A stretch of 64,000 nt of DNA, taken from Sphingobacteriaceae bacterium (GTDB lineage Bacteria; Bacteroidota; Bacteroidia; Sphingobacteriales; Sphingobacteriaceae). A program made the translations under genes and the position numbers. The DNA lies in the NCBI GenBank assembly GCA_947463785.1, contig CANHRG010000003.1, positions 1-64,000 on the forward strand, written 5' to 3'. The notes under the pieces are model-generated. The model had not been told where the DNA came from, ran no database searches, and saw only the letters and a list, made by a program, of their open reading frames with translations. Of this stretch, positions 1-64,000 are shown in pieces. How positions within the stretch are numbered: position 1 is the first letter of the stretch; every line of letters begins with the position of its first letter.

Positions 1-405
1 CCTCTGGTACAGCATCACTAATTAGGGTTTGCCAACTCTTATCACCCCTCCAGTATTGAGCAGTTGTACCTGTAGCAATGCCGGGTTCTTTCCCGTTGAA
101 CGTACCCCAGTCAACCTTACTCAAATAACCGTCGGTTGTTGAATTTGATTGCGAGAGACTTAGTTGTCCACTCGCTGAATTGTAAGTAATTGGTGCCACG
201 GCGGATAGTGCTGCTCTTGAACGGGTGTTTGTAAAATACAAATTGCTACTTCCCTCTGGTACAGCATCACTAATTAGGGTTTGCCAACTCTTATCACCCC
301 TCCAGTATTGAGCAGTTGTACCTGTAGCAATGCCGGGTTCTTTCCCGTTGAACGTACCCCAGTCAACCTTACTCAAATAACCATCGGTACTTGAATTTGA
401 TTGCG
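1..405 (-). repeat. 252-bp in-frame tandem repeat
   Basis: Bases 1-130 are identical to 253-382, and similarity continues to 153/405 with a few changes. The period is 252 bases, exactly 84 codons. The first copy is cut by the window edge, so the true copy number is unknown. Near-identity at the DNA level suggests recent duplication or gene conversion within the gene. Confidence 0.9.
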
Positions 406-919
406 GCATGGCTACAGTAGTTACTCCGGCAACAGTAGTAGCTGTAATTGGCAGGGTTGCAACAACACTTCCAGAATTATCGGTTCCAGGCACCCAAGCC
501 GTTCCATTCCATTTCAATACCTGACCTGAACTTGGCGTTCCACTTAAAGGAAAGTCCTTTAATTGATTGGCATAAATCGCATAAGGTACATAATTCAAAA
601 CCGAGGTACCCAAACTAGTGGAATTGATCTCTACAGTCAAGTTTTTCTGTACACTCCAATTAATACCAGCTAATGAACTAATACTGCCAACATCAATTTT
701 AAATAAACCGAAAGCATTGGTTGTTACCGAATGTGTTTCAGAAAATGAAGTACCCGGTATGGTCAATTTTACCGAAATAGCTTGGTTTGCCATGGGTGTT
801 CCATCGGGTTTACGGGCCACTCCCTGGTAATTTAATTGCTGAGCCTTAGCACTTGCAAACAAAAAAACTGAAGCTAGTAGAACCAGGATAAATCGAAATA
901 GGTGTTTAGGAAATTGCAT
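1..919 (-). CDS. Large repeat surface protein, N-terminal part (runs off left edge)
   Basis: The open frame starts at ATG 919 and stays open to the window edge, about 306 codons, so the C-terminus is missing. A signal peptide (residues 1-26, ending ASAKA-Q) is followed by a domain of about 110 residues with the motif QLNYQGVARKPDGTPMANQ. The same domain type starts the protein at 61228-63744 (QINYQGALRDSKGNPIVNQ), so the two are distant paralogues. From about residue 165 the protein enters tandem 84-residue repeats containing TDGYLSKVDWGTFNGKEPG and SNLYFTNTRSRAAL, a type seen in Bacteroidota fibre-like surface proteins. It lies 16 bases after the small CHU_C gene and probably shares its transcript. 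Likely exported and cell-surface; the exact role, such as adhesion, is inference. Whether it carries its own secretion domain cannot be seen here. Confidence 0.8.
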   Translation of the reverse strand, partial: MQFPKHLFRFILVLLASVFLFASAKAQQLNYQGVARKPDGTPMANQAISVKLTIPGTSFSETHSVTTNAFGLFKIDVGSISSLAGINWSVQKNLTVEINSTSLGTSVLNYVPYAIYANQLKDFPLSGTPSSGQVLKWNGTAWVPGTDNSGSVVATLPITATTVAGVTTVAMPQSNSSTDGYLSKVDWGTFNGKEPGIATGTTAQYWRGDKSWQTLISDAVPEGSSNLYFTNTRSRAALSAVAPITYNSASGQLSLSQSNSTTDGYLSKVDWGTFNGKEPGIATGTTAQYWRGDKSWQTLISDAVPE

Positions 920-935
920 GATCAAAAGCTAAAAA

Positions 936-1442
936 TTATTTGATTATGGTTATGAAACCTCTCTTAACCATAGACTTGTTGTTTTTATTCAATTTAAGCA
1001 CGTAGTAATACGTATCGTTAATGTAGCTGAGTTCTTCAACCGTAGGCTCCCAATCGTTTAGGTAAGGTTTTGCCCTGTAAACCACCCTGCCTATGCGGTC
1101 GTAAACAGTTACCTCGTTATCCGGATATTCAGATAAATTACCAATAAACCAGATATCATTTTCTCCATCACCATTAATGGTAACAATATTATTCGGATAA
1201 ATTGCGAAGTCATCAAGTGGCAAAATACGCAAGGGCTGTAACAAACCATTGGTCAAAATCATGCCTGTAGTTGTCCAACTATCAATTAAAACCATTTCGC
1301 CTAAACTCCATTCATAGGTAGTTCCCGAAAGCGTCTGACTACCACCAGCACTGTTCAAAATGTATGGAGAAACGGTTTGCGCCTTTGTCGCAAAAGACAC
1401 TACTAAAGTGAACAAGAAAAGTAGATTTCTTACTTTAAGCAT
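936..1442 (-). CDS. Small secreted protein with CHU_C (type IX type-B) C-terminal domain
   Basis: 168 residues. A signal peptide (MLKVRNLLFLF...TKA-Q) precedes about 55 residues containing W-S-L-G-E and TNGLLQPL, a motif common before C-terminal sorting domains in Bacteroidota. The last ~90 residues match the gliding-motility-associated C-terminal (CHU_C) pattern: N-GDGENDIW, an EVTVYDRIGRVVY strand, then DTYYYVLKL and a final strand ending FITIIK. In this family the domain targets proteins to the type IX translocon together with a PorP/SprF partner. There is almost nothing else in the protein: it is a signal, a linker and a sorting domain. It sits between a PorP/SprF gene (1564) and the large repeat protein (919), all on the minus strand. 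A paralogue is at 60668-61219. Confidence 0.82.
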   Translation of the reverse strand: MLKVRNLLFLFTLVVSFATKAQTVSPYILNSAGGSQTLSGTTYEWSLGEMVLIDSWTTTGMILTNGLLQPLRILPLDDFAIYPNNIVTINGDGENDIWFIGNLSEYPDNEVTVYDRIGRVVYRAKPYLNDWEPTVEELSYINDTYYYVLKLNKNNKSMVKRGFITIIK

Positions 1443-1563
1443 ACGATAGCCTGCATCAAGAAATTAAATCCTAATGCAGTTTATACAAGTTTAAACAATA
1501 AATCGCTTAATCAGGATACTCTAAGTGCCAAAACGTATAAATTAACCCAGGATAAGCTAATGC

Positions 1564-2457
1564 CTAGTAATATTCGGGTTTATTCAAATCGAAATGCAAA
1601 CCGATTTCAAATGCACCATTGGCATAATTTCTAATGGCAGTGGTAGCTGTATTGTAAACCCCTAGCAGCTGCACAGACCTACTTACTTGGTAATTAAGCC
1701 CCAATGAAAAACTACGATAACTATGATATACACCCATGAAAGCCAACTGGCGGTTTAGCGGTTTTACTTGAAGGCCAATATCAAACAAATCTTTATAGTT
1801 TCTGACTCCACGGTAAACCAGTTTAGGCCGATACTGCCACTCTCTAGATTCAATAGCATAACTCATTGCTGCATAAAAAGTGGCATAATCTGCAGAGTTC
1901 TGATTTTCAACCATAGTTTGCCTATTCAGGTTGATTAAGGAGGCCTCTATGGAAAGCTTTTCACTTGTGAATGCGATTCCAAAATCGCCATTCATAATCA
2001 CATCACGATTATTGTAGGTAAATAGAATAGGATCCGTAGCTGAACCCACCGCAGCAGTACTATTTAAATTTTCGTTCTGAAGTCCAAAAGAAAGACCAAA
2101 ATGAAGCCTTGAATTATCGTAATTTAACGGCATGTGGTAGGCATAGCTAATCACTGCTTTTGACCGGCTCAATAGCCCGGCAACATCTTGGTAATAATTA
2201 AGCCCCAAACCCACCTTATTAATTCCGTAATCTAGCGTAAAGCTGGTATTCAGGGGTTTCCCCGCCAGCGCTGTTAATTGGCTACGACTGGCCGCATTGA
2301 AGTGAATTCCAGAAGTCGCTCCTGCTAAGGCTGGACTCGCCAGGTACAAATTTTGGAAGTATTGCGCAGCAAGAGGATTAAGTTGCGCCTGAGCAAAATT
2401 GAGGCACAACAAACTAATTACCGCAAAAAGACTAATACCCCTTATTCTTTGATTCAT
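1564..2457 (-). CDS. PorP/SprF-family type IX secretion outer-membrane protein
   Basis: About 297 residues from ATG 2457, chosen because it opens directly into a signal peptide (MNQRIRGISLFAVIS...AQA-Q); the frame extends upstream to 2544 without signal-like sequence. The mature start, QLNPLAAQYFQNLYLASPALAG, is the PorP/SprF signature (Q-x-NP-A-x-x-Y-x-N...NPA-AG). The remainder is alternating strands typical of an outer-membrane beta-barrel (YGINKVGLGLNYYQD, LHFGLSFGLQNENL) and ends on a strand, FEIGLHFDLNKPEYY. PorP/SprF proteins dock type-B substrates at the type IX machinery; SprF with SprB is the known case. Here the two genes downstream encode a CHU_C mini-protein and a repeat protein, the expected clients. 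Confidence 0.82.
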   Translation of the reverse strand: MNQRIRGISLFAVISLLCLNFAQAQLNPLAAQYFQNLYLASPALAGATSGIHFNAASRSQLTALAGKPLNTSFTLDYGINKVGLGLNYYQDVAGLLSRSKAVISYAYHMPLNYDNSRLHFGLSFGLQNENLNSTAAVGSATDPILFTYNNRDVIMNGDFGIAFTSEKLSIEASLINLNRQTMVENQNSADYATFYAAMSYAIESREWQYRPKLVYRGVRNYKDLFDIGLQVKPLNRQLAFMGVYHSYRSFSLGLNYQVSRSVQLLGVYNTATTAIRNYANGAFEIGLHFDLNKPEYY

Positions 2458-2681
2458 TTGGTGTAACGACATTGACTTTGACAGCATGTCGTTCAGTTTA
2501 GAAGTAAAATTAAAGATAAAAAAGCGACGATAAAAACGGGGCATCTTTACCTTGGCAAAGGCGATGATTTATTCCTAATTTAAAGGGCAATTAATCCAAT
2601 TGTTAAACCGACTCTTCAAGGATGATGTTGTTTAAAAAGATGATAAATATGGCTTAGAAGCTCTCCCAAACGCCTTAAAAC

Positions 2682-2708
2682 AAAAAAACCCCAACTTTCG
2701 TTGAGGTT
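2682..2708 (-). terminator. Rho-independent terminator after the tRNA
   Basis: Read on the minus strand, an 8-bp stem ACCTCAAC/GTTGGGGT (one G-U pair) closes a GAAA loop and is followed by seven T. It lies directly downstream of the minus-strand tRNA and ends its transcript. Confidence 0.8.
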
Positions 2709-2713
2709 TCTGT

Positions 2714-2790
2714 TGGTGCGCCCACCTGGGCTCGAACCAGGGACCAAAAGATTATGAGTCTTCTACTCTAACCGACTGAGCTATAGGCGC
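2714..2790 (-). tRNA. tRNA with CAT anticodon (Met, elongator type; Ile2 possible)
   Basis: A 77-base cloverleaf can be folded by eye on the minus strand: acceptor GCGCCTA/TGGGCGC, discriminator A and an encoded CCA. The anticodon stem GAAGA/TCTTT closes the loop CTCATAA, and the T arm is CCTGG-TTCGAGC-CCAGG. The anticodon is CAT. It could be elongator tRNA-Met or the tRNA-Ile2 that TilS modifies to lysidine; the loop is shared by both. The acceptor stem is fully paired, so an initiator tRNA is unlikely. Confidence 0.93.
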
Positions 2791-2846
2791 TGCTAAAAAC
2801 GAGGTTTTTGCACTGCAATTTTACATATTTGCAGGCAGAATTTAAA

Positions 2847-3494
2847 ATGAAAATCATGCAGGGCATCAAAAACATCATTTTCGATTACGGAAATGTCATC
2901 TTTAAAATCGATTTCAAAATAGCGCAGCAAAGCTTTGTCGATTTAGGAATTAAGAATGTACAAGCGTTCTTCTCTCACAGCGGACACCACCCCATGTTCA
3001 ACGAATTTGAAAAAGGTAACATCAGTCCTGCCGAGTTTCGTGACGGCATCCGAAAAGTGGCTAATCATCCTGATTTGAGCGATCAAGACATCGATCGAGC
3101 TTGGAACAGCTTGCTAATTGGTGTACCTGCCGGTAATCATGACGTATTGCTTAAGGCCAAATCACAGTACCGAACCTTTTTGTTGAGCAACAATAACCAA
3201 ATCCATTACGACTGGATTATGGACTATTTAAAACGTGAACATCAAATCAACTCCAACGCTATTTTCTTCGAAAAAGATTATTATTCTCATTTACTAGGCA
3301 TGCGAAAACCGGATCGGGAGATATTTGATTACGTAATTGATACTCATCAGCTCAATGTTGCTGAAACCTTGTTCATTGACGACAGTCCGCAGCACCTAAA
3401 AACAGGTGCCGAATTGGGCTTGAACACGCATTTATTGACATCCGACACCACGCTGCCCGAATTCCTATACCAATCGGGTATTTTATCAATCTAA
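2847..3494 (+). CDS. HAD-superfamily phosphatase (YihX-like)
   Basis: About 215 residues from ATG 2847; ATG 2856 is equally possible, and an upstream TTG at 2808 is less likely because it lies close to the tRNA. All four haloacid-dehalogenase motifs are visible: FDYGNVIFKIDF (nucleophile Asp, motif I), LLSNNNQIHYDW (motif II), the Lys in GMRKPDREIFDYV (motif III) and TLFIDDSPQHLKTGAELG (motif IV, the paired Asp). The D-Y-G-N-V form of motif I is typical of the YihX/HAD-IA group, which dephosphorylates small sugar phosphates such as glucose 1-phosphate; the real substrate is unknown. A small helical cap sits between motifs I and II. Cytoplasmic. The DUF962 gene follows after 17 bases. Confidence 0.85.
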   Translation: MKIMQGIKNIIFDYGNVIFKIDFKIAQQSFVDLGIKNVQAFFSHSGHHPMFNEFEKGNISPAEFRDGIRKVANHPDLSDQDIDRAWNSLLIGVPAGNHDVLLKAKSQYRTFLLSNNNQIHYDWIMDYLKREHQINSNAIFFEKDYYSHLLGMRKPDREIFDYVIDTHQLNVAETLFIDDSPQHLKTGAELGLNTHLLTSDTTLPEFLYQSGILSI

Positions 3495-3511
3495 GTTCTT
3501 ATTTTAGAATT

Positions 3512-3826
3512 ATGGAAGAAAAACAATTTCAATCGCTAAAAGAGTTTTACCCTTTTTACCTCACCGAACACAGTCATCCAACCAGCAGGATTTTGCATTT
3601 TATTGGAACGGCAATCGTTCTTTTATTGATACCCGCTTCACTCCTATTTCATAACTTCAAGTTATTACTTTTGATACCTTTTGTAGGTTATGGGTTTGCC
3701 TGGGTTGGACATTTTTTCTTCGAGAAAAACAAACCGGCAACATTTAAGTATCCTGGCTACAGCCTGGCTAGCGATTTTCTTTTATTTTTCGATTTACTAA
3801 GCGGAAAACAGAAATTTAAGCCTTAG
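3512..3826 (+). CDS. DUF962 / Mpo1-like membrane protein
   Basis: 104 residues with two predicted membrane spans (roughly 33-47 and 51-69). The family's conserved histidines are present: [19 protein letters not shown] (His20, His22, His29) and [15 protein letters not shown] (His67). The yeast relative Mpo1 is an iron-dependent dioxygenase acting on 2-hydroxy fatty acids, and the His residues are the likely metal ligands. The reaction in bacteria is not established, so function is by family only. It probably shares a transcript with the HAD gene. Its last 11 bases overlap the convergent MFS gene. Confidence 0.85.
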
Positions 3827-5030
3827 CGTGTATAGAGCGATAAGCCCAAATACTGCTAAACAGAAATAAGATTGACCCCACCAGAAAGGGTGCTCCCGGA
3901 AATTCTAAAATGGCTTCTTTGCCACTAAAATTGGCGAAAAGATGAGTCATGAATAATGGACCAACAATAGACGTGAGACTCATCATACTAGTCAGCGTAC
4001 CCTGAAGCTCACCCTGCTCATCATCTGGTACATGGGTAGAAATGATCCCTTGCAAAGCGGGTCCGGCTATACCACCCAAAGAATATGGAATCATAAAGGC
4101 AAACATCATCCAGCTTTCTGTCGCGAAAGTAAATAAGAGATAACCCAGACTATACAAAGCCAGTCCGATATACAAACTTTTCTCTTGCCCGAGTTTAGGA
4201 ATTACAATTCGGATCAAGCCACCCTGAACCAAGGCCACCATTAAGCCGATAAAACCTAAAGAATAACCAACCAGAGTTTCATTCCAGCCGAATTTATACA
4301 TGTTGTAATAGGTCCACACACTTTGAATGGCATGTCCGGCAAGGTAAACCAAAATCAACGACCCCACTAAACCTAAAACTTGAGGATACCGTCTTAATCG
4401 GATTACGGATTGAATGGGATTCGCATTTTTCCACTCAAACGCCCTGCGTTTAGATTTTGGCAATGACTCAGGCAATATAAAATAGCCGTACAGGAAATTC
4501 AGTAACGAAAGCGCCGCAGCGGCGATAAATGGAATTCTTGAACCGTATTGCCCCAAAAAACCTCCCAAAACCGGACCAATAATAAATCCAATTCCAAATG
4601 CTGCTCCTACCATTCCAAAGTTTTGCGCCCGCTTCTCAGGTGCCGAAATATCGGCGATATAGGCTGTAGCGGTGGTGAAACTGGCACCGGCAATGCCAGC
4701 AATCAATCTACCCACAAACAACCAAAAAATATTCGGCGCAAAAGCCAAGAACAAATAATCGATACCCAAACCAAATAAGGAGATCAATAAAACGGGCCTA
4801 CGGCCATACCTATCGCTTAAATTGCCCAAAATTGGCGCACAAACAAACTGCATAATGGCATAGGTAAACGTTAGCCATCCACCATATTCAGATGCAATAC
4901 TCAGGCCCTCACCGGTTAGCTCGGTAATTAGTTTAGGCACCACCGGAATAATGATTCCCAAGCCGGTGATATCAATTAAAAGGGTTAAGAAAATAAAACT
5001 AATAGCACTTTTTGAAGTTTTGGCCTGCAT
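3816..5030 (-). CDS. MFS transporter, TetA-like drug/proton antiporter group
   Basis: 404 residues with about twelve membrane spans and no signal peptide. TetA-group features: an N-terminal helix ending [19 protein letters not shown], the loop 2-3 motif [16 protein letters not shown] (MFS motif A), [21 protein letters not shown] around helices 4-5, and a second-half [12 protein letters not shown] loop. These resemble bacterial tetracycline/multidrug exporters, but many such genes are chromosomal with unknown substrates, so resistance is not claimed. The proline dehydrogenase gene ends only 4 bases upstream, so the two are probably co-transcribed from the promoter at 6245-6274. Confidence 0.85.
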
Positions 5031-5034
5031 GAAT

Positions 5035-6240
5035 TTAGCGCCCTCTACGCTGCTTTTCTTTTAAAATTAGGGTTAGTTCGCGGCCCATCTGTCCGGCGAT
5101 AGATGTATTTTCCTGAGCTCTCCGAAACAAATAAGGCAATACTGCTTTAACGGGACCATAAGGAACATATTTTGCCACATTGTATCCGGCGTTGGCTAAA
5201 TTGAAACTTAAGTTATCACTCATGCCCAGCAATTGAGAGAAAAATACATGTTTATGTTGATGCTCAACACCTTGCTGGTCTAAAAGCTCGGCCAGAATAC
5301 GGCACGATTGCTCATTATGCGTACCTGCCACAAAACCCACGTGTTCAATATGTTGCATACAATATGCTACTGCGGCATCGTAATCACGATCTGTACTTGT
5401 TTTATCCGGCTGAATCGGTGATGGATAACCCAGATCAGCAGCACGTTTGCGCTCCTTTTCCATGTAAGCACCCCTTACCAGCTTTGCCCCTAAAATAAAT
5501 CCTTCTTTTTTTGCTACCGCGATGTCCTTCTGTAAATCGGCCAGCTTATCATGACGATACAATTGGTAAGTATTGTAAACCAATAATTGCTTTCGGTTGT
5601 ACAAGCGCATCATTTCCAATGCCAATTCATCAATCGTATCCTGAATCCAACTCTCTTCCGCATCAATCATAACCGGAACCTGCAGCTCAGCCGCACGACT
5701 ACAAATACGTTTCACACGCTCTTTAACTCGCTCAAATTCTTGTTTTTCTTCGAAACTGAGTTCTTGCTTAGCGTCCAATTGGGCTAACAAGGCAAAACGG
5801 GCAACTCCAGTCAGCTTAAAAACTGTTAACGGAATACGTTGATCGCCTTTTGCACGTTCAATGGTACGAATAATCTCCTGGCAAGTCTCTTCAAACACCA
5901 ATTCTTCTTCTTCACCCTCCACAGAATAATCCAAAATGGTACCTACTTTACCGCTGGCTAACTGAGCAATGGTAGGTTCTGAATCTGCAATGGTTTCGCC
6001 ACCGCAGAAATGCTTGAAAATGGTCGCTTTAATTAATCCAGTAATCGGCAAGCCAATTTTTATTGCAAAATTGGTCAAGGGTGGGCCTATTTTGGTCAGA
6101 ACATTGATATTGATGATTTTAAATAGCCAATAGGCCCGATTTAAATCCTTATCAGTCTTGTTCTTAAAAGCTATTTCGGTATTATCAAAAGATAAAATTT
6201 CGCCTTTCGGCGGATGATTTTCCTGGTTAGCAGCTTGCAT
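5035..6240 (-). CDS. Proline dehydrogenase (FAD-dependent)
   Basis: 401 residues, a full-length single-domain proline dehydrogenase rather than the bifunctional PutA. It oxidises L-proline to pyrroline-5-carboxylate, passing electrons via FAD to the quinone pool. Conserved barrel elements are visible: [28 protein letters not shown] (the R-G-A-Y FAD/substrate motif), [12 protein letters not shown], and a C-terminal [21 protein letters not shown] whose paired Arg (R-R-A-x-E-N) bind the substrate carboxylate. The P5C dehydrogenase that completes the pathway is not in this window. Start ATG 6240 is four bases after a strong promoter element, so the mRNA leader must be extremely short. Confidence 0.93.
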
Positions 6241-6244
6241 CCTG

Positions 6245-6274
6245 CAAAGTTAAAAATCTGGTCAAATACACCAA
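6245..6274 (-). promoter_or_regulatory. Bacteroidota sigma-A promoter of proline dehydrogenase
   Basis: On the minus strand TTG (6274-6272) is separated by 19 bases from TAACTTTG (6252-6245), matching the Bacteroidota consensus TTG / TAnnTTTG. The ATG begins four bases later, implying a leaderless or near-leaderless message. Confidence 0.7.
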
Positions 6275-6312
6275 CATTTAATAATGTATTCGCGATTTTA
6301 TACCTTTAGGGC

Positions 6313-6519
6313 ATGATCAAATTCAAGTTAGAAGGCGAATTTATTCCGCTCATCCAATTGCTTAAAGCCACTAATCTGGTACAAACCGGAGGAGAAGCCC
6401 AAATTGTGGTAAGTCAGGGAGATGTACGTTACAACGGAGAAATTGATTACCGTAAGCGCCTAAAGGTAAAGAAAGGCGATAAAGTTGAATTCAATGGGGA
6501 AGAAATTTGGGTAGTATGA
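6313..6519 (+). CDS. S4-domain RNA-binding protein (YbcJ/YaaA type)
   Basis: 68 residues, essentially one S4 RNA-binding fold. The typical pattern is seen in FIPLIQLLKATNLVQTGGEAQIVVSQGDVRYNGE, followed by the basic RKRLKVKKGDKVEFNGEEIWV. The order of helix, G-G-x-A, V-x-x-G-x-V-x-x-N-G and K-x-x-K-G-D-x-V is that of the small free-standing S4 proteins. The RNA target is unknown. Its stop codon overlaps the aroB start as ATGA (6516-6519), so aroB is probably translated by coupling. Confidence 0.87.
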   Translation: MIKFKLEGEFIPLIQLLKATNLVQTGGEAQIVVSQGDVRYNGEIDYRKRLKVKKGDKVEFNGEEIWVV

Positions 6520-7580
6520 GTAAAACCTTAAACAGTACCGGATACACCATTTATTTTGAAAATAGCCTGAAAGAATTAGGGGAATTTCTTCAAAAAAACA
6601 GCTATTCCAAGATCTTTTTCCTGGTCGACAGAAATACAGCAACACATTGCCTACCTCTTTTACAACAGGAATTACCCGAACTTACGGCCTTCGATATCAT
6701 CGAAATTGAACCCGGAGAGGAAAACAAGAACATCGATTTCTGTATCGGGATATGGAACATGTTGCTCGATTTCGGTGCCGATCGCAGTAGTTTGCTCATT
6801 AACTTAGGCGGAGGAGTGGTTTGCGACATGGGGGGATTCGCAGCTTCTACGTTTAAACGCGGCATTGACTTTATACAGATTCCAACTACCCTCCTGGCAC
6901 AAGTTGATGCTTCTGTAGGTGGCAAAACCGGAATAGATTTAAATCACATCAAAAATTGCATCGGCACGTTCAACCAGCCCAAAGCAGTTTTTATTGAGCC
7001 AAGATTCTTAACAACACTTGATGAACGTCAACTTTATTCCGGCTTTGCCGAGATGCTCAAACACGGATTGATAGCCGATGCAGCCTACTTTGAAGAACTA
7101 ACAAAGCTTAATCCTCATCAAATCGATAGCGCTCATATTTACCGTTCTGTTAAACTTAAAAACGAGATCGTAAGAGCAGATCCTAGGGAACAAAACCTTC
7201 GTAAAACGCTCAACTTTGGACATACCATCGGTCATGCAGTAGAGAGTGTTTTTCTAGAAACTGACAAACCACTTTTGCATGGCGAAGCTTTGGCAATAGG
7301 CATGATTTGCGAAGCGTATTTGTCTCATCGTATTAACCAATTATCGACCTCAGAATTAGAAAAAATTTGCTTTAAATTAACTAGTTTAAAAAATTTACAG
7401 TCAATTAGTTATAATATTTATACTAAACTAATTGATTATATGAAAAATGATAAAAAAAACCAATCCGGAAAAATCGGTTTTGCCTTGTTAAATCGTATCG
7501 GATCGTGTCAATACGATCAATATATTGAACCTAAATTGATTGTCGAGAGTCTGGATTTTTATCAGAAAAGATTTGCATAA
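6516..7580 (+). CDS. aroB: 3-dehydroquinate synthase
   Basis: 354 residues from ATG 6516; an in-frame TTG at 6507 would lengthen it inside the S4 gene and is unlikely. It converts DAHP to 3-dehydroquinate, the second step of the shikimate pathway, using NAD and a divalent metal. Diagnostic segments: LINLGGGVVCDMGGFAASTFKRG, IQIPTTLLAQVDASVGGKTGID, GFAEMLKHGLIAD, and LNFGHTIGHAVE with LLHGEALAIGM, which supply the metal-binding Glu and His residues. The region 7370-7450 is markedly A+T-rich. Its last bases carry the -33 element of the promoter for the following pheA operon, so aroB lies upstream of the attenuator and is not subject to it. Confidence 0.95.
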   Translation: MSKTLNSTGYTIYFENSLKELGEFLQKNSYSKIFFLVDRNTATHCLPLLQQELPELTAFDIIEIEPGEENKNIDFCIGIWNMLLDFGADRSSLLINLGGGVVCDMGGFAASTFKRGIDFIQIPTTLLAQVDASVGGKTGIDLNHIKNCIGTFNQPKAVFIEPRFLTTLDERQLYSGFAEMLKHGLIADAAYFEELTKLNPHQIDSAHIYRSVKLKNEIVRADPREQNLRKTLNFGHTIGHAVESVFLETDKPLLHGEALAIGMICEAYLSHRINQLSTSELEKICFKLTSLKNLQSISYNIYTKLIDYMKNDKKNQSGKIGFALLNRIGSCQYDQYIEPKLIVESLDFYQKRFA

Positions 7581-7602
7581 TTCATGGAAGTGTGTAGCTT
7601 TG
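7573..7602 (+). promoter_or_regulatory. Promoter of the pheA-aroC operon
   Basis: TTG (7573-7575, inside the last codons of aroB) and TAGCTTTG (7595-7602) are 19 bases apart, the same spacing as the proline dehydrogenase promoter. Transcription would start near 7608-7612, immediately before the leader-peptide ATG. Confidence 0.7.
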
Positions 7603-7612
7603 AGAAACAGAG

Positions 7613-7675
7613 ATGAACAAAATTTATACATATCAATTCAGCTACTTTTACTTTAGCAGTAAGAGCCGGGACTGA
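7613..7675 (+). CDS. Phe/Tyr-rich leader peptide of the pheA operon
   Basis: A 20-codon open frame, MNKIYTYQFSYFYFSSKSRD, ends at TGA 7673. Seven of its residues 5-14 are aromatic: Tyr 5, 7, 11, 13 and Phe 9, 12, 14. Tyr-Phe-Tyr-Phe are consecutive codons at 7643-7654. This is the pattern of leader peptides that sense charged tRNA-Phe/tRNA-Tyr (as E. coli PheL does for Phe). It stands between a good promoter and a terminator hairpin just ahead of pheA. Codons 18-20 (AGC CGG GAC) are themselves part of the antiterminator sequence. A protein product of lasting function is not expected. Confidence 0.85.
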   Translation: MNKIYTYQFSYFYFSSKSRD

Positions 7676-7741
7676 TTTGTATTCATCATAATTGATAGTT
7701 GAAATTCAAAGTCCCGGTTAAACAGCCGGGACTTTTTTTTT
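7664..7741 (+). promoter_or_regulatory. Transcription attenuator (terminator/antiterminator) before pheA
   Basis: AGCCGGGACT occurs twice, at 7664-7673 and 7724-7733. Either copy can pair with AGTCCCGG at 7710-7717. Pairing with the second copy gives a 7-bp GC-rich hairpin (GTCCCGG/CCGGGAC, loop of eight, A-U extension) followed by nine T at 7733-7741: an intrinsic terminator. Pairing with the first copy gives an antiterminator. A ribosome that finishes the leader peptide covers 7664-7675 and blocks the antiterminator. One stalled at the Tyr/Phe codons leaves it free. So Phe/Tyr shortage should allow read-through into pheA. The base pairing is seen directly; the regulatory logic is inferred from classical attenuation. 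Confidence 0.85.
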
Positions 7742-7749
7742 AGGCATAC

Positions 7750-8574
7750 ATGAACAAACGAGTAGCAATACAAGGCACAAGAGCTTCCTTCCATGAAGAA
7801 GCTGCCTATAAATTTTTTGGAGAAGAAATTGAAACCGTCGAGTGTGTTTCTTTCAAACAAACCTGTGAGGTTTTAAAAAGAAGCGAAGCAGATTGTGTAG
7901 TAATGGCCATAGAAAATTCCATAGCAGGAAGCTTATTGCCCAATTACACCCTACTCCAAGAGTACAATTTTGCTATTGTAGGCGAAGTATACTTACCCAT
8001 CCAATTGCATTTATTAGCCTTGCCGGGTGTTAAATTTGAGGACATTAAGTACGTAGAATCTCATCCAATTGCTATCCGTCAATGCATTGATTTTTTCGAC
8101 GAATTCCCCCATTTGCAGGTAATTGAAAGCAACGATACAGCTGCTTGTGCAAAAAAGATCAGAGAGCAAAACTTAACAGACACTGTTGCCATTGCCAATA
8201 CTCTTGCAGCAAAGCTCTACAACTTGGAAATTTTGGAACGCCGTATCGAATCTAACAAGAAAAATTATACCCGTTTTTTGATTCTGAGCAAGGATAATTC
8301 AGCTGTAACCACCATCAATAAAGCTTCATTAAGCTTTCAGGTTGGTAACGCAGTAGGTTCATTAGCCAAAGTTTTACAGATATTTGCAGAAAAGGCAATC
8401 AACCTGACTAAAATCCAATCCATGCCCGTTTTAGGCAAACGTAATGAGTATAATTTTTACGTAGATATTGAATGGGGAGCGGATGCCAATTACGATGCCG
8501 CTATTGGCCAGGTAGTAAAGCATACACTAAACTTTACTTTAATGGGTGAATACGAGAAGAACGATAAAGCCTAA
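7750..8574 (+). CDS. pheA: Prephenate dehydratase
   Basis: 274 residues; converts prephenate to phenylpyruvate in phenylalanine synthesis. The periplasmic-binding-protein-like catalytic domain spans about residues 1-180: IQGTRASFHEEAAYKFFG, MAIENSIAGSLLPNYTLL, a YVESHPIAIRQC segment, and the catalytic T-R-F in NKKNYTRFLIL. An ACT domain for feedback control follows (about 195-270), SLSFQVGNAVGSLAKVLQIF then INLTKIQSMPV, where Phe would bind. It is monofunctional; chorismate mutase is fused to the DAHP synthase encoded next, six bases downstream. It is the first full gene behind the Phe/Tyr attenuator, so it is controlled both by transcription and by allostery. Confidence 0.95.
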   Translation: MNKRVAIQGTRASFHEEAAYKFFGEEIETVECVSFKQTCEVLKRSEADCVVMAIENSIAGSLLPNYTLLQEYNFAIVGEVYLPIQLHLLALPGVKFEDIKYVESHPIAIRQCIDFFDEFPHLQVIESNDTAACAKKIREQNLTDTVAIANTLAAKLYNLEILERRIESNKKNYTRFLILSKDNSAVTTINKASLSFQVGNAVGSLAKVLQIFAEKAINLTKIQSMPVLGKRNEYNFYVDIEWGADANYDAAIGQVVKHTLNFTLMGEYEKNDKA

Positions 8575-8579
8575 TTGAT

Positions 8580-9677
8580 ATGAAATTAAACTTAACTATA
8601 AAACCCTTAAATACTTGGTTTACTGAAAGTAATCAACCTCCTCTTATTGCAGGCCCTTGTAGTGCAGAAACCGAAGAACAACTCTTGAGTACCGCTAAGT
8701 TATTAGCACAAACGGGCCGGGTGGCAGTTTTACGTGCCGGGATTTGGAAGCCCAGAACTCGTCCGGGGGAGTTTGAAGGAGTGGGTAGCATTGGTTTAAC
8801 CTGGCTACAAAAAGCAAAAGCAGAAACAGGCTTACCTACTGCTGTGGAAGTAGCCAATGCCAAACACGTTGAAGAGGCTTTAGCTGCAGGTGTTGACGTG
8901 CTTTGGGTGGGTGCCCGGTCTACTGTTAATCCATTTACCGTGCAAGAAATTGCAGATGCCTTGAAAGGAGCCGATGTGCCGGTATTGGTAAAAAATCCGG
9001 TAAATCCCGATCTTTCTTTGTGGTGCGGTGCCTTAGAACGCATTAATAATGCAGGAATTACCAAATTGGCTGCCATCCACAGAGGCTTCTCTTCGTTTGA
9101 AAAAACAGCTTTCCGCAACGAACCCATGTGGGAATTGGCCATACAGCTGAAAACGTTGGCTCCTGAATTGCCTATTTTCAACGATCCGAGCCACATTTGC
9201 GGAAATAGAGAATTGATACCTTACATTGCTCAAAAAGCCTTAGACCTAGACATGCAGGGCTTGATGATTGAATCGCATATTGATCCTTCGGTGGCCTGGA
9301 CTGATGCCAAGCAACAATTGACCCCTACTGCACTAAGCGAACTAATTGGGCGCTTAACTTTGCGTCAGGCCGAATCAAACGACAATAAATTTGTCGACAA
9401 ACTGACCGAGCTACGAGAAAAGATTGACAAAATTGATGATCAAATCATCCAAAAAATGGCCGAACGCATGAAAGTTGTAGAAAAAATTGGGGAATATAAA
9501 CGAGATAGCGGCGTTACGATTTTACAAGTGAGCAGGTGGGATGAAATACTGCAAAAACGAAGCGATTTCGCTAAAGCACTAAACTTGGAGCTCGATTTTG
9601 TGGGCAAATTGTTGGAATTAATTCACAATGAGTCTATCCGTAAACAAACGGAAATCATGAACGAAGTAAAGGCCTGA
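8580..9677 (+). CDS. Bifunctional DAHP synthase / chorismate mutase (type II)
   Basis: 365 residues. Residues ~15-265 are a KDO8P-synthase-like DAHP synthase (type I-beta): PPLIAGPCSAETEEQLL, VLRAGIWKPRTRPGEFEG, VLWVGARSTVNPFTVQEIAD, VLVKNPVNPDLSLW, IHRGFSSF, PIFNDPSHICGNR and MIESHIDPSVAWTDAKQQLTP. The C-terminal ~90 residues are an AroQ-type helical chorismate mutase: LTELREKIDKIDDQIIQKMAERM, VVEKIGEYKR and ELIHNESIRKQ. It therefore carries both the entry step of the shikimate pathway and the chorismate branch to prephenate. This fusion order is characteristic of Bacteroidota. Stop and next start overlap as TGATG with aroA. Placing this enzyme behind the attenuator lets Phe/Tyr supply set flux into the whole pathway. 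Confidence 0.95.
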   Translation: MKLNLTIKPLNTWFTESNQPPLIAGPCSAETEEQLLSTAKLLAQTGRVAVLRAGIWKPRTRPGEFEGVGSIGLTWLQKAKAETGLPTAVEVANAKHVEEALAAGVDVLWVGARSTVNPFTVQEIADALKGADVPVLVKNPVNPDLSLWCGALERINNAGITKLAAIHRGFSSFEKTAFRNEPMWELAIQLKTLAPELPIFNDPSHICGNRELIPYIAQKALDLDMQGLMIESHIDPSVAWTDAKQQLTPTALSELIGRLTLRQAESNDNKFVDKLTELREKIDKIDDQIIQKMAERMKVVEKIGEYKRDSGVTILQVSRWDEILQKRSDFAKALNLELDFVGKLLELIHNESIRKQTEIMNEVKA

Positions 9678-10906
9678 TGAAATCGATTATCCTGTCTCAT
9701 CCTAATCAAAAAATTAATGCTCAGATTGAGCTCACAGGCTCTAAGAGTGAGAGCAACAGGGCGCTTATTTTACAAGCCCTGAGTCAGGGAAAAATCGTTG
9801 TAGCTAATCCTTCAGCGGCAGCAGATACAGCAACTTTGGACGGTATTCTAAACTCAGCACCCACAAAAGTCATTGATGTTGGTCCTGCCGGTACAGCCAT
9901 GCGCTTTCTGACAGCTTTTCTTAGCCTACAACCCAGAGAATTTGTACTTACCGGAACTAAACGCATGCAAGAACGCCCTATTGGAATCTTGGTTGATGCT
10001 CTGCGTAGGTTAGGTGCCCAGATTGAATACACTGAAAATGAAGGATTTCCACCACTTAAAATCAAAGGACCATTCGTTCAAAAAACAAATAAAATCTGCA
10101 TAAAAGGCAATATCAGCAGTCAATACATCTCTGCATTGTTGCTCATTGCCCCTTCCCTGCCTCAGGGCTTAGCTTTGCAGATTGAAGGTGAACTGACCTC
10201 CAAACCGTATGTTGAGATGACGCTTGCCATGTTAGCACAGGCAGGTATCAGGAATGAATGGACAGATCAAATTATTCGTATTGAAAAACAAGATTTTAGC
10301 CCAAGCAAAATTACCATAGAACCCGATTGGAGTGCAGCTTCGTATTGGTATGCAATTGCGGCATTGGCCAAAGAAGCCGAATTATTTTTACCCAATCTAC
10401 AGATTTACAGTTTGCAGGGTGACAGCAAAATCACCGAGTTGATGGCCAATTTTGGGGTCAGTTCGCAGTTTAAAAATGGAGGCATTGCTCTATTCAAAGA
10501 GGATCGGAAACCTATTCGTAAAATATTTGATCTGAAAGACTGTCCGGACCTAGCACAAACCATTATTGTTTGCTGTGCGGCACTAGGGCACGATGCAAGC
10601 TTTACCGGCTTAGAAACTTTAAAAATCAAAGAAACTAACCGCGTAAAAGCTTTACAAAATGAACTTTCTAAGCTTGGCGTCAAACTTATTGAGAAGAATT
10701 TAGTTTACAAACTCGATTGTAGCGAGCATAAATTACCTGCAAAAATTAGTATTGAAACCTACGAAGATCACCGAATGGCCATGGCCTTTGCGCCATTGGC
10801 ATTAGTTATCGATGAGGTCGAGATCCAAGATCCAGATGTGGTGCAAAAATCGTATCCTGATTTTTGGAACGATTTGAAAAAAGCAGGCTTTGAAATAAAA
10901 ATGTAA
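9677..10906 (+). CDS. aroA: 3-phosphoshikimate 1-carboxyvinyltransferase (EPSP synthase)
   Basis: 409 residues; joins shikimate 3-phosphate and phosphoenolpyruvate to form EPSP. Signature segments: LTGSKSESNRALILQAL near the N-terminus (catalytic Lys, Ser and Arg), GPAGTAMRFLTAFLSL, QERPIGILVDALRRLGA, ISSQYISALLLIAPSL, an IEPDWSAASYWYA loop, LKIKETNRVKALQNELSKLG, and YEDHRMAMAFAPLAL followed by DPDVVQKSYPDFW. The DAHP synthase reading frame overlaps its first base. Ten bases separate it from aroC. It is slightly shorter than the ~427-residue E. coli enzyme, as is usual in Bacteroidota. The GPAGTAMR form (rather than NAGTAMR) places it with the Bacteroidota group. Confidence 0.95.
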   Translation: MKSIILSHPNQKINAQIELTGSKSESNRALILQALSQGKIVVANPSAAADTATLDGILNSAPTKVIDVGPAGTAMRFLTAFLSLQPREFVLTGTKRMQERPIGILVDALRRLGAQIEYTENEGFPPLKIKGPFVQKTNKICIKGNISSQYISALLLIAPSLPQGLALQIEGELTSKPYVEMTLAMLAQAGIRNEWTDQIIRIEKQDFSPSKITIEPDWSAASYWYAIAALAKEAELFLPNLQIYSLQGDSKITELMANFGVSSQFKNGGIALFKEDRKPIRKIFDLKDCPDLAQTIIVCCAALGHDASFTGLETLKIKETNRVKALQNELSKLGVKLIEKNLVYKLDCSEHKLPAKISIETYEDHRMAMAFAPLALVIDEVEIQDPDVVQKSYPDFWNDLKKAGFEIKM

Positions 10907-10915
10907 TTTTAGCAC

Positions 10916-12004
10916 ATGGCAGGAAACACCTTCGGCGAATTATTTAGAATTACCACTTTCGGTGAATCACATGGCGAAGCCATTGGTGTAGTGATTGACG
11001 GCTGCCCAGCGAGCCTGAAAATCGATTTGGATTTTATTCAAGCCGAAATGGACAAACGTCGTCCGGGCCAATCGCACATTACCACACAACGCAAAGAAAG
11101 TGATACCGTAAAGATTTTATCCGGCGTATTTGAAGGTAAAACCACCGGCACGCCTATTGCTATACTCATCCCGAACGAAGATCAACGGTCAAAAGACTAT
11201 AATCATCTCCAAGATACTTTTCGTCCATCGCATGCCGATTTTACCTATCAGGAAAAATACGGGCACCGCGATTACCGTGGCGGAGGGCGTTCATCTGCTC
11301 GAGAAACCGCTGCACGTGTAGCCGCAGGCGCTGTAGCTAAACTAGTACTACAAGAGGTTGGCATCGAAATCTTTGCGCATGTTTCTGCAGTTGGAACTAT
11401 TCATGCACCAAATCTGGATCACAATAACCTAAACACCTTGCTCCAACATCGCGAAAGCAATGTAGTACGCTGTGCTGATCCGGCTACAGCCAAAGAAATG
11501 ACCGAACTTATCGAAGCGATTCGAAAAGAGGGCGATACTGTAGGGGGCAAAATTTCGTGTATAATCCGGAATTGCCCGGCAGGTCTGGGTGAACCCGTTT
11601 TCGATAAACTGCATGCCGATTTGGGTAAAGCCATGTTGAGCATCAATGCCGTGCATGGTTTTGAGTATGGTTCTGGATTTGCCGGCACGGAAATGAAAGG
11701 TTCAGAACACAATGATTTATTTATCCGCTCGGGTAAGCAAACCAAAACCCTCACCAATTATTCTGGGGGTATTCAAGGTGGAATTAGCAACGGAATGGAT
11801 ATTGCTTTTCGGGTTGCATTTAAGCCTGTGGCTACCTTAATGCAGAGCCAAACTACTGTAGATAAAAACGGAAATTCAACCAATCTTGACGGTAAAGGTC
11901 GTCACGATCCCTGCGTGGTTCCACGTGCGGTAGCTATTGTGGAAGCCATGGCCGCCTTGGTACTTGCAGACCATTACCTCAGAAATAAAACTGCTAAGCT
12001 TTAA
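10916..12004 (+). CDS. aroC: Chorismate synthase
   Basis: 362 residues; forms chorismate from EPSP with reduced FMN as cofactor. Three family signatures are visible: [20 protein letters not shown] at the N-terminus, the long [24 protein letters not shown] segment, and the C-terminal [26 protein letters not shown]. The catalytic His of GESHG and the Asp of GRHDP are both present. It is the last gene of the attenuated operon, and its final four bases overlap the end of the convergent E1 gene. No terminator is visible between the two convergent genes. Confidence 0.96.
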
Positions 12005-14418
12005 AATATTGCAGGATATTTGGTCGGATTGGTTTCGTTCATCATAGCATAAACCGTTTCCACCACATCATCAACCGAAGGTTTACTGAAATAATCTCCA
12101 TCTGAGCCGTATGGCGGGCGGTGAGCCTTAGCTGTTAAGGTTCTCGGCTGACTATCTAAGAAGTAATAGGCTTTCTGATATTCCACAATTTGCTGCAGAA
12201 TGTAGGCCGAAGCTCCCCCAGGAACATCCTCATCTACCACCAATAATTTATTGGTTTTTTTGACAGATTGCGCACAAAGTCCATCCAAATCAAATGGCAG
12301 CAAGGTCTGCGGGTCTACAATCTCTATCGAAATACCTAATTTTTCTAATTCAGCTGCAGCTTCTTCAACAATTCTCAAGGTCGACCCATAAGAAACTAGG
12401 GTAATATCAGCACCCTGTCTGATGATTTCTGCTTTACCCAAAGGCACCGTAAAATCACCAACATTTTGAGGTAATTTTTCTTTTAAACGATAGCCGTTAA
12501 GACATTCAATAATTAATGCCGGCTCATCGGCACGCAACAACAAGTTATAAAAACCGGCGGCTTGTGTCATGTTTCGAGGCACGCATACGTGAACTCCACG
12601 TAGTGCATGCAAGATCATGCCGATTGGGGAGCCCGAATGCCAAATCCCCTCTAAGCGGTGACCACGCGTACGCACAATGAGTGGAGCTTTTTGCCCCGCC
12701 TTGGTACGATAGCTCACTGTTGCTAAATCGTCACTTAGTATGTTTAAGGCAAATAAGAGATAATCGAGATACTGAATTTCGGCAATTGGTTTCAAACCAC
12801 GCATAGCCAAACCTATTCCCTGACCTACAATAGTCATTTCACGAATTCCGGTATCGGTAACTCGTAAATCACCGAATTTATCTTGCAAACCAGCAAAGCC
12901 CTGGTTAACGTCTCCAATTTTACCCACATCTTCGCCAAAAGCCACAATTCTTGGATCGCGGGCAAAATGCGCCTCAAAACAGGCATTCAATAGTTCGCGA
13001 CCATCTAAGAGTGGAGAATCTGCTGCATAAGCTGCATCAACCTGAGCCATGGCTTGCGGCCGCTGATTGGTCTCTGTAAATAACTTTGAGTTATACTTAT
13101 CGATGTTCTCAGCAGATTGCTGTTCATACCAATTGATCAGTTCTGTTTTTGCTGCAGAAGTTTGTCCTCTGAGTAAACGAATGGCTTTACGCACGTTAGA
13201 ATACACTTCTTTACGAGATGCCTCAGTCAATTTAGCCAAGTCCTGTGCCAATGCTTGCACATCTGGCTGAGCAGTGGCTTGCAGCAATTGAACAGCAATT
13301 TGTTTCTCTTCTTGTATGGTGCTTAAGAAATCGGATAAGGCCTTCTTTTGACACTCTTTAACGTAGTTTTTTGCAGTTTCTTCCAGTGTTTGTAAATCCT
13401 CTTCAGCAGCCATTTGTGCATCCAAAATCCATTTACGCATTTGAGCCAAACAATCGTATTCCTGTTCCCAAGCCAAACGATCTGCAGATTTATAACGCTC
13501 ATGCGAACCTGATGTGGAGTGTCCTTGTGGCTGAGTAACTTCGGTAACGTGAATTAAAACCGGCACGTGCTGCTCACGGCAAACCTGAATGGCTTGCTGG
13601 TAGGTTTGGCACAAACCTGGATAATCCCAACCTTTCACTTTAAAAATTTCAAATCCCTCTCCCTTTTCGTCACGCTGGAAACCTTTTAAAATCTCGGAAA
13701 TATCCTGTTTTGTGGTTTGGTATTCGGCAGGCACTGAAATCCCGTAAGCATCGTCCCAAACGGAAACAGCCATCGGAATTTGTAAAACCCCAGCCGCATT
13801 CATGGCTTCAAAAAATACGCCTTCTGAGGTAGAAGCATTACCAATGGTTCCGAAAGCAACCTCATTCCCTTGAACAGAGAAATTTTTTAAATACTCCAGG
13901 TCTTTATTCTGACGATATAATTTAGAAGCATATGCTAAACCCACCAATCGAGCCATTTGGCCTCCGGTTGGTGAAATATCTGCCGATGAATTCTTCTGTG
14001 CCGTTAAGTCTTTCCAGCTACCATCGGTATGTAAACTACGGGTAGCAAAATGGCCATTCATTTGCCTTCCGGCCGAAGCGGGTTCGGCCTCAACACTTGG
14101 ATTTGCATACAATTGCGCAAAAAATTCGCTCATGCTCAACATGCCTGCTGCAAACATAAATGTCTGATCGCGGTAATAACCCGAACGCCAATCGCCATTT
14201 TTGAAAGCCTTGGCCATGGCGATCTGCGCCACTTCCTTGCCATCTCCAAAAATGCCAAACTTGGCCTTTCCGGTAAGCACTTCTTTGCGACCTAATAAAC
14301 TAGCCTGACGACTTTCGAAGGCAATTCGATAATCATTGAGTACAATTTGTTTGAAATCATCGAAACTTAATTCTTCGTTTTCAAAACCAATTGTTTCTTG
14401 TGCAGCAGTTGTAGACAT
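12001..14418 (-). CDS. 2-oxoacid dehydrogenase E1, alpha and beta subunits fused
   Basis: 805 residues. An alpha-type thiamine-diphosphate domain (about 25-370: [44 protein letters not shown]) is joined by a helical linker to a beta-type domain (about 480-805: [46 protein letters not shown], a transketolase-C end with [16 protein letters not shown]). It decarboxylates a 2-oxoacid and acylates an E2 lipoyl protein. Branched-chain 2-oxoacids are the likely substrates by resemblance, but pyruvate cannot be excluded. The cofactor motif reads [11 protein letters not shown]-x-D-D-A-Y, where GDA or GDG is usual, so one metal-binding Asp looks replaced by Asn. A -7-like CAAAAATA (14439-14446, minus TATTTTTG) lies 21 bases before the ATG. 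Confidence 0.9.
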
Positions 14419-14546
14419 AGTGTATGAATTGTTGCTGACAAAAATAAGAAAATTATACGCTCCGCGTGATTTAGGCGTTTGAATTCAGAAGAGCATAGTA
14501 ATTATCGACTAGATCGATTATATTTGTTAATTATAGAATTAAAAAA

Positions 14547-14930
14547 ATGAAAAAAATCATCATTTTATGTGCTATTGCACTGAGCTTTGTTGGACTTACT
14601 GCCATGAAAGTGCAACAAGCACCTGAGTTTAAATTTGATAAAGAAACTTACGATTTTGGTAAAATCCCGCAAGGCAAACCAGTTAGTATAGATTTCAAGT
14701 TCACCAATACGGGTGAGGAACCTATCATTATTACCAATGTTGAATCTACCTGTGGCTGTACCGTTCCTAAATTCACATCTACCCCAGTAAAAAAGGGAGA
14801 AAGCGGTGTGATTAGTGTAACCTACAATGCGGCTGCAGTAATGCCATTTAGTAAAGCGATTACGGTAAAATCAAACGCTAAAACTCCTGTTAAGATGTTA
14901 TACATCAAAGGAGAAGTAACCGGAAACTAA
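14547..14930 (+). CDS. Secreted DUF1573 protein (Ig-like/ASH type)
   Basis: 127 residues with an N-terminal signal peptide (MKKIIILCAIALSFVGLTA). The single domain reads FDKETYDFGKIPQGKPVSIDFKFTNTG followed by VESTCGCTVPKF and ends VKMLYIKGEVTG: the DUF1573 pattern with its paired Cys in C-G-C. Such proteins are exported and abundant in Bacteroidota; their role is unknown. A -7 element TATATTTG lies at 14519-14526, and a terminator follows at 14968. Confidence 0.9.
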   Translation: MKKIIILCAIALSFVGLTAMKVQQAPEFKFDKETYDFGKIPQGKPVSIDFKFTNTGEEPIIITNVESTCGCTVPKFTSTPVKKGESGVISVTYNAAAVMPFSKAITVKSNAKTPVKMLYIKGEVTGN

Positions 14931-14967
14931 TCCGTACAGCGTAATATTTACATTTTGAAACCAAAAG

Positions 14968-14992
14968 CCTCGCTACAAACAGCGGGGTTTTT
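14968..14992 (+). terminator. Rho-independent terminator after DUF1573 gene
   Basis: Seven-bp stem CCTCGCT/AGCGGGG, loop ACAAAC, followed by TTTTT. The -7 element of the next gene (TATTTTTG, 14994-15001) directly abuts it, so one transcript ends where the next begins. Confidence 0.8.
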
Positions 14993-15005
14993 GTATTTTT
15001 GAACC

Positions 15006-16235
15006 ATGCCAAAAATAGCCATAAAAGGAGCCGAAATGCCGGCCTCACCCATTCGAAAATTGAGCCCATTTGCTGAGAAAGCAAAAGCAGAAGGGAAAAA
15101 AGTATACCATTTAAACATCGGTCAGCCGGATATTGAAACTCCTGAAATCATGCTGGAGGCAATTAAGAACGTTGATTTCAAAGTTTGGGCCTATACAGCT
15201 TCTGAAGGGACTTTATCGTACAGAAAAAAACTAGCTGAATATTACAATAAGCTAGGCTACAATTTGGGTTATGAAGATATTCTAGTAACCAATGGTGGCT
15301 CGGAAGCTATTACCATTGCCATGCAAACCTGTTTAAATCCGGGTGATGAAATTATTATTCCGGAGCCATTTTATGCCAACTACAATGGTTTTGCCTGCAT
15401 GAGCGATGTAGTGGTTAAACCAATTTTATCTCATATTGAAGATGGCTTCGCCCTACCAGCAATTTCGGAATTCGAGAAACTAATTTCTTCAAAAACGAAA
15501 GCGATTATCATTTGTAATCCGAATAATCCGACAGGATACCTGTATTCAAAAGAGGAATTAGAAGCACTTAAAACGCTTTGCTTAAAATACGATCTTTTTT
15601 TGTTTTCTGATGAAGCCTATCGGGAGTTCTGCTATGACGGGCGTAGTTTCATTTCGCCTATGCATTTAGAAGGATTGGAAGAAAATGTGATTGTGATGGA
15701 TACCGTATCTAAACGGTATAGTGCATGTGGTGCTCGTTTGGGCTGCTTAATCACAAAAAACAAGGCGGTAATGAACGCCGCCCTCAAATTTGCGCAAGCT
15801 CGATTGAGTCCGGGTATGATTCCGCAACTGGCTGGAGAAGCTGCCGTTAATACGCCAGATTCGTATTTTGAGGAGGTAAATAAGGAATATACACAGCGAC
15901 GCGATATCCTGGTTAAACGTTTAAATGAAATGGAGGGCGTTTATTGTCCGAATCCGGGAGGCGCATTTTACGTGGTGGCCCGTTTACCCATTGACGATGC
16001 AGATTCGTTTTGCCAATGGATATTAGAAAAATTTGATTACCAGAACCAAACGGTAATGATGGCACCCGCAACTGGATTTTACAGCACAGCTGGTGCGGGA
16101 AAAAATGAGGTTCGTTTGGCTTACGTTTTGAATACGCAGGATTTGCAAAGTGCAATGGACTGTTTAGAAAAAGCTTTAGCCGATTATCCGGGTAGAAAGC
16201 TGGAAGAAAACGCCTTTATGTCAGGTAGAGCTTGA
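15006..16235 (+). CDS. PLP-dependent class I aminotransferase (aspartate/aromatic type)
   Basis: 409 residues, fold type I. Visible elements: LNIGQPDIETPE at the N-terminus, LVTNGGSEAITIAMQT (PLP phosphate loop), IICNPNNPTGYLYSKEEL (Asn contacting PLP), LFLFSDEAYREF (Asp and Tyr), the Schiff-base Lys in DTVSKRYSACGARLGCLI, and a final NEVRLAYVL with the Arg that binds the substrate carboxylate. These place it in the AspC/AspB group. It could supply the last step of Phe/Tyr or Asp synthesis, which would suit the nearby aro genes, but substrate cannot be read from sequence. The message likely starts at TATTTTTG 14994-15001, five bases before the ATG. Confidence 0.9.
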   Translation: MPKIAIKGAEMPASPIRKLSPFAEKAKAEGKKVYHLNIGQPDIETPEIMLEAIKNVDFKVWAYTASEGTLSYRKKLAEYYNKLGYNLGYEDILVTNGGSEAITIAMQTCLNPGDEIIIPEPFYANYNGFACMSDVVVKPILSHIEDGFALPAISEFEKLISSKTKAIIICNPNNPTGYLYSKEELEALKTLCLKYDLFLFSDEAYREFCYDGRSFISPMHLEGLEENVIVMDTVSKRYSACGARLGCLITKNKAVMNAALKFAQARLSPGMIPQLAGEAAVNTPDSYFEEVNKEYTQRRDILVKRLNEMEGVYCPNPGGAFYVVARLPIDDADSFCQWILEKFDYQNQTVMMAPATGFYSTAGAGKNEVRLAYVLNTQDLQSAMDCLEKALADYPGRKLEENAFMSGRA

Positions 16236-16258
16236 TCGGCATCAAATTTGTATCTTTG
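16232..16258 (+). promoter_or_regulatory. Promoter of tmRNA
   Basis: TTG at 16232-16234, overlapping the aminotransferase stop codon, is followed after 16 bases by TATCTTTG (16251-16258). The mature tmRNA 5' end lies 13 bases downstream. Confidence 0.65.
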
Positions 16259-16270
16259 TACACTACATAC

Positions 16271-16634
16271 GGGGTCGACCGGAATTGACAGGATGGCGGT
16301 AAGTATGTAAGCATGCAGCGCATTGTGAGTCTAGCGCTATAATCTGAACTTTCAAACTATAATTGGCGAAAATAACTACGCCTTAGCTGCCTAATTTAGA
16401 ATTAGCTCAGCTTTTGTCTCGTTCAGCTTCGGTTTGGTAGGCTGAACACCAGAGGCATCGAATCACCGAACTGGTTTGTTTAGGGTGCGATAAACAAACG
16501 AGAACAAGCACCTACGGAAGACGGTATAGGTAAGCGGTTGACCTTCCCCTTCTCGACAATTGAATAACTGCTAAGCATGTAGAAAGCGTAATTTACACCA
16601 TGTTTGGACGAGGGTTCGAATCCCTCCGACTCCA
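16271..16634 (+). ncRNA. ssrA: tmRNA (transfer-messenger RNA)
   Basis: It begins GGGGTCGACCGGAATTGACA and ends GGGTTCGAATCCCTCCGACTCC-A. The two ends form the tRNA-like acceptor (GGGGTCG/CGACTCC) and T arm. The internal tag frame is at 16365-16394: GGC GAA AAT AAC TAC GCC TTA GCT GCC TAA, giving GENNYALAA, the form known in Bacteroidota. It rescues stalled ribosomes and tags their products for proteolysis. The 3' CCA is not encoded (CAC follows the discriminator), so it must be added after transcription. Length is 364 bases. Confidence 0.97.
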
Positions 16635-16637
16635 CAC

Positions 16638-16681
16638 AAACACGAACACCTCTGGCTTTTTGATCAGAGGTGTTCGTGTTT
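16638..16681 (+). terminator. Strong hairpin terminator of tmRNA
   Basis: A perfect 17-bp inverted repeat (AAACACGAACACCTCTG at 16638-16654 and its complement at 16665-16681) with a ten-base loop starts four bases after the tmRNA end. The T-tract is only three bases, so the stem itself carries most of the stability; a role in processing is also possible. Confidence 0.8.
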
Positions 16682-16835
16682 AAGCTAAATGTGTTACGGA
16701 CAAAAAATTTAAAGCCGTTTTTTTAGTAAATATGCTACTAAAATATCACCTGTCTCCACCAACAACTTTTCGTCTTGCAATACCATACCGAATCAATTTC
16801 TCAAAATTCCATCTGGCGATGTTTTCAATAGATTT

Positions 16836-19295
16836 TTATCTCTGGAATTGCCAGATTGTGTGCTGGCATTTAATATTATAAATTTTTCCATTGCACCCGT
16901 CACACTTTTGAATACCTGTGCCATAGCATTGTATACACACCGTTCCGTCATACAAAACTTTTTTGCCTTTACACTTTTTACAAAGAATTTTGCCTCTTTT
17001 ATCACACAAAGGACAAACTGAAACGATTCCCTTTCCCTTACAATAATGACATGCTTTAGGGTTTTTCTGCCATTCGCCCGTTGCACCAGCTACCATCGAT
17101 TTCACCGCATCATTTAACATCTTGGCTATTTCATTGGCTTCTTTATTTTTTTCTGCTTCTGCTAATTCTCTTTTTTTGCGCTCTACTTCATATTCTCTTT
17201 CGATTTGATCCCTTTCTTTTCTAACCCTCTCTAGCACATTGTCTTTATCATTATATCCCATACTCTTTGCCTGAGTCAAATCATTAAAAGCATTATATGC
17301 ACCGTCTTTATTGTAAATAATAATGCCTCTTGCCCAATAATATTCAGGTTTTGCATTTAGACTAATGGCTTTATCTATGTCTTCCATTGCAGCAGAATAC
17401 ATATTTAATGTGCCTCGAGTTATAGATCTGTAATAGTAATATTGATCATTCCTAGAATCAAGTTTAATTGCTACGTCAAAAGCGTGTAATGCTCTTGTAT
17501 AAAGTTTTTCATTAAACATGATTTCTCCCCACTTATAGTAATGGTCGGCATCATAAACATTCATTAAATTATGAACGTCATCAGTAGTAAAGTAATTCCA
17601 AGTTTCAGAATACAGTTTATCCCCCTTTAATTCATATTCATAAACCAGCGATCCTGAATCATAAAATTTTTGGTTTCCCGATAATTTGAAATCCAGAAAG
17701 TTTAGTTCTTTCTCATCCCATTTAACAGTATACTTTGTTTCATCAGTTAGAACTTTACGATCTTTATTAAATTCATCCAAAATAACGGTGGCATTCTTCA
17801 CAAAATCTTTGGTTGATGATTTATATCTGATTAAACCGGATTTAGGCGGATGATTAATTAAATTGTATTCTAAATCAAATTCTCTGTCCGTTACCCTTTT
17901 ATATAATTCTTTTGTTTCTGTTAGTAATGCTGATTGGGTTTTAAAAAAACTACTCTCAGTTATGGCATCCTTTTTCTCCAAAGTATTGTAAAAATTTTGC
18001 CTTACCAGTTTAGCAAAAGCATCTTTAAACCGATTCAAAAACTGAGTTTCGACATTTTTCTTATCAATTTGAGCATACTGATTAAAAGTATTCAAAATAA
18101 CCTCTTTGGTGGGATTTGAGATCAATGGAGCGAATAATGATTCAACTTTACTATTGATCGCGGTTTCTAAAATACTATACGTCAGATTCAAGCTGTCTAG
18201 TGTAGGATTTTTATAAAAATCGACATTCTTGTAAGCTATTCTGGGATATTGATTGAACACCATAGAACTAAATTCGGTTACATATTTACCAAATTCATGA
18301 AAGTCGTTATTTAAAAAATTCAACAGATTATTGAATTCATTTGTGTTTTGAAGATTTTCGAAAGAATTATTAATAACTCTAATAGCATTCCTGATTCCCT
18401 GATTGTAAAAAGGATTTAACTTGGAGAATGTGATGGCAGCTATTTCTTGATTACTTATTTTCCTATCATAAACAAATACGTCATCGATGTTCCCATTCGA
18501 TTTAATAATGGTTTTATCATAATTTCCAGTATGGTAGGTTTCAATAAACCGTTTTACATCTGTATTAGGATTTTCTTTCTTGAAATCTCTTTTGCTTAAA
18601 AAATCAAGACTATAAGTTTTAAGCGCATCTCCATTAATGGATATGCTTATTGAATTAACATCAAATTCGATTACTAAAAAATCCCAAACTTGTTTATATG
18701 AAATTGGAGTTGATGAAGTATAATTCAATGAGTTTCTTTTGAATTTATCAGATACGAAATAAAATTTTTGATACTTGTTATCTGAAATTTGCTCTACTTG
18801 AATGGAGATATAATCATGAGTATCGTCTGCTTTGTTAAGTTCAACAACCAATTCTATACTGTCTTGCAAAATGTACTCTAATTTTATTGATTTACTCCCG
18901 TAATTCGTAGATGCCCAAAAACCTATCGATATTGGTTTTTGAAAATCCATTTTTTTATTACTTATTTTTAGTTCAGACAAAAAGGCTAGTCTCTCATTTG
19001 AGGAGCGATCTATGCTCATTTCAGGACCCAAATATTTGTTCCCTTGATAATTTGCTATCTGAGTAAGCATAAATATTATCTGCTCATCAATATTCTGAAT
19101 ATTTTGATCATACCTTTTATAAACTATTTCTGCATTGCCTAGATATTTCCCACCAGTAGAATTACTTATTTCTTTACTATCCAAGGGAAGATATGTTACT
19201 AATCCATCCGGAGATAAATATTTAGGAATGGATTGTGCCTTAGAATTAAGGAAATAAAGTACTGATAATGCGAGCAGAAAGAACGTTTTTCTCAT
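16836..19295 (-). CDS. Secreted LamG-like / TPR / CxxC-zinc-motif protein
   Basis: About 819 residues from ATG 19295, which opens into a signal peptide (MRKTFFLLALSVLYFLNSKAQS). Three regions are visible. First, a concanavalin-A/LamG-like domain (about 20-290), with GLVTYLPLD, a predicted lectin core and GNIDDVFVYDRKISNQEI. Second, a long helical part with TPR-like units near 580-680 (YKWGEIMFNEKLYTRALHAFDVAI, YYYRSITRGTLNMYSAAMEDIDKAI). Third, a charged coiled coil followed by a cluster of C-x-x-C-x-G-x-G pairs of the DnaJ zinc-finger kind (CHYCKGKG, CPLCDKRG, CKKCKGKK, CYGTG, CDGCNGK). A zinc-binding cluster on an exported protein is unusual. Its Lys/Asn-rich, A+T-rich coding differs from its neighbours, which may point to transfer. 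No function is claimed. Stands alone between tmRNA and DUF3078. Confidence 0.8.
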   Translation of the reverse strand: MRKTFFLLALSVLYFLNSKAQSIPKYLSPDGLVTYLPLDSKEISNSTGGKYLGNAEIVYKRYDQNIQNIDEQIIFMLTQIANYQGNKYLGPEMSIDRSSNERLAFLSELKISNKKMDFQKPISIGFWASTNYGSKSIKLEYILQDSIELVVELNKADDTHDYISIQVEQISDNKYQKFYFVSDKFKRNSLNYTSSTPISYKQVWDFLVIEFDVNSISISINGDALKTYSLDFLSKRDFKKENPNTDVKRFIETYHTGNYDKTIIKSNGNIDDVFVYDRKISNQEIAAITFSKLNPFYNQGIRNAIRVINNSFENLQNTNEFNNLLNFLNNDFHEFGKYVTEFSSMVFNQYPRIAYKNVDFYKNPTLDSLNLTYSILETAINSKVESLFAPLISNPTKEVILNTFNQYAQIDKKNVETQFLNRFKDAFAKLVRQNFYNTLEKKDAITESSFFKTQSALLTETKELYKRVTDREFDLEYNLINHPPKSGLIRYKSSTKDFVKNATVILDEFNKDRKVLTDETKYTVKWDEKELNFLDFKLSGNQKFYDSGSLVYEYELKGDKLYSETWNYFTTDDVHNLMNVYDADHYYKWGEIMFNEKLYTRALHAFDVAIKLDSRNDQYYYYRSITRGTLNMYSAAMEDIDKAISLNAKPEYYWARGIIIYNKDGAYNAFNDLTQAKSMGYNDKDNVLERVRKERDQIEREYEVERKKRELAEAEKNKEANEIAKMLNDAVKSMVAGATGEWQKNPKACHYCKGKGIVSVCPLCDKRGKILCKKCKGKKVLYDGTVCIQCYGTGIQKCDGCNGKIYNIKCQHTIWQFQR

Positions 19296-19462
19296 GATTC
19301 GAATCAATTGGATTTTAAATGTAGACTTTATTTTCTTTTATGAAGATTTTATAGTTCCATTTCATAAATAATGGACATATGAAATAATAAATCCATAAGA
19401 ATCATTACTGTATTTATAAACTAAGACAAGAGTGAACTGTCGCGACGAGATTCGAATTACTG

Positions 19463-20404
19463 TTATCTCTTTCTCTCTTTCAGATTGGTCACAAAACCAA
19501 TACCCAAAATACTTTTTAATTGCAAAGCAGCGCCATTGCGGTTTGGACCAAAAATCCGGACGTCGTCATCGTAGATTAAATCGAGATTGTAATTAGCGCT
19601 CATGTATTTGTTTATTTTAAAAACGACACTATTGGTGAAAAACAAATCGACATTTTTTGCCTTTTTTCGGTAGTTACTAAATAAATCAACTCTGCCTTTG
19701 TAAAAAACATTCGACATAATCTCTTTACTGTAATTGAGAGAAGACAATGCCCCAAAGGCATTTATGGAATTCTTTCCGGGTTGAACTCCATAAGCACCCA
19801 TCTCACTCAGTTTTTCATTCATCACAATTGTCCAACGACTGGTAATTGGTGAAAAAAACACGCTTAAATGTTTATCGGGGCGAAAGTCTAAACCAGCCGA
19901 AAGAAAAACATATGCAGGTGAGAATATTGTAGAAGAAAATTTCTCAGTATTATTTGCCCCATAGGTGTAGCCATCAAACAATTGAGATCTGAAATTGAAT
20001 AATCCAGATGCATAAAGTTTTGAGGTGATCTCGTGCCCACTTTTGGATACAAAATCTATTCTATCGTCATTTTTCCTGCTGCCTAAACTCGTGGTTTGAA
20101 CAAAACCTAAAAAAAGATCGAGATTGTTATCCCAATTGTGTTTCCCTTTTCGGAAATACTTGTAATAATTAAAATAGGTATTGATGGCTAAAGAAAACTT
20201 ATCGCCCCCAGCGGCCCAATTGCTTAAACTACCTTGTGTAAGATTCACATTTACCAATCCGCCACTTTTGTGTGTCCATTGAGAAGTATCTGCAGCTTTC
20301 TTTATTACCTTTTCAGATTCTTTTACCAAGACCTTTAATGGAATATCCTGTGCTGTAACAGCCAACAGCGAAGCAGATAATAGCAGCGTTAAAAAATACT
20401 TCAT
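19463..20404 (-). CDS. DUF3078 outer-membrane beta-barrel-like protein
   Basis: 313 residues with a signal peptide (MKYFLTLLLSASLLAVTA-Q). The DUF3078 core is recognisable in VNLTQGSLSNWAAGGDKFSLAINTYFNYYKYFRKGKHNWDN, followed by alternating strands (LFNFRSQLFDGYTYG, VFLSAGLDFRPDKHLSVFFSPITSRWTI) and a C-terminal strand pattern, QLKSILGIGFVTNL. This suggests a small outer-membrane barrel; function is unknown in this family. A -7 element TATATTTG lies on the minus strand at 20448-20441, about 36 bases before the ATG. The stop is followed by about 170 bases without a gene towards 19295. Confidence 0.87.
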   Translation of the reverse strand: MKYFLTLLLSASLLAVTAQDIPLKVLVKESEKVIKKAADTSQWTHKSGGLVNVNLTQGSLSNWAAGGDKFSLAINTYFNYYKYFRKGKHNWDNNLDLFLGFVQTTSLGSRKNDDRIDFVSKSGHEITSKLYASGLFNFRSQLFDGYTYGANNTEKFSSTIFSPAYVFLSAGLDFRPDKHLSVFFSPITSRWTIVMNEKLSEMGAYGVQPGKNSINAFGALSSLNYSKEIMSNVFYKGRVDLFSNYRKKAKNVDLFFTNSVVFKINKYMSANYNLDLIYDDDVRIFGPNRNGAALQLKSILGIGFVTNLKERKR

Positions 20405-20479
20405 TGGTGTTTACTAACCTTCTGTATGGAGAAGACAAACCAAATATAAAAATCAATCAGGGTTTAAACACGTAATTTT

Positions 20480-21727
20480 TCAATTACGCTTTACTGTTTT
20501 TAAAAGTAATAGGACGATGGGTGTGGCGAGCAGAAAGTAAATTCCTAAAAATTCAGGTGCCCAAAACAGCATTTTTCCCAAACCAAACCAATCTGACGAA
20601 GACCATAGCAGGTAAACTCCCCAGGCATTCTTGATTACTTCAGCAACCCATGCTTTCGGATTAAGATCCATTAATTCGGTATAGGCATAAACTTGCATAA
20701 AGATGTAAATTCCGTAAAAAAACATGGCCGGAGCACCAATAGCGGCAATATTGCCAAACAGATAAGCTATTAACAAGAATAAAATTCCAAATTGAAGCCA
20801 AATCCAAACATTAAGTAGCGTATTGGTGGGAGTGTCGTATTTTTTGTAGGTGTACGGATCTGAAATCTTGCTAATTGGATAATCACGTTCCACATCTTCA
20901 GGCCGCCAGCCGGTAGGCATAAACCAAATTCTGAATTTATCTAACCAAATTTGTGTTCTCCAGGCATCTTGAATCAAAAGAAAAAGATGCTGAAAATTGA
21001 TTTTTATGGGGTTCCATGTTCTCACCGGAACCGTAATACCATAAATGGGTTTTGCCTGAGGGAGTTCTTCCTGAAACGTTCCAAAGAGCTTATCCCAGAA
21101 AATAAATATTTGTGCAAAATTTTTGTCGATATATTCCGGATTGATGGCATGGTGAACTCGGTGATGCGAAGGCGTAACCAAAACATATTCTAACCAGCCC
21201 ATCTTACCAATGTGTTGTGTATGGTACCAAAATTGGGCAAATAAATGTAATGGTGCCACAATTGCAATAACTTGCACCGGAACTCCGAAGAAAGCAGCAG
21301 GTAACAAAAAAACCGTAAACACTTTCACAAAACTGGAAATGCTTTGACGTAAGGCACAAGCCAAGTTAAAATCTTCACTGCTGTGGTGAATAATATGGCT
21401 ATTCCAGAAAAAATTCACTTTGTGGGCAATGCGATGCACCCAATATCCCGACAGATCAAGTGCAAGGAATGCAATAACATAGGTCAAAACACCAGAGTCG
21501 ATTGCAAAAAAAGAAAAGTTCTTATATAGGTATTGGTAGCTAATCACAACAAGGCTCAAACCCAGTACATCCTTAGTCACATTGGTAAAACCAGAACTCA
21601 AGCTTGATAGGGTGTCGAAACTGCGAAAGGTATCATTGCCTTTAAAATATCCATATGCTTTTTCAAGAACAATGAGCAGCAAAAATGCTGGCATTGCATA
21701 CAGTAATATTCTGCCATAGGTTTCCAT
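20480..21727 (-). CDS. Sterol desaturase / fatty acid hydroxylase family membrane protein
   Basis: 415 residues with several membrane spans. The di-iron histidine clusters of the family are all present: WVHRIAHKVNFFWNSH (HxxxH), HIIHHSSEDFN (HxxHH) and HHRVHHAINPEYIDKNF (HHxxHH), with a further HTQH between the last two. Members insert oxygen into sterols, fatty acids or alkylglycerols; the two-part layout (hydroxylase core, then an additional membrane half after about residue 290) resembles the alkylglycerol-monooxygenase-like group. The substrate here is unknown. A -7 element TATTTTTG lies on the minus strand at 21750-21743, about 15 bases before the ATG. Confidence 0.9.
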   Translation of the reverse strand: METYGRILLYAMPAFLLLIVLEKAYGYFKGNDTFRSFDTLSSLSSGFTNVTKDVLGLSLVVISYQYLYKNFSFFAIDSGVLTYVIAFLALDLSGYWVHRIAHKVNFFWNSHIIHHSSEDFNLACALRQSISSFVKVFTVFLLPAAFFGVPVQVIAIVAPLHLFAQFWYHTQHIGKMGWLEYVLVTPSHHRVHHAINPEYIDKNFAQIFIFWDKLFGTFQEELPQAKPIYGITVPVRTWNPIKINFQHLFLLIQDAWRTQIWLDKFRIWFMPTGWRPEDVERDYPISKISDPYTYKKYDTPTNTLLNVWIWLQFGILFLLIAYLFGNIAAIGAPAMFFYGIYIFMQVYAYTELMDLNPKAWVAEVIKNAWGVYLLWSSSDWFGLGKMLFWAPEFLGIYFLLATPIVLLLLKTVKRN

Positions 21728-21837
21728 ATTCAGCTATTTGTGCAAAAATAACAATATGACCCATGGTGTTGAAAAATAATTATTCAAAATCATTTATTTT
21801 TTTTGGAATTAAGTTCATAACCCGTAATTTTATTCTT

Positions 21838-21854
21838 AGTGTATAATTTACAAT
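21838..21854. promoter_or_regulatory. Possible operator upstream of SusC
   Basis: AGTGTATAATTTACAAT, 42 bases before the SusC ATG, matches the core of the palindrome at 38806-38824 (AGTGTATTAAATACACT) at 13 of 17 positions. It could be a second site for the same regulator, but the sequence is A+T-rich and chance cannot be excluded. Confidence 0.3.
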
Positions 21855-21895
21855 TAGCACTTACTAACCAAAACTATTAACTAAATATTAACTAC

Positions 21896-24800
21896 ATGAA
21901 AAAAGTTTACTTCATGAAGCTATGGCTTCTTGGTTTATTCGTGTTTGCAACTCTTACAGCTGCAGCACAAACCGGAAGCATCAACGGACGCGTTTTGGAC
22001 GAAACCAAACAAGCGCTGCCGGGTGCCTCTGTATCTGTTAAAGGTACAAGCGTGAGCACCTCAACTGATGCTAACGGTAATTTCAAATTAACCGGAATCG
22101 CAAATGGAACTGCCACATTGGTTGTTCGATTTGTAGGTTACGAAACTATTGAGCGAACCATCAACGTTTCAGGTGATGTTCGGGTTGAGTTTAACTTAAG
22201 CCCGAGCGCCGAAAGTCTGAGCGAAGTGGTGGTGGTTGGTTACGGTACCCAGAAAAAATCTGATTTGACTGGAAGTATCACCAGCATTGGCTCTAAAGAC
22301 TTCGTAAAAGGCCAGTTGACTACACCTGAACAATTGATTGCTGGTAAAGCAGCCGGTGTTCAGATTACGTCAAACAGTGGTGCTCCTGGCTCTGGAAGTA
22401 CTATCCGTATTCGTGGTGGTGCTTCATTAAATGCCAGCAACAACCCCTTGATCGTAATTGACAACGTGCCAATTAGTAACAATGGCATTGCTGGTGCAGC
22501 TAACGCTTTGGCTTTGATTAACCCGAATGATATCGAGTCGTTCAACATCTTAAAAGACGCTTCTGCTACAGCCATTTACGGTTCAAGAGCCTCAAACGGG
22601 GTTATTTTCATTACCACTAAAAAAGGAAGCAGCGGTAAACCTCAGGTAAACTTCAATACCTTAACTACCCTTTCTACAGTAGCAAATACGGTTGATGTTT
22701 TAACCGGAGATCAAGTTAGAGCTATTGTTAATTCTAAAGGAACTGCTGCTCAAAAAGCATTGTTAGGTACTGCAAACACAAATTGGCAAGATGTAATCTA
22801 CCAAAATGCACTAAGCACCGATAATAACTTAAGCATTAGCGGTACTAGCGGAAAATTACCTTACCGCATTTCGTTGGGTTACTTAAATCAGGCTGGTACA
22901 CTTAAAACAGGAAACCTGTCTCGTACTTCTGCTGGACTTAATTTAAGCCCACGTTTTTTAAATAATGCTTTAAAAGTAGATCTTAACTTAAAAGGTAGCA
23001 TTAACAAAAGCATCTTCGCAAACGAAGGCGCTATTGGTTCTGCAATCACTTTTGACCCAACTAAACCTCTTTATTCTGGTAATGCTGCTTTTGGCGGTTA
23101 TTACGAGTGGTTGGATAATACTTCCGAAACCGGCTTAGCTGGTCTTGCGGGTAAAAACCCACTTGGTTTACTAGAGCAAAGAATGGATAAAAGTAATGTA
23201 AAAAGAAGTGTTGGTAACATTGAATTAGATTACACGTTTCCTTTCTTGAAAGAATTGCGTGCACACGCTAACTTAGGTTATGATATTTCTGAAGGTACTG
23301 GATCCATATTTGTTCCAGAATATGCAGCCATGTCATACAGAAGATTTAAAGATGCTAGTAATGTTTTCCATAGCGGTGTAAATAACCAATACAAACAACG
23401 TAATGAAAACTTACTTGCTGAATATTACTTCAATTATGCTAAAGATTTGAAATCAATCGACAGCCGTGTTGATGTGGTAGCTGGTTATGCTTATCAAGAT
23501 TTCAAAACCAAAAACTTTGGTTTCCCTGACCGCACAGTTAACGGAACCGTTGTTAGCGTACCAACTTTCCCTTTTGATATTCCTCAAAATCGTTTAGTAT
23601 CTTTCTACGGTCGTTTAAATTACGCATACAAAGGACGTTATTTATTAACTGCCTCTGTTCGTAGAGACGGATCTTCTCGCTTTAGCGAAGATAACCGTTG
23701 GGCAACCTTCCCTACCGCAGCTTTGGCTTGGAAAATTTCTGAAGAATCTTTCTTGAAAGACTCTAAACTAGTTTCTGACTTGAAATTGCGTTTATCTTAC
23801 GGGGTAACTGGTCAGCAAGATGGTATTGGTAACTACGATTACCTGTCTTACTACAACCTGAGCTCGCTTACAGCTCAATATCAATTAGGTAATAATTTTT
23901 ACCAAATGTACCGTCCTAATGGCTACTACGGTGCCCGTAAATGGGAACAAACTGAAACCTTTAACCTTGGTTTAGATTTTGGTTTCTTGGATAACCGTAT
24001 CACCGGTACTTTAGATGCCTACATAAACACAACTTCTGATTTGCTTAACATGGTTAATCAACCTGCAGGATCAAACTTTGCAGATAAAGTTGTTGCAAAC
24101 GTAGGTAGCATGGAAAACCGTGGTATCGAGTTAAACTTGAACGGCGAAGTAATCAGAAATAGCAACTTTACTTGGGACTTAGGTTTCAACGCTACTTACA
24201 ATAAGAACGAAATCACCAAATTAACCATTGCACCAGATCCAAACTATCCTGGTAACCAATTTGGTGGTATTGCAGGTGGTGTAGGTAACACCGTTATGAT
24301 TAACTCTTTAGGCTTCAACAGAGGTGCATTCTACGTATTCCAACAAGTATACGATGCAAATGGTAAACCTATTGAAAACCTTTTTGTAGACAGAAACAAA
24401 GATGGTGCTATCAATGACAAGGATTTGTATCAGTATAAATCTGCTGATCCAAGAATGTTCTTTGGTTTAACCTCTAATTTTACGTACAAAAAATGGAATG
24501 CAGGTTTCGTATTGAGAGCTAGCTTGAATAATTACGTGTACAATAACGTACATAGTAATTTAGGCAATTACCGTTCAATCTCTGTTTTAGCTACTCACTT
24601 AAACAACGCTTCTGCCAGCTATTTGCAAACCGGATTTAACGGCGGTTTTGTAAACCAACTTTTAAGCGACTACTTTGTTCAAAATGCCTCATTTATCAGA
24701 GCTGACAACATCTATTTAGGTTACAACGTTGGCCAGGTATTTAACAACAAATCTAGCTTGAGAATTAATGCAAGCGTACAGAACGCATTCGTGATTACCA

Positions 24801-24898
24801 AGTACAAAGGCTTAGACCCTGAAATTGGTGGTGGTATAGATAACAACTTCTATCCTCGTCCACGCGTATTTGCTTTAGGCCTGAATCTTGATTTTTAA
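21896..24898 (+). CDS. SusC/RagA-family TonB-dependent outer-membrane transporter
   Basis: 1000 residues. Signal peptide (ends TLTAAA-Q), then a carboxypeptidase-regulatory-like domain (GSINGRVLDETKQALPGASVSVKGTS...FVGYETIERTINV, about 26-110), the SusC junction LSEVVVVGYGTQKKSDLTGSI, a plug domain (about 130-235, PEQLIAGKAAGVQITSNSGAPGSGSTIRIRGG), and a 22-strand barrel ending FYPRPRVFALGLNLDF. It imports oligosaccharides across the outer membrane using TonB energy, with the SusD protein as its lid. Position next to SusD, SusE and starch enzymes indicates maltodextrins as substrate. The upstream 170 bases are A+T-rich and hold a possible operator. Confidence 0.95.
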   Translation: MKKVYFMKLWLLGLFVFATLTAAAQTGSINGRVLDETKQALPGASVSVKGTSVSTSTDANGNFKLTGIANGTATLVVRFVGYETIERTINVSGDVRVEFNLSPSAESLSEVVVVGYGTQKKSDLTGSITSIGSKDFVKGQLTTPEQLIAGKAAGVQITSNSGAPGSGSTIRIRGGASLNASNNPLIVIDNVPISNNGIAGAANALALINPNDIESFNILKDASATAIYGSRASNGVIFITTKKGSSGKPQVNFNTLTTLSTVANTVDVLTGDQVRAIVNSKGTAAQKALLGTANTNWQDVIYQNALSTDNNLSISGTSGKLPYRISLGYLNQAGTLKTGNLSRTSAGLNLSPRFLNNALKVDLNLKGSINKSIFANEGAIGSAITFDPTKPLYSGNAAFGGYYEWLDNTSETGLAGLAGKNPLGLLEQRMDKSNVKRSVGNIELDYTFPFLKELRAHANLGYDISEGTGSIFVPEYAAMSYRRFKDASNVFHSGVNNQYKQRNENLLAEYYFNYAKDLKSIDSRVDVVAGYAYQDFKTKNFGFPDRTVNGTVVSVPTFPFDIPQNRLVSFYGRLNYAYKGRYLLTASVRRDGSSRFSEDNRWATFPTAALAWKISEESFLKDSKLVSDLKLRLSYGVTGQQDGIGNYDYLSYYNLSSLTAQYQLGNNFYQMYRPNGYYGARKWEQTETFNLGLDFGFLDNRITGTLDAYINTTSDLLNMVNQPAGSNFADKVVANVGSMENRGIELNLNGEVIRNSNFTWDLGFNATYNKNEITKLTIAPDPNYPGNQFGGIAGGVGNTVMINSLGFNRGAFYVFQQVYDANGKPIENLFVDRNKDGAINDKDLYQYKSADPRMFFGLTSNFTYKKWNAGFVLRASLNNYVYNNVHSNLGNYRSISVLATHLNNASASYLQTGFNGGFVNQLLSDYFVQNASFIRADNIYLGYNVGQVFNNKSSLRINASVQNAFVITKYKGLDPEIGGGIDNNFYPRPRVFALGLNLDF

Positions 24899-24920
24899 TC
24901 AAACGGAAAATTTTTAAGAC

Positions 24921-26498
24921 ATGAAAAAGAATTATTTTAAACTAGTCGTAGCTACAGGATGCCTAATCTTATCAATGGCTTCATGTACGAATAAGTTAGA
25001 CTTACTTCCGACTAACGATATCACCTCAGAGCAGGTATATAAAACTGCTGATGGCTATAAATTAGCTTTCGCTAAAGTTTATGGAAGTTTTGCATTAACA
25101 GGAAACAACGGACCTGCCGGTAATCGTGATATTTTGGCTATTGCTGACGAGGGTTTCTCTGACTTCCTACGTTTATACTGGTGTGCCCAAGAATTATCAA
25201 CCGATGAAGCGGTAGTAGCTTGGGGTGACGCTGGTTTGCCTGATTTCCATAAAATGAACTGGACATCCAATAACCCTTTCATTAAAGGTTTATACTACCG
25301 TTCATTTTATCAGATTACTTTGTGTAACGATTTCATCAGACAATCATCTGATGCGAAACTAGCAGAGCGTGGAATCACTGGTGCTGATGCCGACAATATT
25401 CGTAGATACAGAGCAGAAGCTCGTTTCTTACGTGCATTCCAATATTCTGTATTGATGGATTTGTTTGGTAAACCTGCATTCATTACTGATGAAACAGCTA
25501 TTGGAGCAGCATTACCAACTCAAAAATCACGTACCGAGTTATTCAACTACATTGAATCTGAGTTAAAAGCGATTGAAAGCCAATTAGCTGCTCCAAGAAG
25601 CAATGAATACGGAAGAGCTGACAAAGCTGCTGCATGGGCTTTATTGGCCAGAATTTACTTGAATGCTCAAGTGTATACTGGTACACCAAAATTTGCTGAA
25701 GCCGCTACATATTCAAAAATGGTGATTGATGTACCAGGATATCAATTATTGAATAACTATAGCCGTTTAATGCGTGCCGATAACCACATCAACAATACTG
25801 AGGCGATCTTAACCATCAACTACGATGGTGTTAAAACTCAAAATTGGGGTGGTACAACCTTCATTACACATGCGGCTGTTGGTGGTAACATGACTGTATC
25901 TGAATTTGGTATTGACTATGCCTGGGGAGGTACACGTGTAACTAAAAACATCCCTAACTTATTTACAGCTGGCGATAACCGTGCACAATTCTTTACCGGC
26001 AATAATGGCATCGAGATCAATGACATCGGTGATTTCAAAGATGGTTATGCTGTAACTAAATTCAAGAACGTAACCGCAACCAATGCGGCAGGTTCAAACC
26101 TTACTTGGGTAGACATCGATTTCCCATTGTTCCGCTTAGCTGAGCAGTATTTAATCTATGCTGAAGCGGTTAAACGTGGCAACAATGTTGGTTCTGAAGC
26201 AACAGCTATTGGCTACCTCAATCTATTACGTCAACGTGCTTTCGGAAATGCATCAGGAAACATCAACTCATACACGGTTGATTATATCTTAGATGAACGC
26301 GGACGTGAATTGTATTGGGAAGGATTCAGAAGAACTGACCTGATCCGTTTTGGTAAATTTACTGAGGACACCTACTTGTGGCCTTGGAAAGGTGATGTCA
26401 AAAATGGTAAAGGTGTAGAAAGCTGGCGTAAAGTATACCCTATTCCGGCGGATGATATTAACTCTAACCCTAATCTGACTCAAAACCCGAATTATTAA
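24921..26498 (+). CDS. SusD/RagB-family nutrient-binding lipoprotein
   Basis: 525 residues. Lipoprotein signal with lipobox LSMASC (Cys22), followed by LDLLPTNDITSEQVYKTADGY, the usual SusD N-terminus. TPR-like helices follow (YRAEARFLRAFQYSVLMDLFGKPAFI; RADKAAAWALLARIYLNAQVY), and the family C-terminus includes YILDERGRELYWEGFRRTDLIRFGKF and VYPIPADDINSNPNLTQNPNY. It is anchored on the cell surface, binds starch oligosaccharides and caps the SusC channel. It starts 22 bases after SusC and is surely in its operon. Confidence 0.95.
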   Translation: MKKNYFKLVVATGCLILSMASCTNKLDLLPTNDITSEQVYKTADGYKLAFAKVYGSFALTGNNGPAGNRDILAIADEGFSDFLRLYWCAQELSTDEAVVAWGDAGLPDFHKMNWTSNNPFIKGLYYRSFYQITLCNDFIRQSSDAKLAERGITGADADNIRRYRAEARFLRAFQYSVLMDLFGKPAFITDETAIGAALPTQKSRTELFNYIESELKAIESQLAAPRSNEYGRADKAAAWALLARIYLNAQVYTGTPKFAEAATYSKMVIDVPGYQLLNNYSRLMRADNHINNTEAILTINYDGVKTQNWGGTTFITHAAVGGNMTVSEFGIDYAWGGTRVTKNIPNLFTAGDNRAQFFTGNNGIEINDIGDFKDGYAVTKFKNVTATNAAGSNLTWVDIDFPLFRLAEQYLIYAEAVKRGNNVGSEATAIGYLNLLRQRAFGNASGNINSYTVDYILDERGRELYWEGFRRTDLIRFGKFTEDTYLWPWKGDVKNGKGVESWRKVYPIPADDINSNPNLTQNPNY

Positions 26499-26554
26499 TC
26501 GTAATTCCCGGAATATCTACTATTCCGGGAATTAAATAACAATAATTATCACAT

Positions 26555-27604
26555 ATGAAATCGTTATTAAACAAATTACTACTCCTTACTATCTCCTCTT
26601 TAATGTTGTGGAGCTGTACCAAGGACGATACCTTGGTAAAAGTAGGAACCGGTACTGCGGCAGCACTGAATACATCTGTCAGCAGTGTAGTTTTAACAAA
26701 ACCAAACATTGCTAATACAGCAATCACTTTTACATTCAGTCCGGCAAGCTTTGGCTATGACGCTGCAGTTACCAATACGCTTCAAATTGCCAGAACAGGA
26801 ACATCTTTTGCATCGCCAAAAGAATTTACCTTAGATCCGGGAGTGACTACTAAAAGCTTTACTGTGTTGGATTTTAATGCTTTACTCTTATCTATGAATT
26901 TAACTCCAGGTACTGCAAGTCAAATTGATGTTAGATTAAAGTCAAGTATCTCAACTGCGGTTAATCCGGTATATTCTAACGTAAAATCGGTAAGTGTAAC
27001 TCCATTCGCCTTGATCGAATACTTGTATATGCCAGGTGCATATCAAGGATGGAATCCTACGAGTGCAGACAGTTTAACTTCTGAAACCGGTAATGGAATT
27101 TACAAAGGGACCATTCAGTTCAACGCCTCAACTTCAGAATTTAAATTATTGAAGAAAAAATCATGGGGAGCACCTGAATACGGTAGAGGTTCAGCTGAAG
27201 CCGGCGGTACTCCTTCTGCTTTAATCTCTGTTGGTGGACAAAACTTAGTTGGCCCAACAACTAATGCACCGTATGCTAGAGACAATTTTGAAGTAGTTGC
27301 TGACTTAAACGCCAACACCATTGCATACACCTTAAATTCATGGGGTATTATTGGTAGTGCAACCGCTTTCGGTTGGGGTGATGATACCGTAATGAAATAT
27401 AACAATACTACCAAAAAATGGACCATCACTGCTTCTTTAAGCGCCGGTGAATTCAAATTCAGAAAGAACCACAACTGGGGAACTAACCTTGGTGGCTCTG
27501 GTGGTACATTGAATGATGGTGGTAATAATATTCCAATTGCATCTGCTGGAACGTATACCATTACATTAGATCCGGTAGCTAAAACCTATACCATTACACA
27601 ATAA
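26555..27604 (+). CDS. SusE-like starch-binding lipoprotein
   Basis: 349 residues. Lipoprotein signal with Cys21 (SLMLWSC). An N-terminal SusE-type Ig-like domain (about 30-150, SSVVLTKPNIANTAITFTFSPA...FTLDPGVTTKSFTV) is followed by two related carbohydrate-binding modules. The first (about 152-250) contains LYMPGAYQGWNPTSADSL and FKLLKKKSWGAPEYG; the second has FGWGDDTVMKYNNTTKKWTI and FKFRKNHNWGTNLGG. Trp and Tyr at these places are the ring platforms that stack on glucose in SusE/SusF. It probably holds starch at the surface beside SusCD. It lacks the third module of SusF. A strong terminator follows, ending the operon. Confidence 0.88.
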   Translation: MKSLLNKLLLLTISSLMLWSCTKDDTLVKVGTGTAAALNTSVSSVVLTKPNIANTAITFTFSPASFGYDAAVTNTLQIARTGTSFASPKEFTLDPGVTTKSFTVLDFNALLLSMNLTPGTASQIDVRLKSSISTAVNPVYSNVKSVSVTPFALIEYLYMPGAYQGWNPTSADSLTSETGNGIYKGTIQFNASTSEFKLLKKKSWGAPEYGRGSAEAGGTPSALISVGGQNLVGPTTNAPYARDNFEVVADLNANTIAYTLNSWGIIGSATAFGWGDDTVMKYNNTTKKWTITASLSAGEFKFRKNHNWGTNLGGSGGTLNDGGNNIPIASAGTYTITLDPVAKTYTITQ

Positions 27605-27625
27605 GCTAAACGCTTATCAACTCTA

Positions 27626-27658
27626 AAAACCCGCTCCGAAATTCGGAGCGGGTTTTTT
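27626..27658 (+). terminator. Rho-independent terminator of the SusCDE operon
   Basis: Near-perfect palindrome AACCCGCTCCGAA/TTCGGAGCGGGTT followed by a run of six T, 22 bases after the SusE stop. Confidence 0.93.
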
Positions 27659-27990
27659 ATTGCCCCTTCCCAATCCATAGTTGATTTGAATGTTGTTTCT
27701 AGATTAGGATGCTTAACTACTCTGTGAATCCTGAGGAATCCGCTATAAAAAATTTTCAGCTTATCAGATGAAAGATATCTATCCAAGCCTAGTATCACTC
27801 AGGTTAAGTGCATCTAGATCCCTATTAGCCTTTAAAAGCTCAAACAAGCAGTATAGACTGGCTATTACATTTACCACAGCAAGCACAATTGGTTATTGAA
27901 ATAAATAACTAATTGTAAAACACATATAACTCGGGTTGAGGTAAACAACCTTACTCAACCTAACTACTCACAATACCGAACCTGCTTTAA
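27659..27990. other. Gene-free spacer between convergent operons
   Basis: About 330 bases with no convincing open frame. Two inverted repeats stand out: ACAATTGGTTATT (27885-27897) with AATAACTAATTGT (27904-27916), 12 of 13 complementary plus one wobble, and GGTTGAG/CTCAACC around 27935-27962. No T-tracts follow, so they are not simple terminators. Nothing else was recognised. Confidence 0.6.
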
Positions 27991-28023
27991 CAAAAAAATC
28001 CCTGTCAGAATACTGACAGGGAT
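27991..28023 (-). terminator. Rho-independent terminator of the maltose enzyme operon
   Basis: On the minus strand the 11-bp perfect stem ATCCCTGTCAG/CTGACAGGGAT (27998-28023) with a four-base loop is followed by seven T, 24 bases after the amylase stop. Confidence 0.9.
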
Positions 28024-28047
28024 TGTAATGCATGAGATAGAATTCTA

Positions 28048-31000
28048 CTAATTCAAATTTACACTGGTGTAGATGTGGTATTCTCCTGGCAAAAGAGTTT
28101 CAGTGTAATTTCCATTAATAGAAATATTCTGACCCGGATTCATATAATCGTACCAGGTTCCAGAAGCTGGGAAAGAGAAATTGGCCGATTGAGCATTCAC
28201 ATCGAAATTACCTACCACAACCACGCTCATGTTGGCTCCTACTAAACGAATGTATTTAACCGCTCCGGTAAGACTATAACTGTAGTTAGTAGTTCTAAAA
28301 ACCGAATTACCGGTTTTCAAACGAATCATTTTTGACATAGCATCGTACAGCGCTTTACGTTCTGCAACAGTAAAATAATTCCAGCGTATAGGCTTCTCCC
28401 CCGTCCGACCATTGTTATCGATATTCACATCGTAACCCAATTCGCCAAATTGCCAAATCATTTTCGGCCCCGGTGAAGCGAATAGGAAAGCAGCAGCCAT
28501 TTCTTTTCGTTTTAAGGCCGTATTTAAGGACTTAGTTGAGTAAGAACCGGACGTGTTACCAAACTGAAGGTTTTTGTAAAGTATCCGTTCTTCATCGTGA
28601 CTTTCCATATAGGTCACTAACTTATCGGCACTTGTAGAAGTAAAACCATGTAAATCGTAAAAAGACCTTGAAAAATTGGAATTGGCCAACCAGCCCATGG
28701 TTGCTTCGCCATAACTACCATGTACATTATTCCAGAGTAACATGCCATCTGCGGCTAATTCTTTCTCTTCTGCATCGGCAGCAAAATGCTCAAGTATGAC
28801 ATAAAAATCCGAATCTAATGCCTTCATGTAGGCATTGTATTCTTTCCAAATCGCAATACGAGAAGCATCGTAATTACTCCAGGCACCTACATCGTTGGTG
28901 AAATTTTGGGTAAAGCCTTTAGATAAATCGAAGCGGTAACCATCCACTTTATATTCCTGCATCCAGAAGCGCATCACATTCTTTGCAAATGCTTTTGTAG
29001 CGGCACTTTCATGGTTAAAGTCAAATCCAACGCCAAAAGGGTGTCGGTCTGTTGAGTTATACCATGGATTAGTTGACGATGGTCGGTTATTGAATTTATC
29101 ATAATACATCTGTACCATTGGCGATGAACCGAAAGAATGGTTAAGTACCACATCCAAAATAACTGCGATACCCTTTTTGTGACATTCGTCGATGAAATTT
29201 TTCAAGGCATTTTTCGTACCGTAATATTTATCAGGAGCAAAATAGAAATTCGTATTGTAACCCCAACTGCTATTACCTTCAAACTCATTCACCGGCATCA
29301 ATTCAATTGCATTAATACCAAGGTTTTTCAAATAATCGAGTTTATCGAGGGCAGCAGCATACGAATGCTCACTCACAAAATCACGAATGAGCATTTCATA
29401 CACCACCAAATCACTCTTTGCAGGTCGGTTGAAGTTGGTGATTTGCCAGTTGTAATTGGTTTGGGTGGTAGAAAATGTACTTACAATACCCGTTGTTTTA
29501 CCAGCAGGATAGGCTTTTAAATTCGGATAAACCGATGAGGTTATAAACGAATCTGAAGGATCCAATACTTTCTCGGTATAAGGATCAGCCACTCTGATTT
29601 CACCATCAATTACATATTGATAAGCATATTCAGCTTGTGGATTAAGATTTTCCAGTTGTATCCACCAGCGAGTACCGTCAGGCGTTCTTTTCAATGCATA
29701 AGCATTATCCAATTGCCAGTTATTAAAATCTCCAATTACGTAAACTGAACTCTTGTTAGGTGCATATAAATTCAAAATCGCTGATGTACCACCAAGAATA
29801 TTTACACCATCTTTGGTTGCAAGCAAAGGTAGCGCTTGCACATTCGGCGTACCGTTTACAATAAATTCAAACGTTTGTTCGGTAGTATTTCCGTTTTCGG
29901 TGGCTGCTATTTTAATCTTTTGTATGCCATTAGCGGTGATTTTTGCCGTTCCCTTAATACTGGTAGCATTTGTAGCCGTTGCAAACGATTGTCCGTTTAG
30001 ACTTAGGGCTAAATTCGCATTTCTACTCGATAATCCTTTAACGAAAACCTGTCCACCGACATCAACCGAAATACTTGGTTTTGGGATATACGTTGGTAGA
30101 AATTCAGGCAATACAAACTTAAGCTGTAAGGTTCCACTTTCATAAATTGGAGTATATATATCCGTTCCATCTACGTTACGGGCTACCAGACTTCCATCAG
30201 CTGATCTGAACAGCATGGCTATTTTTAGTATTTTCTCATCGTTAGGAACCCCCAAGAAACTACGAGGCGTGAAGGTAAATTTATACTTACCGGCACCAAG
30301 AGGACTCATTTTAAGTTCACTTACTGCGGTGGTAAATGAGGGGCTTTTTAAGTATCTCCAACTGGTTGGACTTGTGCTTTTGTCTGTAATTACACCAATA
30401 TAAATGAATACATCACCTGAGTGCGTGGCCAGAGCCGAATTGCCTCTGCTTGCATCAAAGGTAATCGTCATTTCTTGGTTATCTGTTGGGAAATTTGGAC
30501 TCACCAAAACCAAACCGGTTTCCGTTTCATCGGTAGTTGATCCGCCGCCGCCGCCGCTAGTTCCGCTACCACTATCCGAACCATCTGATTTTTTACACGA
30601 TGTGGCCGCAAGACTCAAGACTAATGCAAAAAAAACGAGAGCCTTATTGATGAAACTTAATTGTATCGACTTATTCATTGACATTTTTACAGATTGAGAT
30701 TTAAACTTAATATCCTTATTATCTTGCACATAAAGTACAGATATTGCTCCGCAAATCATAAACAGACCAGCAAGCACAATGGCATAGATTGCTTCACCAT
30801 TGTAAAAATTCTTCACAATCGGACCTCCAAAAATACCGTTCACAATTTGAGGGAAGGTGATAAAGAAATTAAAAATTCCCATATAAACACCCATTTTACG
30901 AGCAGGTATTGAACTGGATAGAATAGCGTAAGGCATAGCCAGAATACTTCCCCAAGCCAAGCCTATACCTACCATAGAAAAGATCAACATGTTGGGATCT

Positions 31001-32040
31001 TGGATAAAGTATATGGATAGCAATCCTACCCCACCACAAACTAACGAGAAAGCATGTGCTATCTTACGACTGGTAGCCCGGGCAATTGATGGTAATAACA
31101 AGGCATAAATGGCCGAAACACCATTGTAGACACCAAATAAAATACCAACCCAGTTACCGGCATTGGCAAAATTTTCTGATGAGGTATCACCAGGGGCAAC
31201 GTGGTAGATATGCTGCGCAACAGCCGGTGTAGTAAATACCCACATCGAAAATAAAGCAAACCACGAGAAAAATTGTACCAGACCCAATTGTTTCATTGTT
31301 CTTGGCATGTTCGAGAAATCAGAGAAAATTGCAAAAATCCCTTTGTCTTCATCCTTAGGTTCATCCGCATGAAACTTTTCGTATTCCTCAGGACTGTATT
31401 CTTTGGTGCGTATTACGGTCCAAATGATGGTACCCGCCAAAATCACAGCGCCAACATAAAAAGAGAAAATTACATTATCTGGCACCTGACCAGGTTCTGC
31501 CACTTTAGAAACACCGAAGTATTCGGCAAAAATATAAGGTAACCACGATCCAATAACCGCTCCAATACCAATTAAAAAAGTTTGGATAGAGAACCCTCTA
31601 CTTCGCTGCGAATCTGGTAAATTATCTGCTACCAAGGCTCTGAACGGCTCCATGGCCACATTAAACGAGGCATCCATTAACATCAATAAACCTGCGCCAA
31701 TCAACATAGGCGGCAACAAAGTGGCTAATAAAGCAGAGTTTGGCATCAAAACCAATGCAAAAGCAGATAAAAGTGCTCCGGCCAAAAAATACGGACGGCG
31801 GCGACCTAAACGGTTCCAGGTACGGTCACTGTAATAACCAATAATGGGTTGAACAATCATACCGGTTAACGGAGCTGCCAGCCAGAACCAGGACAGGTGT
31901 TCTACATCGGCTCCATAAGTTTGTAAAATACGAGAGGCATTGCCATTTTGAAGAGCGAAACCGAACTGGATTCCTAAAAATCCAAAGCTCATGTTCCAAA
32001 TCTGCCAAAAAGAAAGTTTTGGCTTTTGTAAAGCGGTCAT
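28048..32040 (-). CDS. MFS sugar transporter fused in frame to lipoprotein GH13 amylase
   Basis: One uninterrupted frame of 1330 residues. Residues 1-~440 are a complete 12-span MFS transporter of the glycoside/SLC45-like kind (FGIQFGFALQNGNASRILQTYGAD, GYYSDRTWNRLGRRRPYFLAG), expected to carry maltose across the inner membrane. A lipoprotein signal then appears at residues 455-482 (lipobox AATSC), followed by two Ig-like domains, a CBM48-like module (NLYAPNKSSVYVIGDFNNW, ~735) and a GH13 barrel. Catalytic residues are in DGYRFDLSK (nucleophile), VILEHF (acid/base) and ESHDEERI. The two halves belong in different membranes, so this is best read as two genes whose intervening stop is absent; a separate amylase could start at ATG 30678 or 30684. 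SusG-like role at the surface. A sequencing or assembly error near 30700 is possible. Confidence 0.8.
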   Translation of the reverse strand: MTALQKPKLSFWQIWNMSFGFLGIQFGFALQNGNASRILQTYGADVEHLSWFWLAAPLTGMIVQPIIGYYSDRTWNRLGRRRPYFLAGALLSAFALVLMPNSALLATLLPPMLIGAGLLMLMDASFNVAMEPFRALVADNLPDSQRSRGFSIQTFLIGIGAVIGSWLPYIFAEYFGVSKVAEPGQVPDNVIFSFYVGAVILAGTIIWTVIRTKEYSPEEYEKFHADEPKDEDKGIFAIFSDFSNMPRTMKQLGLVQFFSWFALFSMWVFTTPAVAQHIYHVAPGDTSSENFANAGNWVGILFGVYNGVSAIYALLLPSIARATSRKIAHAFSLVCGGVGLLSIYFIQDPNMLIFSMVGIGLAWGSILAMPYAILSSSIPARKMGVYMGIFNFFITFPQIVNGIFGGPIVKNFYNGEAIYAIVLAGLFMICGAISVLYVQDNKDIKFKSQSVKMSMNKSIQLSFINKALVFFALVLSLAATSCKKSDGSDSGSGTSGGGGGSTTDETETGLVLVSPNFPTDNQEMTITFDASRGNSALATHSGDVFIYIGVITDKSTSPTSWRYLKSPSFTTAVSELKMSPLGAGKYKFTFTPRSFLGVPNDEKILKIAMLFRSADGSLVARNVDGTDIYTPIYESGTLQLKFVLPEFLPTYIPKPSISVDVGGQVFVKGLSSRNANLALSLNGQSFATATNATSIKGTAKITANGIQKIKIAATENGNTTEQTFEFIVNGTPNVQALPLLATKDGVNILGGTSAILNLYAPNKSSVYVIGDFNNWQLDNAYALKRTPDGTRWWIQLENLNPQAEYAYQYVIDGEIRVADPYTEKVLDPSDSFITSSVYPNLKAYPAGKTTGIVSTFSTTQTNYNWQITNFNRPAKSDLVVYEMLIRDFVSEHSYAAALDKLDYLKNLGINAIELMPVNEFEGNSSWGYNTNFYFAPDKYYGTKNALKNFIDECHKKGIAVILDVVLNHSFGSSPMVQMYYDKFNNRPSSTNPWYNSTDRHPFGVGFDFNHESAATKAFAKNVMRFWMQEYKVDGYRFDLSKGFTQNFTNDVGAWSNYDASRIAIWKEYNAYMKALDSDFYVILEHFAADAEEKELAADGMLLWNNVHGSYGEATMGWLANSNFSRSFYDLHGFTSTSADKLVTYMESHDEERILYKNLQFGNTSGSYSTKSLNTALKRKEMAAAFLFASPGPKMIWQFGELGYDVNIDNNGRTGEKPIRWNYFTVAERKALYDAMSKMIRLKTGNSVFRTTNYSYSLTGAVKYIRLVGANMSVVVVGNFDVNAQSANFSFPASGTWYDYMNPGQNISINGNYTETLLPGEYHIYTSVNLN
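30595..30684 (-). other. Internal start and lipoprotein signal of the amylase part
   Basis: Two in-frame ATG codons (30684 and 30678) precede MNKSIQLSF, a hydrophobic stretch and the lipobox A-A-T-S-C, with Cys at 30595-30597. A free amylase from 30678 would be 876 residues. On the minus strand TAATAA occurs at 30721-30716 in another frame, exactly where the transporter should end, so a one-base shift upstream would terminate the transporter there. Confidence 0.65.
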
Positions 32041-32091
32041 ACTAGTTTTGATTAGTTTAGTTTGGTTAGTTTTCTGTATAGTAATTTAAGA

Positions 32092-33873
32092 TTAAAAACT
32101 CAAAATCAGTGCTTCAGCTGGTAAAACTTTTACCGGAATACCTTTAGTTAAATCAACGGATCCGTAGCTTTTACCCGTCATCAAATCGTTAAGTAAAGCT
32201 GACTTTTTTCTCGAATTCAGCTCTTTGAGTACCGATTTCGGCAAAGTGATTCGGGTATCAATAGTTTGTTTGCGATCAAAATTAGCCACCACTAAAACTC
32301 GCTGTTGTCCCTGATAACGGATATACGCATACTGTTTAGATGTTAATGAGCCTGGAGCATTAATTTCGATGAGTTTTCCGGAACGAATAGCCCGATTGTT
32401 TGCAGTAAGGTTTAGTAATTGCTGGTAAAAACTTCTTAATTTTTGTTGATCAGGACTCAATTGTCCGCCATCAAACTTTCCACCATTGAGCCACTGTTGG
32501 TGCTGTGGGTTACCCCAATAATCGAAAATAGTCGTCCGATTATCGTCACCACCAAAACCCTCAACACCTGCCCCCTGCTCTCCTACTTCCTGACCATAAT
32601 ATAGCATTACCGGTCCACTGGACAAGGTTGCAGTAACTACCATCGCCGGAATGGCTAATTGTGGATCGCCGGCAAAACCTTTTGAGGCAATACGTTCTTC
32701 ATCGTGGTTTTCCAGAAAGCGTAACATTCGATTGGATAAACCTCCATCTTGCTCTTTCACCAAGGATTTGATATCGTTCACAGTACCAGTTGGCTCATCT
32801 TTAATCAAGCGTTTTAAGGCATCGTATAAGCCCACTTTATCGTACATGTAATCAAAACCACCATAGCTAATGTATTTGGCATATTGGCTAGCATCGTAAG
32901 CTTCCGCGATAAAAACTAGTTTAGGATTAGTCTTTTTCAATTCTGGAATAACCCAATGCCAAAACTCGACAGGTACAAATTGCGCTACATCACAACGGAA
33001 ACCATCTACTCCTTTTTTTACCCAAAAACTTAGGATATCTTTCATTTTTAGCCAAACCGGCGGAACAGGTTCGAAATAGGCTTTGCCCCCATCTTGCAGA
33101 TCCCAGCCGTAGTTCAATTTCATGGTTTCGTACCAATCGTCTATACCCGGTTTTTCGGAAAAAACATTGTTTCCGGTTACTTTAGCGGGATTTTCGTCAA
33201 ATTTTCCATCTTTCAATGGGTGCTTGAAATTTGCTCCACCTGCATCTGTTCCGGTAGGTACCACAAATGATTTTCCCGGCAGGTAGTAAAAATCATTAGA
33301 TGGCAAATAGGCTTTTGTTTGATCGTCTTGCGTTCCTAAATCAATCACTCCGGCGGGTTTTACATCCGAATGGTAAGAACGTGCCACGTGATTCGGAATA
33401 AAATCGATAATTACTTTTAAACCTTGCTGGTGTGTTCGGTTAACCAAATTTTCAAATTCGGCCATACGGTTTTTGACATCCACCGCTAAATCCGGATCAA
33501 CATCGTAATAATCTTTAATGGCATAGGGAGAACCTGCCCTGCCTTTTACCACATCCGGATCATCCATTTTAATCCCATAAGCCGTATAATCGGTCATGGT
33601 AGCGTGTTCGATAATTCCGGTATACCAAACATGAGAAACACCTAACTTTTTGAGCTCCTGAAGTGCCTTTTCATTGATATCATTAAATTTCCCAACACCA
33701 TTTTCTTCCATTGAACCATAAAACTTATTGGTGGTATTGGTATTGGTAAAATACCGAGGTAAAAGCTGATAAACAATGAGTTTATGATCTTTTACTTCCT
33801 CAGAGAAGCGGTTTTGGGCAAAACCACTCAATCCCGTAACTAAGGTTATGACTAACAAAAAGGCTCTTTTCAT
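32092..33873 (-). CDS. Periplasmic alpha-amylase family (GH13) enzyme
   Basis: 593 residues with a cleavable signal peptide (MKRAFLLVITLVTGLSGFA-Q) and no lipobox Cys, so periplasmic. A GH13 (beta/alpha)8 barrel begins directly (LIVYQLLPRYFTN). Conserved regions: VIIDFIPNHVARSYHSD (region I), GVDGFRCDVAQFVP (nucleophile Asp), LVFIAEAYD (acid/base Glu) and RFLENHDEERIAS (third Asp). A beta-sandwich C domain ends PVKVLPAEALILSF. It most likely hydrolyses imported maltodextrins to shorter sugars; exact specificity is not readable. It is four bases after maltose phosphorylase and 51 before the MFS frame, within one operon. Confidence 0.9.
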   Translation of the reverse strand: MKRAFLLVITLVTGLSGFAQNRFSEEVKDHKLIVYQLLPRYFTNTNTTNKFYGSMEENGVGKFNDINEKALQELKKLGVSHVWYTGIIEHATMTDYTAYGIKMDDPDVVKGRAGSPYAIKDYYDVDPDLAVDVKNRMAEFENLVNRTHQQGLKVIIDFIPNHVARSYHSDVKPAGVIDLGTQDDQTKAYLPSNDFYYLPGKSFVVPTGTDAGGANFKHPLKDGKFDENPAKVTGNNVFSEKPGIDDWYETMKLNYGWDLQDGGKAYFEPVPPVWLKMKDILSFWVKKGVDGFRCDVAQFVPVEFWHWVIPELKKTNPKLVFIAEAYDASQYAKYISYGGFDYMYDKVGLYDALKRLIKDEPTGTVNDIKSLVKEQDGGLSNRMLRFLENHDEERIASKGFAGDPQLAIPAMVVTATLSSGPVMLYYGQEVGEQGAGVEGFGGDDNRTTIFDYWGNPQHQQWLNGGKFDGGQLSPDQQKLRSFYQQLLNLTANNRAIRSGKLIEINAPGSLTSKQYAYIRYQGQQRVLVVANFDRKQTIDTRITLPKSVLKELNSRKKSALLNDLMTGKSYGSVDLTKGIPVKVLPAEALILSF

Positions 33874-33877
33874 GTGC

Positions 33878-36190
33878 TTAACTATGTTTGGCCAATATTT
33901 GGCTATTTGCTTTTAATAGGTAATCAGACCCGTAAACTTTAACTGTTAATTCTTTTTCAGATTGGTTAATGATCTGTATGCCTTCGGTACTCACTTTAAT
34001 GGTGAGCAAAGCACCTCTAAATCCAACTTTAAATGAAAACGATTTCCATTTACCCGGAAGGAACGGATTGAACTGCAATTGCCCGTCGCGAACACGCATG
34101 CCTCCAAAACCTTCAACCACACTCATCCAAGTTCCAGCCATAGAAGTGGTATGGCAACCATCTTCGGTATCGTTATTGTAATCGTCTAAATCTAAACGGG
34201 CAGTACGCAGGTAAAACTCATACGCACGGGCCTCGTCGCCCAATTTGGCTGCTAAAATAGAGTGAACGCAAGGCGATAAAGAGCTTTCATGCACCGTACG
34301 TGGTTCGTAAAAATCAAAGTTTCTGCGAATGGTATCAGTATCGTAACGATGTTCTAAGAAATAAAGACCTTGCAACACATCGGCTTGTTTAATGAAGCAA
34401 GAGCGCAAAATGCGGTCCCAACTCCATTTTTGGTTAATCGGGCGATCTTCAGCTGGCAAATCCTTCACCAAAATTTGCTCTTTATCCAAATAACCATCTT
34501 GTTGTAAGAAAATACCTAGCTTTTCATCTACCGGATAGAACATATGATCGATGATGTGCTGCCATTGTTTGGTCTCTTCTGCTTCGTTGAAACGAATTTT
34601 CTTAACCAGGGCTTGGTATTTAGCCGAACTACTTTCTTTTACACGTTCAATAGCCTCGATGGCGTATTCCATACACCAAGTGGCAATGGTACTGGTATAC
34701 CAGTTATTATTAACGTTGTTTTCGTATTCGTTCGGACCAGTAACTCCCAACATTACATATTGCGATTTATCTGCACTCCAGTTTACCCGTTGTGCCCAGA
34801 AACGAGCAATGGCTACCAATACCTCCAATCCGTAATCATCCAAATACTTTTCGTCTCCCGTATAACGGATGTAATTGTAAATGGCAAAGGCAATGGCTCC
34901 ATTACGGTGAATTTCTTCGAAGGTAATTTCCCATTCGTTATGGCACTCTTCTCCATTCATCGTTACCATCGGGTATAAAGCTGCACCATTTTTAAAACCT
35001 AATTTCTCGGCATTTTCAATCGCTTTATCCAATTGCTTGTAGCGATAGATCAACAAATTCTTGGTTACCTGCTGATCTGCAGTTGCCAAGTAAAACGGAA
35101 CGCAATACGCTTCGGTATCCCAATAGGTAGAGCCACCGTATTTTTCGCCGGTAAATCCTTTCGGACCAATGTTTAAACGAGCATCTTCACCGGTATAGGT
35201 TTGGTTTAACTGGAAGATATTGAAGCGTATGCCTTGTTGTGCCGAGGCATCGCCTTCAATCACGATGTCACTCTCCACCCATTTGGCAGCCCAAGCCTGA
35301 GCTTGTTCTTTTAACATCACTTCAAACCCTTTTTGAAATACCTGCTCAATCACTTTCTTGGTTTCGTGTACGATGGTTTCTTTATCGTGGTTTTCGGATG
35401 AAAGATTAGCAGCATACTTAAAAATGACGGTTTCTTGTTTCTCTTTTACTTCAATGCTTACCTTGTTAGCCACGTATTTTTCACGCTCAACCGGGGCAGA
35501 GAGAAACTCAATGCTTTTGCCATTTTGCTGTATATCGAATTTCATTCCTGTACATACGTGAAAACCTGTTTTTTTAGTTCTCAGCGTTAAATAAGCACTA
35601 CCGTGATGTGTTTCTTTGTGTACTTCATCCCAGAATTTTTCATCGTAATTGGCATCCTGGTTTTTGATATCTCCATCGATGTACGGCGTAATGGTAATAT
35701 CGCCTGAAAAATTCAAAGGGGTTAAACTGTAACGGATGGCACCTGCCTCATCGTCTACAATACTGCAGAAACGAGTAGCTTTTACTTTCAGTTTTTTACC
35801 ACTTTTCAGTTCGGCGGTGAAACTACGCTCCAAATAACCCTCTTGCATATTCAACACCCGCCTAAAGTCGCTTACCTTGGCGTTTGCCAAATCCAGTGTT
35901 TCGTAATCAATTTTAATATCAATACCGATCCAATTGGCCGCATTCAACACTTTGGCAAAGTACTCCGGGTAGCCGTTTTTCCACCATCCCACCCGGGTTT
36001 TATCAGGATAATAAACCCCAGCAACGTAATTTCCTTGCAGGGTTTCACCAGTGTAGGTTTCTTCAAAATTGGCTCGCTGACCCATACGGCCATTGCCTAA
36101 GCTGAAAATACTTTCTGAAATTTTGTTCAAATGTGGATCAAATCCCTCTTCAATGATATTCCACTCGTCGATTTTGATATAATTTTTCAT
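33878..36190 (-). CDS. Maltose phosphorylase (glycoside hydrolase family 65)
   Basis: 770 residues from ATG 36190 (MKNYIKIDEWNIIEEGF). An upstream TTG at 36223 would add eleven residues and is unlikely. The protein has the GH65 layout: N-terminal beta-sandwich (LGNGRMGQRANFEETYTG), an (alpha/alpha)6 barrel and a small C-terminal sheet. The catalytic loop NGEECHNEWEITFEEIHRN carries the general-acid Glu, and the phosphate-binding region is near TVHESSLSPCVHS. Family members phosphorolyse maltose, trehalose or kojibiose to beta-glucose 1-phosphate. The adjacent beta-phosphoglucomutase and the starch genes make maltose the best choice. No signal peptide: cytoplasmic. Confidence 0.92.
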   Translation of the reverse strand: MKNYIKIDEWNIIEEGFDPHLNKISESIFSLGNGRMGQRANFEETYTGETLQGNYVAGVYYPDKTRVGWWKNGYPEYFAKVLNAANWIGIDIKIDYETLDLANAKVSDFRRVLNMQEGYLERSFTAELKSGKKLKVKATRFCSIVDDEAGAIRYSLTPLNFSGDITITPYIDGDIKNQDANYDEKFWDEVHKETHHGSAYLTLRTKKTGFHVCTGMKFDIQQNGKSIEFLSAPVEREKYVANKVSIEVKEKQETVIFKYAANLSSENHDKETIVHETKKVIEQVFQKGFEVMLKEQAQAWAAKWVESDIVIEGDASAQQGIRFNIFQLNQTYTGEDARLNIGPKGFTGEKYGGSTYWDTEAYCVPFYLATADQQVTKNLLIYRYKQLDKAIENAEKLGFKNGAALYPMVTMNGEECHNEWEITFEEIHRNGAIAFAIYNYIRYTGDEKYLDDYGLEVLVAIARFWAQRVNWSADKSQYVMLGVTGPNEYENNVNNNWYTSTIATWCMEYAIEAIERVKESSSAKYQALVKKIRFNEAEETKQWQHIIDHMFYPVDEKLGIFLQQDGYLDKEQILVKDLPAEDRPINQKWSWDRILRSCFIKQADVLQGLYFLEHRYDTDTIRRNFDFYEPRTVHESSLSPCVHSILAAKLGDEARAYEFYLRTARLDLDDYNNDTEDGCHTTSMAGTWMSVVEGFGGMRVRDGQLQFNPFLPGKWKSFSFKVGFRGALLTIKVSTEGIQIINQSEKELTVKVYGSDYLLKANSQILAKHS

Positions 36191-36223
36191 CTTCCTAAAA
36201 TCCCCCAAAGGGGAATCCAACAA

Positions 36224-36874
36224 TTATAATTTATACAGTTTATCTAAGTTCATTTCATGCAAACCAGCAATAACCAGATTAGCCCCGGTCAAGGTTTGAG
36301 CATCCCCAATGCCAACAACTTTCATCCCTCCGGATATAGCCGCCTGAACACCAGCAATGGCATCTTCAAATACAACGCAGGCAGATGGTTCTAGCCCCAA
36401 CGATTCGGCACCTTTTAGAAACACTTCCGGATCGGGTTTGGATGCACTAACGGTATTACCGTCAATTATCGAATCGAATAACTCAATAAGGCCTACTTTT
36501 TCTAAAATGGTTCTGGAGTTTTTGCTGGCTGAGCCCAAAGCAGTTTTCAATTCGGCCTGACGTACGGCTAATAAAAATTCTTTGGCACCCGGAAGAATTT
36601 CATCCGGCTTCATTTCCTGAATCATTTCTACATACCAGGAATTCTTCAAATCTGCAAGTTCAGCCTGCTCCGTCTCACTCTTCTCAACTCCACCCCACTC
36701 TAAAATCAATTGCAGCGAGCGCACCCGGCTTACTCCTTTAAGTTTTTCGTTCTCTTCTTCTGTAAAATCGAAGCCTAGATGATTAGCCAGGCGTTTCCAA
36801 GCCTTGAAATGATACACGGCTGTATCTACAATAACCCCATCTAAATCGAAAATACAAGCTTTAATGGTAGACAT
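36224..36874 (-). CDS. pgmB: Beta-phosphoglucomutase
   Basis: 216 residues, HAD superfamily. The N-terminus IFDLDGVIVDTAVYHFKAWKRLANHLG and the cap motif KLKGVSRVRSLQLIL are close to the characterised Lactococcus enzyme. Asp10 is the phosphorylated nucleophile and Asp12 the acid/base. Later motifs are LGSASKNSRTILEKVGL (motif II), SKPDPEVFLKGAESLG (Lys, motif III) and VVFEDAIAGVQAA (metal-binding Glu-Asp). It converts beta-glucose 1-phosphate from maltose phosphorylase to glucose 6-phosphate for glycolysis. It starts two bases after the neopullulanase stop, so translation is likely coupled. Confidence 0.95.
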   Translation of the reverse strand: MSTIKACIFDLDGVIVDTAVYHFKAWKRLANHLGFDFTEEENEKLKGVSRVRSLQLILEWGGVEKSETEQAELADLKNSWYVEMIQEMKPDEILPGAKEFLLAVRQAELKTALGSASKNSRTILEKVGLIELFDSIIDGNTVSASKPDPEVFLKGAESLGLEPSACVVFEDAIAGVQAAISGGMKVVGIGDAQTLTGANLVIAGLHEMNLDKLYKL

Positions 36875-36876
36875 AC

Positions 36877-38733
36877 TTAGTTTTTCAATTCTAGAATTAA
36901 GGTAGTTTTAGCTGGTACTTTAACTTGACTGATGTCACTCAATACCTCATCGCTAGCTACATTAACAGCTGTTTTAAACCCAGCTGTACGCTCAGTAAAT
37001 CGATCAGTTTTTACGGTTTGTTCTTTTTCACTACCGTTCATTACAACCATAATCGTTTGCTTATCGGTATACCTGAAATAAACATAACTATCGTCTTGAG
37101 GAACAAATTGCATTAATTTACCGCTTTGCAAGGCTTCCGATTTTTTACGGTAATTAGCCAACTTGCGCACATAATTGAATGCTTCATTCTCTTTTTCGGT
37201 ACGGCCTTCTGCGGTGAATTTATTGACCTTATCCTCAGGCCAGCCACCTTTAAAATCTAAACGCACTAAACCGTCTGGCGTAGTAGTGCCGGTCATCAAA
37301 ATCTCGTTACCGTAATACCACTGTGGAATGCCACGGGCAGTAAATAACCAGGCGATACCCGATTTGTACTTCGTGAAATCTTCATTAACCACCGAATAAA
37401 AACGATTCAAATCATGATTGTCTAGGAAAACCACATTCTTAGTCGGATCCTTGTATTGGTAATCGTAACTAAAGGTATTGTACAAGCGTACCACACCATC
37501 GGTCCAACCGAATTTCCCATTCAAGGCTTCATTAATAGACCATAATGCCTGAAAATCAGTTACTCCATCAAGTCCGGTATCGATAGCTTGGTTTACTACA
37601 CGTCCTTCAGTAAAATAACTCTGACTCGGAACGCCATGCACCCAGGTTTCGCCAAACGAATTCAGATTAGGGTATTCAGTTTTAATCGCTTTAGCCCATT
37701 CGGCCATGTATTCTAAATCATTGTACGCATAGGTATCGAGGCGAAACGCATCAACTCCGGCATACTCTACCCACCAAATATGGCTTTGAGTAATGTAATT
37801 GCGAACGAATGGATTTTTTTGATTCGGATCGGGCATGTGAAAGTCGAACCAGCCTTTTACCATTTGATCTTTATCTGCATTTGCGGCATACGGATCAAAC
37901 TGAGTTTGCTCCCGGTAAGTTGTACGGGTAAATTTAGTCCATTGGTTCAACCAATCTTTAAAAGGCAGGTCCAAAACTGTCCAGTGTTTACTTCCTACAT
38001 GGTTATGAACCAAATCCTTTACCATTTTCATCCCTCGCTTGTGCAACTCATCAACCAATTGCTTGTACAATTCGTTGGTGCCGTAGCGTGGATCAATCTT
38101 GTAATTTTCAGTATTGGCATAGCCATGGTACGAGGTTTTAGGCTGATCATTAGTCAATAGTGGATTTATCCAAAGTGCCGTTACACCTAAATCTTGTAAA
38201 TAATCCAATTTATTGATGATACCTTGAATGTCACCACCGTGACGGTGATACATAGAATCTCGGTTCAAGGTAGTTTCGTTCATTCCCTTGATTACATCAT
38301 TGTTCTTATCGCCATTTGCAAAACGATCGGGCATAATGAGGTAAATGAAATCTTTGGTAGACACACCTTGAGCTTTCAGAGCTTTAGAGTCTCTATTTTT
38401 CAATTCGTATTGGAATGTTTGTGTTTTTGCACCTTTAAGCACAAACTGAATAGGAAAGGTTCCTGCCTGAGCAGAAGGACTAATTTCCAGATCTAAAAAC
38501 AAATAATTCGGATTCTCAACCTTGTGAATTTCTTTCAATACAACCCCAGGATAAGTAAGTTTAACCTGGCGTTTAGCAATTTGATTACCGTGTACAATCA
38601 ATTGCAATTTTGGGTTCTTCATTCCAACCCACCAATTGGCAGGTTCAATGCGTTCCAATGCCGGAATTTGAGCAAATACAAATCCGGAAACTAGGATAAA
38701 AAGCAGCGTAAAGAGGCTTTTATTTGGTTTCAT
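36877..38733 (-). CDS. Neopullulanase / cyclomaltodextrinase (GH13), SusA-like
   Basis: 618 residues with signal peptide (MKPNKSLFTLLFILVSGFVFA-Q), so periplasmic. An N-terminal Ig-like cyclomaltodextrinase domain (about 25-115: RIEPANWWVGMKNPKLQLIVHG) precedes the GH13 barrel: FIYLIMPDRFANGD, MVKDLVHNHVGSKHW (region I), GVDAFRLDTYAYND (nucleophile), LNSFGETWVHG (acid/base) and VVFLDNHDLNRFYS. A C-terminal maltogenic-type beta domain ends VPAKTTLILELKN. It corresponds to SusA of Bacteroides, cutting imported maltodextrins in the periplasm. It is the first gene of the minus-strand operon, 72 bases downstream of the palindrome at 38806-38824. Confidence 0.92.
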   Translation of the reverse strand: MKPNKSLFTLLFILVSGFVFAQIPALERIEPANWWVGMKNPKLQLIVHGNQIAKRQVKLTYPGVVLKEIHKVENPNYLFLDLEISPSAQAGTFPIQFVLKGAKTQTFQYELKNRDSKALKAQGVSTKDFIYLIMPDRFANGDKNNDVIKGMNETTLNRDSMYHRHGGDIQGIINKLDYLQDLGVTALWINPLLTNDQPKTSYHGYANTENYKIDPRYGTNELYKQLVDELHKRGMKMVKDLVHNHVGSKHWTVLDLPFKDWLNQWTKFTRTTYREQTQFDPYAANADKDQMVKGWFDFHMPDPNQKNPFVRNYITQSHIWWVEYAGVDAFRLDTYAYNDLEYMAEWAKAIKTEYPNLNSFGETWVHGVPSQSYFTEGRVVNQAIDTGLDGVTDFQALWSINEALNGKFGWTDGVVRLYNTFSYDYQYKDPTKNVVFLDNHDLNRFYSVVNEDFTKYKSGIAWLFTARGIPQWYYGNEILMTGTTTPDGLVRLDFKGGWPEDKVNKFTAEGRTEKENEAFNYVRKLANYRKKSEALQSGKLMQFVPQDDSYVYFRYTDKQTIMVVMNGSEKEQTVKTDRFTERTAGFKTAVNVASDEVLSDISQVKVPAKTTLILELKN

Positions 38734-38805
38734 AATAATTTGGTTAGTGCCCCCTAATTTAGCCCAAAATTGTGATTTTGGAAATAAATTTTGAGGTTTT
38801 TGTTC

Positions 38806-38824
38806 AAGTGTATTAAATACACTT
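38806..38824. promoter_or_regulatory. 19-bp palindromic operator-like site of the maltose operon
   Basis: AAGTGTATTAAATACACTT is a perfect inverted repeat (nine bases each side of a central A) in the divergent intergenic region, upstream of neopullulanase on one strand and the DUF2911 gene on the other. Read on the minus strand it contains TACACTTG, one change from the -7 consensus, so a bound protein could block or assist the operon promoter. No regulator gene is in the window. Confidence 0.6.
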
Positions 38825-38871
38825 ACAAGCCAGATTTTTGCAATTAAATTAAAATGATCTTGAAATGAAAC

Positions 38872-38898
38872 TTGGAATTGCCAAGGATTATACTTTTG
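38872..38898 (+). promoter_or_regulatory. Promoter of the DUF2911 gene
   Basis: TTG (38872-38874), a 16-base spacer and TACTTTTG (38891-38898) match the Bacteroidota promoter form with the same spacing as at tmRNA. The ATG is 18 bases downstream. Confidence 0.6.
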
Positions 38899-38916
38899 AT
38901 TTAAAATTGTTCAATC

Positions 38917-39765
38917 ATGAAAAAAATCAGCTTAATTCTTTCATTCATCTACATTTCGGTAAGTGCTTCAGTTTTTGCGCAAGGCCTTAAAATGCCTGCT
39001 GCAAGTACTACACAAACCATTAGTCAGGACTTTGCCCTGAGCCAAATCAAAATCAGCTATTCAAGACCAAATGTAAAGGGCCGAACTATTTTCGGTGATC
39101 TTGTTCCTTACGGCCAGGTATGGCGTACAGGCGCAAACTCTCCTACGAAAATCACTTTTGGAGAAGATGTTAGCTTTGAAGGACAGCGGGTTGCTGCCGG
39201 AGAATATGCCTTGTATACTATTCCGGGCCAGACCGAATGGACAATTATCCTGAGTAAAAACACCAAACTATGGGGTGCAATGGGCTATCAGGAAGCGGAT
39301 GATTTGCTACGCGTTAAGGTAAAACCTGTTGCATTGTCGCAGAATTTGGAAACATTTACGGTTAATTTTGCCAATATAATGGCAAACACCTGCGATTTAC
39401 AACTGAGCTGGGACAAGACCTTGATCAGTGTTAAAATCGGTGCTGATGTTGACACTAAAATTATGTCGTCAATTGATGCAGCGATGCAAACCGCAAACAA
39501 ACCTTATTATCAAGCTGCCAGTTATTATTTCGACAATGGTAAAGATTTGAAAAAGGCTTTAATTTGGATTGAGGAAGCTACCAAAGCTAATCCTAAAGCC
39601 TACTACATGGAACATCTGAAAGCGAAGATTTTACTTAAATCGGGCATGAAAGCCGAGGCAATTGCCAGCGCCAATCGCTCTATGCAAGTTGCGGAAGCAG
39701 AAAAAAATCAAGATTACGTGATTTTAAATCAGAAACTAATTGCTGAAGCAAACAAAAGCAAGTAA
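38917..39765 (+). CDS. Secreted DUF2911 protein with TPR-like C-terminus
   Basis: 282 residues with a signal peptide (MKKISLILSFIYISVSASVFA-Q). Residues ~25-165 are the DUF2911 domain: ISYSRPNVKGRTIFGDLVPYGQVWRTGANSPTKITFGEDV, then EYALYTIPGQTEWTIILSKN and W-G. The C-terminal ~100 residues are helical repeats (ALIWIEEATKANPKAYYMEHLKAKILLKSG, TPR-like). Such proteins are numerous in Bacteroidota and of unknown function. It has its own promoter and is divergent from the maltose operon; the shared intergenic region does not prove a shared role. Confidence 0.9.
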   Translation: MKKISLILSFIYISVSASVFAQGLKMPAASTTQTISQDFALSQIKISYSRPNVKGRTIFGDLVPYGQVWRTGANSPTKITFGEDVSFEGQRVAAGEYALYTIPGQTEWTIILSKNTKLWGAMGYQEADDLLRVKVKPVALSQNLETFTVNFANIMANTCDLQLSWDKTLISVKIGADVDTKIMSSIDAAMQTANKPYYQAASYYFDNGKDLKKALIWIEEATKANPKAYYMEHLKAKILLKSGMKAEAIASANRSMQVAEAEKNQDYVILNQKLIAEANKSK

Positions 39766-39780
39766 AGATTTGGGGCTTGA

Positions 39781-41187
39781 TTATTGAAATTGAGCCCCAA
39801 AATTAACCAAGAATAACTCCCGCGTACTTCGGGTAATTGCAGTGTATAGCCACCGCAAAAATTCTACATTCAACATGTCATCTGTCAGGTAACCCTGATC
39901 AATAAAAACGGCATCCCATTGGCCACCCTGTGCTTTATGACAGGTTACCGCATAGGCAAATTTGATTTGTAAGGCATTGTAAAATGGATCTTTTTTGAGC
40001 TCCAACATCCGAAGTCGTTTGTTTTCGATTTCCGAATAATCGGCCATTACAGCTTCGAATAAGCGTTTACTATCTGCAGTTGAAAGACTAGGCGTCTCTG
40101 CATACAGCGTATCTAAAAGTACTTTGCATTCCAGTGGTTCTTCGTCCGGATAATCGATAAATTCGAGAACAACATCTGCAAAACGGAATCCATGTTCCTC
40201 ACTGATATTTTTTACTTTTCGAATTTTAGCAATATCTCCATTGGCGATAAAGTTTCCTGATTTTTCCGGCTCATTTAGCCAAAAATAATTATTGCGTACC
40301 ACCATGATATAATCGCCTCCAGTCAACTCTTCTTCACGGTAAAGGATCCGATTTCGGATATTTTGGTTGTAAGCATTGGCACTTTTATTGGACCGACAGA
40401 CGACCAATGTATTTTCGATTCCGTATTTATCGTAAGCATAGGCTAAACCTTCCACCAAACGTTCACCAGTCATGTGGAATACATCTTGATAACCTTTAGT
40501 AATTAATTTGAGCTGAGATACTTGAGATTTACGAATCATCTCACGCAAATTGGTAGCTTGAAACAATATTCCGGAATTCTTTTCTTGACGGACAACCTCA
40601 GTAAGTTCAATGCTAAAAACATCTAATCCATAGTTCAAACGAAGATATGCCGGATCTAGCGCCGGGCTCTCTTCGGCGCCAACCGGTGGAAGCTGGGCTG
40701 TATCACCCACCAAAATTAATTTGCAGCGTTTTTCGTTGTACACATAATCTATCAAATCCTGAAGCAGGCCAGAACCACTGTAATCCGATGATTCATCGGC
40801 AATCATCGAAGCCTCATCCACAATGAAAATGGTATCTTCTAAGCTATTTTGAGCCAAAGAAAAATACATTTCCGGACTCATTGCCTGCTTTTTGCGGTAA
40901 ATCCGTTTGTGAATGGTTGTGGCTTTTTTAGAGGAATATGCCGACATTACCTTAGCCGCTCTACCTGTTGGTGCCAGCAATACCGACTTCCATTGAAATT
41001 TTGGCAAAACCTGCACCAAAGCGCTAATTAAAGTTGTTTTTCCGGTTCCGGCATAACCTTTTAATAAAAAACAATCGCGTTCGTTTTCAGCAAGTAGAAA
41101 CCTTTCAAGGAGCAGAAATGCTTGTTCTTGTTGCTGAGTTGGTTGATTGGGAAATTTTTGGGCAATCTGTGATGCAAAGCTGCTCAT
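39781..41187 (-). CDS. RecD-like ATP-dependent DNA helicase
   Basis: 468 residues, superfamily 1B helicase. Walker A is FLLKGYAGTGKTTLISAL (about 38-55). LLAPTGRAAKVMS (motif Ia), TIFIVDEASMIAD (Walker B) and LILVGDTAQLPPVG (motif III) follow. Motifs V and VI at the C-terminus read FAYAVTCHKAQGGQWDAVFID and WLYTAITRSTRELFLV. It lacks the long N-terminal region of RecD/RecD2 and is the short, free-standing form usual in Bacteroidota. It presumably acts in DNA repair or replication restart; the partner is unknown. It overlaps a 9-bp hairpin (39769-39801) at its 3' end that lacks a T-tract. Confidence 0.88.
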   Translation of the reverse strand: MSSFASQIAQKFPNQPTQQQEQAFLLLERFLLAENERDCFLLKGYAGTGKTTLISALVQVLPKFQWKSVLLAPTGRAAKVMSAYSSKKATTIHKRIYRKKQAMSPEMYFSLAQNSLEDTIFIVDEASMIADESSDYSGSGLLQDLIDYVYNEKRCKLILVGDTAQLPPVGAEESPALDPAYLRLNYGLDVFSIELTEVVRQEKNSGILFQATNLREMIRKSQVSQLKLITKGYQDVFHMTGERLVEGLAYAYDKYGIENTLVVCRSNKSANAYNQNIRNRILYREEELTGGDYIMVVRNNYFWLNEPEKSGNFIANGDIAKIRKVKNISEEHGFRFADVVLEFIDYPDEEPLECKVLLDTLYAETPSLSTADSKRLFEAVMADYSEIENKRLRMLELKKDPFYNALQIKFAYAVTCHKAQGGQWDAVFIDQGYLTDDMLNVEFLRWLYTAITRSTRELFLVNFGAQFQ

Positions 41188-41250
41188 GCTTTCAAAAATG
41201 CAGAAATGTATTGAGCTAACCTATTCCAAAAAATTTTACATTTGTTTGCG

Positions 41251-42081
41251 ATGAATCCGATAGTACAATTAACAGATCCCTCCTTCCAGACCCAGCATTC
41301 GGGCAAGTGCGATTTACACGTTGAAATCCTGCCCAAAGAAATCCGTTTTGCAGTTGTTGATAAAGGGCAAGATCAGTTGAAAGTACTTTATGTAGCCGAA
41401 ATTACTTCGTTTGATGTTCAAGAAATTGCTGCACTGATAGACGCCGAACCTGTTTTGACCTATCATTTTAGAAAAGTGAAGATTGGATTTCACACCTCTA
41501 AATTTACTTTTATTCCAGATGAGCTTTTCCAACAAGAACATGTGGGAGAATATGCCAAGTTTTTCAGCAGCGATGAATCAGATTTAATAGCTACTGATCA
41601 TATCCGATCTGCAAAATGTGTCACAATTTTTGCTATACCTGGTGAATTGGTAGCATTATTCCAGCAGAAATTTCACCAGCCCCAATTTTACCACGCTGCC
41701 AATCCTACTATTGAAGCGGGCGCAACCTGGAGTCGTAAAAATGAAAATGCCCTTGTGCTGCTAAATATCCAACCTGACTTTTTTGAAGCCAGTTGTTACA
41801 GCAACGCTCAGTTGCAATTTTACAATGCTTTTCCTTGCCGTACTGCCGATGAATTCAATTATTTTTTATTGAATCTGAGCAATAACTTAGGCCTAAATCA
41901 GCTTGAAACCGATTGGCTGATAGCAGGTAAGACAGATGAAGAACTATTGGCTCGATTACGTAAATACAGTTCAACTGTACAGCAAATCACACAGGTTGAT
42001 TTCATCAAAATCCCAGAAAGTTTTGAAGCTGTTGCAGCCCAGCAATTCTACTCGCTAACTGCCTTAAGTTTATGCGAATAA
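41251..42081 (+). CDS. DUF3822 family protein
   Basis: 276 residues from ATG 41251; a TTG at 41242 is part of the promoter-like TACATTTG (41237-41244) and should not be the start. The protein resembles a pair of actin/RNase-H-like halves (CDLHVEILPKEIRFAVVD; ALVLLNIQPDFFEASCYSNAQLQFYNAF), as in the DUF3822 family found in Bacteroidota. Function is not known. Its last ten bases overlap rsmD, so the two are translationally coupled, and coaD follows 36 bases after rsmD: a conserved-looking group linking ribosome modification and CoA synthesis. Confidence 0.87.
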   Translation: MNPIVQLTDPSFQTQHSGKCDLHVEILPKEIRFAVVDKGQDQLKVLYVAEITSFDVQEIAALIDAEPVLTYHFRKVKIGFHTSKFTFIPDELFQQEHVGEYAKFFSSDESDLIATDHIRSAKCVTIFAIPGELVALFQQKFHQPQFYHAANPTIEAGATWSRKNENALVLLNIQPDFFEASCYSNAQLQFYNAFPCRTADEFNYFLLNLSNNLGLNQLETDWLIAGKTDEELLARLRKYSSTVQQITQVDFIKIPESFEAVAAQQFYSLTALSLCE

Positions 42082-42605
42082 TCGGCGGCAGATTAAAAGG
42101 ATTACGTATCCAAGCCCCTCAAAAACTACCGGTAAGGCCCACCACCGATTTGGCCAAAGAAGCCTTATTCAATATACTGAATAACGAATTTGATTTTGAA
42201 ACGATTCGGGTATTGGACCTGTTTTCAGGAACCGGAAATATTACACTGGAGTTTGCCTCAAGATCTGTCTCAAATATTACCTCCGTTGACCGTTACAAAG
42301 GCTGTAGCTTGTTTTTAAAATCGATGCTTGAGAAGTACGATTTAAAACAAGTTAAAACCGTACAGGCAGATGTGTTCAAATTTCTGGAAATGGAAAATGA
42401 ACCTTACGACATCGTATTTGCAGATCCACCATACGATTTACCCCAATTAAGCCTCATTCCTGAAAAGGTATTTGAACGTAATTTGATTAATCCGGGTGGA
42501 TACCTTATTGTAGAACACCCAAGCATGAAGAAGCTGGATCACCCTTGTTTCAAAGAACAACGCGTTTACGGCTCATCTTCATTCAGCTTTTTTAGTCCCG
42601 AATAG
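42072..42605 (+). CDS. rsmD: 16S rRNA (guanine966-N2)-methyltransferase
   Basis: 177 residues. MRIIGGRLKGLRIQAPQKLPVRPTTDLAKEALFNIL is the RsmD N-terminus, followed by the SAM-binding motif VLDLFSGTGNITLEFASR and the catalytic DPPY in VFADPPYDLPQL. It methylates G966 of 16S rRNA (E. coli numbering) on assembling 30S subunits using S-adenosylmethionine. Length fits the family. It overlaps the upstream DUF3822 gene by ten bases and precedes coaD, the same rsmD-coaD pairing found in many bacteria. Confidence 0.95.
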   Translation: MRIIGGRLKGLRIQAPQKLPVRPTTDLAKEALFNILNNEFDFETIRVLDLFSGTGNITLEFASRSVSNITSVDRYKGCSLFLKSMLEKYDLKQVKTVQADVFKFLEMENEPYDIVFADPPYDLPQLSLIPEKVFERNLINPGGYLIVEHPSMKKLDHPCFKEQRVYGSSSFSFFSPE

Positions 42606-42641
42606 CTTTTAATTCCAATAAATTGTCCTCAAATTAGCGGT

Positions 42642-43103
42642 ATGAAAATCGCACTTTTTCCAGGCTCCTTCGATCCGGTAACCAAAGCCCATGTGGATAT
42701 TCTCAAACGATCTATCTCTTTGTTTGATAAAGTGATTATTGGAATTGGCGTAAACAGCACGAAACAAGCCTTGCTCAATCTGGAGCAGCGTAAAAAAATG
42801 CTCGAAGCCGTTTTTGCAGATGAGCCAAAGGTTGAAGTACAAACTTATAGCGGTTTAACGGTAGATTTCTGCAAGCAAATTGGCGCAAATTACATGATCA
42901 GGGGTATACGTACCGTTTCAGATTTTGAATATGAAAAAGCCATTGCACAGATGAACCATGCCCTGGTGCCTGAAATTGAAAGTATTTTCATTGTGAGCAA
43001 ACCGGGCTATTCTTCCATCAGCTCAACCATTGTTCGCGATATTTTGAGAAACGGTGGCGATATAAGCCAATTTGTTCCCAAAGAAGCGATGAGCTTTCTT
43101 TAA
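42642..43103 (+). CDS. coaD: Phosphopantetheine adenylyltransferase
   Basis: 153 residues, full length. The nucleotidyltransferase signature ALFPGSFDPVTKAHVDILKRS holds the T/HxGH-type site in the form T-K-A-H. YMIRGIRTVSDFEYEKAIAQMNH and SSISSTIVRDILRNGGDISQFVP are the other conserved parts. It makes dephospho-CoA from 4'-phosphopantetheine and ATP, the penultimate CoA step. The usual T-x-G-H reads T-K-A-H here, with Ala for Gly, as is common in Bacteroidota CoaD. Its last four bases overlap the convergent NUDIX gene. Confidence 0.95.
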   Translation: MKIALFPGSFDPVTKAHVDILKRSISLFDKVIIGIGVNSTKQALLNLEQRKKMLEAVFADEPKVEVQTYSGLTVDFCKQIGANYMIRGIRTVSDFEYEKAIAQMNHALVPEIESIFIVSKPGYSSISSTIVRDILRNGGDISQFVPKEAMSFL

Positions 43104-43705
43104 GATCTCAGATGCTCATCTAAAAGATCTAGAATTAAAGGATAGGTGTTTGATTTTACTTGTTCCCATTCTGATTTTTTCAACCAAACTGCTTCAGTAA
43201 TATCTTCTTCGAGTTGAGGGAATAGTTTTGGTACACCATCCACCTGCATTTTATACCAATAGGTTTTTTTGAGTACCCATTTAGCATGCATTTGGTAAAT
43301 ATGGTAGGTTTCTGCTAAAATCGATTCCAATTGATCCACCTCAATACCACATTCCTCATTCACCTCCCGTAAGGCAGCAATCTCCGGACTTTCACCATCA
43401 TCAATCTTGCCTTTCGGCAGATCCCATTTACCACGTCGGTGTATAAAAAGGTACGCACCATCGGTATTTTTAACCAAACCACCGGCGGCTTCGATTAGTT
43501 GAAGACTAGCATTTAGCTGTTTAAACACAAAATCGGGGTCTTCGGTTTGGATTAGCCAGTTTTCAGGGTGCTTATTTAACTGTGCTTTTTGAAAAAGAGT
43601 GTCCCAATTAAGACCCTCCAAGTCAATGAATTGGTCAATTTTTAGGGTGTTTGGCACAATTTCTGTGATGAACAATCTTATTTCGTTGATATAAATTCTG
43701 TACAT
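43100..43705 (-). CDS. NUDIX hydrolase
   Basis: About 201 residues from ATG 43705 (MYRIYINEIRLFI). ATG 43714 is also in frame, but it overlaps the divergent pyrE start; longer versions would run into pyrE. The NUDIX box is exact: GKIDDGESPEIAALREVNEECGI fits G-x5-E-x7-R-E-U-x-E-E-x-G-U. It follows GKWDLPKG. The N-terminal ~65 residues form an extra segment found in Bacteroidota relatives. Substrate is a nucleoside diphosphate linked to another group and cannot be specified. Cytoplasmic. Confidence 0.9.
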   Translation of the reverse strand: MYRIYINEIRLFITEIVPNTLKIDQFIDLEGLNWDTLFQKAQLNKHPENWLIQTEDPDFVFKQLNASLQLIEAAGGLVKNTDGAYLFIHRRGKWDLPKGKIDDGESPEIAALREVNEECGIEVDQLESILAETYHIYQMHAKWVLKKTYWYKMQVDGVPKLFPQLEEDITEAVWLKKSEWEQVKSNTYPLILDLLDEHLRS

Positions 43706-43708
43706 TTG
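43701..43708 (+). promoter_or_regulatory. -7 element of the pyrE promoter
   Basis: TACATTTG matches TAnnTTTG and ends four bases before the pyrE ATG at 43713, implying a leaderless or very short-leader message. No TTG at the usual distance was found, so only the -7 element is claimed. Confidence 0.5.
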
Positions 43709-43712
43709 CACC

Positions 43713-44366
43713 ATGATTAATAAGCGAGAGATTGAGCAGAAAGTTGCCGAATTCCTTTTACAAATTAAAGCAATAAAATTACAACCGAACAATCCTTTCA
43801 CTTGGGCCTCAGGATGGAAATCACCTATTTACTGTGATAACCGGATTACCCTTTCGCATCCTACCATCAGAACCTACATCCGCCAAAAGTTATCTATTTT
43901 GATACAAGAAGAATTTGGTACAGTAGATGTTATTGCCGGTGTTGCCACTGCCGGGATCCCTCAGGGCGCTCTGGTAGCTCAAGAACTGGGCCTACCATTT
44001 GTTTATGTTCGCTCAAAAGCGAAAGAGCACGGTACAGGCAGTTTGATTGAAGGTGAACTGAAAGAAGGCCAACGTGTAGTCGTTATCGAAGATTTAATCT
44101 CTACCGGAAAAAGCAGCCTACAAGCTGTGGAAGCCATACGCCAGGCCGGTTGTTTGGTTGCGGGCTTAGCTGGCATATTTACCTACGGATTTGACCAAGC
44201 TGATGAAAACTTCCGTCAGGCCAAATGTCCGTATTTCACCTTATCAAATTATCAGGCTTTAATCACGTATGCATCAGAGCATCAAATGATTTCGCAAAGC
44301 GATTTAGCCTTGCTGGAAAAATGGCGTGAAAACCCTGCAGAATGGGGTGTAAACGAACCTGCGTAA
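43713..44366 (+). CDS. pyrE: Orotate phosphoribosyltransferase
   Basis: 217 residues. Conserved parts: PFTWASGWKSPIYCDNR near the N-terminus, VDVIAGVATAGIPQGALVAQELG, the KAKEHGTGSLIEGEL flexible loop with catalytic Lys and His, and the PRPP-binding VVVIEDLISTGKSSLQAVEAIR. It attaches ribose 5-phosphate to orotate to give orotidine monophosphate in pyrimidine synthesis. Divergent from NUDIX with starts only eight bases apart, so the two promoters must overlap the opposite genes. An SRPBCC gene follows after 18 bases. Confidence 0.95.
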   Translation: MINKREIEQKVAEFLLQIKAIKLQPNNPFTWASGWKSPIYCDNRITLSHPTIRTYIRQKLSILIQEEFGTVDVIAGVATAGIPQGALVAQELGLPFVYVRSKAKEHGTGSLIEGELKEGQRVVVIEDLISTGKSSLQAVEAIRQAGCLVAGLAGIFTYGFDQADENFRQAKCPYFTLSNYQALITYASEHQMISQSDLALLEKWRENPAEWGVNEPA

Positions 44367-44384
44367 TTCACAAAGCACATCACC

Positions 44385-44786
44385 ATGAACACCCTTATCG
44401 AAAGCACCAGTACCATCAACAAACCAATTGCTGAAGTTTACAATTTCCTGGCCGACCTGAACAATCATCAGCAGTTGATGCCTGAAAATATCTACAATTG
44501 GTCTTCAACTGCTGATGAGGCTCGTTTTACCATTCAAAATATGGCTAAACTGGCCATCAAAGTCAGCTCACGCGTCCCTGATCAGGAAATAGTTGCCATT
44601 CCGGCAGAAGAAGCACCCTTCGAAGTAGAATTGAAATGGAGCCTAAAAGATTTAGGGAATGGAACCACTGAAGCCAAACATATTATCTCAGCCGAATTGA
44701 ACATGATGTTGAAAATGCTGGCTAGTGGACCACTACAGAAATTAGCCGATCATCAAGCTAGCCGCTTAAAAGAACTATTGGGCTAA
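44385..44786 (+). CDS. SRPBCC (START-like) family protein
   Basis: 133 residues, one START/polyketide-cyclase-like fold: IESTSTINKPIAEVYNFLADLNNHQQLMP at the N-terminus, mid strands, and a long C-terminal helix (NMMLKMLASGPLQKLADHQASRLKELL). These proteins bind hydrophobic ligands; the ligand here is unknown. It is probably co-transcribed with pyrE. No catalytic residues can be named. About 130 bases without a gene separate it from clpB. Confidence 0.88.
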   Translation: MNTLIESTSTINKPIAEVYNFLADLNNHQQLMPENIYNWSSTADEARFTIQNMAKLAIKVSSRVPDQEIVAIPAEEAPFEVELKWSLKDLGNGTTEAKHIISAELNMMLKMLASGPLQKLADHQASRLKELLG

Positions 44787-44917
44787 ACTACTGTAATAAT
44801 TTCAGGCTAATTCCCTTAAAAACAGTCATTTCGTCTGATTTTACTCAGATCACACGCCATAAATTCCGATTAGATTCGATTTTTTCACGATGGTCGGTAA
44901 TTTGACACTGGCTGTGT

Positions 44918-47527
44918 ATGAATTTGAACAATTTCACTATCAAAGCACAGGAGGCCATTCAAAAGGCTTCCGAAATAGCCTTGGGCAATCAGCAACAGGC
45001 TATTGAAAACGCACACCTTTTAAAAGGCTTGCTATTGGTTGACGAGAATGTAATCAGCTATCTCTTAAAAAAGCTGAACGTGAACATCAACCGTTTAAAC
45101 ACAGCACTGGATGAGCAGATCAATACGTTCCCAAAAGTGAGCGGAAGTAATGTATACCTCTCCTCAGCAGCAAATACCACACTACAAAAAGCACAAACTT
45201 TTCTGAAGGAATTTAAAGACGAGTTTGTTTCGGTTGAGCATGTTTTACTAGGAATGTTGCAAGCCGGAGATAAAGTTTCTGTCCTGCTCAAAGATGCCGG
45301 TGTGAACGAAAAAGATCTAAAAAAAGCCATTGTTGAGTTACGTGGCGACAGCCGGGTAACCGACCAGAACGCCGAAGCAACTTACAATGCCTTAAACAAA
45401 TATGCCCGCAACCTGAACGAATATGCCGAATCAGGCAAACTAGACCCGGTTATTGGACGTGATGAAGAAATTCGTCGTGTAATCCAAATTCTGTCTCGTC
45501 GTACCAAAAACAACCCAATTCTGATTGGTGAGCCCGGCGTGGGTAAAACTGCCATTGCCGAGGGTATCGCCTTCCGTATCATCAAGGGTGATGTGCCCGA
45601 AAACTTGAAAACCAAAGTGGTGTATTCGTTAGATATGGGTGCACTTGTGGCGGGAGCGAAATACAAAGGAGAATTTGAGGAGCGCCTGAAAGCTGTTGTG
45701 AAAGAGGTTACGCAGAGCGATGGCGAGATTATCCTTTTTATCGATGAAATTCACACGCTGGTAGGTGCCGGCGGTGGCGAGGGTGCCATGGATGCCGCTA
45801 ACATTCTGAAACCGGCTTTAGCCCGTGGAGAATTACGTGCAATTGGCGCTACCACCCTGAATGAATACCAGAAATATTTAGAAAAGGATAAAGCCTTGGA
45901 GCGTCGTTTCCAAAAGGTAATGGTAGATGAACCCGATACCCAGGATGCCATTTCGATTTTGCGTGGGTTAAAGGAGCGTTACGAAACACACCACAAAGTT
46001 CGCATCAAAGACGAGGCGATTATTGCTGCTGTAGAGCTTTCTCAACGCTATATTTCAGATCGTTTTCTTCCTGATAAGGCCATCGACTTGATGGACGAAG
46101 CAGCTTCTAAACTCCGTTTAGAAATGGATTCGGTTCCTGAAGCTGTAGATGAGCTTGATCGCCGCATTATGCAATTAGAAATTGAACGTGAAGCCATCAA
46201 ACGAGAAAATGATGAGAAAAAAGTAAAAGAACTGAGTGAAGAAATCGCTAACCTGTCTGTAGATCGGGATGGATTAAAAGCCCGTTGGCAAGGTGAAAAA
46301 GATTTGGTGGATGGCATTAACGCGAAGATCGAGCAGATTGAGAATTTTAAATTGGAAGCCGACCAAGCCGAGCGTGCCGGAGATTACGGTAAAGTAGCTG
46401 AGATTCGTTACGGAAAAATCAAAGAGGCTCAGGATGAGGTTGAGAAATTGAAAAAAGAATTGGAAGCCACGCAAGTAGACAGCCGCATGCTGAAAGAAGA
46501 AGTAACCTCCGAAGATATTGCGGGAGTAGTTAGCCGTTGGACCGGTATTCCGGTAACCAAAATGATTCAGAGTGAGCGTGAAAAACTGCTTCACCTAGAA
46601 GAAGAACTGCACAAACGCGTTGCCGGTCAGCATGAAGCCATCGAAGCCATTTCTGATGCGATTCGTCGTTCCAGAGCCGGGCTACACGATAAACGCAAGC
46701 CAATTGGTTCCTTCATCTTTTTAGGAACCACCGGTGTGGGTAAAACCGAATTAGCAAAAGCGCTGGCAGAATTTTTATTTAACGATGATTCGGCAATGGT
46801 GCGCATCGATATGAGTGAATACCAGGAACGACATGCAGTTTCACGACTGATTGGTGCGCCTCCCGGATACGTGGGTTACGATGAAGGCGGTCAGTTGACC
46901 GAGGCGGTTCGACGTAAACCCTATTCAGTGATTTTGTTGGATGAGATTGAAAAAGCTCATCCTGATGTGTTTAATATCCTTTTGCAGGTTTTAGATGATG
47001 GCCGGTTAACTGACAACAAAGGCCGGGTGGTAAATTTCAAAAATACCATCATCATCATGACCTCCAACATCGGTTCGCACCTCATTCAGGATAATTTCAA
47101 AGACTTAACTGAAGCCAATCGTGAAGCAGTAGTTTCCAAAACAAAAAACGAACTCTTTGAACTCCTGAAACAAACCATTCGTCCGGAATTTTTGAATCGG
47201 ATTGATGAATTGATCATGTTTACACCGCTTAACCGCGAAGAACTTCATGATATTGTGAAACTACAGTTCAAACAAGTGCAACAAACACTGGAAGAAATGG
47301 GCATTCAATTAGAAGCAAGCGACGAAGCGCTAGACTGGTTGGCACAATTGGGTTACGATCCGCAATTTGGAGCCCGACCATTAAAACGAGTTATTCAAAA
47401 ACGGATTCTAAATGAATTATCAAAAGATATTCTGGCTGGAAAAGTAGATAAAGACAGTAAAATCAAGCTGGATGTCTTCGAAAATCAATTTGTATTCTTG
47501 AATGCCGATGAGCTTGTAAAAAAGTAA
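44918..47527 (+). CDS. clpB: ClpB disaggregase (HSP100)
   Basis: 869 residues. Clp N-domain (about 1-145), AAA-1 with Walker [14 protein letters not shown] and Walker [26 protein letters not shown], a coiled-coil M domain (about 400-520, rich in Glu/Lys heptads), and AAA-2 with [19 protein letters not shown] and [16 protein letters not shown]. Sensor and C-terminal small domain contain [14 protein letters not shown]. The M domain distinguishes ClpB from ClpA/ClpC, and there is no ClpP-binding loop seen. It reactivates aggregated proteins with DnaK. No heat-shock operator such as CIRCE is seen in the 130 bases upstream. A terminator follows. Confidence 0.97.
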
Positions 47528-47542
47528 ACCCTATGAAAAATC

Positions 47543-47579
47543 AAAAAGCCGTTTTGTGTAACACTTAACGGCTTTTTTT
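47543..47579 (+). terminator. Rho-independent terminator after clpB
   Basis: Stem AAAAAGCCGTT/AACGGCTTTTT with a 13-base loop and seven T, 15 bases after the clpB stop. Confidence 0.88.
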
Positions 47580-47654
47580 GTTTGATAAACAGCTAACAGA
47601 AACATTTACTCTACGTTTTGTGATATTATTCAGTATTTTGAGGCTAGAATATCT

Positions 47655-48563
47655 ATGAAGAAAGTAGTTCAATTCGTCCTATTGCTTTTACTTCCTGGTC
47701 TGTTTGAGCTGGGTTGTAACTCCAAAACCAAAACAACGATCAAATTGTCGGATGCATATTTGGTTAAGGATTTTGAGCAAGACAAAGATTATCCTGCCGG
47801 AATGGAGGAATTACAAATTCCTTCTGGAGGAGTTAAGATATATGGCTTAGAGTATACAGCCAACGGTCCTGGACCCCATCCCACCTTGATTTTCTTACAT
47901 GGAAATCCGGGTAATGAGCGGAACTTAGACTTAGCTCAAAGTATCAGAAAAGTAGGATACAATGTTGTTTATTTCGATTTCCGTGGTAGCTGGGGAAGTA
48001 AAGGTGAGTTTACATTTGAGAACAATATTGCCGATACCAAAGCGGTTATTGAGTACCTAACTAGTGAAGAACAAGCCGCAAGATTACGCATAGACACCTC
48101 AAAAATTGCCCTCTTCGGACACAATACCGGTGGTGCAATTGCTTTAGTTGCCGGATTAAATCATCCAAAAGTTAAAGGGATTGCAACACTTTCACTGTTT
48201 AATCCGTACCGGATCATCAAGAATTCTCAAGGTCTGAGTAATTTAATCAGCATGAAAGAGTACTTATCTACCTTAGGTATGCTGAACATCAATCCTGATC
48301 AATTTTTAGGACAAATGGCTGCGAATGTAGAAGATTATAATCTGGAGTTATTAATAGGAATGACTGCAAAACCGGTATTAATAATTGACGAGCACGAGGC
48401 CAACGACTATTTTAAAAAAATGAGTTCGAAGAAAAATGTTCAATACGAAATTTGGGATACCGATATAACTTTTAGTAATAAACGAACAGCACTAACCCGC
48501 AGACTAAGAGACTGGCTAGACACCAAAATCAATCCCCAAATAATCACAAACACCATAGAATAA
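47655..48563 (+). CDS. Alpha/beta hydrolase-fold lipoprotein lacking the catalytic triad
   Basis: 302 residues. A lipoprotein-like signal (Cys21 in FELGC) precedes an alpha/beta-hydrolase core: TLIFLHGNPGNERN (oxyanion HG loop), VVYFDFRGSWGSKGEF, then the nucleophile elbow. The elbow reads GHNTGG, so Asn replaces the expected Ser of G-x-S-x-G. The Asp region VLIIDEHEAND is kept. The C-terminal motif usually written D-T-D-H-x-F-S reads DTDITFSNKR, so the catalytic His is Ile. With both Ser and His gone this is probably a non-enzymatic binding protein. It is followed after one base by a polysaccharide deacetylase, which points to a shared envelope role. Confidence 0.85.
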   Translation: MKKVVQFVLLLLLPGLFELGCNSKTKTTIKLSDAYLVKDFEQDKDYPAGMEELQIPSGGVKIYGLEYTANGPGPHPTLIFLHGNPGNERNLDLAQSIRKVGYNVVYFDFRGSWGSKGEFTFENNIADTKAVIEYLTSEEQAARLRIDTSKIALFGHNTGGAIALVAGLNHPKVKGIATLSLFNPYRIIKNSQGLSNLISMKEYLSTLGMLNINPDQFLGQMAANVEDYNLELLIGMTAKPVLIIDEHEANDYFKKMSSKKNVQYEIWDTDITFSNKRTALTRRLRDWLDTKINPQIITNTIE

Positions 48564-48564
48564 C

Positions 48565-49371
48565 ATGCGATTTACGCTTTATATAGGCGTTTTACTTCTG
48601 ATAAGCGCCTGCCAAAGTACAACTATCCAACAAAACCTTACTGAAACCCAAAAAGATACTTCTATTGTTGCTGACGCAGCTACTATTCTGAAAAGAAAAC
48701 AAATACCCATTTTATGCTATCACCAGATTAGGGTATGGAAATCTTCCGACTCTGAAGTAGCCAAAGTTTATATTGTTCCACCCGCAACATTTGAAGCACA
48801 ACTTAAAATGCTCGCCGATAGCGGCTACCACACTATTTTACCCGATCAGCTGGTAGACTATTTAACCAAAGGCAGCAAACTGCCTTCCAAACCAATTATG
48901 CTCACTTTTGATGACACCTGCGAAGAGCAATTTACCCTTGCTGCGCCAGCACTCAAAAAATACGGCTTCAAAGGTGTCTTTTTTATCATGACCGTGAGTA
49001 TTGGCCGTCCACGCTACATGACGAGTGAGCAAATTAAGCAATTGAGTGATGAAGGACATGTAATTGCTTCACACACTTGGGACCATCACAATTTTAAAAA
49101 ATACCAAGGCGAAGATTGGGCAACACAAATAGATAAACCGACCAAGAGATTAGAAGAAATTACCGGGAAGAAAATTGATTATTTTGCCTATCCTTTCGGA
49201 CTTTGGAATGAAGAAGGAATTCCAGAATTAAAGAAAAGAGGATTTAAGGCGGCATTTGCATTAGCTGAAAAACGCAGCGAAAGCAATCCGCTGTTTACCA
49301 TACGCCGCATCATTGCTGCCGGAAGCGATAGTCCGAAAACGCTGCAAAGTAAAATTGAGCGGAGTTTTTAA
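48565..49371 (+). CDS. Polysaccharide deacetylase family lipoprotein
   Basis: 268 residues. Lipoprotein signal with Cys16 (LLISAC). The NodB-homology domain spans about 100-265: PIMLTFDDTCEEQ holds the T-F-D-D catalytic base and metal Asp, and EGHVIASHTWDHHNF holds the H-x3-H-H metal-binding site. DYFAYPFGLWNEEG is the third motif. Family enzymes remove N-acetyl groups from peptidoglycan, chitin-type or exopolysaccharide sugars; the substrate here is open. Begins one base after the degenerate hydrolase, so the two form an operon. Confidence 0.9.
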   Translation: MRFTLYIGVLLLISACQSTTIQQNLTETQKDTSIVADAATILKRKQIPILCYHQIRVWKSSDSEVAKVYIVPPATFEAQLKMLADSGYHTILPDQLVDYLTKGSKLPSKPIMLTFDDTCEEQFTLAAPALKKYGFKGVFFIMTVSIGRPRYMTSEQIKQLSDEGHVIASHTWDHHNFKKYQGEDWATQIDKPTKRLEEITGKKIDYFAYPFGLWNEEGIPELKKRGFKAAFALAEKRSESNPLFTIRRIIAAGSDSPKTLQSKIERSF

Positions 49372-49393
49372 ACCTTGCTTTGTATCCCGATAG

Positions 49394-51061
<1,668 letters not shown>

Positions 51062-51063
51062 AC

Positions 51064-51092
51064 AAAAAAGCCCCGGAATTCGGGGCTTTTTT
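51064..51092. terminator. Bidirectional terminator between ABC-F and FKBP genes
   Basis: AAAAAGCCCCG/CGGGGCTTTTT hairpin with GAATT at its centre and A/T tracts on both sides, placed at the end of two convergent genes. Confidence 0.93.
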
Positions 51093-51111
51093 GTTGTGTC
51101 AATATCACTGA

Positions 51112-51609
51112 TTAGTGACCAGCGTGGCCGTCGATACCGTGAGCATGGCCATGAGCCAACTCATCTGCGGTAGCTTCACGAACCTGAATAATTTTACCAG
51201 AAAAATGTAAATCCTGACCAGCCATAGGATGGTTCAGGTCCACACTAACTACGGTTTCGGTCACTGCGGTAACACGTGCTCTAAATTGATTTCCTTGATT
51301 ATCCTGCAAAGGTAAAATGGTATCAACTTCTGGCTTTTCCATATCGCCAAACATCTCTAAAGGCAAATCGGTAAGTGCATTCGGATCTTTTTCGCCATAA
51401 GCATCGGCAGCAGCCAATTCAAATGCATATTCGGCACCAGCGGCTAAACCGCTTAAGTTTTCTTCAAATTTAGGCAACATCATGCCTACACCAAATAAAA
51501 ACACCAATGGGTTTTCTTCGGTAGCTTTTTCAACAAAAGTTTTTTCACCATTTGTGGTGGTGTGTAAATCGTAGGTAAGGGCAACTACGGTGTTAGGTTT
51601 AATTGTCAT
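51112..51609 (-). CDS. SlyD-like FKBP peptidyl-prolyl isomerase
   Basis: 165 residues. FKBP strands (TVVALTYDLHT, NPLVFLFGVGMMLPKFEENLSGL) flank an inserted IF domain (DAYGEKDPNALTDLPLEMFG), then VSVDLNHPMAGQDLHFSGKIIQV, the SlyD layout. The C-terminus is His-rich (ELAHGHAHGIDGHAGH), a likely nickel/zinc-binding tail. It catalyses prolyl isomerisation and acts as a chaperone, possibly in metal delivery. It lies 31 bases after the DUF255 gene on the same strand; a short GAGGC/GCCTC hairpin lies between them. Confidence 0.93.
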   Translation of the reverse strand: MTIKPNTVVALTYDLHTTTNGEKTFVEKATEENPLVFLFGVGMMLPKFEENLSGLAAGAEYAFELAAADAYGEKDPNALTDLPLEMFGDMEKPEVDTILPLQDNQGNQFRARVTAVTETVVSVDLNHPMAGQDLHFSGKIIQVREATADELAHGHAHGIDGHAGH

Positions 51610-51640
51610 TTTGTAAAAATTAGGAGGCTAAGCCTCGAGT

Positions 51641-53647
51641 TTAATGTTGAATTTGTTTCATGGCTTCGGCAACAGCGGTTACCGGAAGCTGGCAGGTTTT
51701 ATTACGGCAAACAAAAATCCGAGTTTCATTGCCCCATTTATCCTGCAGCAAAGGTAAACTTCCTGCGCTTCCCCCCAATACAATTTTATTAGGAATATAG
51801 TTTTTCTCAATTTCGTGGCGCTTATGTTCAAAATCGGGGCCTGTAATGGCAATCTCATACATACCAAAAACCTCGTTAAGAAGTAAATTGGCCCAATTGG
51901 AATAGGCAGAACCGTAAGTTTTGATCTGCGGCTGTACATTACGGAGCATTTGTTTGGCTTTACTCAAGTAAGTCTCATCAGCAAACCAATGTCCTAAGCG
52001 GTACAGGTTATTGGCCATCACCGAATTGGAACCAGGGATAACATTATCCATGATCTCTTGTTTGCGGGCAATCAATAGCTCGGCCTGAACGGAAGTGTAA
52101 AAAAACATTCCGGTTTCCGGATCACTGAAATGCGTAATTGCATACTCACAAAGCTGTTTCGCTTCGTGCAACCAATGCTCCTCAAAGGTTGCTTCGTACA
52201 AAGAAGTTAGTCCATCGATCACAAAAGCATAATCATCCAAAAAAGCAGGAATGCTGGCTTTGCCATTTTTAAAATTGCGGTAAAGTCCACCGTCAGTAGT
52301 CCGCATTTGCTTCAGCAGGAATTCTGCATTTTTTTTGGCAGATAGTAAAAAACGTTCTTCACCAAAAACCCGATAGGCATCGGTAAATCCACGGAGCATC
52401 TGGCCATTCCATGCTGCTAAAATTTTATCATCCAGGCCTGGTTTAATCCGCTTATCGCGATAGCTGAAAACCTGTTTTTTAGCATTCTCAAGTTTTGAAA
52501 GCCAATTTTCTAGCTTCAGTCCGTGTTTTGCAGCAAATTTTTCATCGCTTAATTTACGCATCAATACATTCGTTTCTTCCTCTGCCCAATTTCCTGCATC
52601 GGTGATACCGAAATAGTCGGCAAAAATTTCAGCATCTGTACCTAAAATTTCATCGATTTCAGATTTATGGAAAGTATAAAACTTGCCCTCTACCCCCTCG
52701 CTATCGGCATCTTGTGCCGAATAAAAACCACCACTGAGGTCTGTCATTTCACGATTTACCCAATCCAGCGTTTCATAAACTACCTGACGATACAGTTCTT
52801 GAGGTTCGTGTTGATAGGCTTCGGAATACAAACTCACCAACTGGGCATTATCGTACAGCATTTTTTCGAAATGCGGCACATGCCAAAATTGATCGACGGA
52901 ATAGCGGGCAAAACCTCCTCCTATATGATCGTAAATTCCACCAAAAGCCATTTTCTGCAAGGTGAAATGCGTAATTGCGTCAGCTTGTTCATCCTTCATC
53001 AGGTGCGCATAACGCAGTAAAAATTGCCAATTATTGGGCAAAGGGAATTTGGGAGCACGGGTGTAACCACCATCTGTCCAATCGAAATACTTTGACCAAG
53101 GTTCGTAGATAGCCTTGAGATCGGCCTCGGTATACTCAGCTTTATGTTCGATGAATTGAATTTTTTCGCTTTCGCGAATACCTTGAGTCAGTTTAGTAGC
53201 ATAATCAATGGCCTCATTGGGTTTGTGCTCCCAAAATGCCGCCAGGTTGAGCAGCAATTTTTTCCAATCTTCTTTACGGAAATAGGTGCCACCGTAAATG
53301 GGTCGCTGATCAGGTAAACAGATACAGTTCAATGGCCAGCCACCACTACCGGTCATCAACTGGACGGCATACATATAGATCTGATCAATGTCGGGCCGCT
53401 CTTCACGATCCACTTTGATACAGATGAAATGCTGATTCATGATTTCGGCCACAGCTTCATCTTCAAAACTTTCGTGTTCCATCACATGGCACCAGTGGCA
53501 AGCCGAATAACCAACACTGACCAGAATTAGCTTGTTTTCTGCTTTCGCTTTAGCCAGCGCTTCCTCTCCCCAGGGATACCATTGCACCGGATTTTGCGCA
53601 TGTTGCAACAAATAAGGTGAACTTTCGTGGATGAGGGCGTTGGGCAT
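51641..53647 (-). CDS. DUF255 thioredoxin-like / six-hairpin protein (YyaL type)
   Basis: 668 residues. The thioredoxin-like DUF255 domain (about 1-165) contains [19 protein letters not shown] and [19 protein letters not shown] with a C-H-W-C redox motif. The remainder is an (alpha/alpha)6 barrel of the N-acylglucosamine-2-epimerase kind (about 190-640: [35 protein letters not shown]). It is the bacterial counterpart of spermatogenesis-associated protein 20; its reaction is unknown. No signal peptide. The start ATG 53647 lies just inside the inverted-repeat region at 53673-53718. Confidence 0.92.
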
Positions 53648-53672
53648 GTTTAGTCTTCAGTGATCAGTCTTT

Positions 53673-53718
53673 AGTCTACAGTGCTGAGATAGATTTTGAC
53701 AACTCAACACTGTAGACT
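53673..53718. repeat. Intergenic inverted repeat (dispersed-repeat type)
   Basis: AGTCTACAGTGCTGAG (53673-53688) and CTCAACACTGTAGACT (53703-53718) form a 16-bp stem with one wobble pair around a 14-base loop. The left flank adds the related units AGTCTTCAGT and AGTCTTTAGT. Repeats of this A-G-T-C-T form are scattered through many Pedobacter-like genomes. It fills the gap between the M20 and DUF255 genes and has no T-tract. Confidence 0.7.
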
Positions 53719-53723
53719 GTTGA

Positions 53724-55094
53724 CTAATTGCTCAGTTCGGCAAAATATTTATGGAACAAAGGAATGGTTTCAATGCCTTTGTAGTAATTGGCAATATCGT
53801 ATTTCTCGTTTGGTGAGTGCAGGTTATCGCTGTCTAACCCAAATCCCATTAAAACGGTTTTAATCCCCAATTCTTTTTCGAACAAGGCCACAATTGGAAT
53901 ACTTCCACCGCCACGGGTTGGAATTGGTTCTTTACCAAACGACTCGGCAATTGCTTTTTGAGCAGCACGGAAAGCCACACTATCGGTTGGAGTAACCACC
54001 GGCTCGCCGCCGTGGTGTGGAGTTACCTTTACTTTTACAGATTTAGGCGCAATTTTTTCAAAATGATTCTGGAACAGTTTAGTGATCTTATCAGAGTTCT
54101 GGTTAGGTACTAAGCGCATTGAAATTTTGGCTGAAGCTTTAGATGGCAATACGGTTTTAGCGCCTTCACCAATATAACCACCCCAAATACCGTTCACTTC
54201 TAAAGTTGGACGAGTTCCGGTGCGTTCTAAGGTAGTGTAGCCCTTTTCGCCCCAAACTTCCTCCACTCCGAGGTCTGTTATATAATCTTCAATATCAAAA
54301 GGTGCTTTATTTAAGGCTTCACGCTCTGCAGCACTTAGTTCTACCACATCATCGTAAAAACCAGGAATGGTGATGTGATTGTTCTCATCATGCAGGGAGG
54401 CAATCAACTTCGCTAAAATCGTAGCCGGATTGGCCACCGCACCACCATACACACCAGAGTGCAAGTCGCGGTTTGGACCAGTAACTTCTACTTCTACATA
54501 AGACAAACCACGCAAACCTGTTTCTAATGAAGGATTTTCCATGCTGATCATGGCAGTGTCGGATATTAGAACTACATCTGATTTTAAACGATCTTTATTC
54601 TGCTGAACAAAGATCCCTAGGTTGTTTGAACCCACTTCTTCTTCGCCCTCAATCATGAATTTGATATTGCAAGGCAAAGTGTTGGTTTGTATCATCAACT
54701 CAAAAGCCTTTACGTGCATGTAAAATTGGCCTTTGTCATCACAAGCCCCACGTGCGTAAATTTTTTCATCGCGGATGGTGGGTTCAAATGGTGGCGTGTG
54801 CCATAATTCCAAGGGGTCAGCTGGCTGCACATCGTAATGGCCATAAACCAAAACTGTTGGTTTAGATGAATCTACGATTTTCTCTCCATATACAATCGGG
54901 TATCCAGCAGTAGGACAAACTTCCACGTTATCGGCACCGGCATCCCTAAGCTTTTGAGCCACAAAGTCAGCGGTTTTTAGTACCTCATTTTTATACGCCG
55001 GATCGGCACTTACTGATGGGAAACGTAATAAATCAAACAACTCATCCAAAAAACGTTGCTTATTATCGGCTACATATTTTTTAATCTCTTGCAT
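53724..55094 (-). CDS. M20 family dipeptidase
   Basis: 456 residues, di-zinc peptidase. VLVYGHYDVQPADPLELW (first His and Asp), YARGACDDKGQFYMHV (bridging Asp), FMIEGEEEVGSNNLG (catalytic Glu and metal Glu) and DLHSGVYGGAVANPA are conserved, with NLHSPNEKYDIANYYKGI at the C-terminus supplying the last His. The dimerisation (lid) domain is inserted at about 195-355. It most resembles the carnosine/beta-Ala-His type of dipeptidase. No signal peptide: cytoplasmic. Confidence 0.92.
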   Translation of the reverse strand: MQEIKKYVADNKQRFLDELFDLLRFPSVSADPAYKNEVLKTADFVAQKLRDAGADNVEVCPTAGYPIVYGEKIVDSSKPTVLVYGHYDVQPADPLELWHTPPFEPTIRDEKIYARGACDDKGQFYMHVKAFELMIQTNTLPCNIKFMIEGEEEVGSNNLGIFVQQNKDRLKSDVVLISDTAMISMENPSLETGLRGLSYVEVEVTGPNRDLHSGVYGGAVANPATILAKLIASLHDENNHITIPGFYDDVVELSAAEREALNKAPFDIEDYITDLGVEEVWGEKGYTTLERTGTRPTLEVNGIWGGYIGEGAKTVLPSKASAKISMRLVPNQNSDKITKLFQNHFEKIAPKSVKVKVTPHHGGEPVVTPTDSVAFRAAQKAIAESFGKEPIPTRGGGSIPIVALFEKELGIKTVLMGFGLDSDNLHSPNEKYDIANYYKGIETIPLFHKYFAELSN

Positions 55095-55165
55095 AATCTG
55101 GAATTGATGAGCAAATATATCAAAAGATGGGCAAGGAAACTGTAATCAACCCTAGATATAGTAAT

Positions 55166-55198
55166 AAAAAAGGGAGTGAAAAGTACACTCCCTTTTTT
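55166..55198 (-). terminator. Rho-independent terminator after the small lipoprotein gene
   Basis: AAAAAAGGGAGTG/CACTCCCTTTTTT hairpin with a seven-base loop, 18 bases beyond the stop of the 45-residue lipoprotein on the minus strand. Confidence 0.88.
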
Positions 55199-55215
55199 GA
55201 GTTCAACAAACACGC

Positions 55216-55353
55216 TCAGTCGCCAGTACCAATATCTTTTTTATCGGCTACTAAAGATTTATTTGATTTTTCAGGTTGAATGCTCTCATCTTTTTTGCAA
55301 GAAATCATTCCAATCAGACCAAAAACAACAAGGGTAAAGATTAACTTTTTCAT
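55216..55353 (-). CDS. Small lipoprotein of 45 residues
   Basis: A short frame from ATG 55353 to TGA 55216 encodes a textbook lipoprotein signal (MKKLIFTLVVFGLIGMISC, Cys19) and a 26-residue polar tail (KKDESIQPEKSNK...GTGD). A terminator follows at once and no other gene competes for the region, which supports it being real. It has no recognised homologue type; comparable tiny lipoproteins with a K-K-D after Cys are frequent in Bacteroidota. Function unknown. The 246 bases upstream are very A+T-rich without visible genes. Confidence 0.7.
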   Translation of the reverse strand: MKKLIFTLVVFGLIGMISCKKDESIQPEKSNKSLVADKKDIGTGD

Positions 55354-55599
55354 AGGTTTATAAATTTATTTTAAAGATAGTTTTTTAATATTTTGTTATT
55401 TATATTATAAATATAAATACAATAATTTACTTTTAAAAAATATTTTTATTTAATTATTGCTAAATATTTGATTATAAGCGTAATATATTTACTTATATGA
55501 AATTTAAATAGGCTATTTATTGTAAAAGGATGTAGAAAGTAGCTCATATTAATTATATATTTTAATTTTATAATCTGTAATTAATTTTTAGGGCTTGCA

Positions 55600-56976
55600 A
55601 TGAAAAGATATGCTTTACTAGGACTTATACTTTTATTCAATAGTAGCATTGTTTATCAAACTCCGTTTAGCTCCATTGAACTTCAAGACACCAACACTGT
55701 AATCGATTTAAACAAAAAAGGATTCGAAAACAGATTAATTGATCCTATAAAAGGATATGCTTACGCCCGAAAAGCACTAGAAATCGCCAAAGAGATAGAT
55801 TATAAAAATGGGGAAGCCGAAGCCTACCGCATTATGGGTATTTCAAAATATTATACCAACGAAAGCAGCACTGCCGTTGCCTACTATTTAAACGCCTTGA
55901 GTATCTACAAACAAGAAAAAAACATTTTAGGGCAAGCCAAAGTCTACAATAATATTGGGAATTTATACATCTGGGCAGACTATGATAAAGCCCTGGAGTA
56001 TTTTAACGAAGCACTTAGACTAAGTAAACGATTAAATAATACGGAATTATCGGCTAATCTATTTTTAAATATCGGAAACATACACTTACGTAAGAAGAAT
56101 TACCAAGCCGCCTTGAGCTTTTATGAAGATGGCGATAAACGCTACAAAAAAATAGATGATAAAATTGGCATGATGCACTGCCTCCAAAATAAAGGCAAAA
56201 TATACTTAGAGCTCAATATGCTTGATAAAGCTGAATCCTGCCTAATTAATGCGCACAAAAAAGCCAAATCTTTAAACCTAAACGGAGCTATAGCGAGTAT
56301 TGATCTCAGCTTAAGTTCTGTTTACATCACCAAACAGGAATATAAGAAAGCACAAAACACGATCAAAGAAGGTATTAAATACGCTAAAAAAGCAGATGAT
56401 GATAAATTGATCTACGATTTCAACTACAGTTTTTATGAATTGGAATCGCAACGCAGAAATTTCCCCGAAGCGCTACGCTATCTCCAACTGGTTTACAAGC
56501 AAGACAGTGTGCGGTATGCCAACAGCGAATCGGCTAAAATCAGCCTGCTGGAAGAACAATACCGCCAAAAAGAAATACAACGCAGAAACGAACTTATCAT
56601 CCTGCGTCAAAAACAAAATAAAATCATCTTAATTTCTACACTTATCGTCACGTTTATGGCTATTGTAGTTATTATAATGCTTGCCATAAACGTAAGACGA
56701 AAGATGATAGCTAATCAATTATTGGAGCAGACCGTTGATGAAAGAACGAAGGATCTTCAAATAAAAAATCAAAAACTATCCGAATATTCGGCTCATCTTT
56801 CTCATGAAATTAGGGCCCCGGTAGCCACATTAAAGGGCTTATTGATGTTGGAAGAAGAAAAAATGATTAGCCATGAGGATCTGATCGAAAAAATCAAAAT
56901 ATGCGCTGAAACAATTGATGAAAAAATTCACAGAATTAACGATGCTTTGAATAATCCTGAAATTCCAAGACTCTAA
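55600..56976 (+). CDS. TPR sensor protein with kinase phosphoacceptor domain but no ATPase domain
   Basis: 458 residues. N-terminal hydrophobic signal, then tandem TPR units from about 35 to 300 (GYAYARKALEIAKEIDYKNGEAEAYRIMG; YNNIGNLYIWADYDKALEYFNEAL; LFLNIGNIHLRKKNYQAALSFYEDG), coiled coil, a membrane span (IILISTLIVTFMAIVVIIML, about 350-370), and a further coiled coil. It ends in a HisKA-like segment with H-box SAHLSHEIRAPVATLKGLL (His402) and a second helix. The frame stops 56 residues after that His, so the HATPase domain is missing. No such domain follows in any frame before the helicase at 57062. It may be phosphorylated in trans by another kinase, or act as a scaffold. Confidence 0.85.
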   Translation: MKRYALLGLILLFNSSIVYQTPFSSIELQDTNTVIDLNKKGFENRLIDPIKGYAYARKALEIAKEIDYKNGEAEAYRIMGISKYYTNESSTAVAYYLNALSIYKQEKNILGQAKVYNNIGNLYIWADYDKALEYFNEALRLSKRLNNTELSANLFLNIGNIHLRKKNYQAALSFYEDGDKRYKKIDDKIGMMHCLQNKGKIYLELNMLDKAESCLINAHKKAKSLNLNGAIASIDLSLSSVYITKQEYKKAQNTIKEGIKYAKKADDDKLIYDFNYSFYELESQRRNFPEALRYLQLVYKQDSVRYANSESAKISLLEEQYRQKEIQRRNELIILRQKQNKIILISTLIVTFMAIVVIIMLAINVRRKMIANQLLEQTVDERTKDLQIKNQKLSEYSAHLSHEIRAPVATLKGLLMLEEEKMISHEDLIEKIKICAETIDEKIHRINDALNNPEIPRL

Positions 56977-57061
56977 AATATAGCCGCATTAAACTTATGA
57001 ACATCCAAGTAAAGTATACGGCTCGTTTCTTAATTTAGCAAGCTTAAGTATTTGTACGATT

Positions 57062-59332
57062 TTGGACTATTTAAACGGATTAAACCCATCTCAAAAGGCA
57101 GCAGTTGAACAAACTGAAGGGCCGGTAATGATTGTTGCAGGCGCAGGATCCGGGAAAACGAGGGTGATCACCTATCGTGTTGCCCATTTGATTCAAAAAG
57201 GTGTTGATCCTTTCCAAATTTTGGTGCTTACGTTCACGAATAAAGCTGCCAAAGCCATGCGTGAACGTATTTACGGCGTTGTAGGCACAGAAGCCAAAAA
57301 TTGTTGGATGGGCACTTTTCACTCTGTATTTGCGAAAATTTTACGGGTTGAAGCAGAAAAAATAGGCTACCCAAACAATTTTACCATTTACGATACCGAC
57401 GATAGCAAAAGTTTAATCCGCTCTATACTCAAAGAATTGCAGCTGGATGATAAACTCTACAACGCAAATTTTGTTTACAATCGGATTTCCAGTGCAAAAA
57501 ATAACCTGATTTCGGCTTCAGAATACCAACAAAGTGAACAAATTCAGGCCGAAGATCATTCAACCGGCCGTGGCAAAATTGGTGAGATTTACCAAACCTA
57601 CACCCAGCGATGTTTTAAGGCGGGTGCAATGGATTTTGACGATTTGCTGTTTAAAACAAATGTATTGCTGAAAGAACATCCGGATGTACTTTACAAATAC
57701 CAAAACAGGTTTAAGTACATCATGGTAGATGAGTATCAGGATACTAATTTTTCTCAATACCTCATTGTTAAAAAACTGGCGGCTATTCATGAAAACATTT
57801 GTGTGGTTGGCGACGACGCCCAAAGTATTTATGCATTTAGAGGAGCCAACATTCAGAATATACTCAACTTCGAAAAGGATTATCCTGATTTGAAGATCTT
57901 CAAATTGGAACAAAACTACCGTTCTACCCAAAATATTGTTGAAGTAGCCAATAGCATCATTGCCAACAATAAAAATCAGTTGGAAAAAACCGTATTCTCA
58001 AAAAATGAACCCGGCGACAAGATCAAGGTGGTTAGAGCATTTAGCGATAACGAGGAGGGGAAAATTGTTGCTGAAAAAATTGCCGAAGAACGGTCTTTAA
58101 GAGGTTTAAACTACCGTGATTTTGCCATTTTATACCGCACTAACGCCCAATCAAGGGCCATGGAAGAGGCGCTTCGGAAACTCAACATTCCGTATAAAAT
58201 ATATGGCGGCCTATCCTTTTACCAACGCAAAGAGATTAAAGACCTCATTGCCTATTTCCGACTCACCTTTAACCCAAATGACGAGGAAGCCCTCAAAAGG
58301 GTGATCAATTATCCCAGAAGGGGAATCGGCGACACCTCGATAGAACGAATTATTGTTGCGGCAGATCAGCATCAACTTACCTTATGGGAAGTAATTTGCA
58401 AAGCTCAACAGTATCTGGATTCACGCAGCTCAGGACCGGTTGCCAACTTTGCACTGCTTATTCAAAGTTTTCAGGCTTTAGCCAAAAATAGCAATGCCTA
58501 CGATACGGCTTTGCACATCGCCCAGCACAGTGGCTTGTTAAAAGAGTTATACGATGATAAATCTGTAGAAGGATTAAGTCGTTACGAGAACATTCAGGAA
58601 CTTTTGAATGGAATAAAGGAATTCAGCGAGCGGGAAGATATTGAAGAAAAGGGCTTGGATATATTTATGCAAGACATTGCACTACTCACCAACGACGATA
58701 ATGATAAAGATCCGGATGCCGATACCGTTTCATTGATGACCATTCACTCGGCAAAAGGATTGGAATTTAATCAGGTTTTTGTAGTTGGATTAGAAGAAAA
58801 TCTATTTCCATCGCAGTTATCTTTAAGTTCAAGAGCAGATCTTGAAGAGGAAAGAAGGCTTTTTTACGTAGCAATAACCAGAGCCGAAAAGAAATTGACG
58901 CTTTGCTATGCCACTTCTCGTTACCGTTGGGGTACGCTTACCAGCTGCGAACCCAGCCGCTTTATTGAGGAAATTGATCCCTCATACCTGGATATTGATT
59001 TCAAAGTACCTCAAAAATCAAGCAGTGGTAATTCTTTCGATGAGGAAAGATCTAGTTGGCAACAAAAGGAAACGTATTCTAAGCCTAAACCCGCTTCCCT
59101 ACCAAAAACAAAATCCATTTTACCCAAAGCACACGTTCCATCAGCAGGTTTTGTACCCTCTGACACCTCCAATCTACAAGTAGGTATGGAAGTTGAACAT
59201 GAACGGTTTGGATTTGGAAAGGTATTGCAATTGGAAGGCACTAAACCCGATGTGAAGGCAACCATCTATTTCAAAGAGCTTGGCCAAAAGCAATTGCTTT
59301 TAAAGTTTGCAAAACTCAGGATTGTAACTTAA
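57062..59332 (+). CDS. pcrA: UvrD/PcrA-type DNA helicase
   Basis: 756 residues from TTG 57062: the first in-frame ATG lies inside the Walker region, and MDYLNGLNPSQKAAVEQTEGPVM is the expected N-terminus, so a TTG start is required. Motifs: VAGAGSGKTRVITYRVAHL (Walker A), YIMVDEYQDTNFSQY (Walker B), VVGDDAQSIYAFRGA (III), EQNYRSTQNIVEVA (IV), MTIHSAKGLEFNQVFV (V) and YVAITRAEKKLTL (VI). The C-terminal ~55 residues form the Tudor-like domain of PcrA (VGMEVEHERFGFGKVLQLEG...KATIYFKELGQKQLLLKFAKL). It acts in nucleotide-excision repair and replication. Its last four bases overlap the convergent regulator gene. Confidence 0.95.
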   Translation: MDYLNGLNPSQKAAVEQTEGPVMIVAGAGSGKTRVITYRVAHLIQKGVDPFQILVLTFTNKAAKAMRERIYGVVGTEAKNCWMGTFHSVFAKILRVEAEKIGYPNNFTIYDTDDSKSLIRSILKELQLDDKLYNANFVYNRISSAKNNLISASEYQQSEQIQAEDHSTGRGKIGEIYQTYTQRCFKAGAMDFDDLLFKTNVLLKEHPDVLYKYQNRFKYIMVDEYQDTNFSQYLIVKKLAAIHENICVVGDDAQSIYAFRGANIQNILNFEKDYPDLKIFKLEQNYRSTQNIVEVANSIIANNKNQLEKTVFSKNEPGDKIKVVRAFSDNEEGKIVAEKIAEERSLRGLNYRDFAILYRTNAQSRAMEEALRKLNIPYKIYGGLSFYQRKEIKDLIAYFRLTFNPNDEEALKRVINYPRRGIGDTSIERIIVAADQHQLTLWEVICKAQQYLDSRSSGPVANFALLIQSFQALAKNSNAYDTALHIAQHSGLLKELYDDKSVEGLSRYENIQELLNGIKEFSEREDIEEKGLDIFMQDIALLTNDDNDKDPDADTVSLMTIHSAKGLEFNQVFVVGLEENLFPSQLSLSSRADLEEERRLFYVAITRAEKKLTLCYATSRYRWGTLTSCEPSRFIEEIDPSYLDIDFKVPQKSSSGNSFDEERSSWQQKETYSKPKPASLPKTKSILPKAHVPSAGFVPSDTSNLQVGMEVEHERFGFGKVLQLEGTKPDVKATIYFKELGQKQLLLKFAKLRIVT

Positions 59333-59718
59333 TTGTTTTGCCTTTCATACGCCTCAATGGCCAGATTGATATGCTCGTCAAAACTCGATTTACCGAAAGG
59401 CTTTTTTAAAAAGCCAAAAATATGGGCTTGTTTAACCGATTTTTGAGCCTCTGCATTTCCTAAACTAGCTGAAACCAATATTCTGATAGATCGAGGACAT
59501 ATTTTTGCTACCTCTGATAGAAATTCTACCCCATTACAAACCGGCATGTGAAAGTCTGAGTAAACGACCTGAAAATCATGGATTTTTAACCAAGACCTAG
59601 CCTCTTTAACCGAGGTGGTGATGTAAAATTCAAAAGGAGAATTCCGGGTAATCAACTCGACCGCTTTCAACAACAATAAATCGTCATCAAGAAACAAAAT
59701 TTTGGGCTTGCCAGACAT
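59329..59718 (-). CDS. Single-domain response regulator
   Basis: 129 residues, a receiver domain alone. ILFLDDD provides the acidic pair, VVYSDFHMP the phosphorylated Asp55, LVSAS the conserved Ser and FLKKPFG the invariant Lys. There is no output domain, so it works through protein contact or phosphorelay. It begins two bases after the PorP/SprF stop and is surely transcribed with the surface cassette. The nearest candidate partner is the TPR/HisKA protein at 55600, which itself lacks an ATPase domain; no complete histidine kinase is in this window. Confidence 0.9.
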   Translation of the reverse strand: MSGKPKILFLDDDLLLLKAVELITRNSPFEFYITTSVKEARSWLKIHDFQVVYSDFHMPVCNGVEFLSEVAKICPRSIRILVSASLGNAEAQKSVKQAHIFGFLKKPFGKSSFDEHINLAIEAYERQNN

Positions 59719-59720
59719 GG

Positions 59721-60659
59721 CTAAAATCTAAAATCATTGGTTTTGTAGGGCTTTTTACCGGTTCTAAAACGGTAATTCAACATAACTTCATGTGTTCCCA
59801 TTTGATGCTTCAAACTAATGTCTGTCATGAAATCATGTGCATAACCCAATTGCATCCTGTCGGTTAATTTAACCTGAAACATCGCCATTACTGCAGCATT
59901 TGAACGATACCCAAGTCCAACCCACAATCCTTTTTCTTCAAAATACGCATTCATGTTTACATCAAACTGCAATGGCACTCCAGCTGTATACTTAACAAGC
60001 AAGGCGGGTTTAAGTTTTAGGTAATTATTTGCATTAAACCGGTAATTTGCCATTAGAAAATAGTCTGATCGTAAAGGTTTGATAGAGGTAGTGCTGTTAC
60101 TAGTCCCAACATCAAATTTTACTAAATATGGAACCGAAATACCGGCCTCCCAACGATCATCGTAATACATCAAACCTAGGCCAAGATTACTTCTCCAACT
60201 GGATTGATTCACAAAAACCGGATCGGGAGGCAGATTCGGATCGGGCAAAGTGCCGTAATCTCCCAAATAGTAACCAATACCCGTGCTGAATCCGGCAGCC
60301 AAATAGCCCTTAGAACTCAATTGCACCTTTTGAGCAAGGCTCAAGAACAAAGCCTGTTCGTTTTCTACGCCAACCTGGTCGTGAATCAGCATGGCCCCAA
60401 CGGATGTTTTTTCATTGTTTAAGGTAAGATAAGAGCTCAAGGTTTGCGTTTGTGGAGCACCCTCAAATCCTACCCATTGATGCCTGGTCAGAGCCGTTAT
60501 CCGAGCCTGTTCATCACAGGCAGAATAGGCTGGATTAATTGCCAAGGGATTAAACTGATATTGAGAAAACATGGCTCTTTGGACCCTCAACTGCGCTTCA
60601 AGTTGCGAATGATACATGAGGCCCAGGATACTCATCAATATGTAATAGCGCTTTTTCAC
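59721..60659 (-). CDS. PorP/SprF-family type IX secretion outer-membrane protein
   Basis: 312 residues. Signal peptide (MKKRYYILMSILGLMYHSQLEA-Q), then LRVQRAMFSQYQFNPLAINPAYSACDE, the PorP/SprF signature, and TALTRHQWVGFEGAPQTQTLS (R-x-Q-W-x-G-x-x-G-A-P-x-T). Alternating strands include SVGAMLIHDQVGVENEQALFLSLAQKV and LGLGLMYYDDRWEAGISVPYLV. It is closer to the classical family than the copy at 1564. It lies eight bases after the CHU_C protein gene. Expected to dock the upstream-encoded substrates to the type IX translocon. Confidence 0.93.
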   Translation of the reverse strand: MKKRYYILMSILGLMYHSQLEAQLRVQRAMFSQYQFNPLAINPAYSACDEQARITALTRHQWVGFEGAPQTQTLSSYLTLNNEKTSVGAMLIHDQVGVENEQALFLSLAQKVQLSSKGYLAAGFSTGIGYYLGDYGTLPDPNLPPDPVFVNQSSWRSNLGLGLMYYDDRWEAGISVPYLVKFDVGTSNSTTSIKPLRSDYFLMANYRFNANNYLKLKPALLVKYTAGVPLQFDVNMNAYFEEKGLWVGLGYRSNAAVMAMFQVKLTDRMQLGYAHDFMTDISLKHQMGTHEVMLNYRFRTGKKPYKTNDFRF

Positions 60660-60667
60660 GAGGAATT

Positions 60668-61219
60668 CTATTTACGTTTAATCACAAAAAATCCGTTGTA
60701 GATATGTGTTTTAGCTCCAGCCGGATCAAACACCTTTAAGATGTAATAATAGGTTCCATCGGGTACCTCTGCCCCATCAACAAGTATTCCGGTATTGGCT
60801 TTACCCTTGAATGAGTTATCTGTATTGTGATACCCATGAGTTTTGAAAATCAGATTACCCCAACGGTTAAAAATTTGAATATCGTTCTCAGGATAGGCCT
60901 CTATGCCCTCAATATGCAAACTCTCATTACCTTGGCCGTCGTTATTGGGCGACACATCGGGATACACCTTAATGTTTAAATCACCACCGCCAGTTGCACT
61001 TAGAAATAAAGGCTGCATAAAGCCTTGTGTAAGCATCAGTTCGGGGAGTACAAAGGTTTCAACAAGTGTCAACTCTCCCACACTATAATCGAAAAGATAA
61101 CCGCCTACCTGAGTATAATTACCGGTGGTATTCAAAACCTGGGGTTGAACCGTCTGAGATTTAGTTCCCAAGCTGAATAAGCACCCGGTTAGTAGAGCTA
61201 ATGTGTATTTCGATTTCAT
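60668..61219 (-). CDS. Small secreted protein with CHU_C (type IX type-B) C-terminal domain
   Basis: 183 residues from ATG 61219, which gives a clean signal peptide (MKSKYTLALLTGCLFSLGTKS-Q); a TTG/ATG further upstream would overlap the preceding gene. After the signal: QTVQPQVLNTTGNYTQVGG, DYSVGELTLVETF and LTQGFMQPL, the same arrangement as in the protein at 936-1442. Then comes a CHU_C domain: YPDVSPNNDGQGNESLHIEGI, ENDIQIFNRWGNLIF, PDGTYYYILKVFDP and a terminal VIKRK. It has almost no cargo of its own. It lies between the collagen-like protein gene (61228) and PorP/SprF (60659). Confidence 0.9.
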   Translation of the reverse strand: MKSKYTLALLTGCLFSLGTKSQTVQPQVLNTTGNYTQVGGYLFDYSVGELTLVETFVLPELMLTQGFMQPLFLSATGGGDLNIKVYPDVSPNNDGQGNESLHIEGIEAYPENDIQIFNRWGNLIFKTHGYHNTDNSFKGKANTGILVDGAEVPDGTYYYILKVFDPAGAKTHIYNGFFVIKRK

Positions 61220-61227
61220 AGAATTAG

Positions 61228-63744
61228 CTATTGAATAACCCAATAATTAAAAGCAGCATCTCTTTGGTTTGCTGTCTTATTTTTATAAAAAATAGAAAAC
61301 CCATTTACAGAACTAGTCACATAGTAATCGGCATCTGCGGCTGCTGCATTTGCTGGCGTTAATTGAACTGCGGGCGGAGTTAAGTATGGAGTTGGTGATG
61401 AAAAGGTGACGACAATTACGGTATAATTCAATGTATTATTTTCACCTTCAGCCGCAATTTGACCTTTTACATTGGTCATGGAAACATTTCCCGCATGTGC
61501 ATTAATCACTGTGCCACTTGGAATTGGAACAAATAAGCTCATGTTGGAAGCTACATTTTGATCGGAGATGAATACCCCATCATTTAAACGAAAATTACCT
61601 CCATTAACATCAAAACGCTGACTTGGAGTAGTCGTATTTATTCCGATATTAACAGCATTAACTCCATTACCACCCAAAACCATACTATTGCTACTCTTTA
61701 CCTGGGCATTATTTCCAATTGCTGCTGCATTCGTTAATCCTGGATCTGCTGCTGCATCATTACCTACAACTAAACAATTAATGGCGGAACCTGGATTCGT
61801 TAAGCCGGCTTTATTACCTATGAATACATTATCGTTCCCTGCTGTTAAAAAATTTCCCGATTCATTACCTATGGCTGTATTTGCGCTTCCCCCACCAAGA
61901 TTTAGTAAAGCCAATTGGCCTATGCCTGTATTTTGATTAGAGGAATTCCCACTCATAGAATAACCGGCAAGAGCTCCAATTAAGGTATTTCTATGACTGC
62001 CCGATGTAAGACCCTCACCTGCCCTTAACCCTATTAAGGTATTTCTAATTGCACCAGTGGCTGATATACCGGCTCTATAACCAAGCGTAGTTTCTCCTCG
62101 TTGATCGTTAGATATTCTACCGGCTTTTTCATTATTTATACGAAAGTTTAGGGGTCTGTCATCTCGAGTACCCAAGTAATTCACACCATCTTCTGTTCCT
62201 GAGTTACCTTGTAAAGCCCAGCCCATACCATTGAAAGACTGAAGAAACGGTTTCCCGTTAATATCTGTAGTATAAATTGAGCCTGGAGGCCCATCGGCCA
62301 TTTTGTTGAGTGTAATCGCTCCATCACTTACTGTAACTACACCCCCATTGGTTATAGTGGCATCTCCACTCATCGCTACATCACCCGGAAAATTTGCTGG
62401 GTTACCCACAAAAATGTGTCCGTCTGTTAGCGTAGGATTCGAATTAACTGCTGCACAATCTAAAGTATTGAACATACCGTCACCATTTGTATCTTCTCCA
62501 GGATCATTGATACCATTCATATTTGTATCCCAGCAATTGATACCATTTGGTCCGATTGGTCCTATAGGACCGGCCGGGCCACTCTTACCTTGTGGTCCTA
62601 CTACTACACCCGCATTAATGCTTGTCTCATTAGATAAAAAAACGATTAACTCGCCAGTATCTTCAGTAATTTTAGTATTTAATACACTTACACCTTTAAG
62701 CGAGTTGAGAAAATCCTCAACGGTTTTATTCTCATTTATAGGATCTTTTTGCCATATTTCAAATGCAGATAATCCTTCCAGTCCCATGGCACCAGGTGCT
62801 CCAGCTGGTCCAGCCGGTCCAGCCGGTCCAGTAACTTTTCCTACATTGCTCGTTGTGTTGTCACTAAACGCAATGACTAGATTTCCAGCCGCATCTAATT
62901 GTGTACCCGTTATGGAGCGACCATCTACACCTTGCAATCCTTGAACTCCTGCCGGACCGATTACCTGACCAACATTAGTAGTAGTATTATCGCTAAAAGT
63001 CAGCACAAGATTTCCCGCTGCATCAAGCTGTGCACCTGTAACTGATCGACCATCTGCTCCTTGCAATCCTTGAACTCCTGCCGGACCGATTACCTGACCT
63101 ACATTAGTAGTTGTATTATCGCTAAAAGTCAGCACAAGATTTCCCGCTGCATCGAGCTGCGCACCTGTAACTGATCGACCATCTGCTCCTGTTAAACCAT
63201 CTACATATTCTTGTAAAGTTTTACCAGCGTTTCCGGGCAATTGTTGCCAGATCTCAAATGCGGATAATCCATTCGCTCCTGCAGGGCCAGCAGGACCAGT
63301 AGGTCCAATAGGTCCATTCTCGGCATACTTTGCATACAAAGAATAAGGCACACTTAACAACTGAGTTAAACCGGCATTCATGTAAGTATAGCCTCCCTCA
63401 GGATCAACCTCAACTTTTAAAAACTTAGGGCTAATACCCCAAGGTATAGTGCTAAAATTACCCTTGGTGTCTAAGGCACCGGGGCTGCCAATAGCCACCG
63501 TATACAAACCCACTGCATTTGTTTTAACCGATCTGACCTCATTATAATGTACTAAGCCATTTGCTCCTTGATCCTGTATGGAGAGCCGTAACGTTATTTG
63601 TTGATTTACAATTGGATTACCCTTACTATCTCTCAGTGCACCTTGGTAATTAATTTGTTGCGGAACTTGTGCGAAAAGTTGCTGTACTTGGCAAATCAGA
63701 AAAACCAGCAGCAGTATTCTGAAAGGTTTGTTTAATAATTTCAT
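61228..63744 (-). CDS. Collagen-like repeat surface protein
   Basis: 838 residues. Signal peptide (MKLLNKPFRILLLVFLICQVQQLFA-Q), an N-terminal domain (about 26-140: QINYQGALRDSKGNPIVNQ...LLSVPYSLYAKYA), a collagen-like stretch (GPIGPTGPAGPAGANG), and 43-residue repeats (DGRSVTGAQLDAAGNLVLTF). More Gly-Pro triplets follow (GPAGPIGPIGPNG), then a calcium-type loop (DTNMNGINDPGEDTNGDG, about 430) and YadA-head-like repeats (NTLIGLRAGEGLTSG, NTAIGNESGNFLTAGNDNVFIGNKAG). The end, FSIFYKNKTANQRDAAFNYWVIQ, resembles fibre tips. There is no CHU_C or other sorting domain at its C-terminus. The next gene supplies one as a separate protein. Likely a surface fibre; attachment role is inference. Confidence 0.88.
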   Translation of the reverse strand: MKLLNKPFRILLLVFLICQVQQLFAQVPQQINYQGALRDSKGNPIVNQQITLRLSIQDQGANGLVHYNEVRSVKTNAVGLYTVAIGSPGALDTKGNFSTIPWGISPKFLKVEVDPEGGYTYMNAGLTQLLSVPYSLYAKYAENGPIGPTGPAGPAGANGLSAFEIWQQLPGNAGKTLQEYVDGLTGADGRSVTGAQLDAAGNLVLTFSDNTTTNVGQVIGPAGVQGLQGADGRSVTGAQLDAAGNLVLTFSDNTTTNVGQVIGPAGVQGLQGVDGRSITGTQLDAAGNLVIAFSDNTTSNVGKVTGPAGPAGPAGAPGAMGLEGLSAFEIWQKDPINENKTVEDFLNSLKGVSVLNTKITEDTGELIVFLSNETSINAGVVVGPQGKSGPAGPIGPIGPNGINCWDTNMNGINDPGEDTNGDGMFNTLDCAAVNSNPTLTDGHIFVGNPANFPGDVAMSGDATITNGGVVTVSDGAITLNKMADGPPGSIYTTDINGKPFLQSFNGMGWALQGNSGTEDGVNYLGTRDDRPLNFRINNEKAGRISNDQRGETTLGYRAGISATGAIRNTLIGLRAGEGLTSGSHRNTLIGALAGYSMSGNSSNQNTGIGQLALLNLGGGSANTAIGNESGNFLTAGNDNVFIGNKAGLTNPGSAINCLVVGNDAAADPGLTNAAAIGNNAQVKSSNSMVLGGNGVNAVNIGINTTTPSQRFDVNGGNFRLNDGVFISDQNVASNMSLFVPIPSGTVINAHAGNVSMTNVKGQIAAEGENNTLNYTVIVVTFSSPTPYLTPPAVQLTPANAAAADADYYVTSSVNGFSIFYKNKTANQRDAAFNYWVIQ
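62802..63188 (-). repeat. 129-bp in-frame tandem repeats
   Basis: Copies at 63060-63188 and 62931-63059 are nearly identical; a third at 62802-62930 has diverged. The 129-base period is 43 codons (D-G-R-S-V-T-G-A-Q-L...G-P-A-G-V-Q-G-L-Q-G). Such repeats readily gain or lose copies, so the length of this surface protein may vary between strains. Confidence 0.88.
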
Positions 63745-64000
63745 AGGTTGATGATTAGTAGGTTGACAATTAATTTTCTAATCTTTAATTTTAACCATAA
63801 CACAAAAATCTTAATTATTGCTTTGTAAATAAGTTATTATATGACCAAGTGCAGAAATCAAGTGATGAATGGCAAGTTTTAAAAGACAATTGGAGTAGAA
63901 TTTTTTTAGGAGAATCCTAAAAAATTAATCAATTAAACAAAAATTTTATTTTTTAACTATAATTTAAATGACAAAGTGTAGAAATTGGCTAAAATTTAAT
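63745..64000. other. A+T-rich region upstream of the collagen-like gene
   Basis: No gene is visible. It holds a hairpin TTTTTTAGGA/TCCTAAAAAA with a GAA loop (63902-63924), a possible bidirectional terminator, and two copies of ATGAC(C/A)AAGTG(C/T)AGAAAT at 63841-63858 and 63968-63985, 127 bases apart. The promoter of the minus-strand cassette should lie here, but no clear TAnnTTTG was found. Confidence 0.5.

Follow-up and report, generated by a model that had tools for sequence, protein, structure and literature searches.

A predicted ribosome-mediated Tyr/Phe attenuator before a pheA operon of Sphingobacteriaceae and its relatives across the class Bacteroidia

The window analyzed here, a stretch of 64,000 nucleotides from a Sphingobacteriaceae bacterium (contig CANHRG010000003.1), carries a chorismate-pathway operon in the order pheA - DAHP/CM - aroA - aroC, preceded by a leader region with the parts of a transcription attenuator (Table 1). 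The product of pheA scored 190.7 bits against its best-matching model, below the curated cut-off of 219, and the best available NCBIfam matches of the DAHP/CM fusion likewise all fell below curated cut-offs. Upstream of the leader and on the same strand lies aroB, which ends at 7580, about 130 bases before the terminator hairpin. The window also contains a tRNA gene (2717-2790, minus strand) and a tmRNA gene (16271-16637, plus strand).

Table 1. Leader elements and operon genes in the window, with the evidence for each assignment
Feature	Coordinates	Strand	Evidence
Bacteroidota-type promoter, TTG + 19-base spacer + TAGCTTTG	7573..7602	+	Sequence; comparison with relatives
Leader ORF, 20 codons, peptide MNKIYTYQFSYFYFSSKSRD*	7613..7675	+	Sequence; homologous aromatic leaders in relatives
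Segment 1, likely protector strand inside the leader ORF, partner of segment 2	7625..7644	+	Duplex energy; class-wide same-peptide controls
Segment 2, antiterminator strand A (7664-7673) plus 3' flank pairing with segment 1	7664..7683	+	Sequence; duplex energy; A:B covariation
Segment 3 (B), partner of segment 2 (antiterminator) or segment 4 (terminator)	7708..7719	+	Sequence; covariation
Segment 4 (C) plus T-run of the intrinsic terminator	7724..7741	+	-18.7 kcal/mol; covariation
pheA, prephenate dehydratase, first gene of the controlled operon	7750..8574	+	NCBIfam NF008865 best match
DAHP synthase/chorismate mutase fusion	8580..9677	+	NCBIfam DAHP and chorismate mutase models
aroA, EPSP synthase	9677..10906	+	TIGR01356 above cut-off
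aroC, chorismate synthase	10916..12004	+	TIGR00033 above cut-off

The leader ORF starts with an ATG at 7613, ends with a TGA at 7673-7675, and has seven Tyr/Phe codons within codons 5 to 14, a stretch of 10 codons. Its last codons overlap the first copy of a 10-base direct repeat, AGCCGGGACT, found at 7664-7673 and 7724-7733, and a complement common to both copies, AGTCCCGG, is located between them at 7710-7717. The terminator stem (7708-7719 paired with 7724-7735, -18.7 kcal/mol) runs into nine T residues at 7733-7741. These elements are as a preliminary description of this DNA had given them, except that the T-run is separated from the pheA ATG (7750) by 8 bases rather than nine. The leader region as a whole folds more stably than expected by chance (z = -4.7 versus 200 shuffles), and the stretch from A to B (7660-7723), folded alone, reaches -21.7 kcal/mol.

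The promoter proposed in that description, a TTG (7573-7575) followed after 19 bases by TAGCTTTG (7595-7602), is present, and its box recurs at the expected place in relatives. According to PMC9723704, the consensus of the Bacteroidota -7 box is TAnnTTTG. Of 167 Bacteroidia leaders, 112 had an exact match to this motif within the preceding 60 nt, versus 3.8% in shuffles. The TTG stood at a spacing of 19 in 64 of 115 cases, and matches at spacings 18 to 21 summed to 106.

Judged by comparison of upstream sequences, the putative attenuator is broadly conserved in Bacteroidia. Among 191 distinct upstream regions of pheA in the class, an aromatic leader together with a terminator, the latter called by a fold-based detector, was found in 165. 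The controls scored positive in 5 of 1718 windows on the same strand, 18 of 2122 on the opposite strand, and 7 of 1650 upstream regions after shuffling. The 165 positives cover about 20 family labels (counted by hand), and nearly all close relatives share the same attenuator design.

About 26 of the 191 pheA upstream regions had no attenuator by this detector. A distant operon start, the limits of the scan, or a very divergent pheA accounts for some of these. Four of the operons without an attenuator at pheA have the order DAHP - aroB - aroA - pheA, with pheA in fourth place (L157, L158, L188, and L191). The expectation that the attenuator moves to the start of the operon when pheA is not the first gene was borne out in 4/4 cases, with an attenuator before the first gene, DAHP/CM (L233-L236). 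The attenuator at pheA has apparently been lost or replaced in family f12. At f12 loci L123, L125-L128, and L131-L133, pheA is followed by an aminotransferase gene, and no recognizable aromatic leader or terminator lies upstream.

A classical four-segment ribosome-mediated transcription attenuator very probably controls pheA-DAHP/CM-aroA-aroC. The elements known from trp-, his-, and pheA-type attenuators were all found, namely, a short leader ORF in which codons for the pathway's product abound, a 3:4 terminator, a 2:3 helix exclusive of it, and a 1:2 helix. The spacing also separates stalling from completion in a model that places the front edge of the ribosome 12 nt beyond the first base of the codon in the A site. 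In this model, a stall at any of the seven aromatic codons leaves 8 to 10 A:B pairs, a stall at codon 15 leaves six, and from codon 16 on none are left. Across 167 leaders of the class, the distance from the first base of the last aromatic codon to the start of A is 8 to 23 nt (median, 13).

We infer that the operon responds to the supply of Phe and Tyr. When either is scarce, the ribosome would stall on the Tyr/Phe codons, as dictated by the charged tRNAs, and cover segment 1 while segment 2 stays free. The 2:3 helix would then form, block the terminator, and allow RNA polymerase to read into pheA. When both amino acids are plentiful, the ribosome would reach the stop codon and cover segment 2; the 3:4 helix would then form, and transcription would stop 8 bases short of pheA. 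Such a switch would depend on coupling between ribosome and polymerase. If the leader is not translated, 1:2 could occupy segment 2 and favor termination. For the window leader, the outcome without translation is uncertain because the free A..B fold (-21.7 kcal/mol) is more stable than the terminator (-18.7 kcal/mol).

The presence of Tyr codons before a prephenate dehydratase gene would be accounted for if the host makes Tyr from Phe. This is plausible because the host genome (1.8 Mb, 99.5% complete) yielded no PF02153 (prephenate dehydrogenase family) match and encodes an aromatic amino acid hydroxylase. Weak PF02153 matches in relatives were rejected as tyrA candidates, since their lengths (about 420 to 460 or 270 to 300 amino acids) are those of other dehydrogenases or reductases. 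Several members of the window's family appear to be without both enzymes. No pheA was found in three close relatives from the same genus as the host (G003, G004, and G005), which suggests that Phe synthesis has been lost in some members of this small-genome genus.

Phe and Tyr dominate the aromatic clusters, and Trp also occurs in 54 of 167. A leader that senses all three aromatic amino acids, Trp included, would suit an operon of the common chorismate pathway, and Trp residues inside the clusters (55) far exceed single-step neighbors of Phe and Tyr codons (for example, Leu, 3; Cys, 5; Ile, 2). We consider such sensing possible but doubtful. The window leader has no Trp codon, the Trp-containing cases are related by descent, and in the window's family the GG of the Trp codon pairs with segment 2 and may be kept for that pairing. 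We do not claim Trp sensing because the codon also serves pairing.

The alternative helices have been maintained while the sequences that form them diverged. Although leader sequences vary greatly from family to family, antiterminator strands still fit their own partners: in a swap test outside the window's family, the mean A:B score was 18.8 with a leader's own partner, 12.5 (standard deviation, 0.37) with permuted partners, and 12.0 with shuffled A. Compensatory changes in the A:B pairing of the window's family exceed those in shuffles. In an alignment of 76 sequences from the family, 94.4% of the cells of helix 2:3 are paired, with 9 double changes versus 2.2 in shuffles, and 98.0% of those of helix 3:4 are paired, with 26 double-change cells versus 3.4. 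The swap test and this covariation bear out the earlier claim of mutually exclusive antiterminator and terminator helices, and the comparison of relatives that had been proposed as a check found the Tyr/Phe codons conserved as well.

The preliminary description had taken the element for a compact three-segment design. Such an attenuator would have no protector helix, so that an untranslated leader would read through by default. Helices 2:3 and 3:4 indeed suffice for the on and off states, and the A..B fold of the host leader is stronger than the additional duplex that we detected between 7625-7644 (leader codons 5 to 11) and 7664-7683 (-12.2 kcal/mol, versus -4.8 kcal/mol in codon-shuffled leaders). 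In addition, 1:2 covariation within the window's family did not exceed that in shuffles, the helix being conserved there. Against this reading, 1:2 pairing is stronger than in controls in which codons were redrawn synonymously and the leader peptide was left unchanged, both outside the window's family (mean, -13.0 versus -10.5 kcal/mol; p = 2.7e-7) and inside it (mean, -13.8 versus -11.5; p = 1.5e-14), although the compared leaders are related by descent rather than independent, which makes these p-values optimistic. The pairing also has a consistent place across families, in the middle of the leader against A and its flank. We consider a three-segment attenuator unlikely and dropped this model because the 1:2 pairing exceeds the same-peptide controls.

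A 1:2 protector helix is thus likely to be present here and across families, giving a four-segment layout. In leaders such as TTYWFGYFYYFSKSRD, the GG of a conserved Gly codon pairs with the CC of segment 2, and this codon may be kept for 1:2 pairing. The view that the last leader codons are themselves the antiterminator strand holds for the window and most relatives; about 24 of the 167 leaders have their stop codon ahead of the strand.

Mutually exclusive helices are also a feature of riboswitches and protein-bound attenuators, and a regulatory protein or small molecule bound to the leader RNA could in principle choose between them. This is very improbable, as the element has no Rfam match and its most conserved trait, the run of aromatic codons with its 8- to 23-nt spacing to A, is readable only by a ribosome. 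An Rfam search at E ≤ 10 returned no amino-acid leader family, with only chance matches, such as those to ribosomal-protein and rimP leaders below their cut-offs, and no Rfam T-box model matched. That the hairpin merely terminates aroB, with the aromatic ORF arising incidentally from AT-rich sequence, is likewise very improbable despite the nearby aroB end on the same strand: the hairpin is separated from the aroB stop by a promoter box, the element accompanies the operon even where a gene other than aroB lies upstream, the reading leaves the matched A:B pairing and the conserved codons unexplained, and it is contradicted by the four genomes in which the element precedes DAHP/CM as the first gene. 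The ribosome-mediated Tyr/Phe attenuator put forward in the preliminary description is strongly supported by the 165 positive upstream regions, the covariation, the geometry, and the displaced operons.

Some relatives carry the attenuator more than once. In most of the genomes examined from genus g77 (family f49), pheA is preceded by two consecutive, complete units of aromatic leader and terminator; some of the genomes have a single unit only. Tandem attenuators were located at L203-L213, L218, L220, and L222-L226, and further doubled attenuators at L166, L174, L193, and L246. Tandem attenuators with two leader ORFs in one leader mRNA are known from mgtCBR of Salmonella, where mgtM and mgtP sense different signals, ATP and proline (PMC3641672). 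The g77 arrangement likewise has two leader ORFs, but both are aromatic.

Leaders of another kind were seen before hisG. In the window's family, His-rich leader ORFs lie directly upstream of this gene (L255, L257, L260-L264, and L267); no intrinsic terminator was detected at these loci, L260 having only a weak hairpin, and most of the terminator-less leaders share the block TGTATGTTTCTACGTGAAAC. In other families (L253, L259, L265, and L269), hisG is preceded by a His leader with an ordinary terminator.

The attenuator in the window works by a known principle and not a new one. The trp operon attenuator has 1:2, 2:3, and 3:4 pairings with the regulatory codons placed over segment 1. The window element has the same pairings and codon placement, with Tyr/Phe codons instead of Trp codons and with a segment 2 that, in most cases, extends over the last part of the ORF, including its stop codon. 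In the pheL attenuator of Escherichia coli and other gammaproteobacteria, a short Phe-rich leader and alternative helices control prephenate dehydratase. A short leader rich in Phe codons, antiterminator and terminator helices, and the prephenate dehydratase target are common to both. The window leader differs in mixing Tyr with Phe codons, its operon also contains DAHP synthase/CM, aroA, and aroC, and the two are not related through any Rfam model.

A comparative study by Lopatovskaya et al. (2010; doi 10.1134/S0026893310010164, cited in PMC4833913) may cover Bacteroidota. The preliminary description knew of no mixed Tyr/Phe case in this phylum, which is nevertheless not blank: a transcriptome study of Flavobacterium psychrophilum reports that pheA is preceded by a structured 5' element, which other genera of Flavobacteriaceae share and which has no Rfam hit, as well as clues for leader-peptide attenuation of amino-acid operons (PMC9723704). 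That element has phylum and target gene in common with ours and may be the same one; the passages on it give no leader peptide, segments, or covariation for pheA. Small ORFs reminiscent of leader peptides have also been described in Bacteroides thetaiotaomicron (PMC7366714).

We regard it as an even call whether these elements make up a class-wide aromatic attenuator family of Bacteroidia, about 20 families deep, sometimes doubled, and sensing more than one aromatic amino acid simultaneously. Most work on attenuation of amino-acid operons has dealt with Proteobacteria, and some with Actinobacteria. Since the element is absent from Rfam, searches based on Rfam miss it. If the proposed switch is real, the coupling of ribosome and polymerase would be tight enough to permit attenuation in a phylum where Shine-Dalgarno sequences are mostly absent. 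It occurs in about 20 families of Bacteroidia, with a spacing that makes sense only if the ribosome closely trails RNA polymerase, and it would thereby make transcription-translation coupling in Bacteroidota directly testable. The tandem copies in relatives would offer a natural test of how serial attenuators shape the response.
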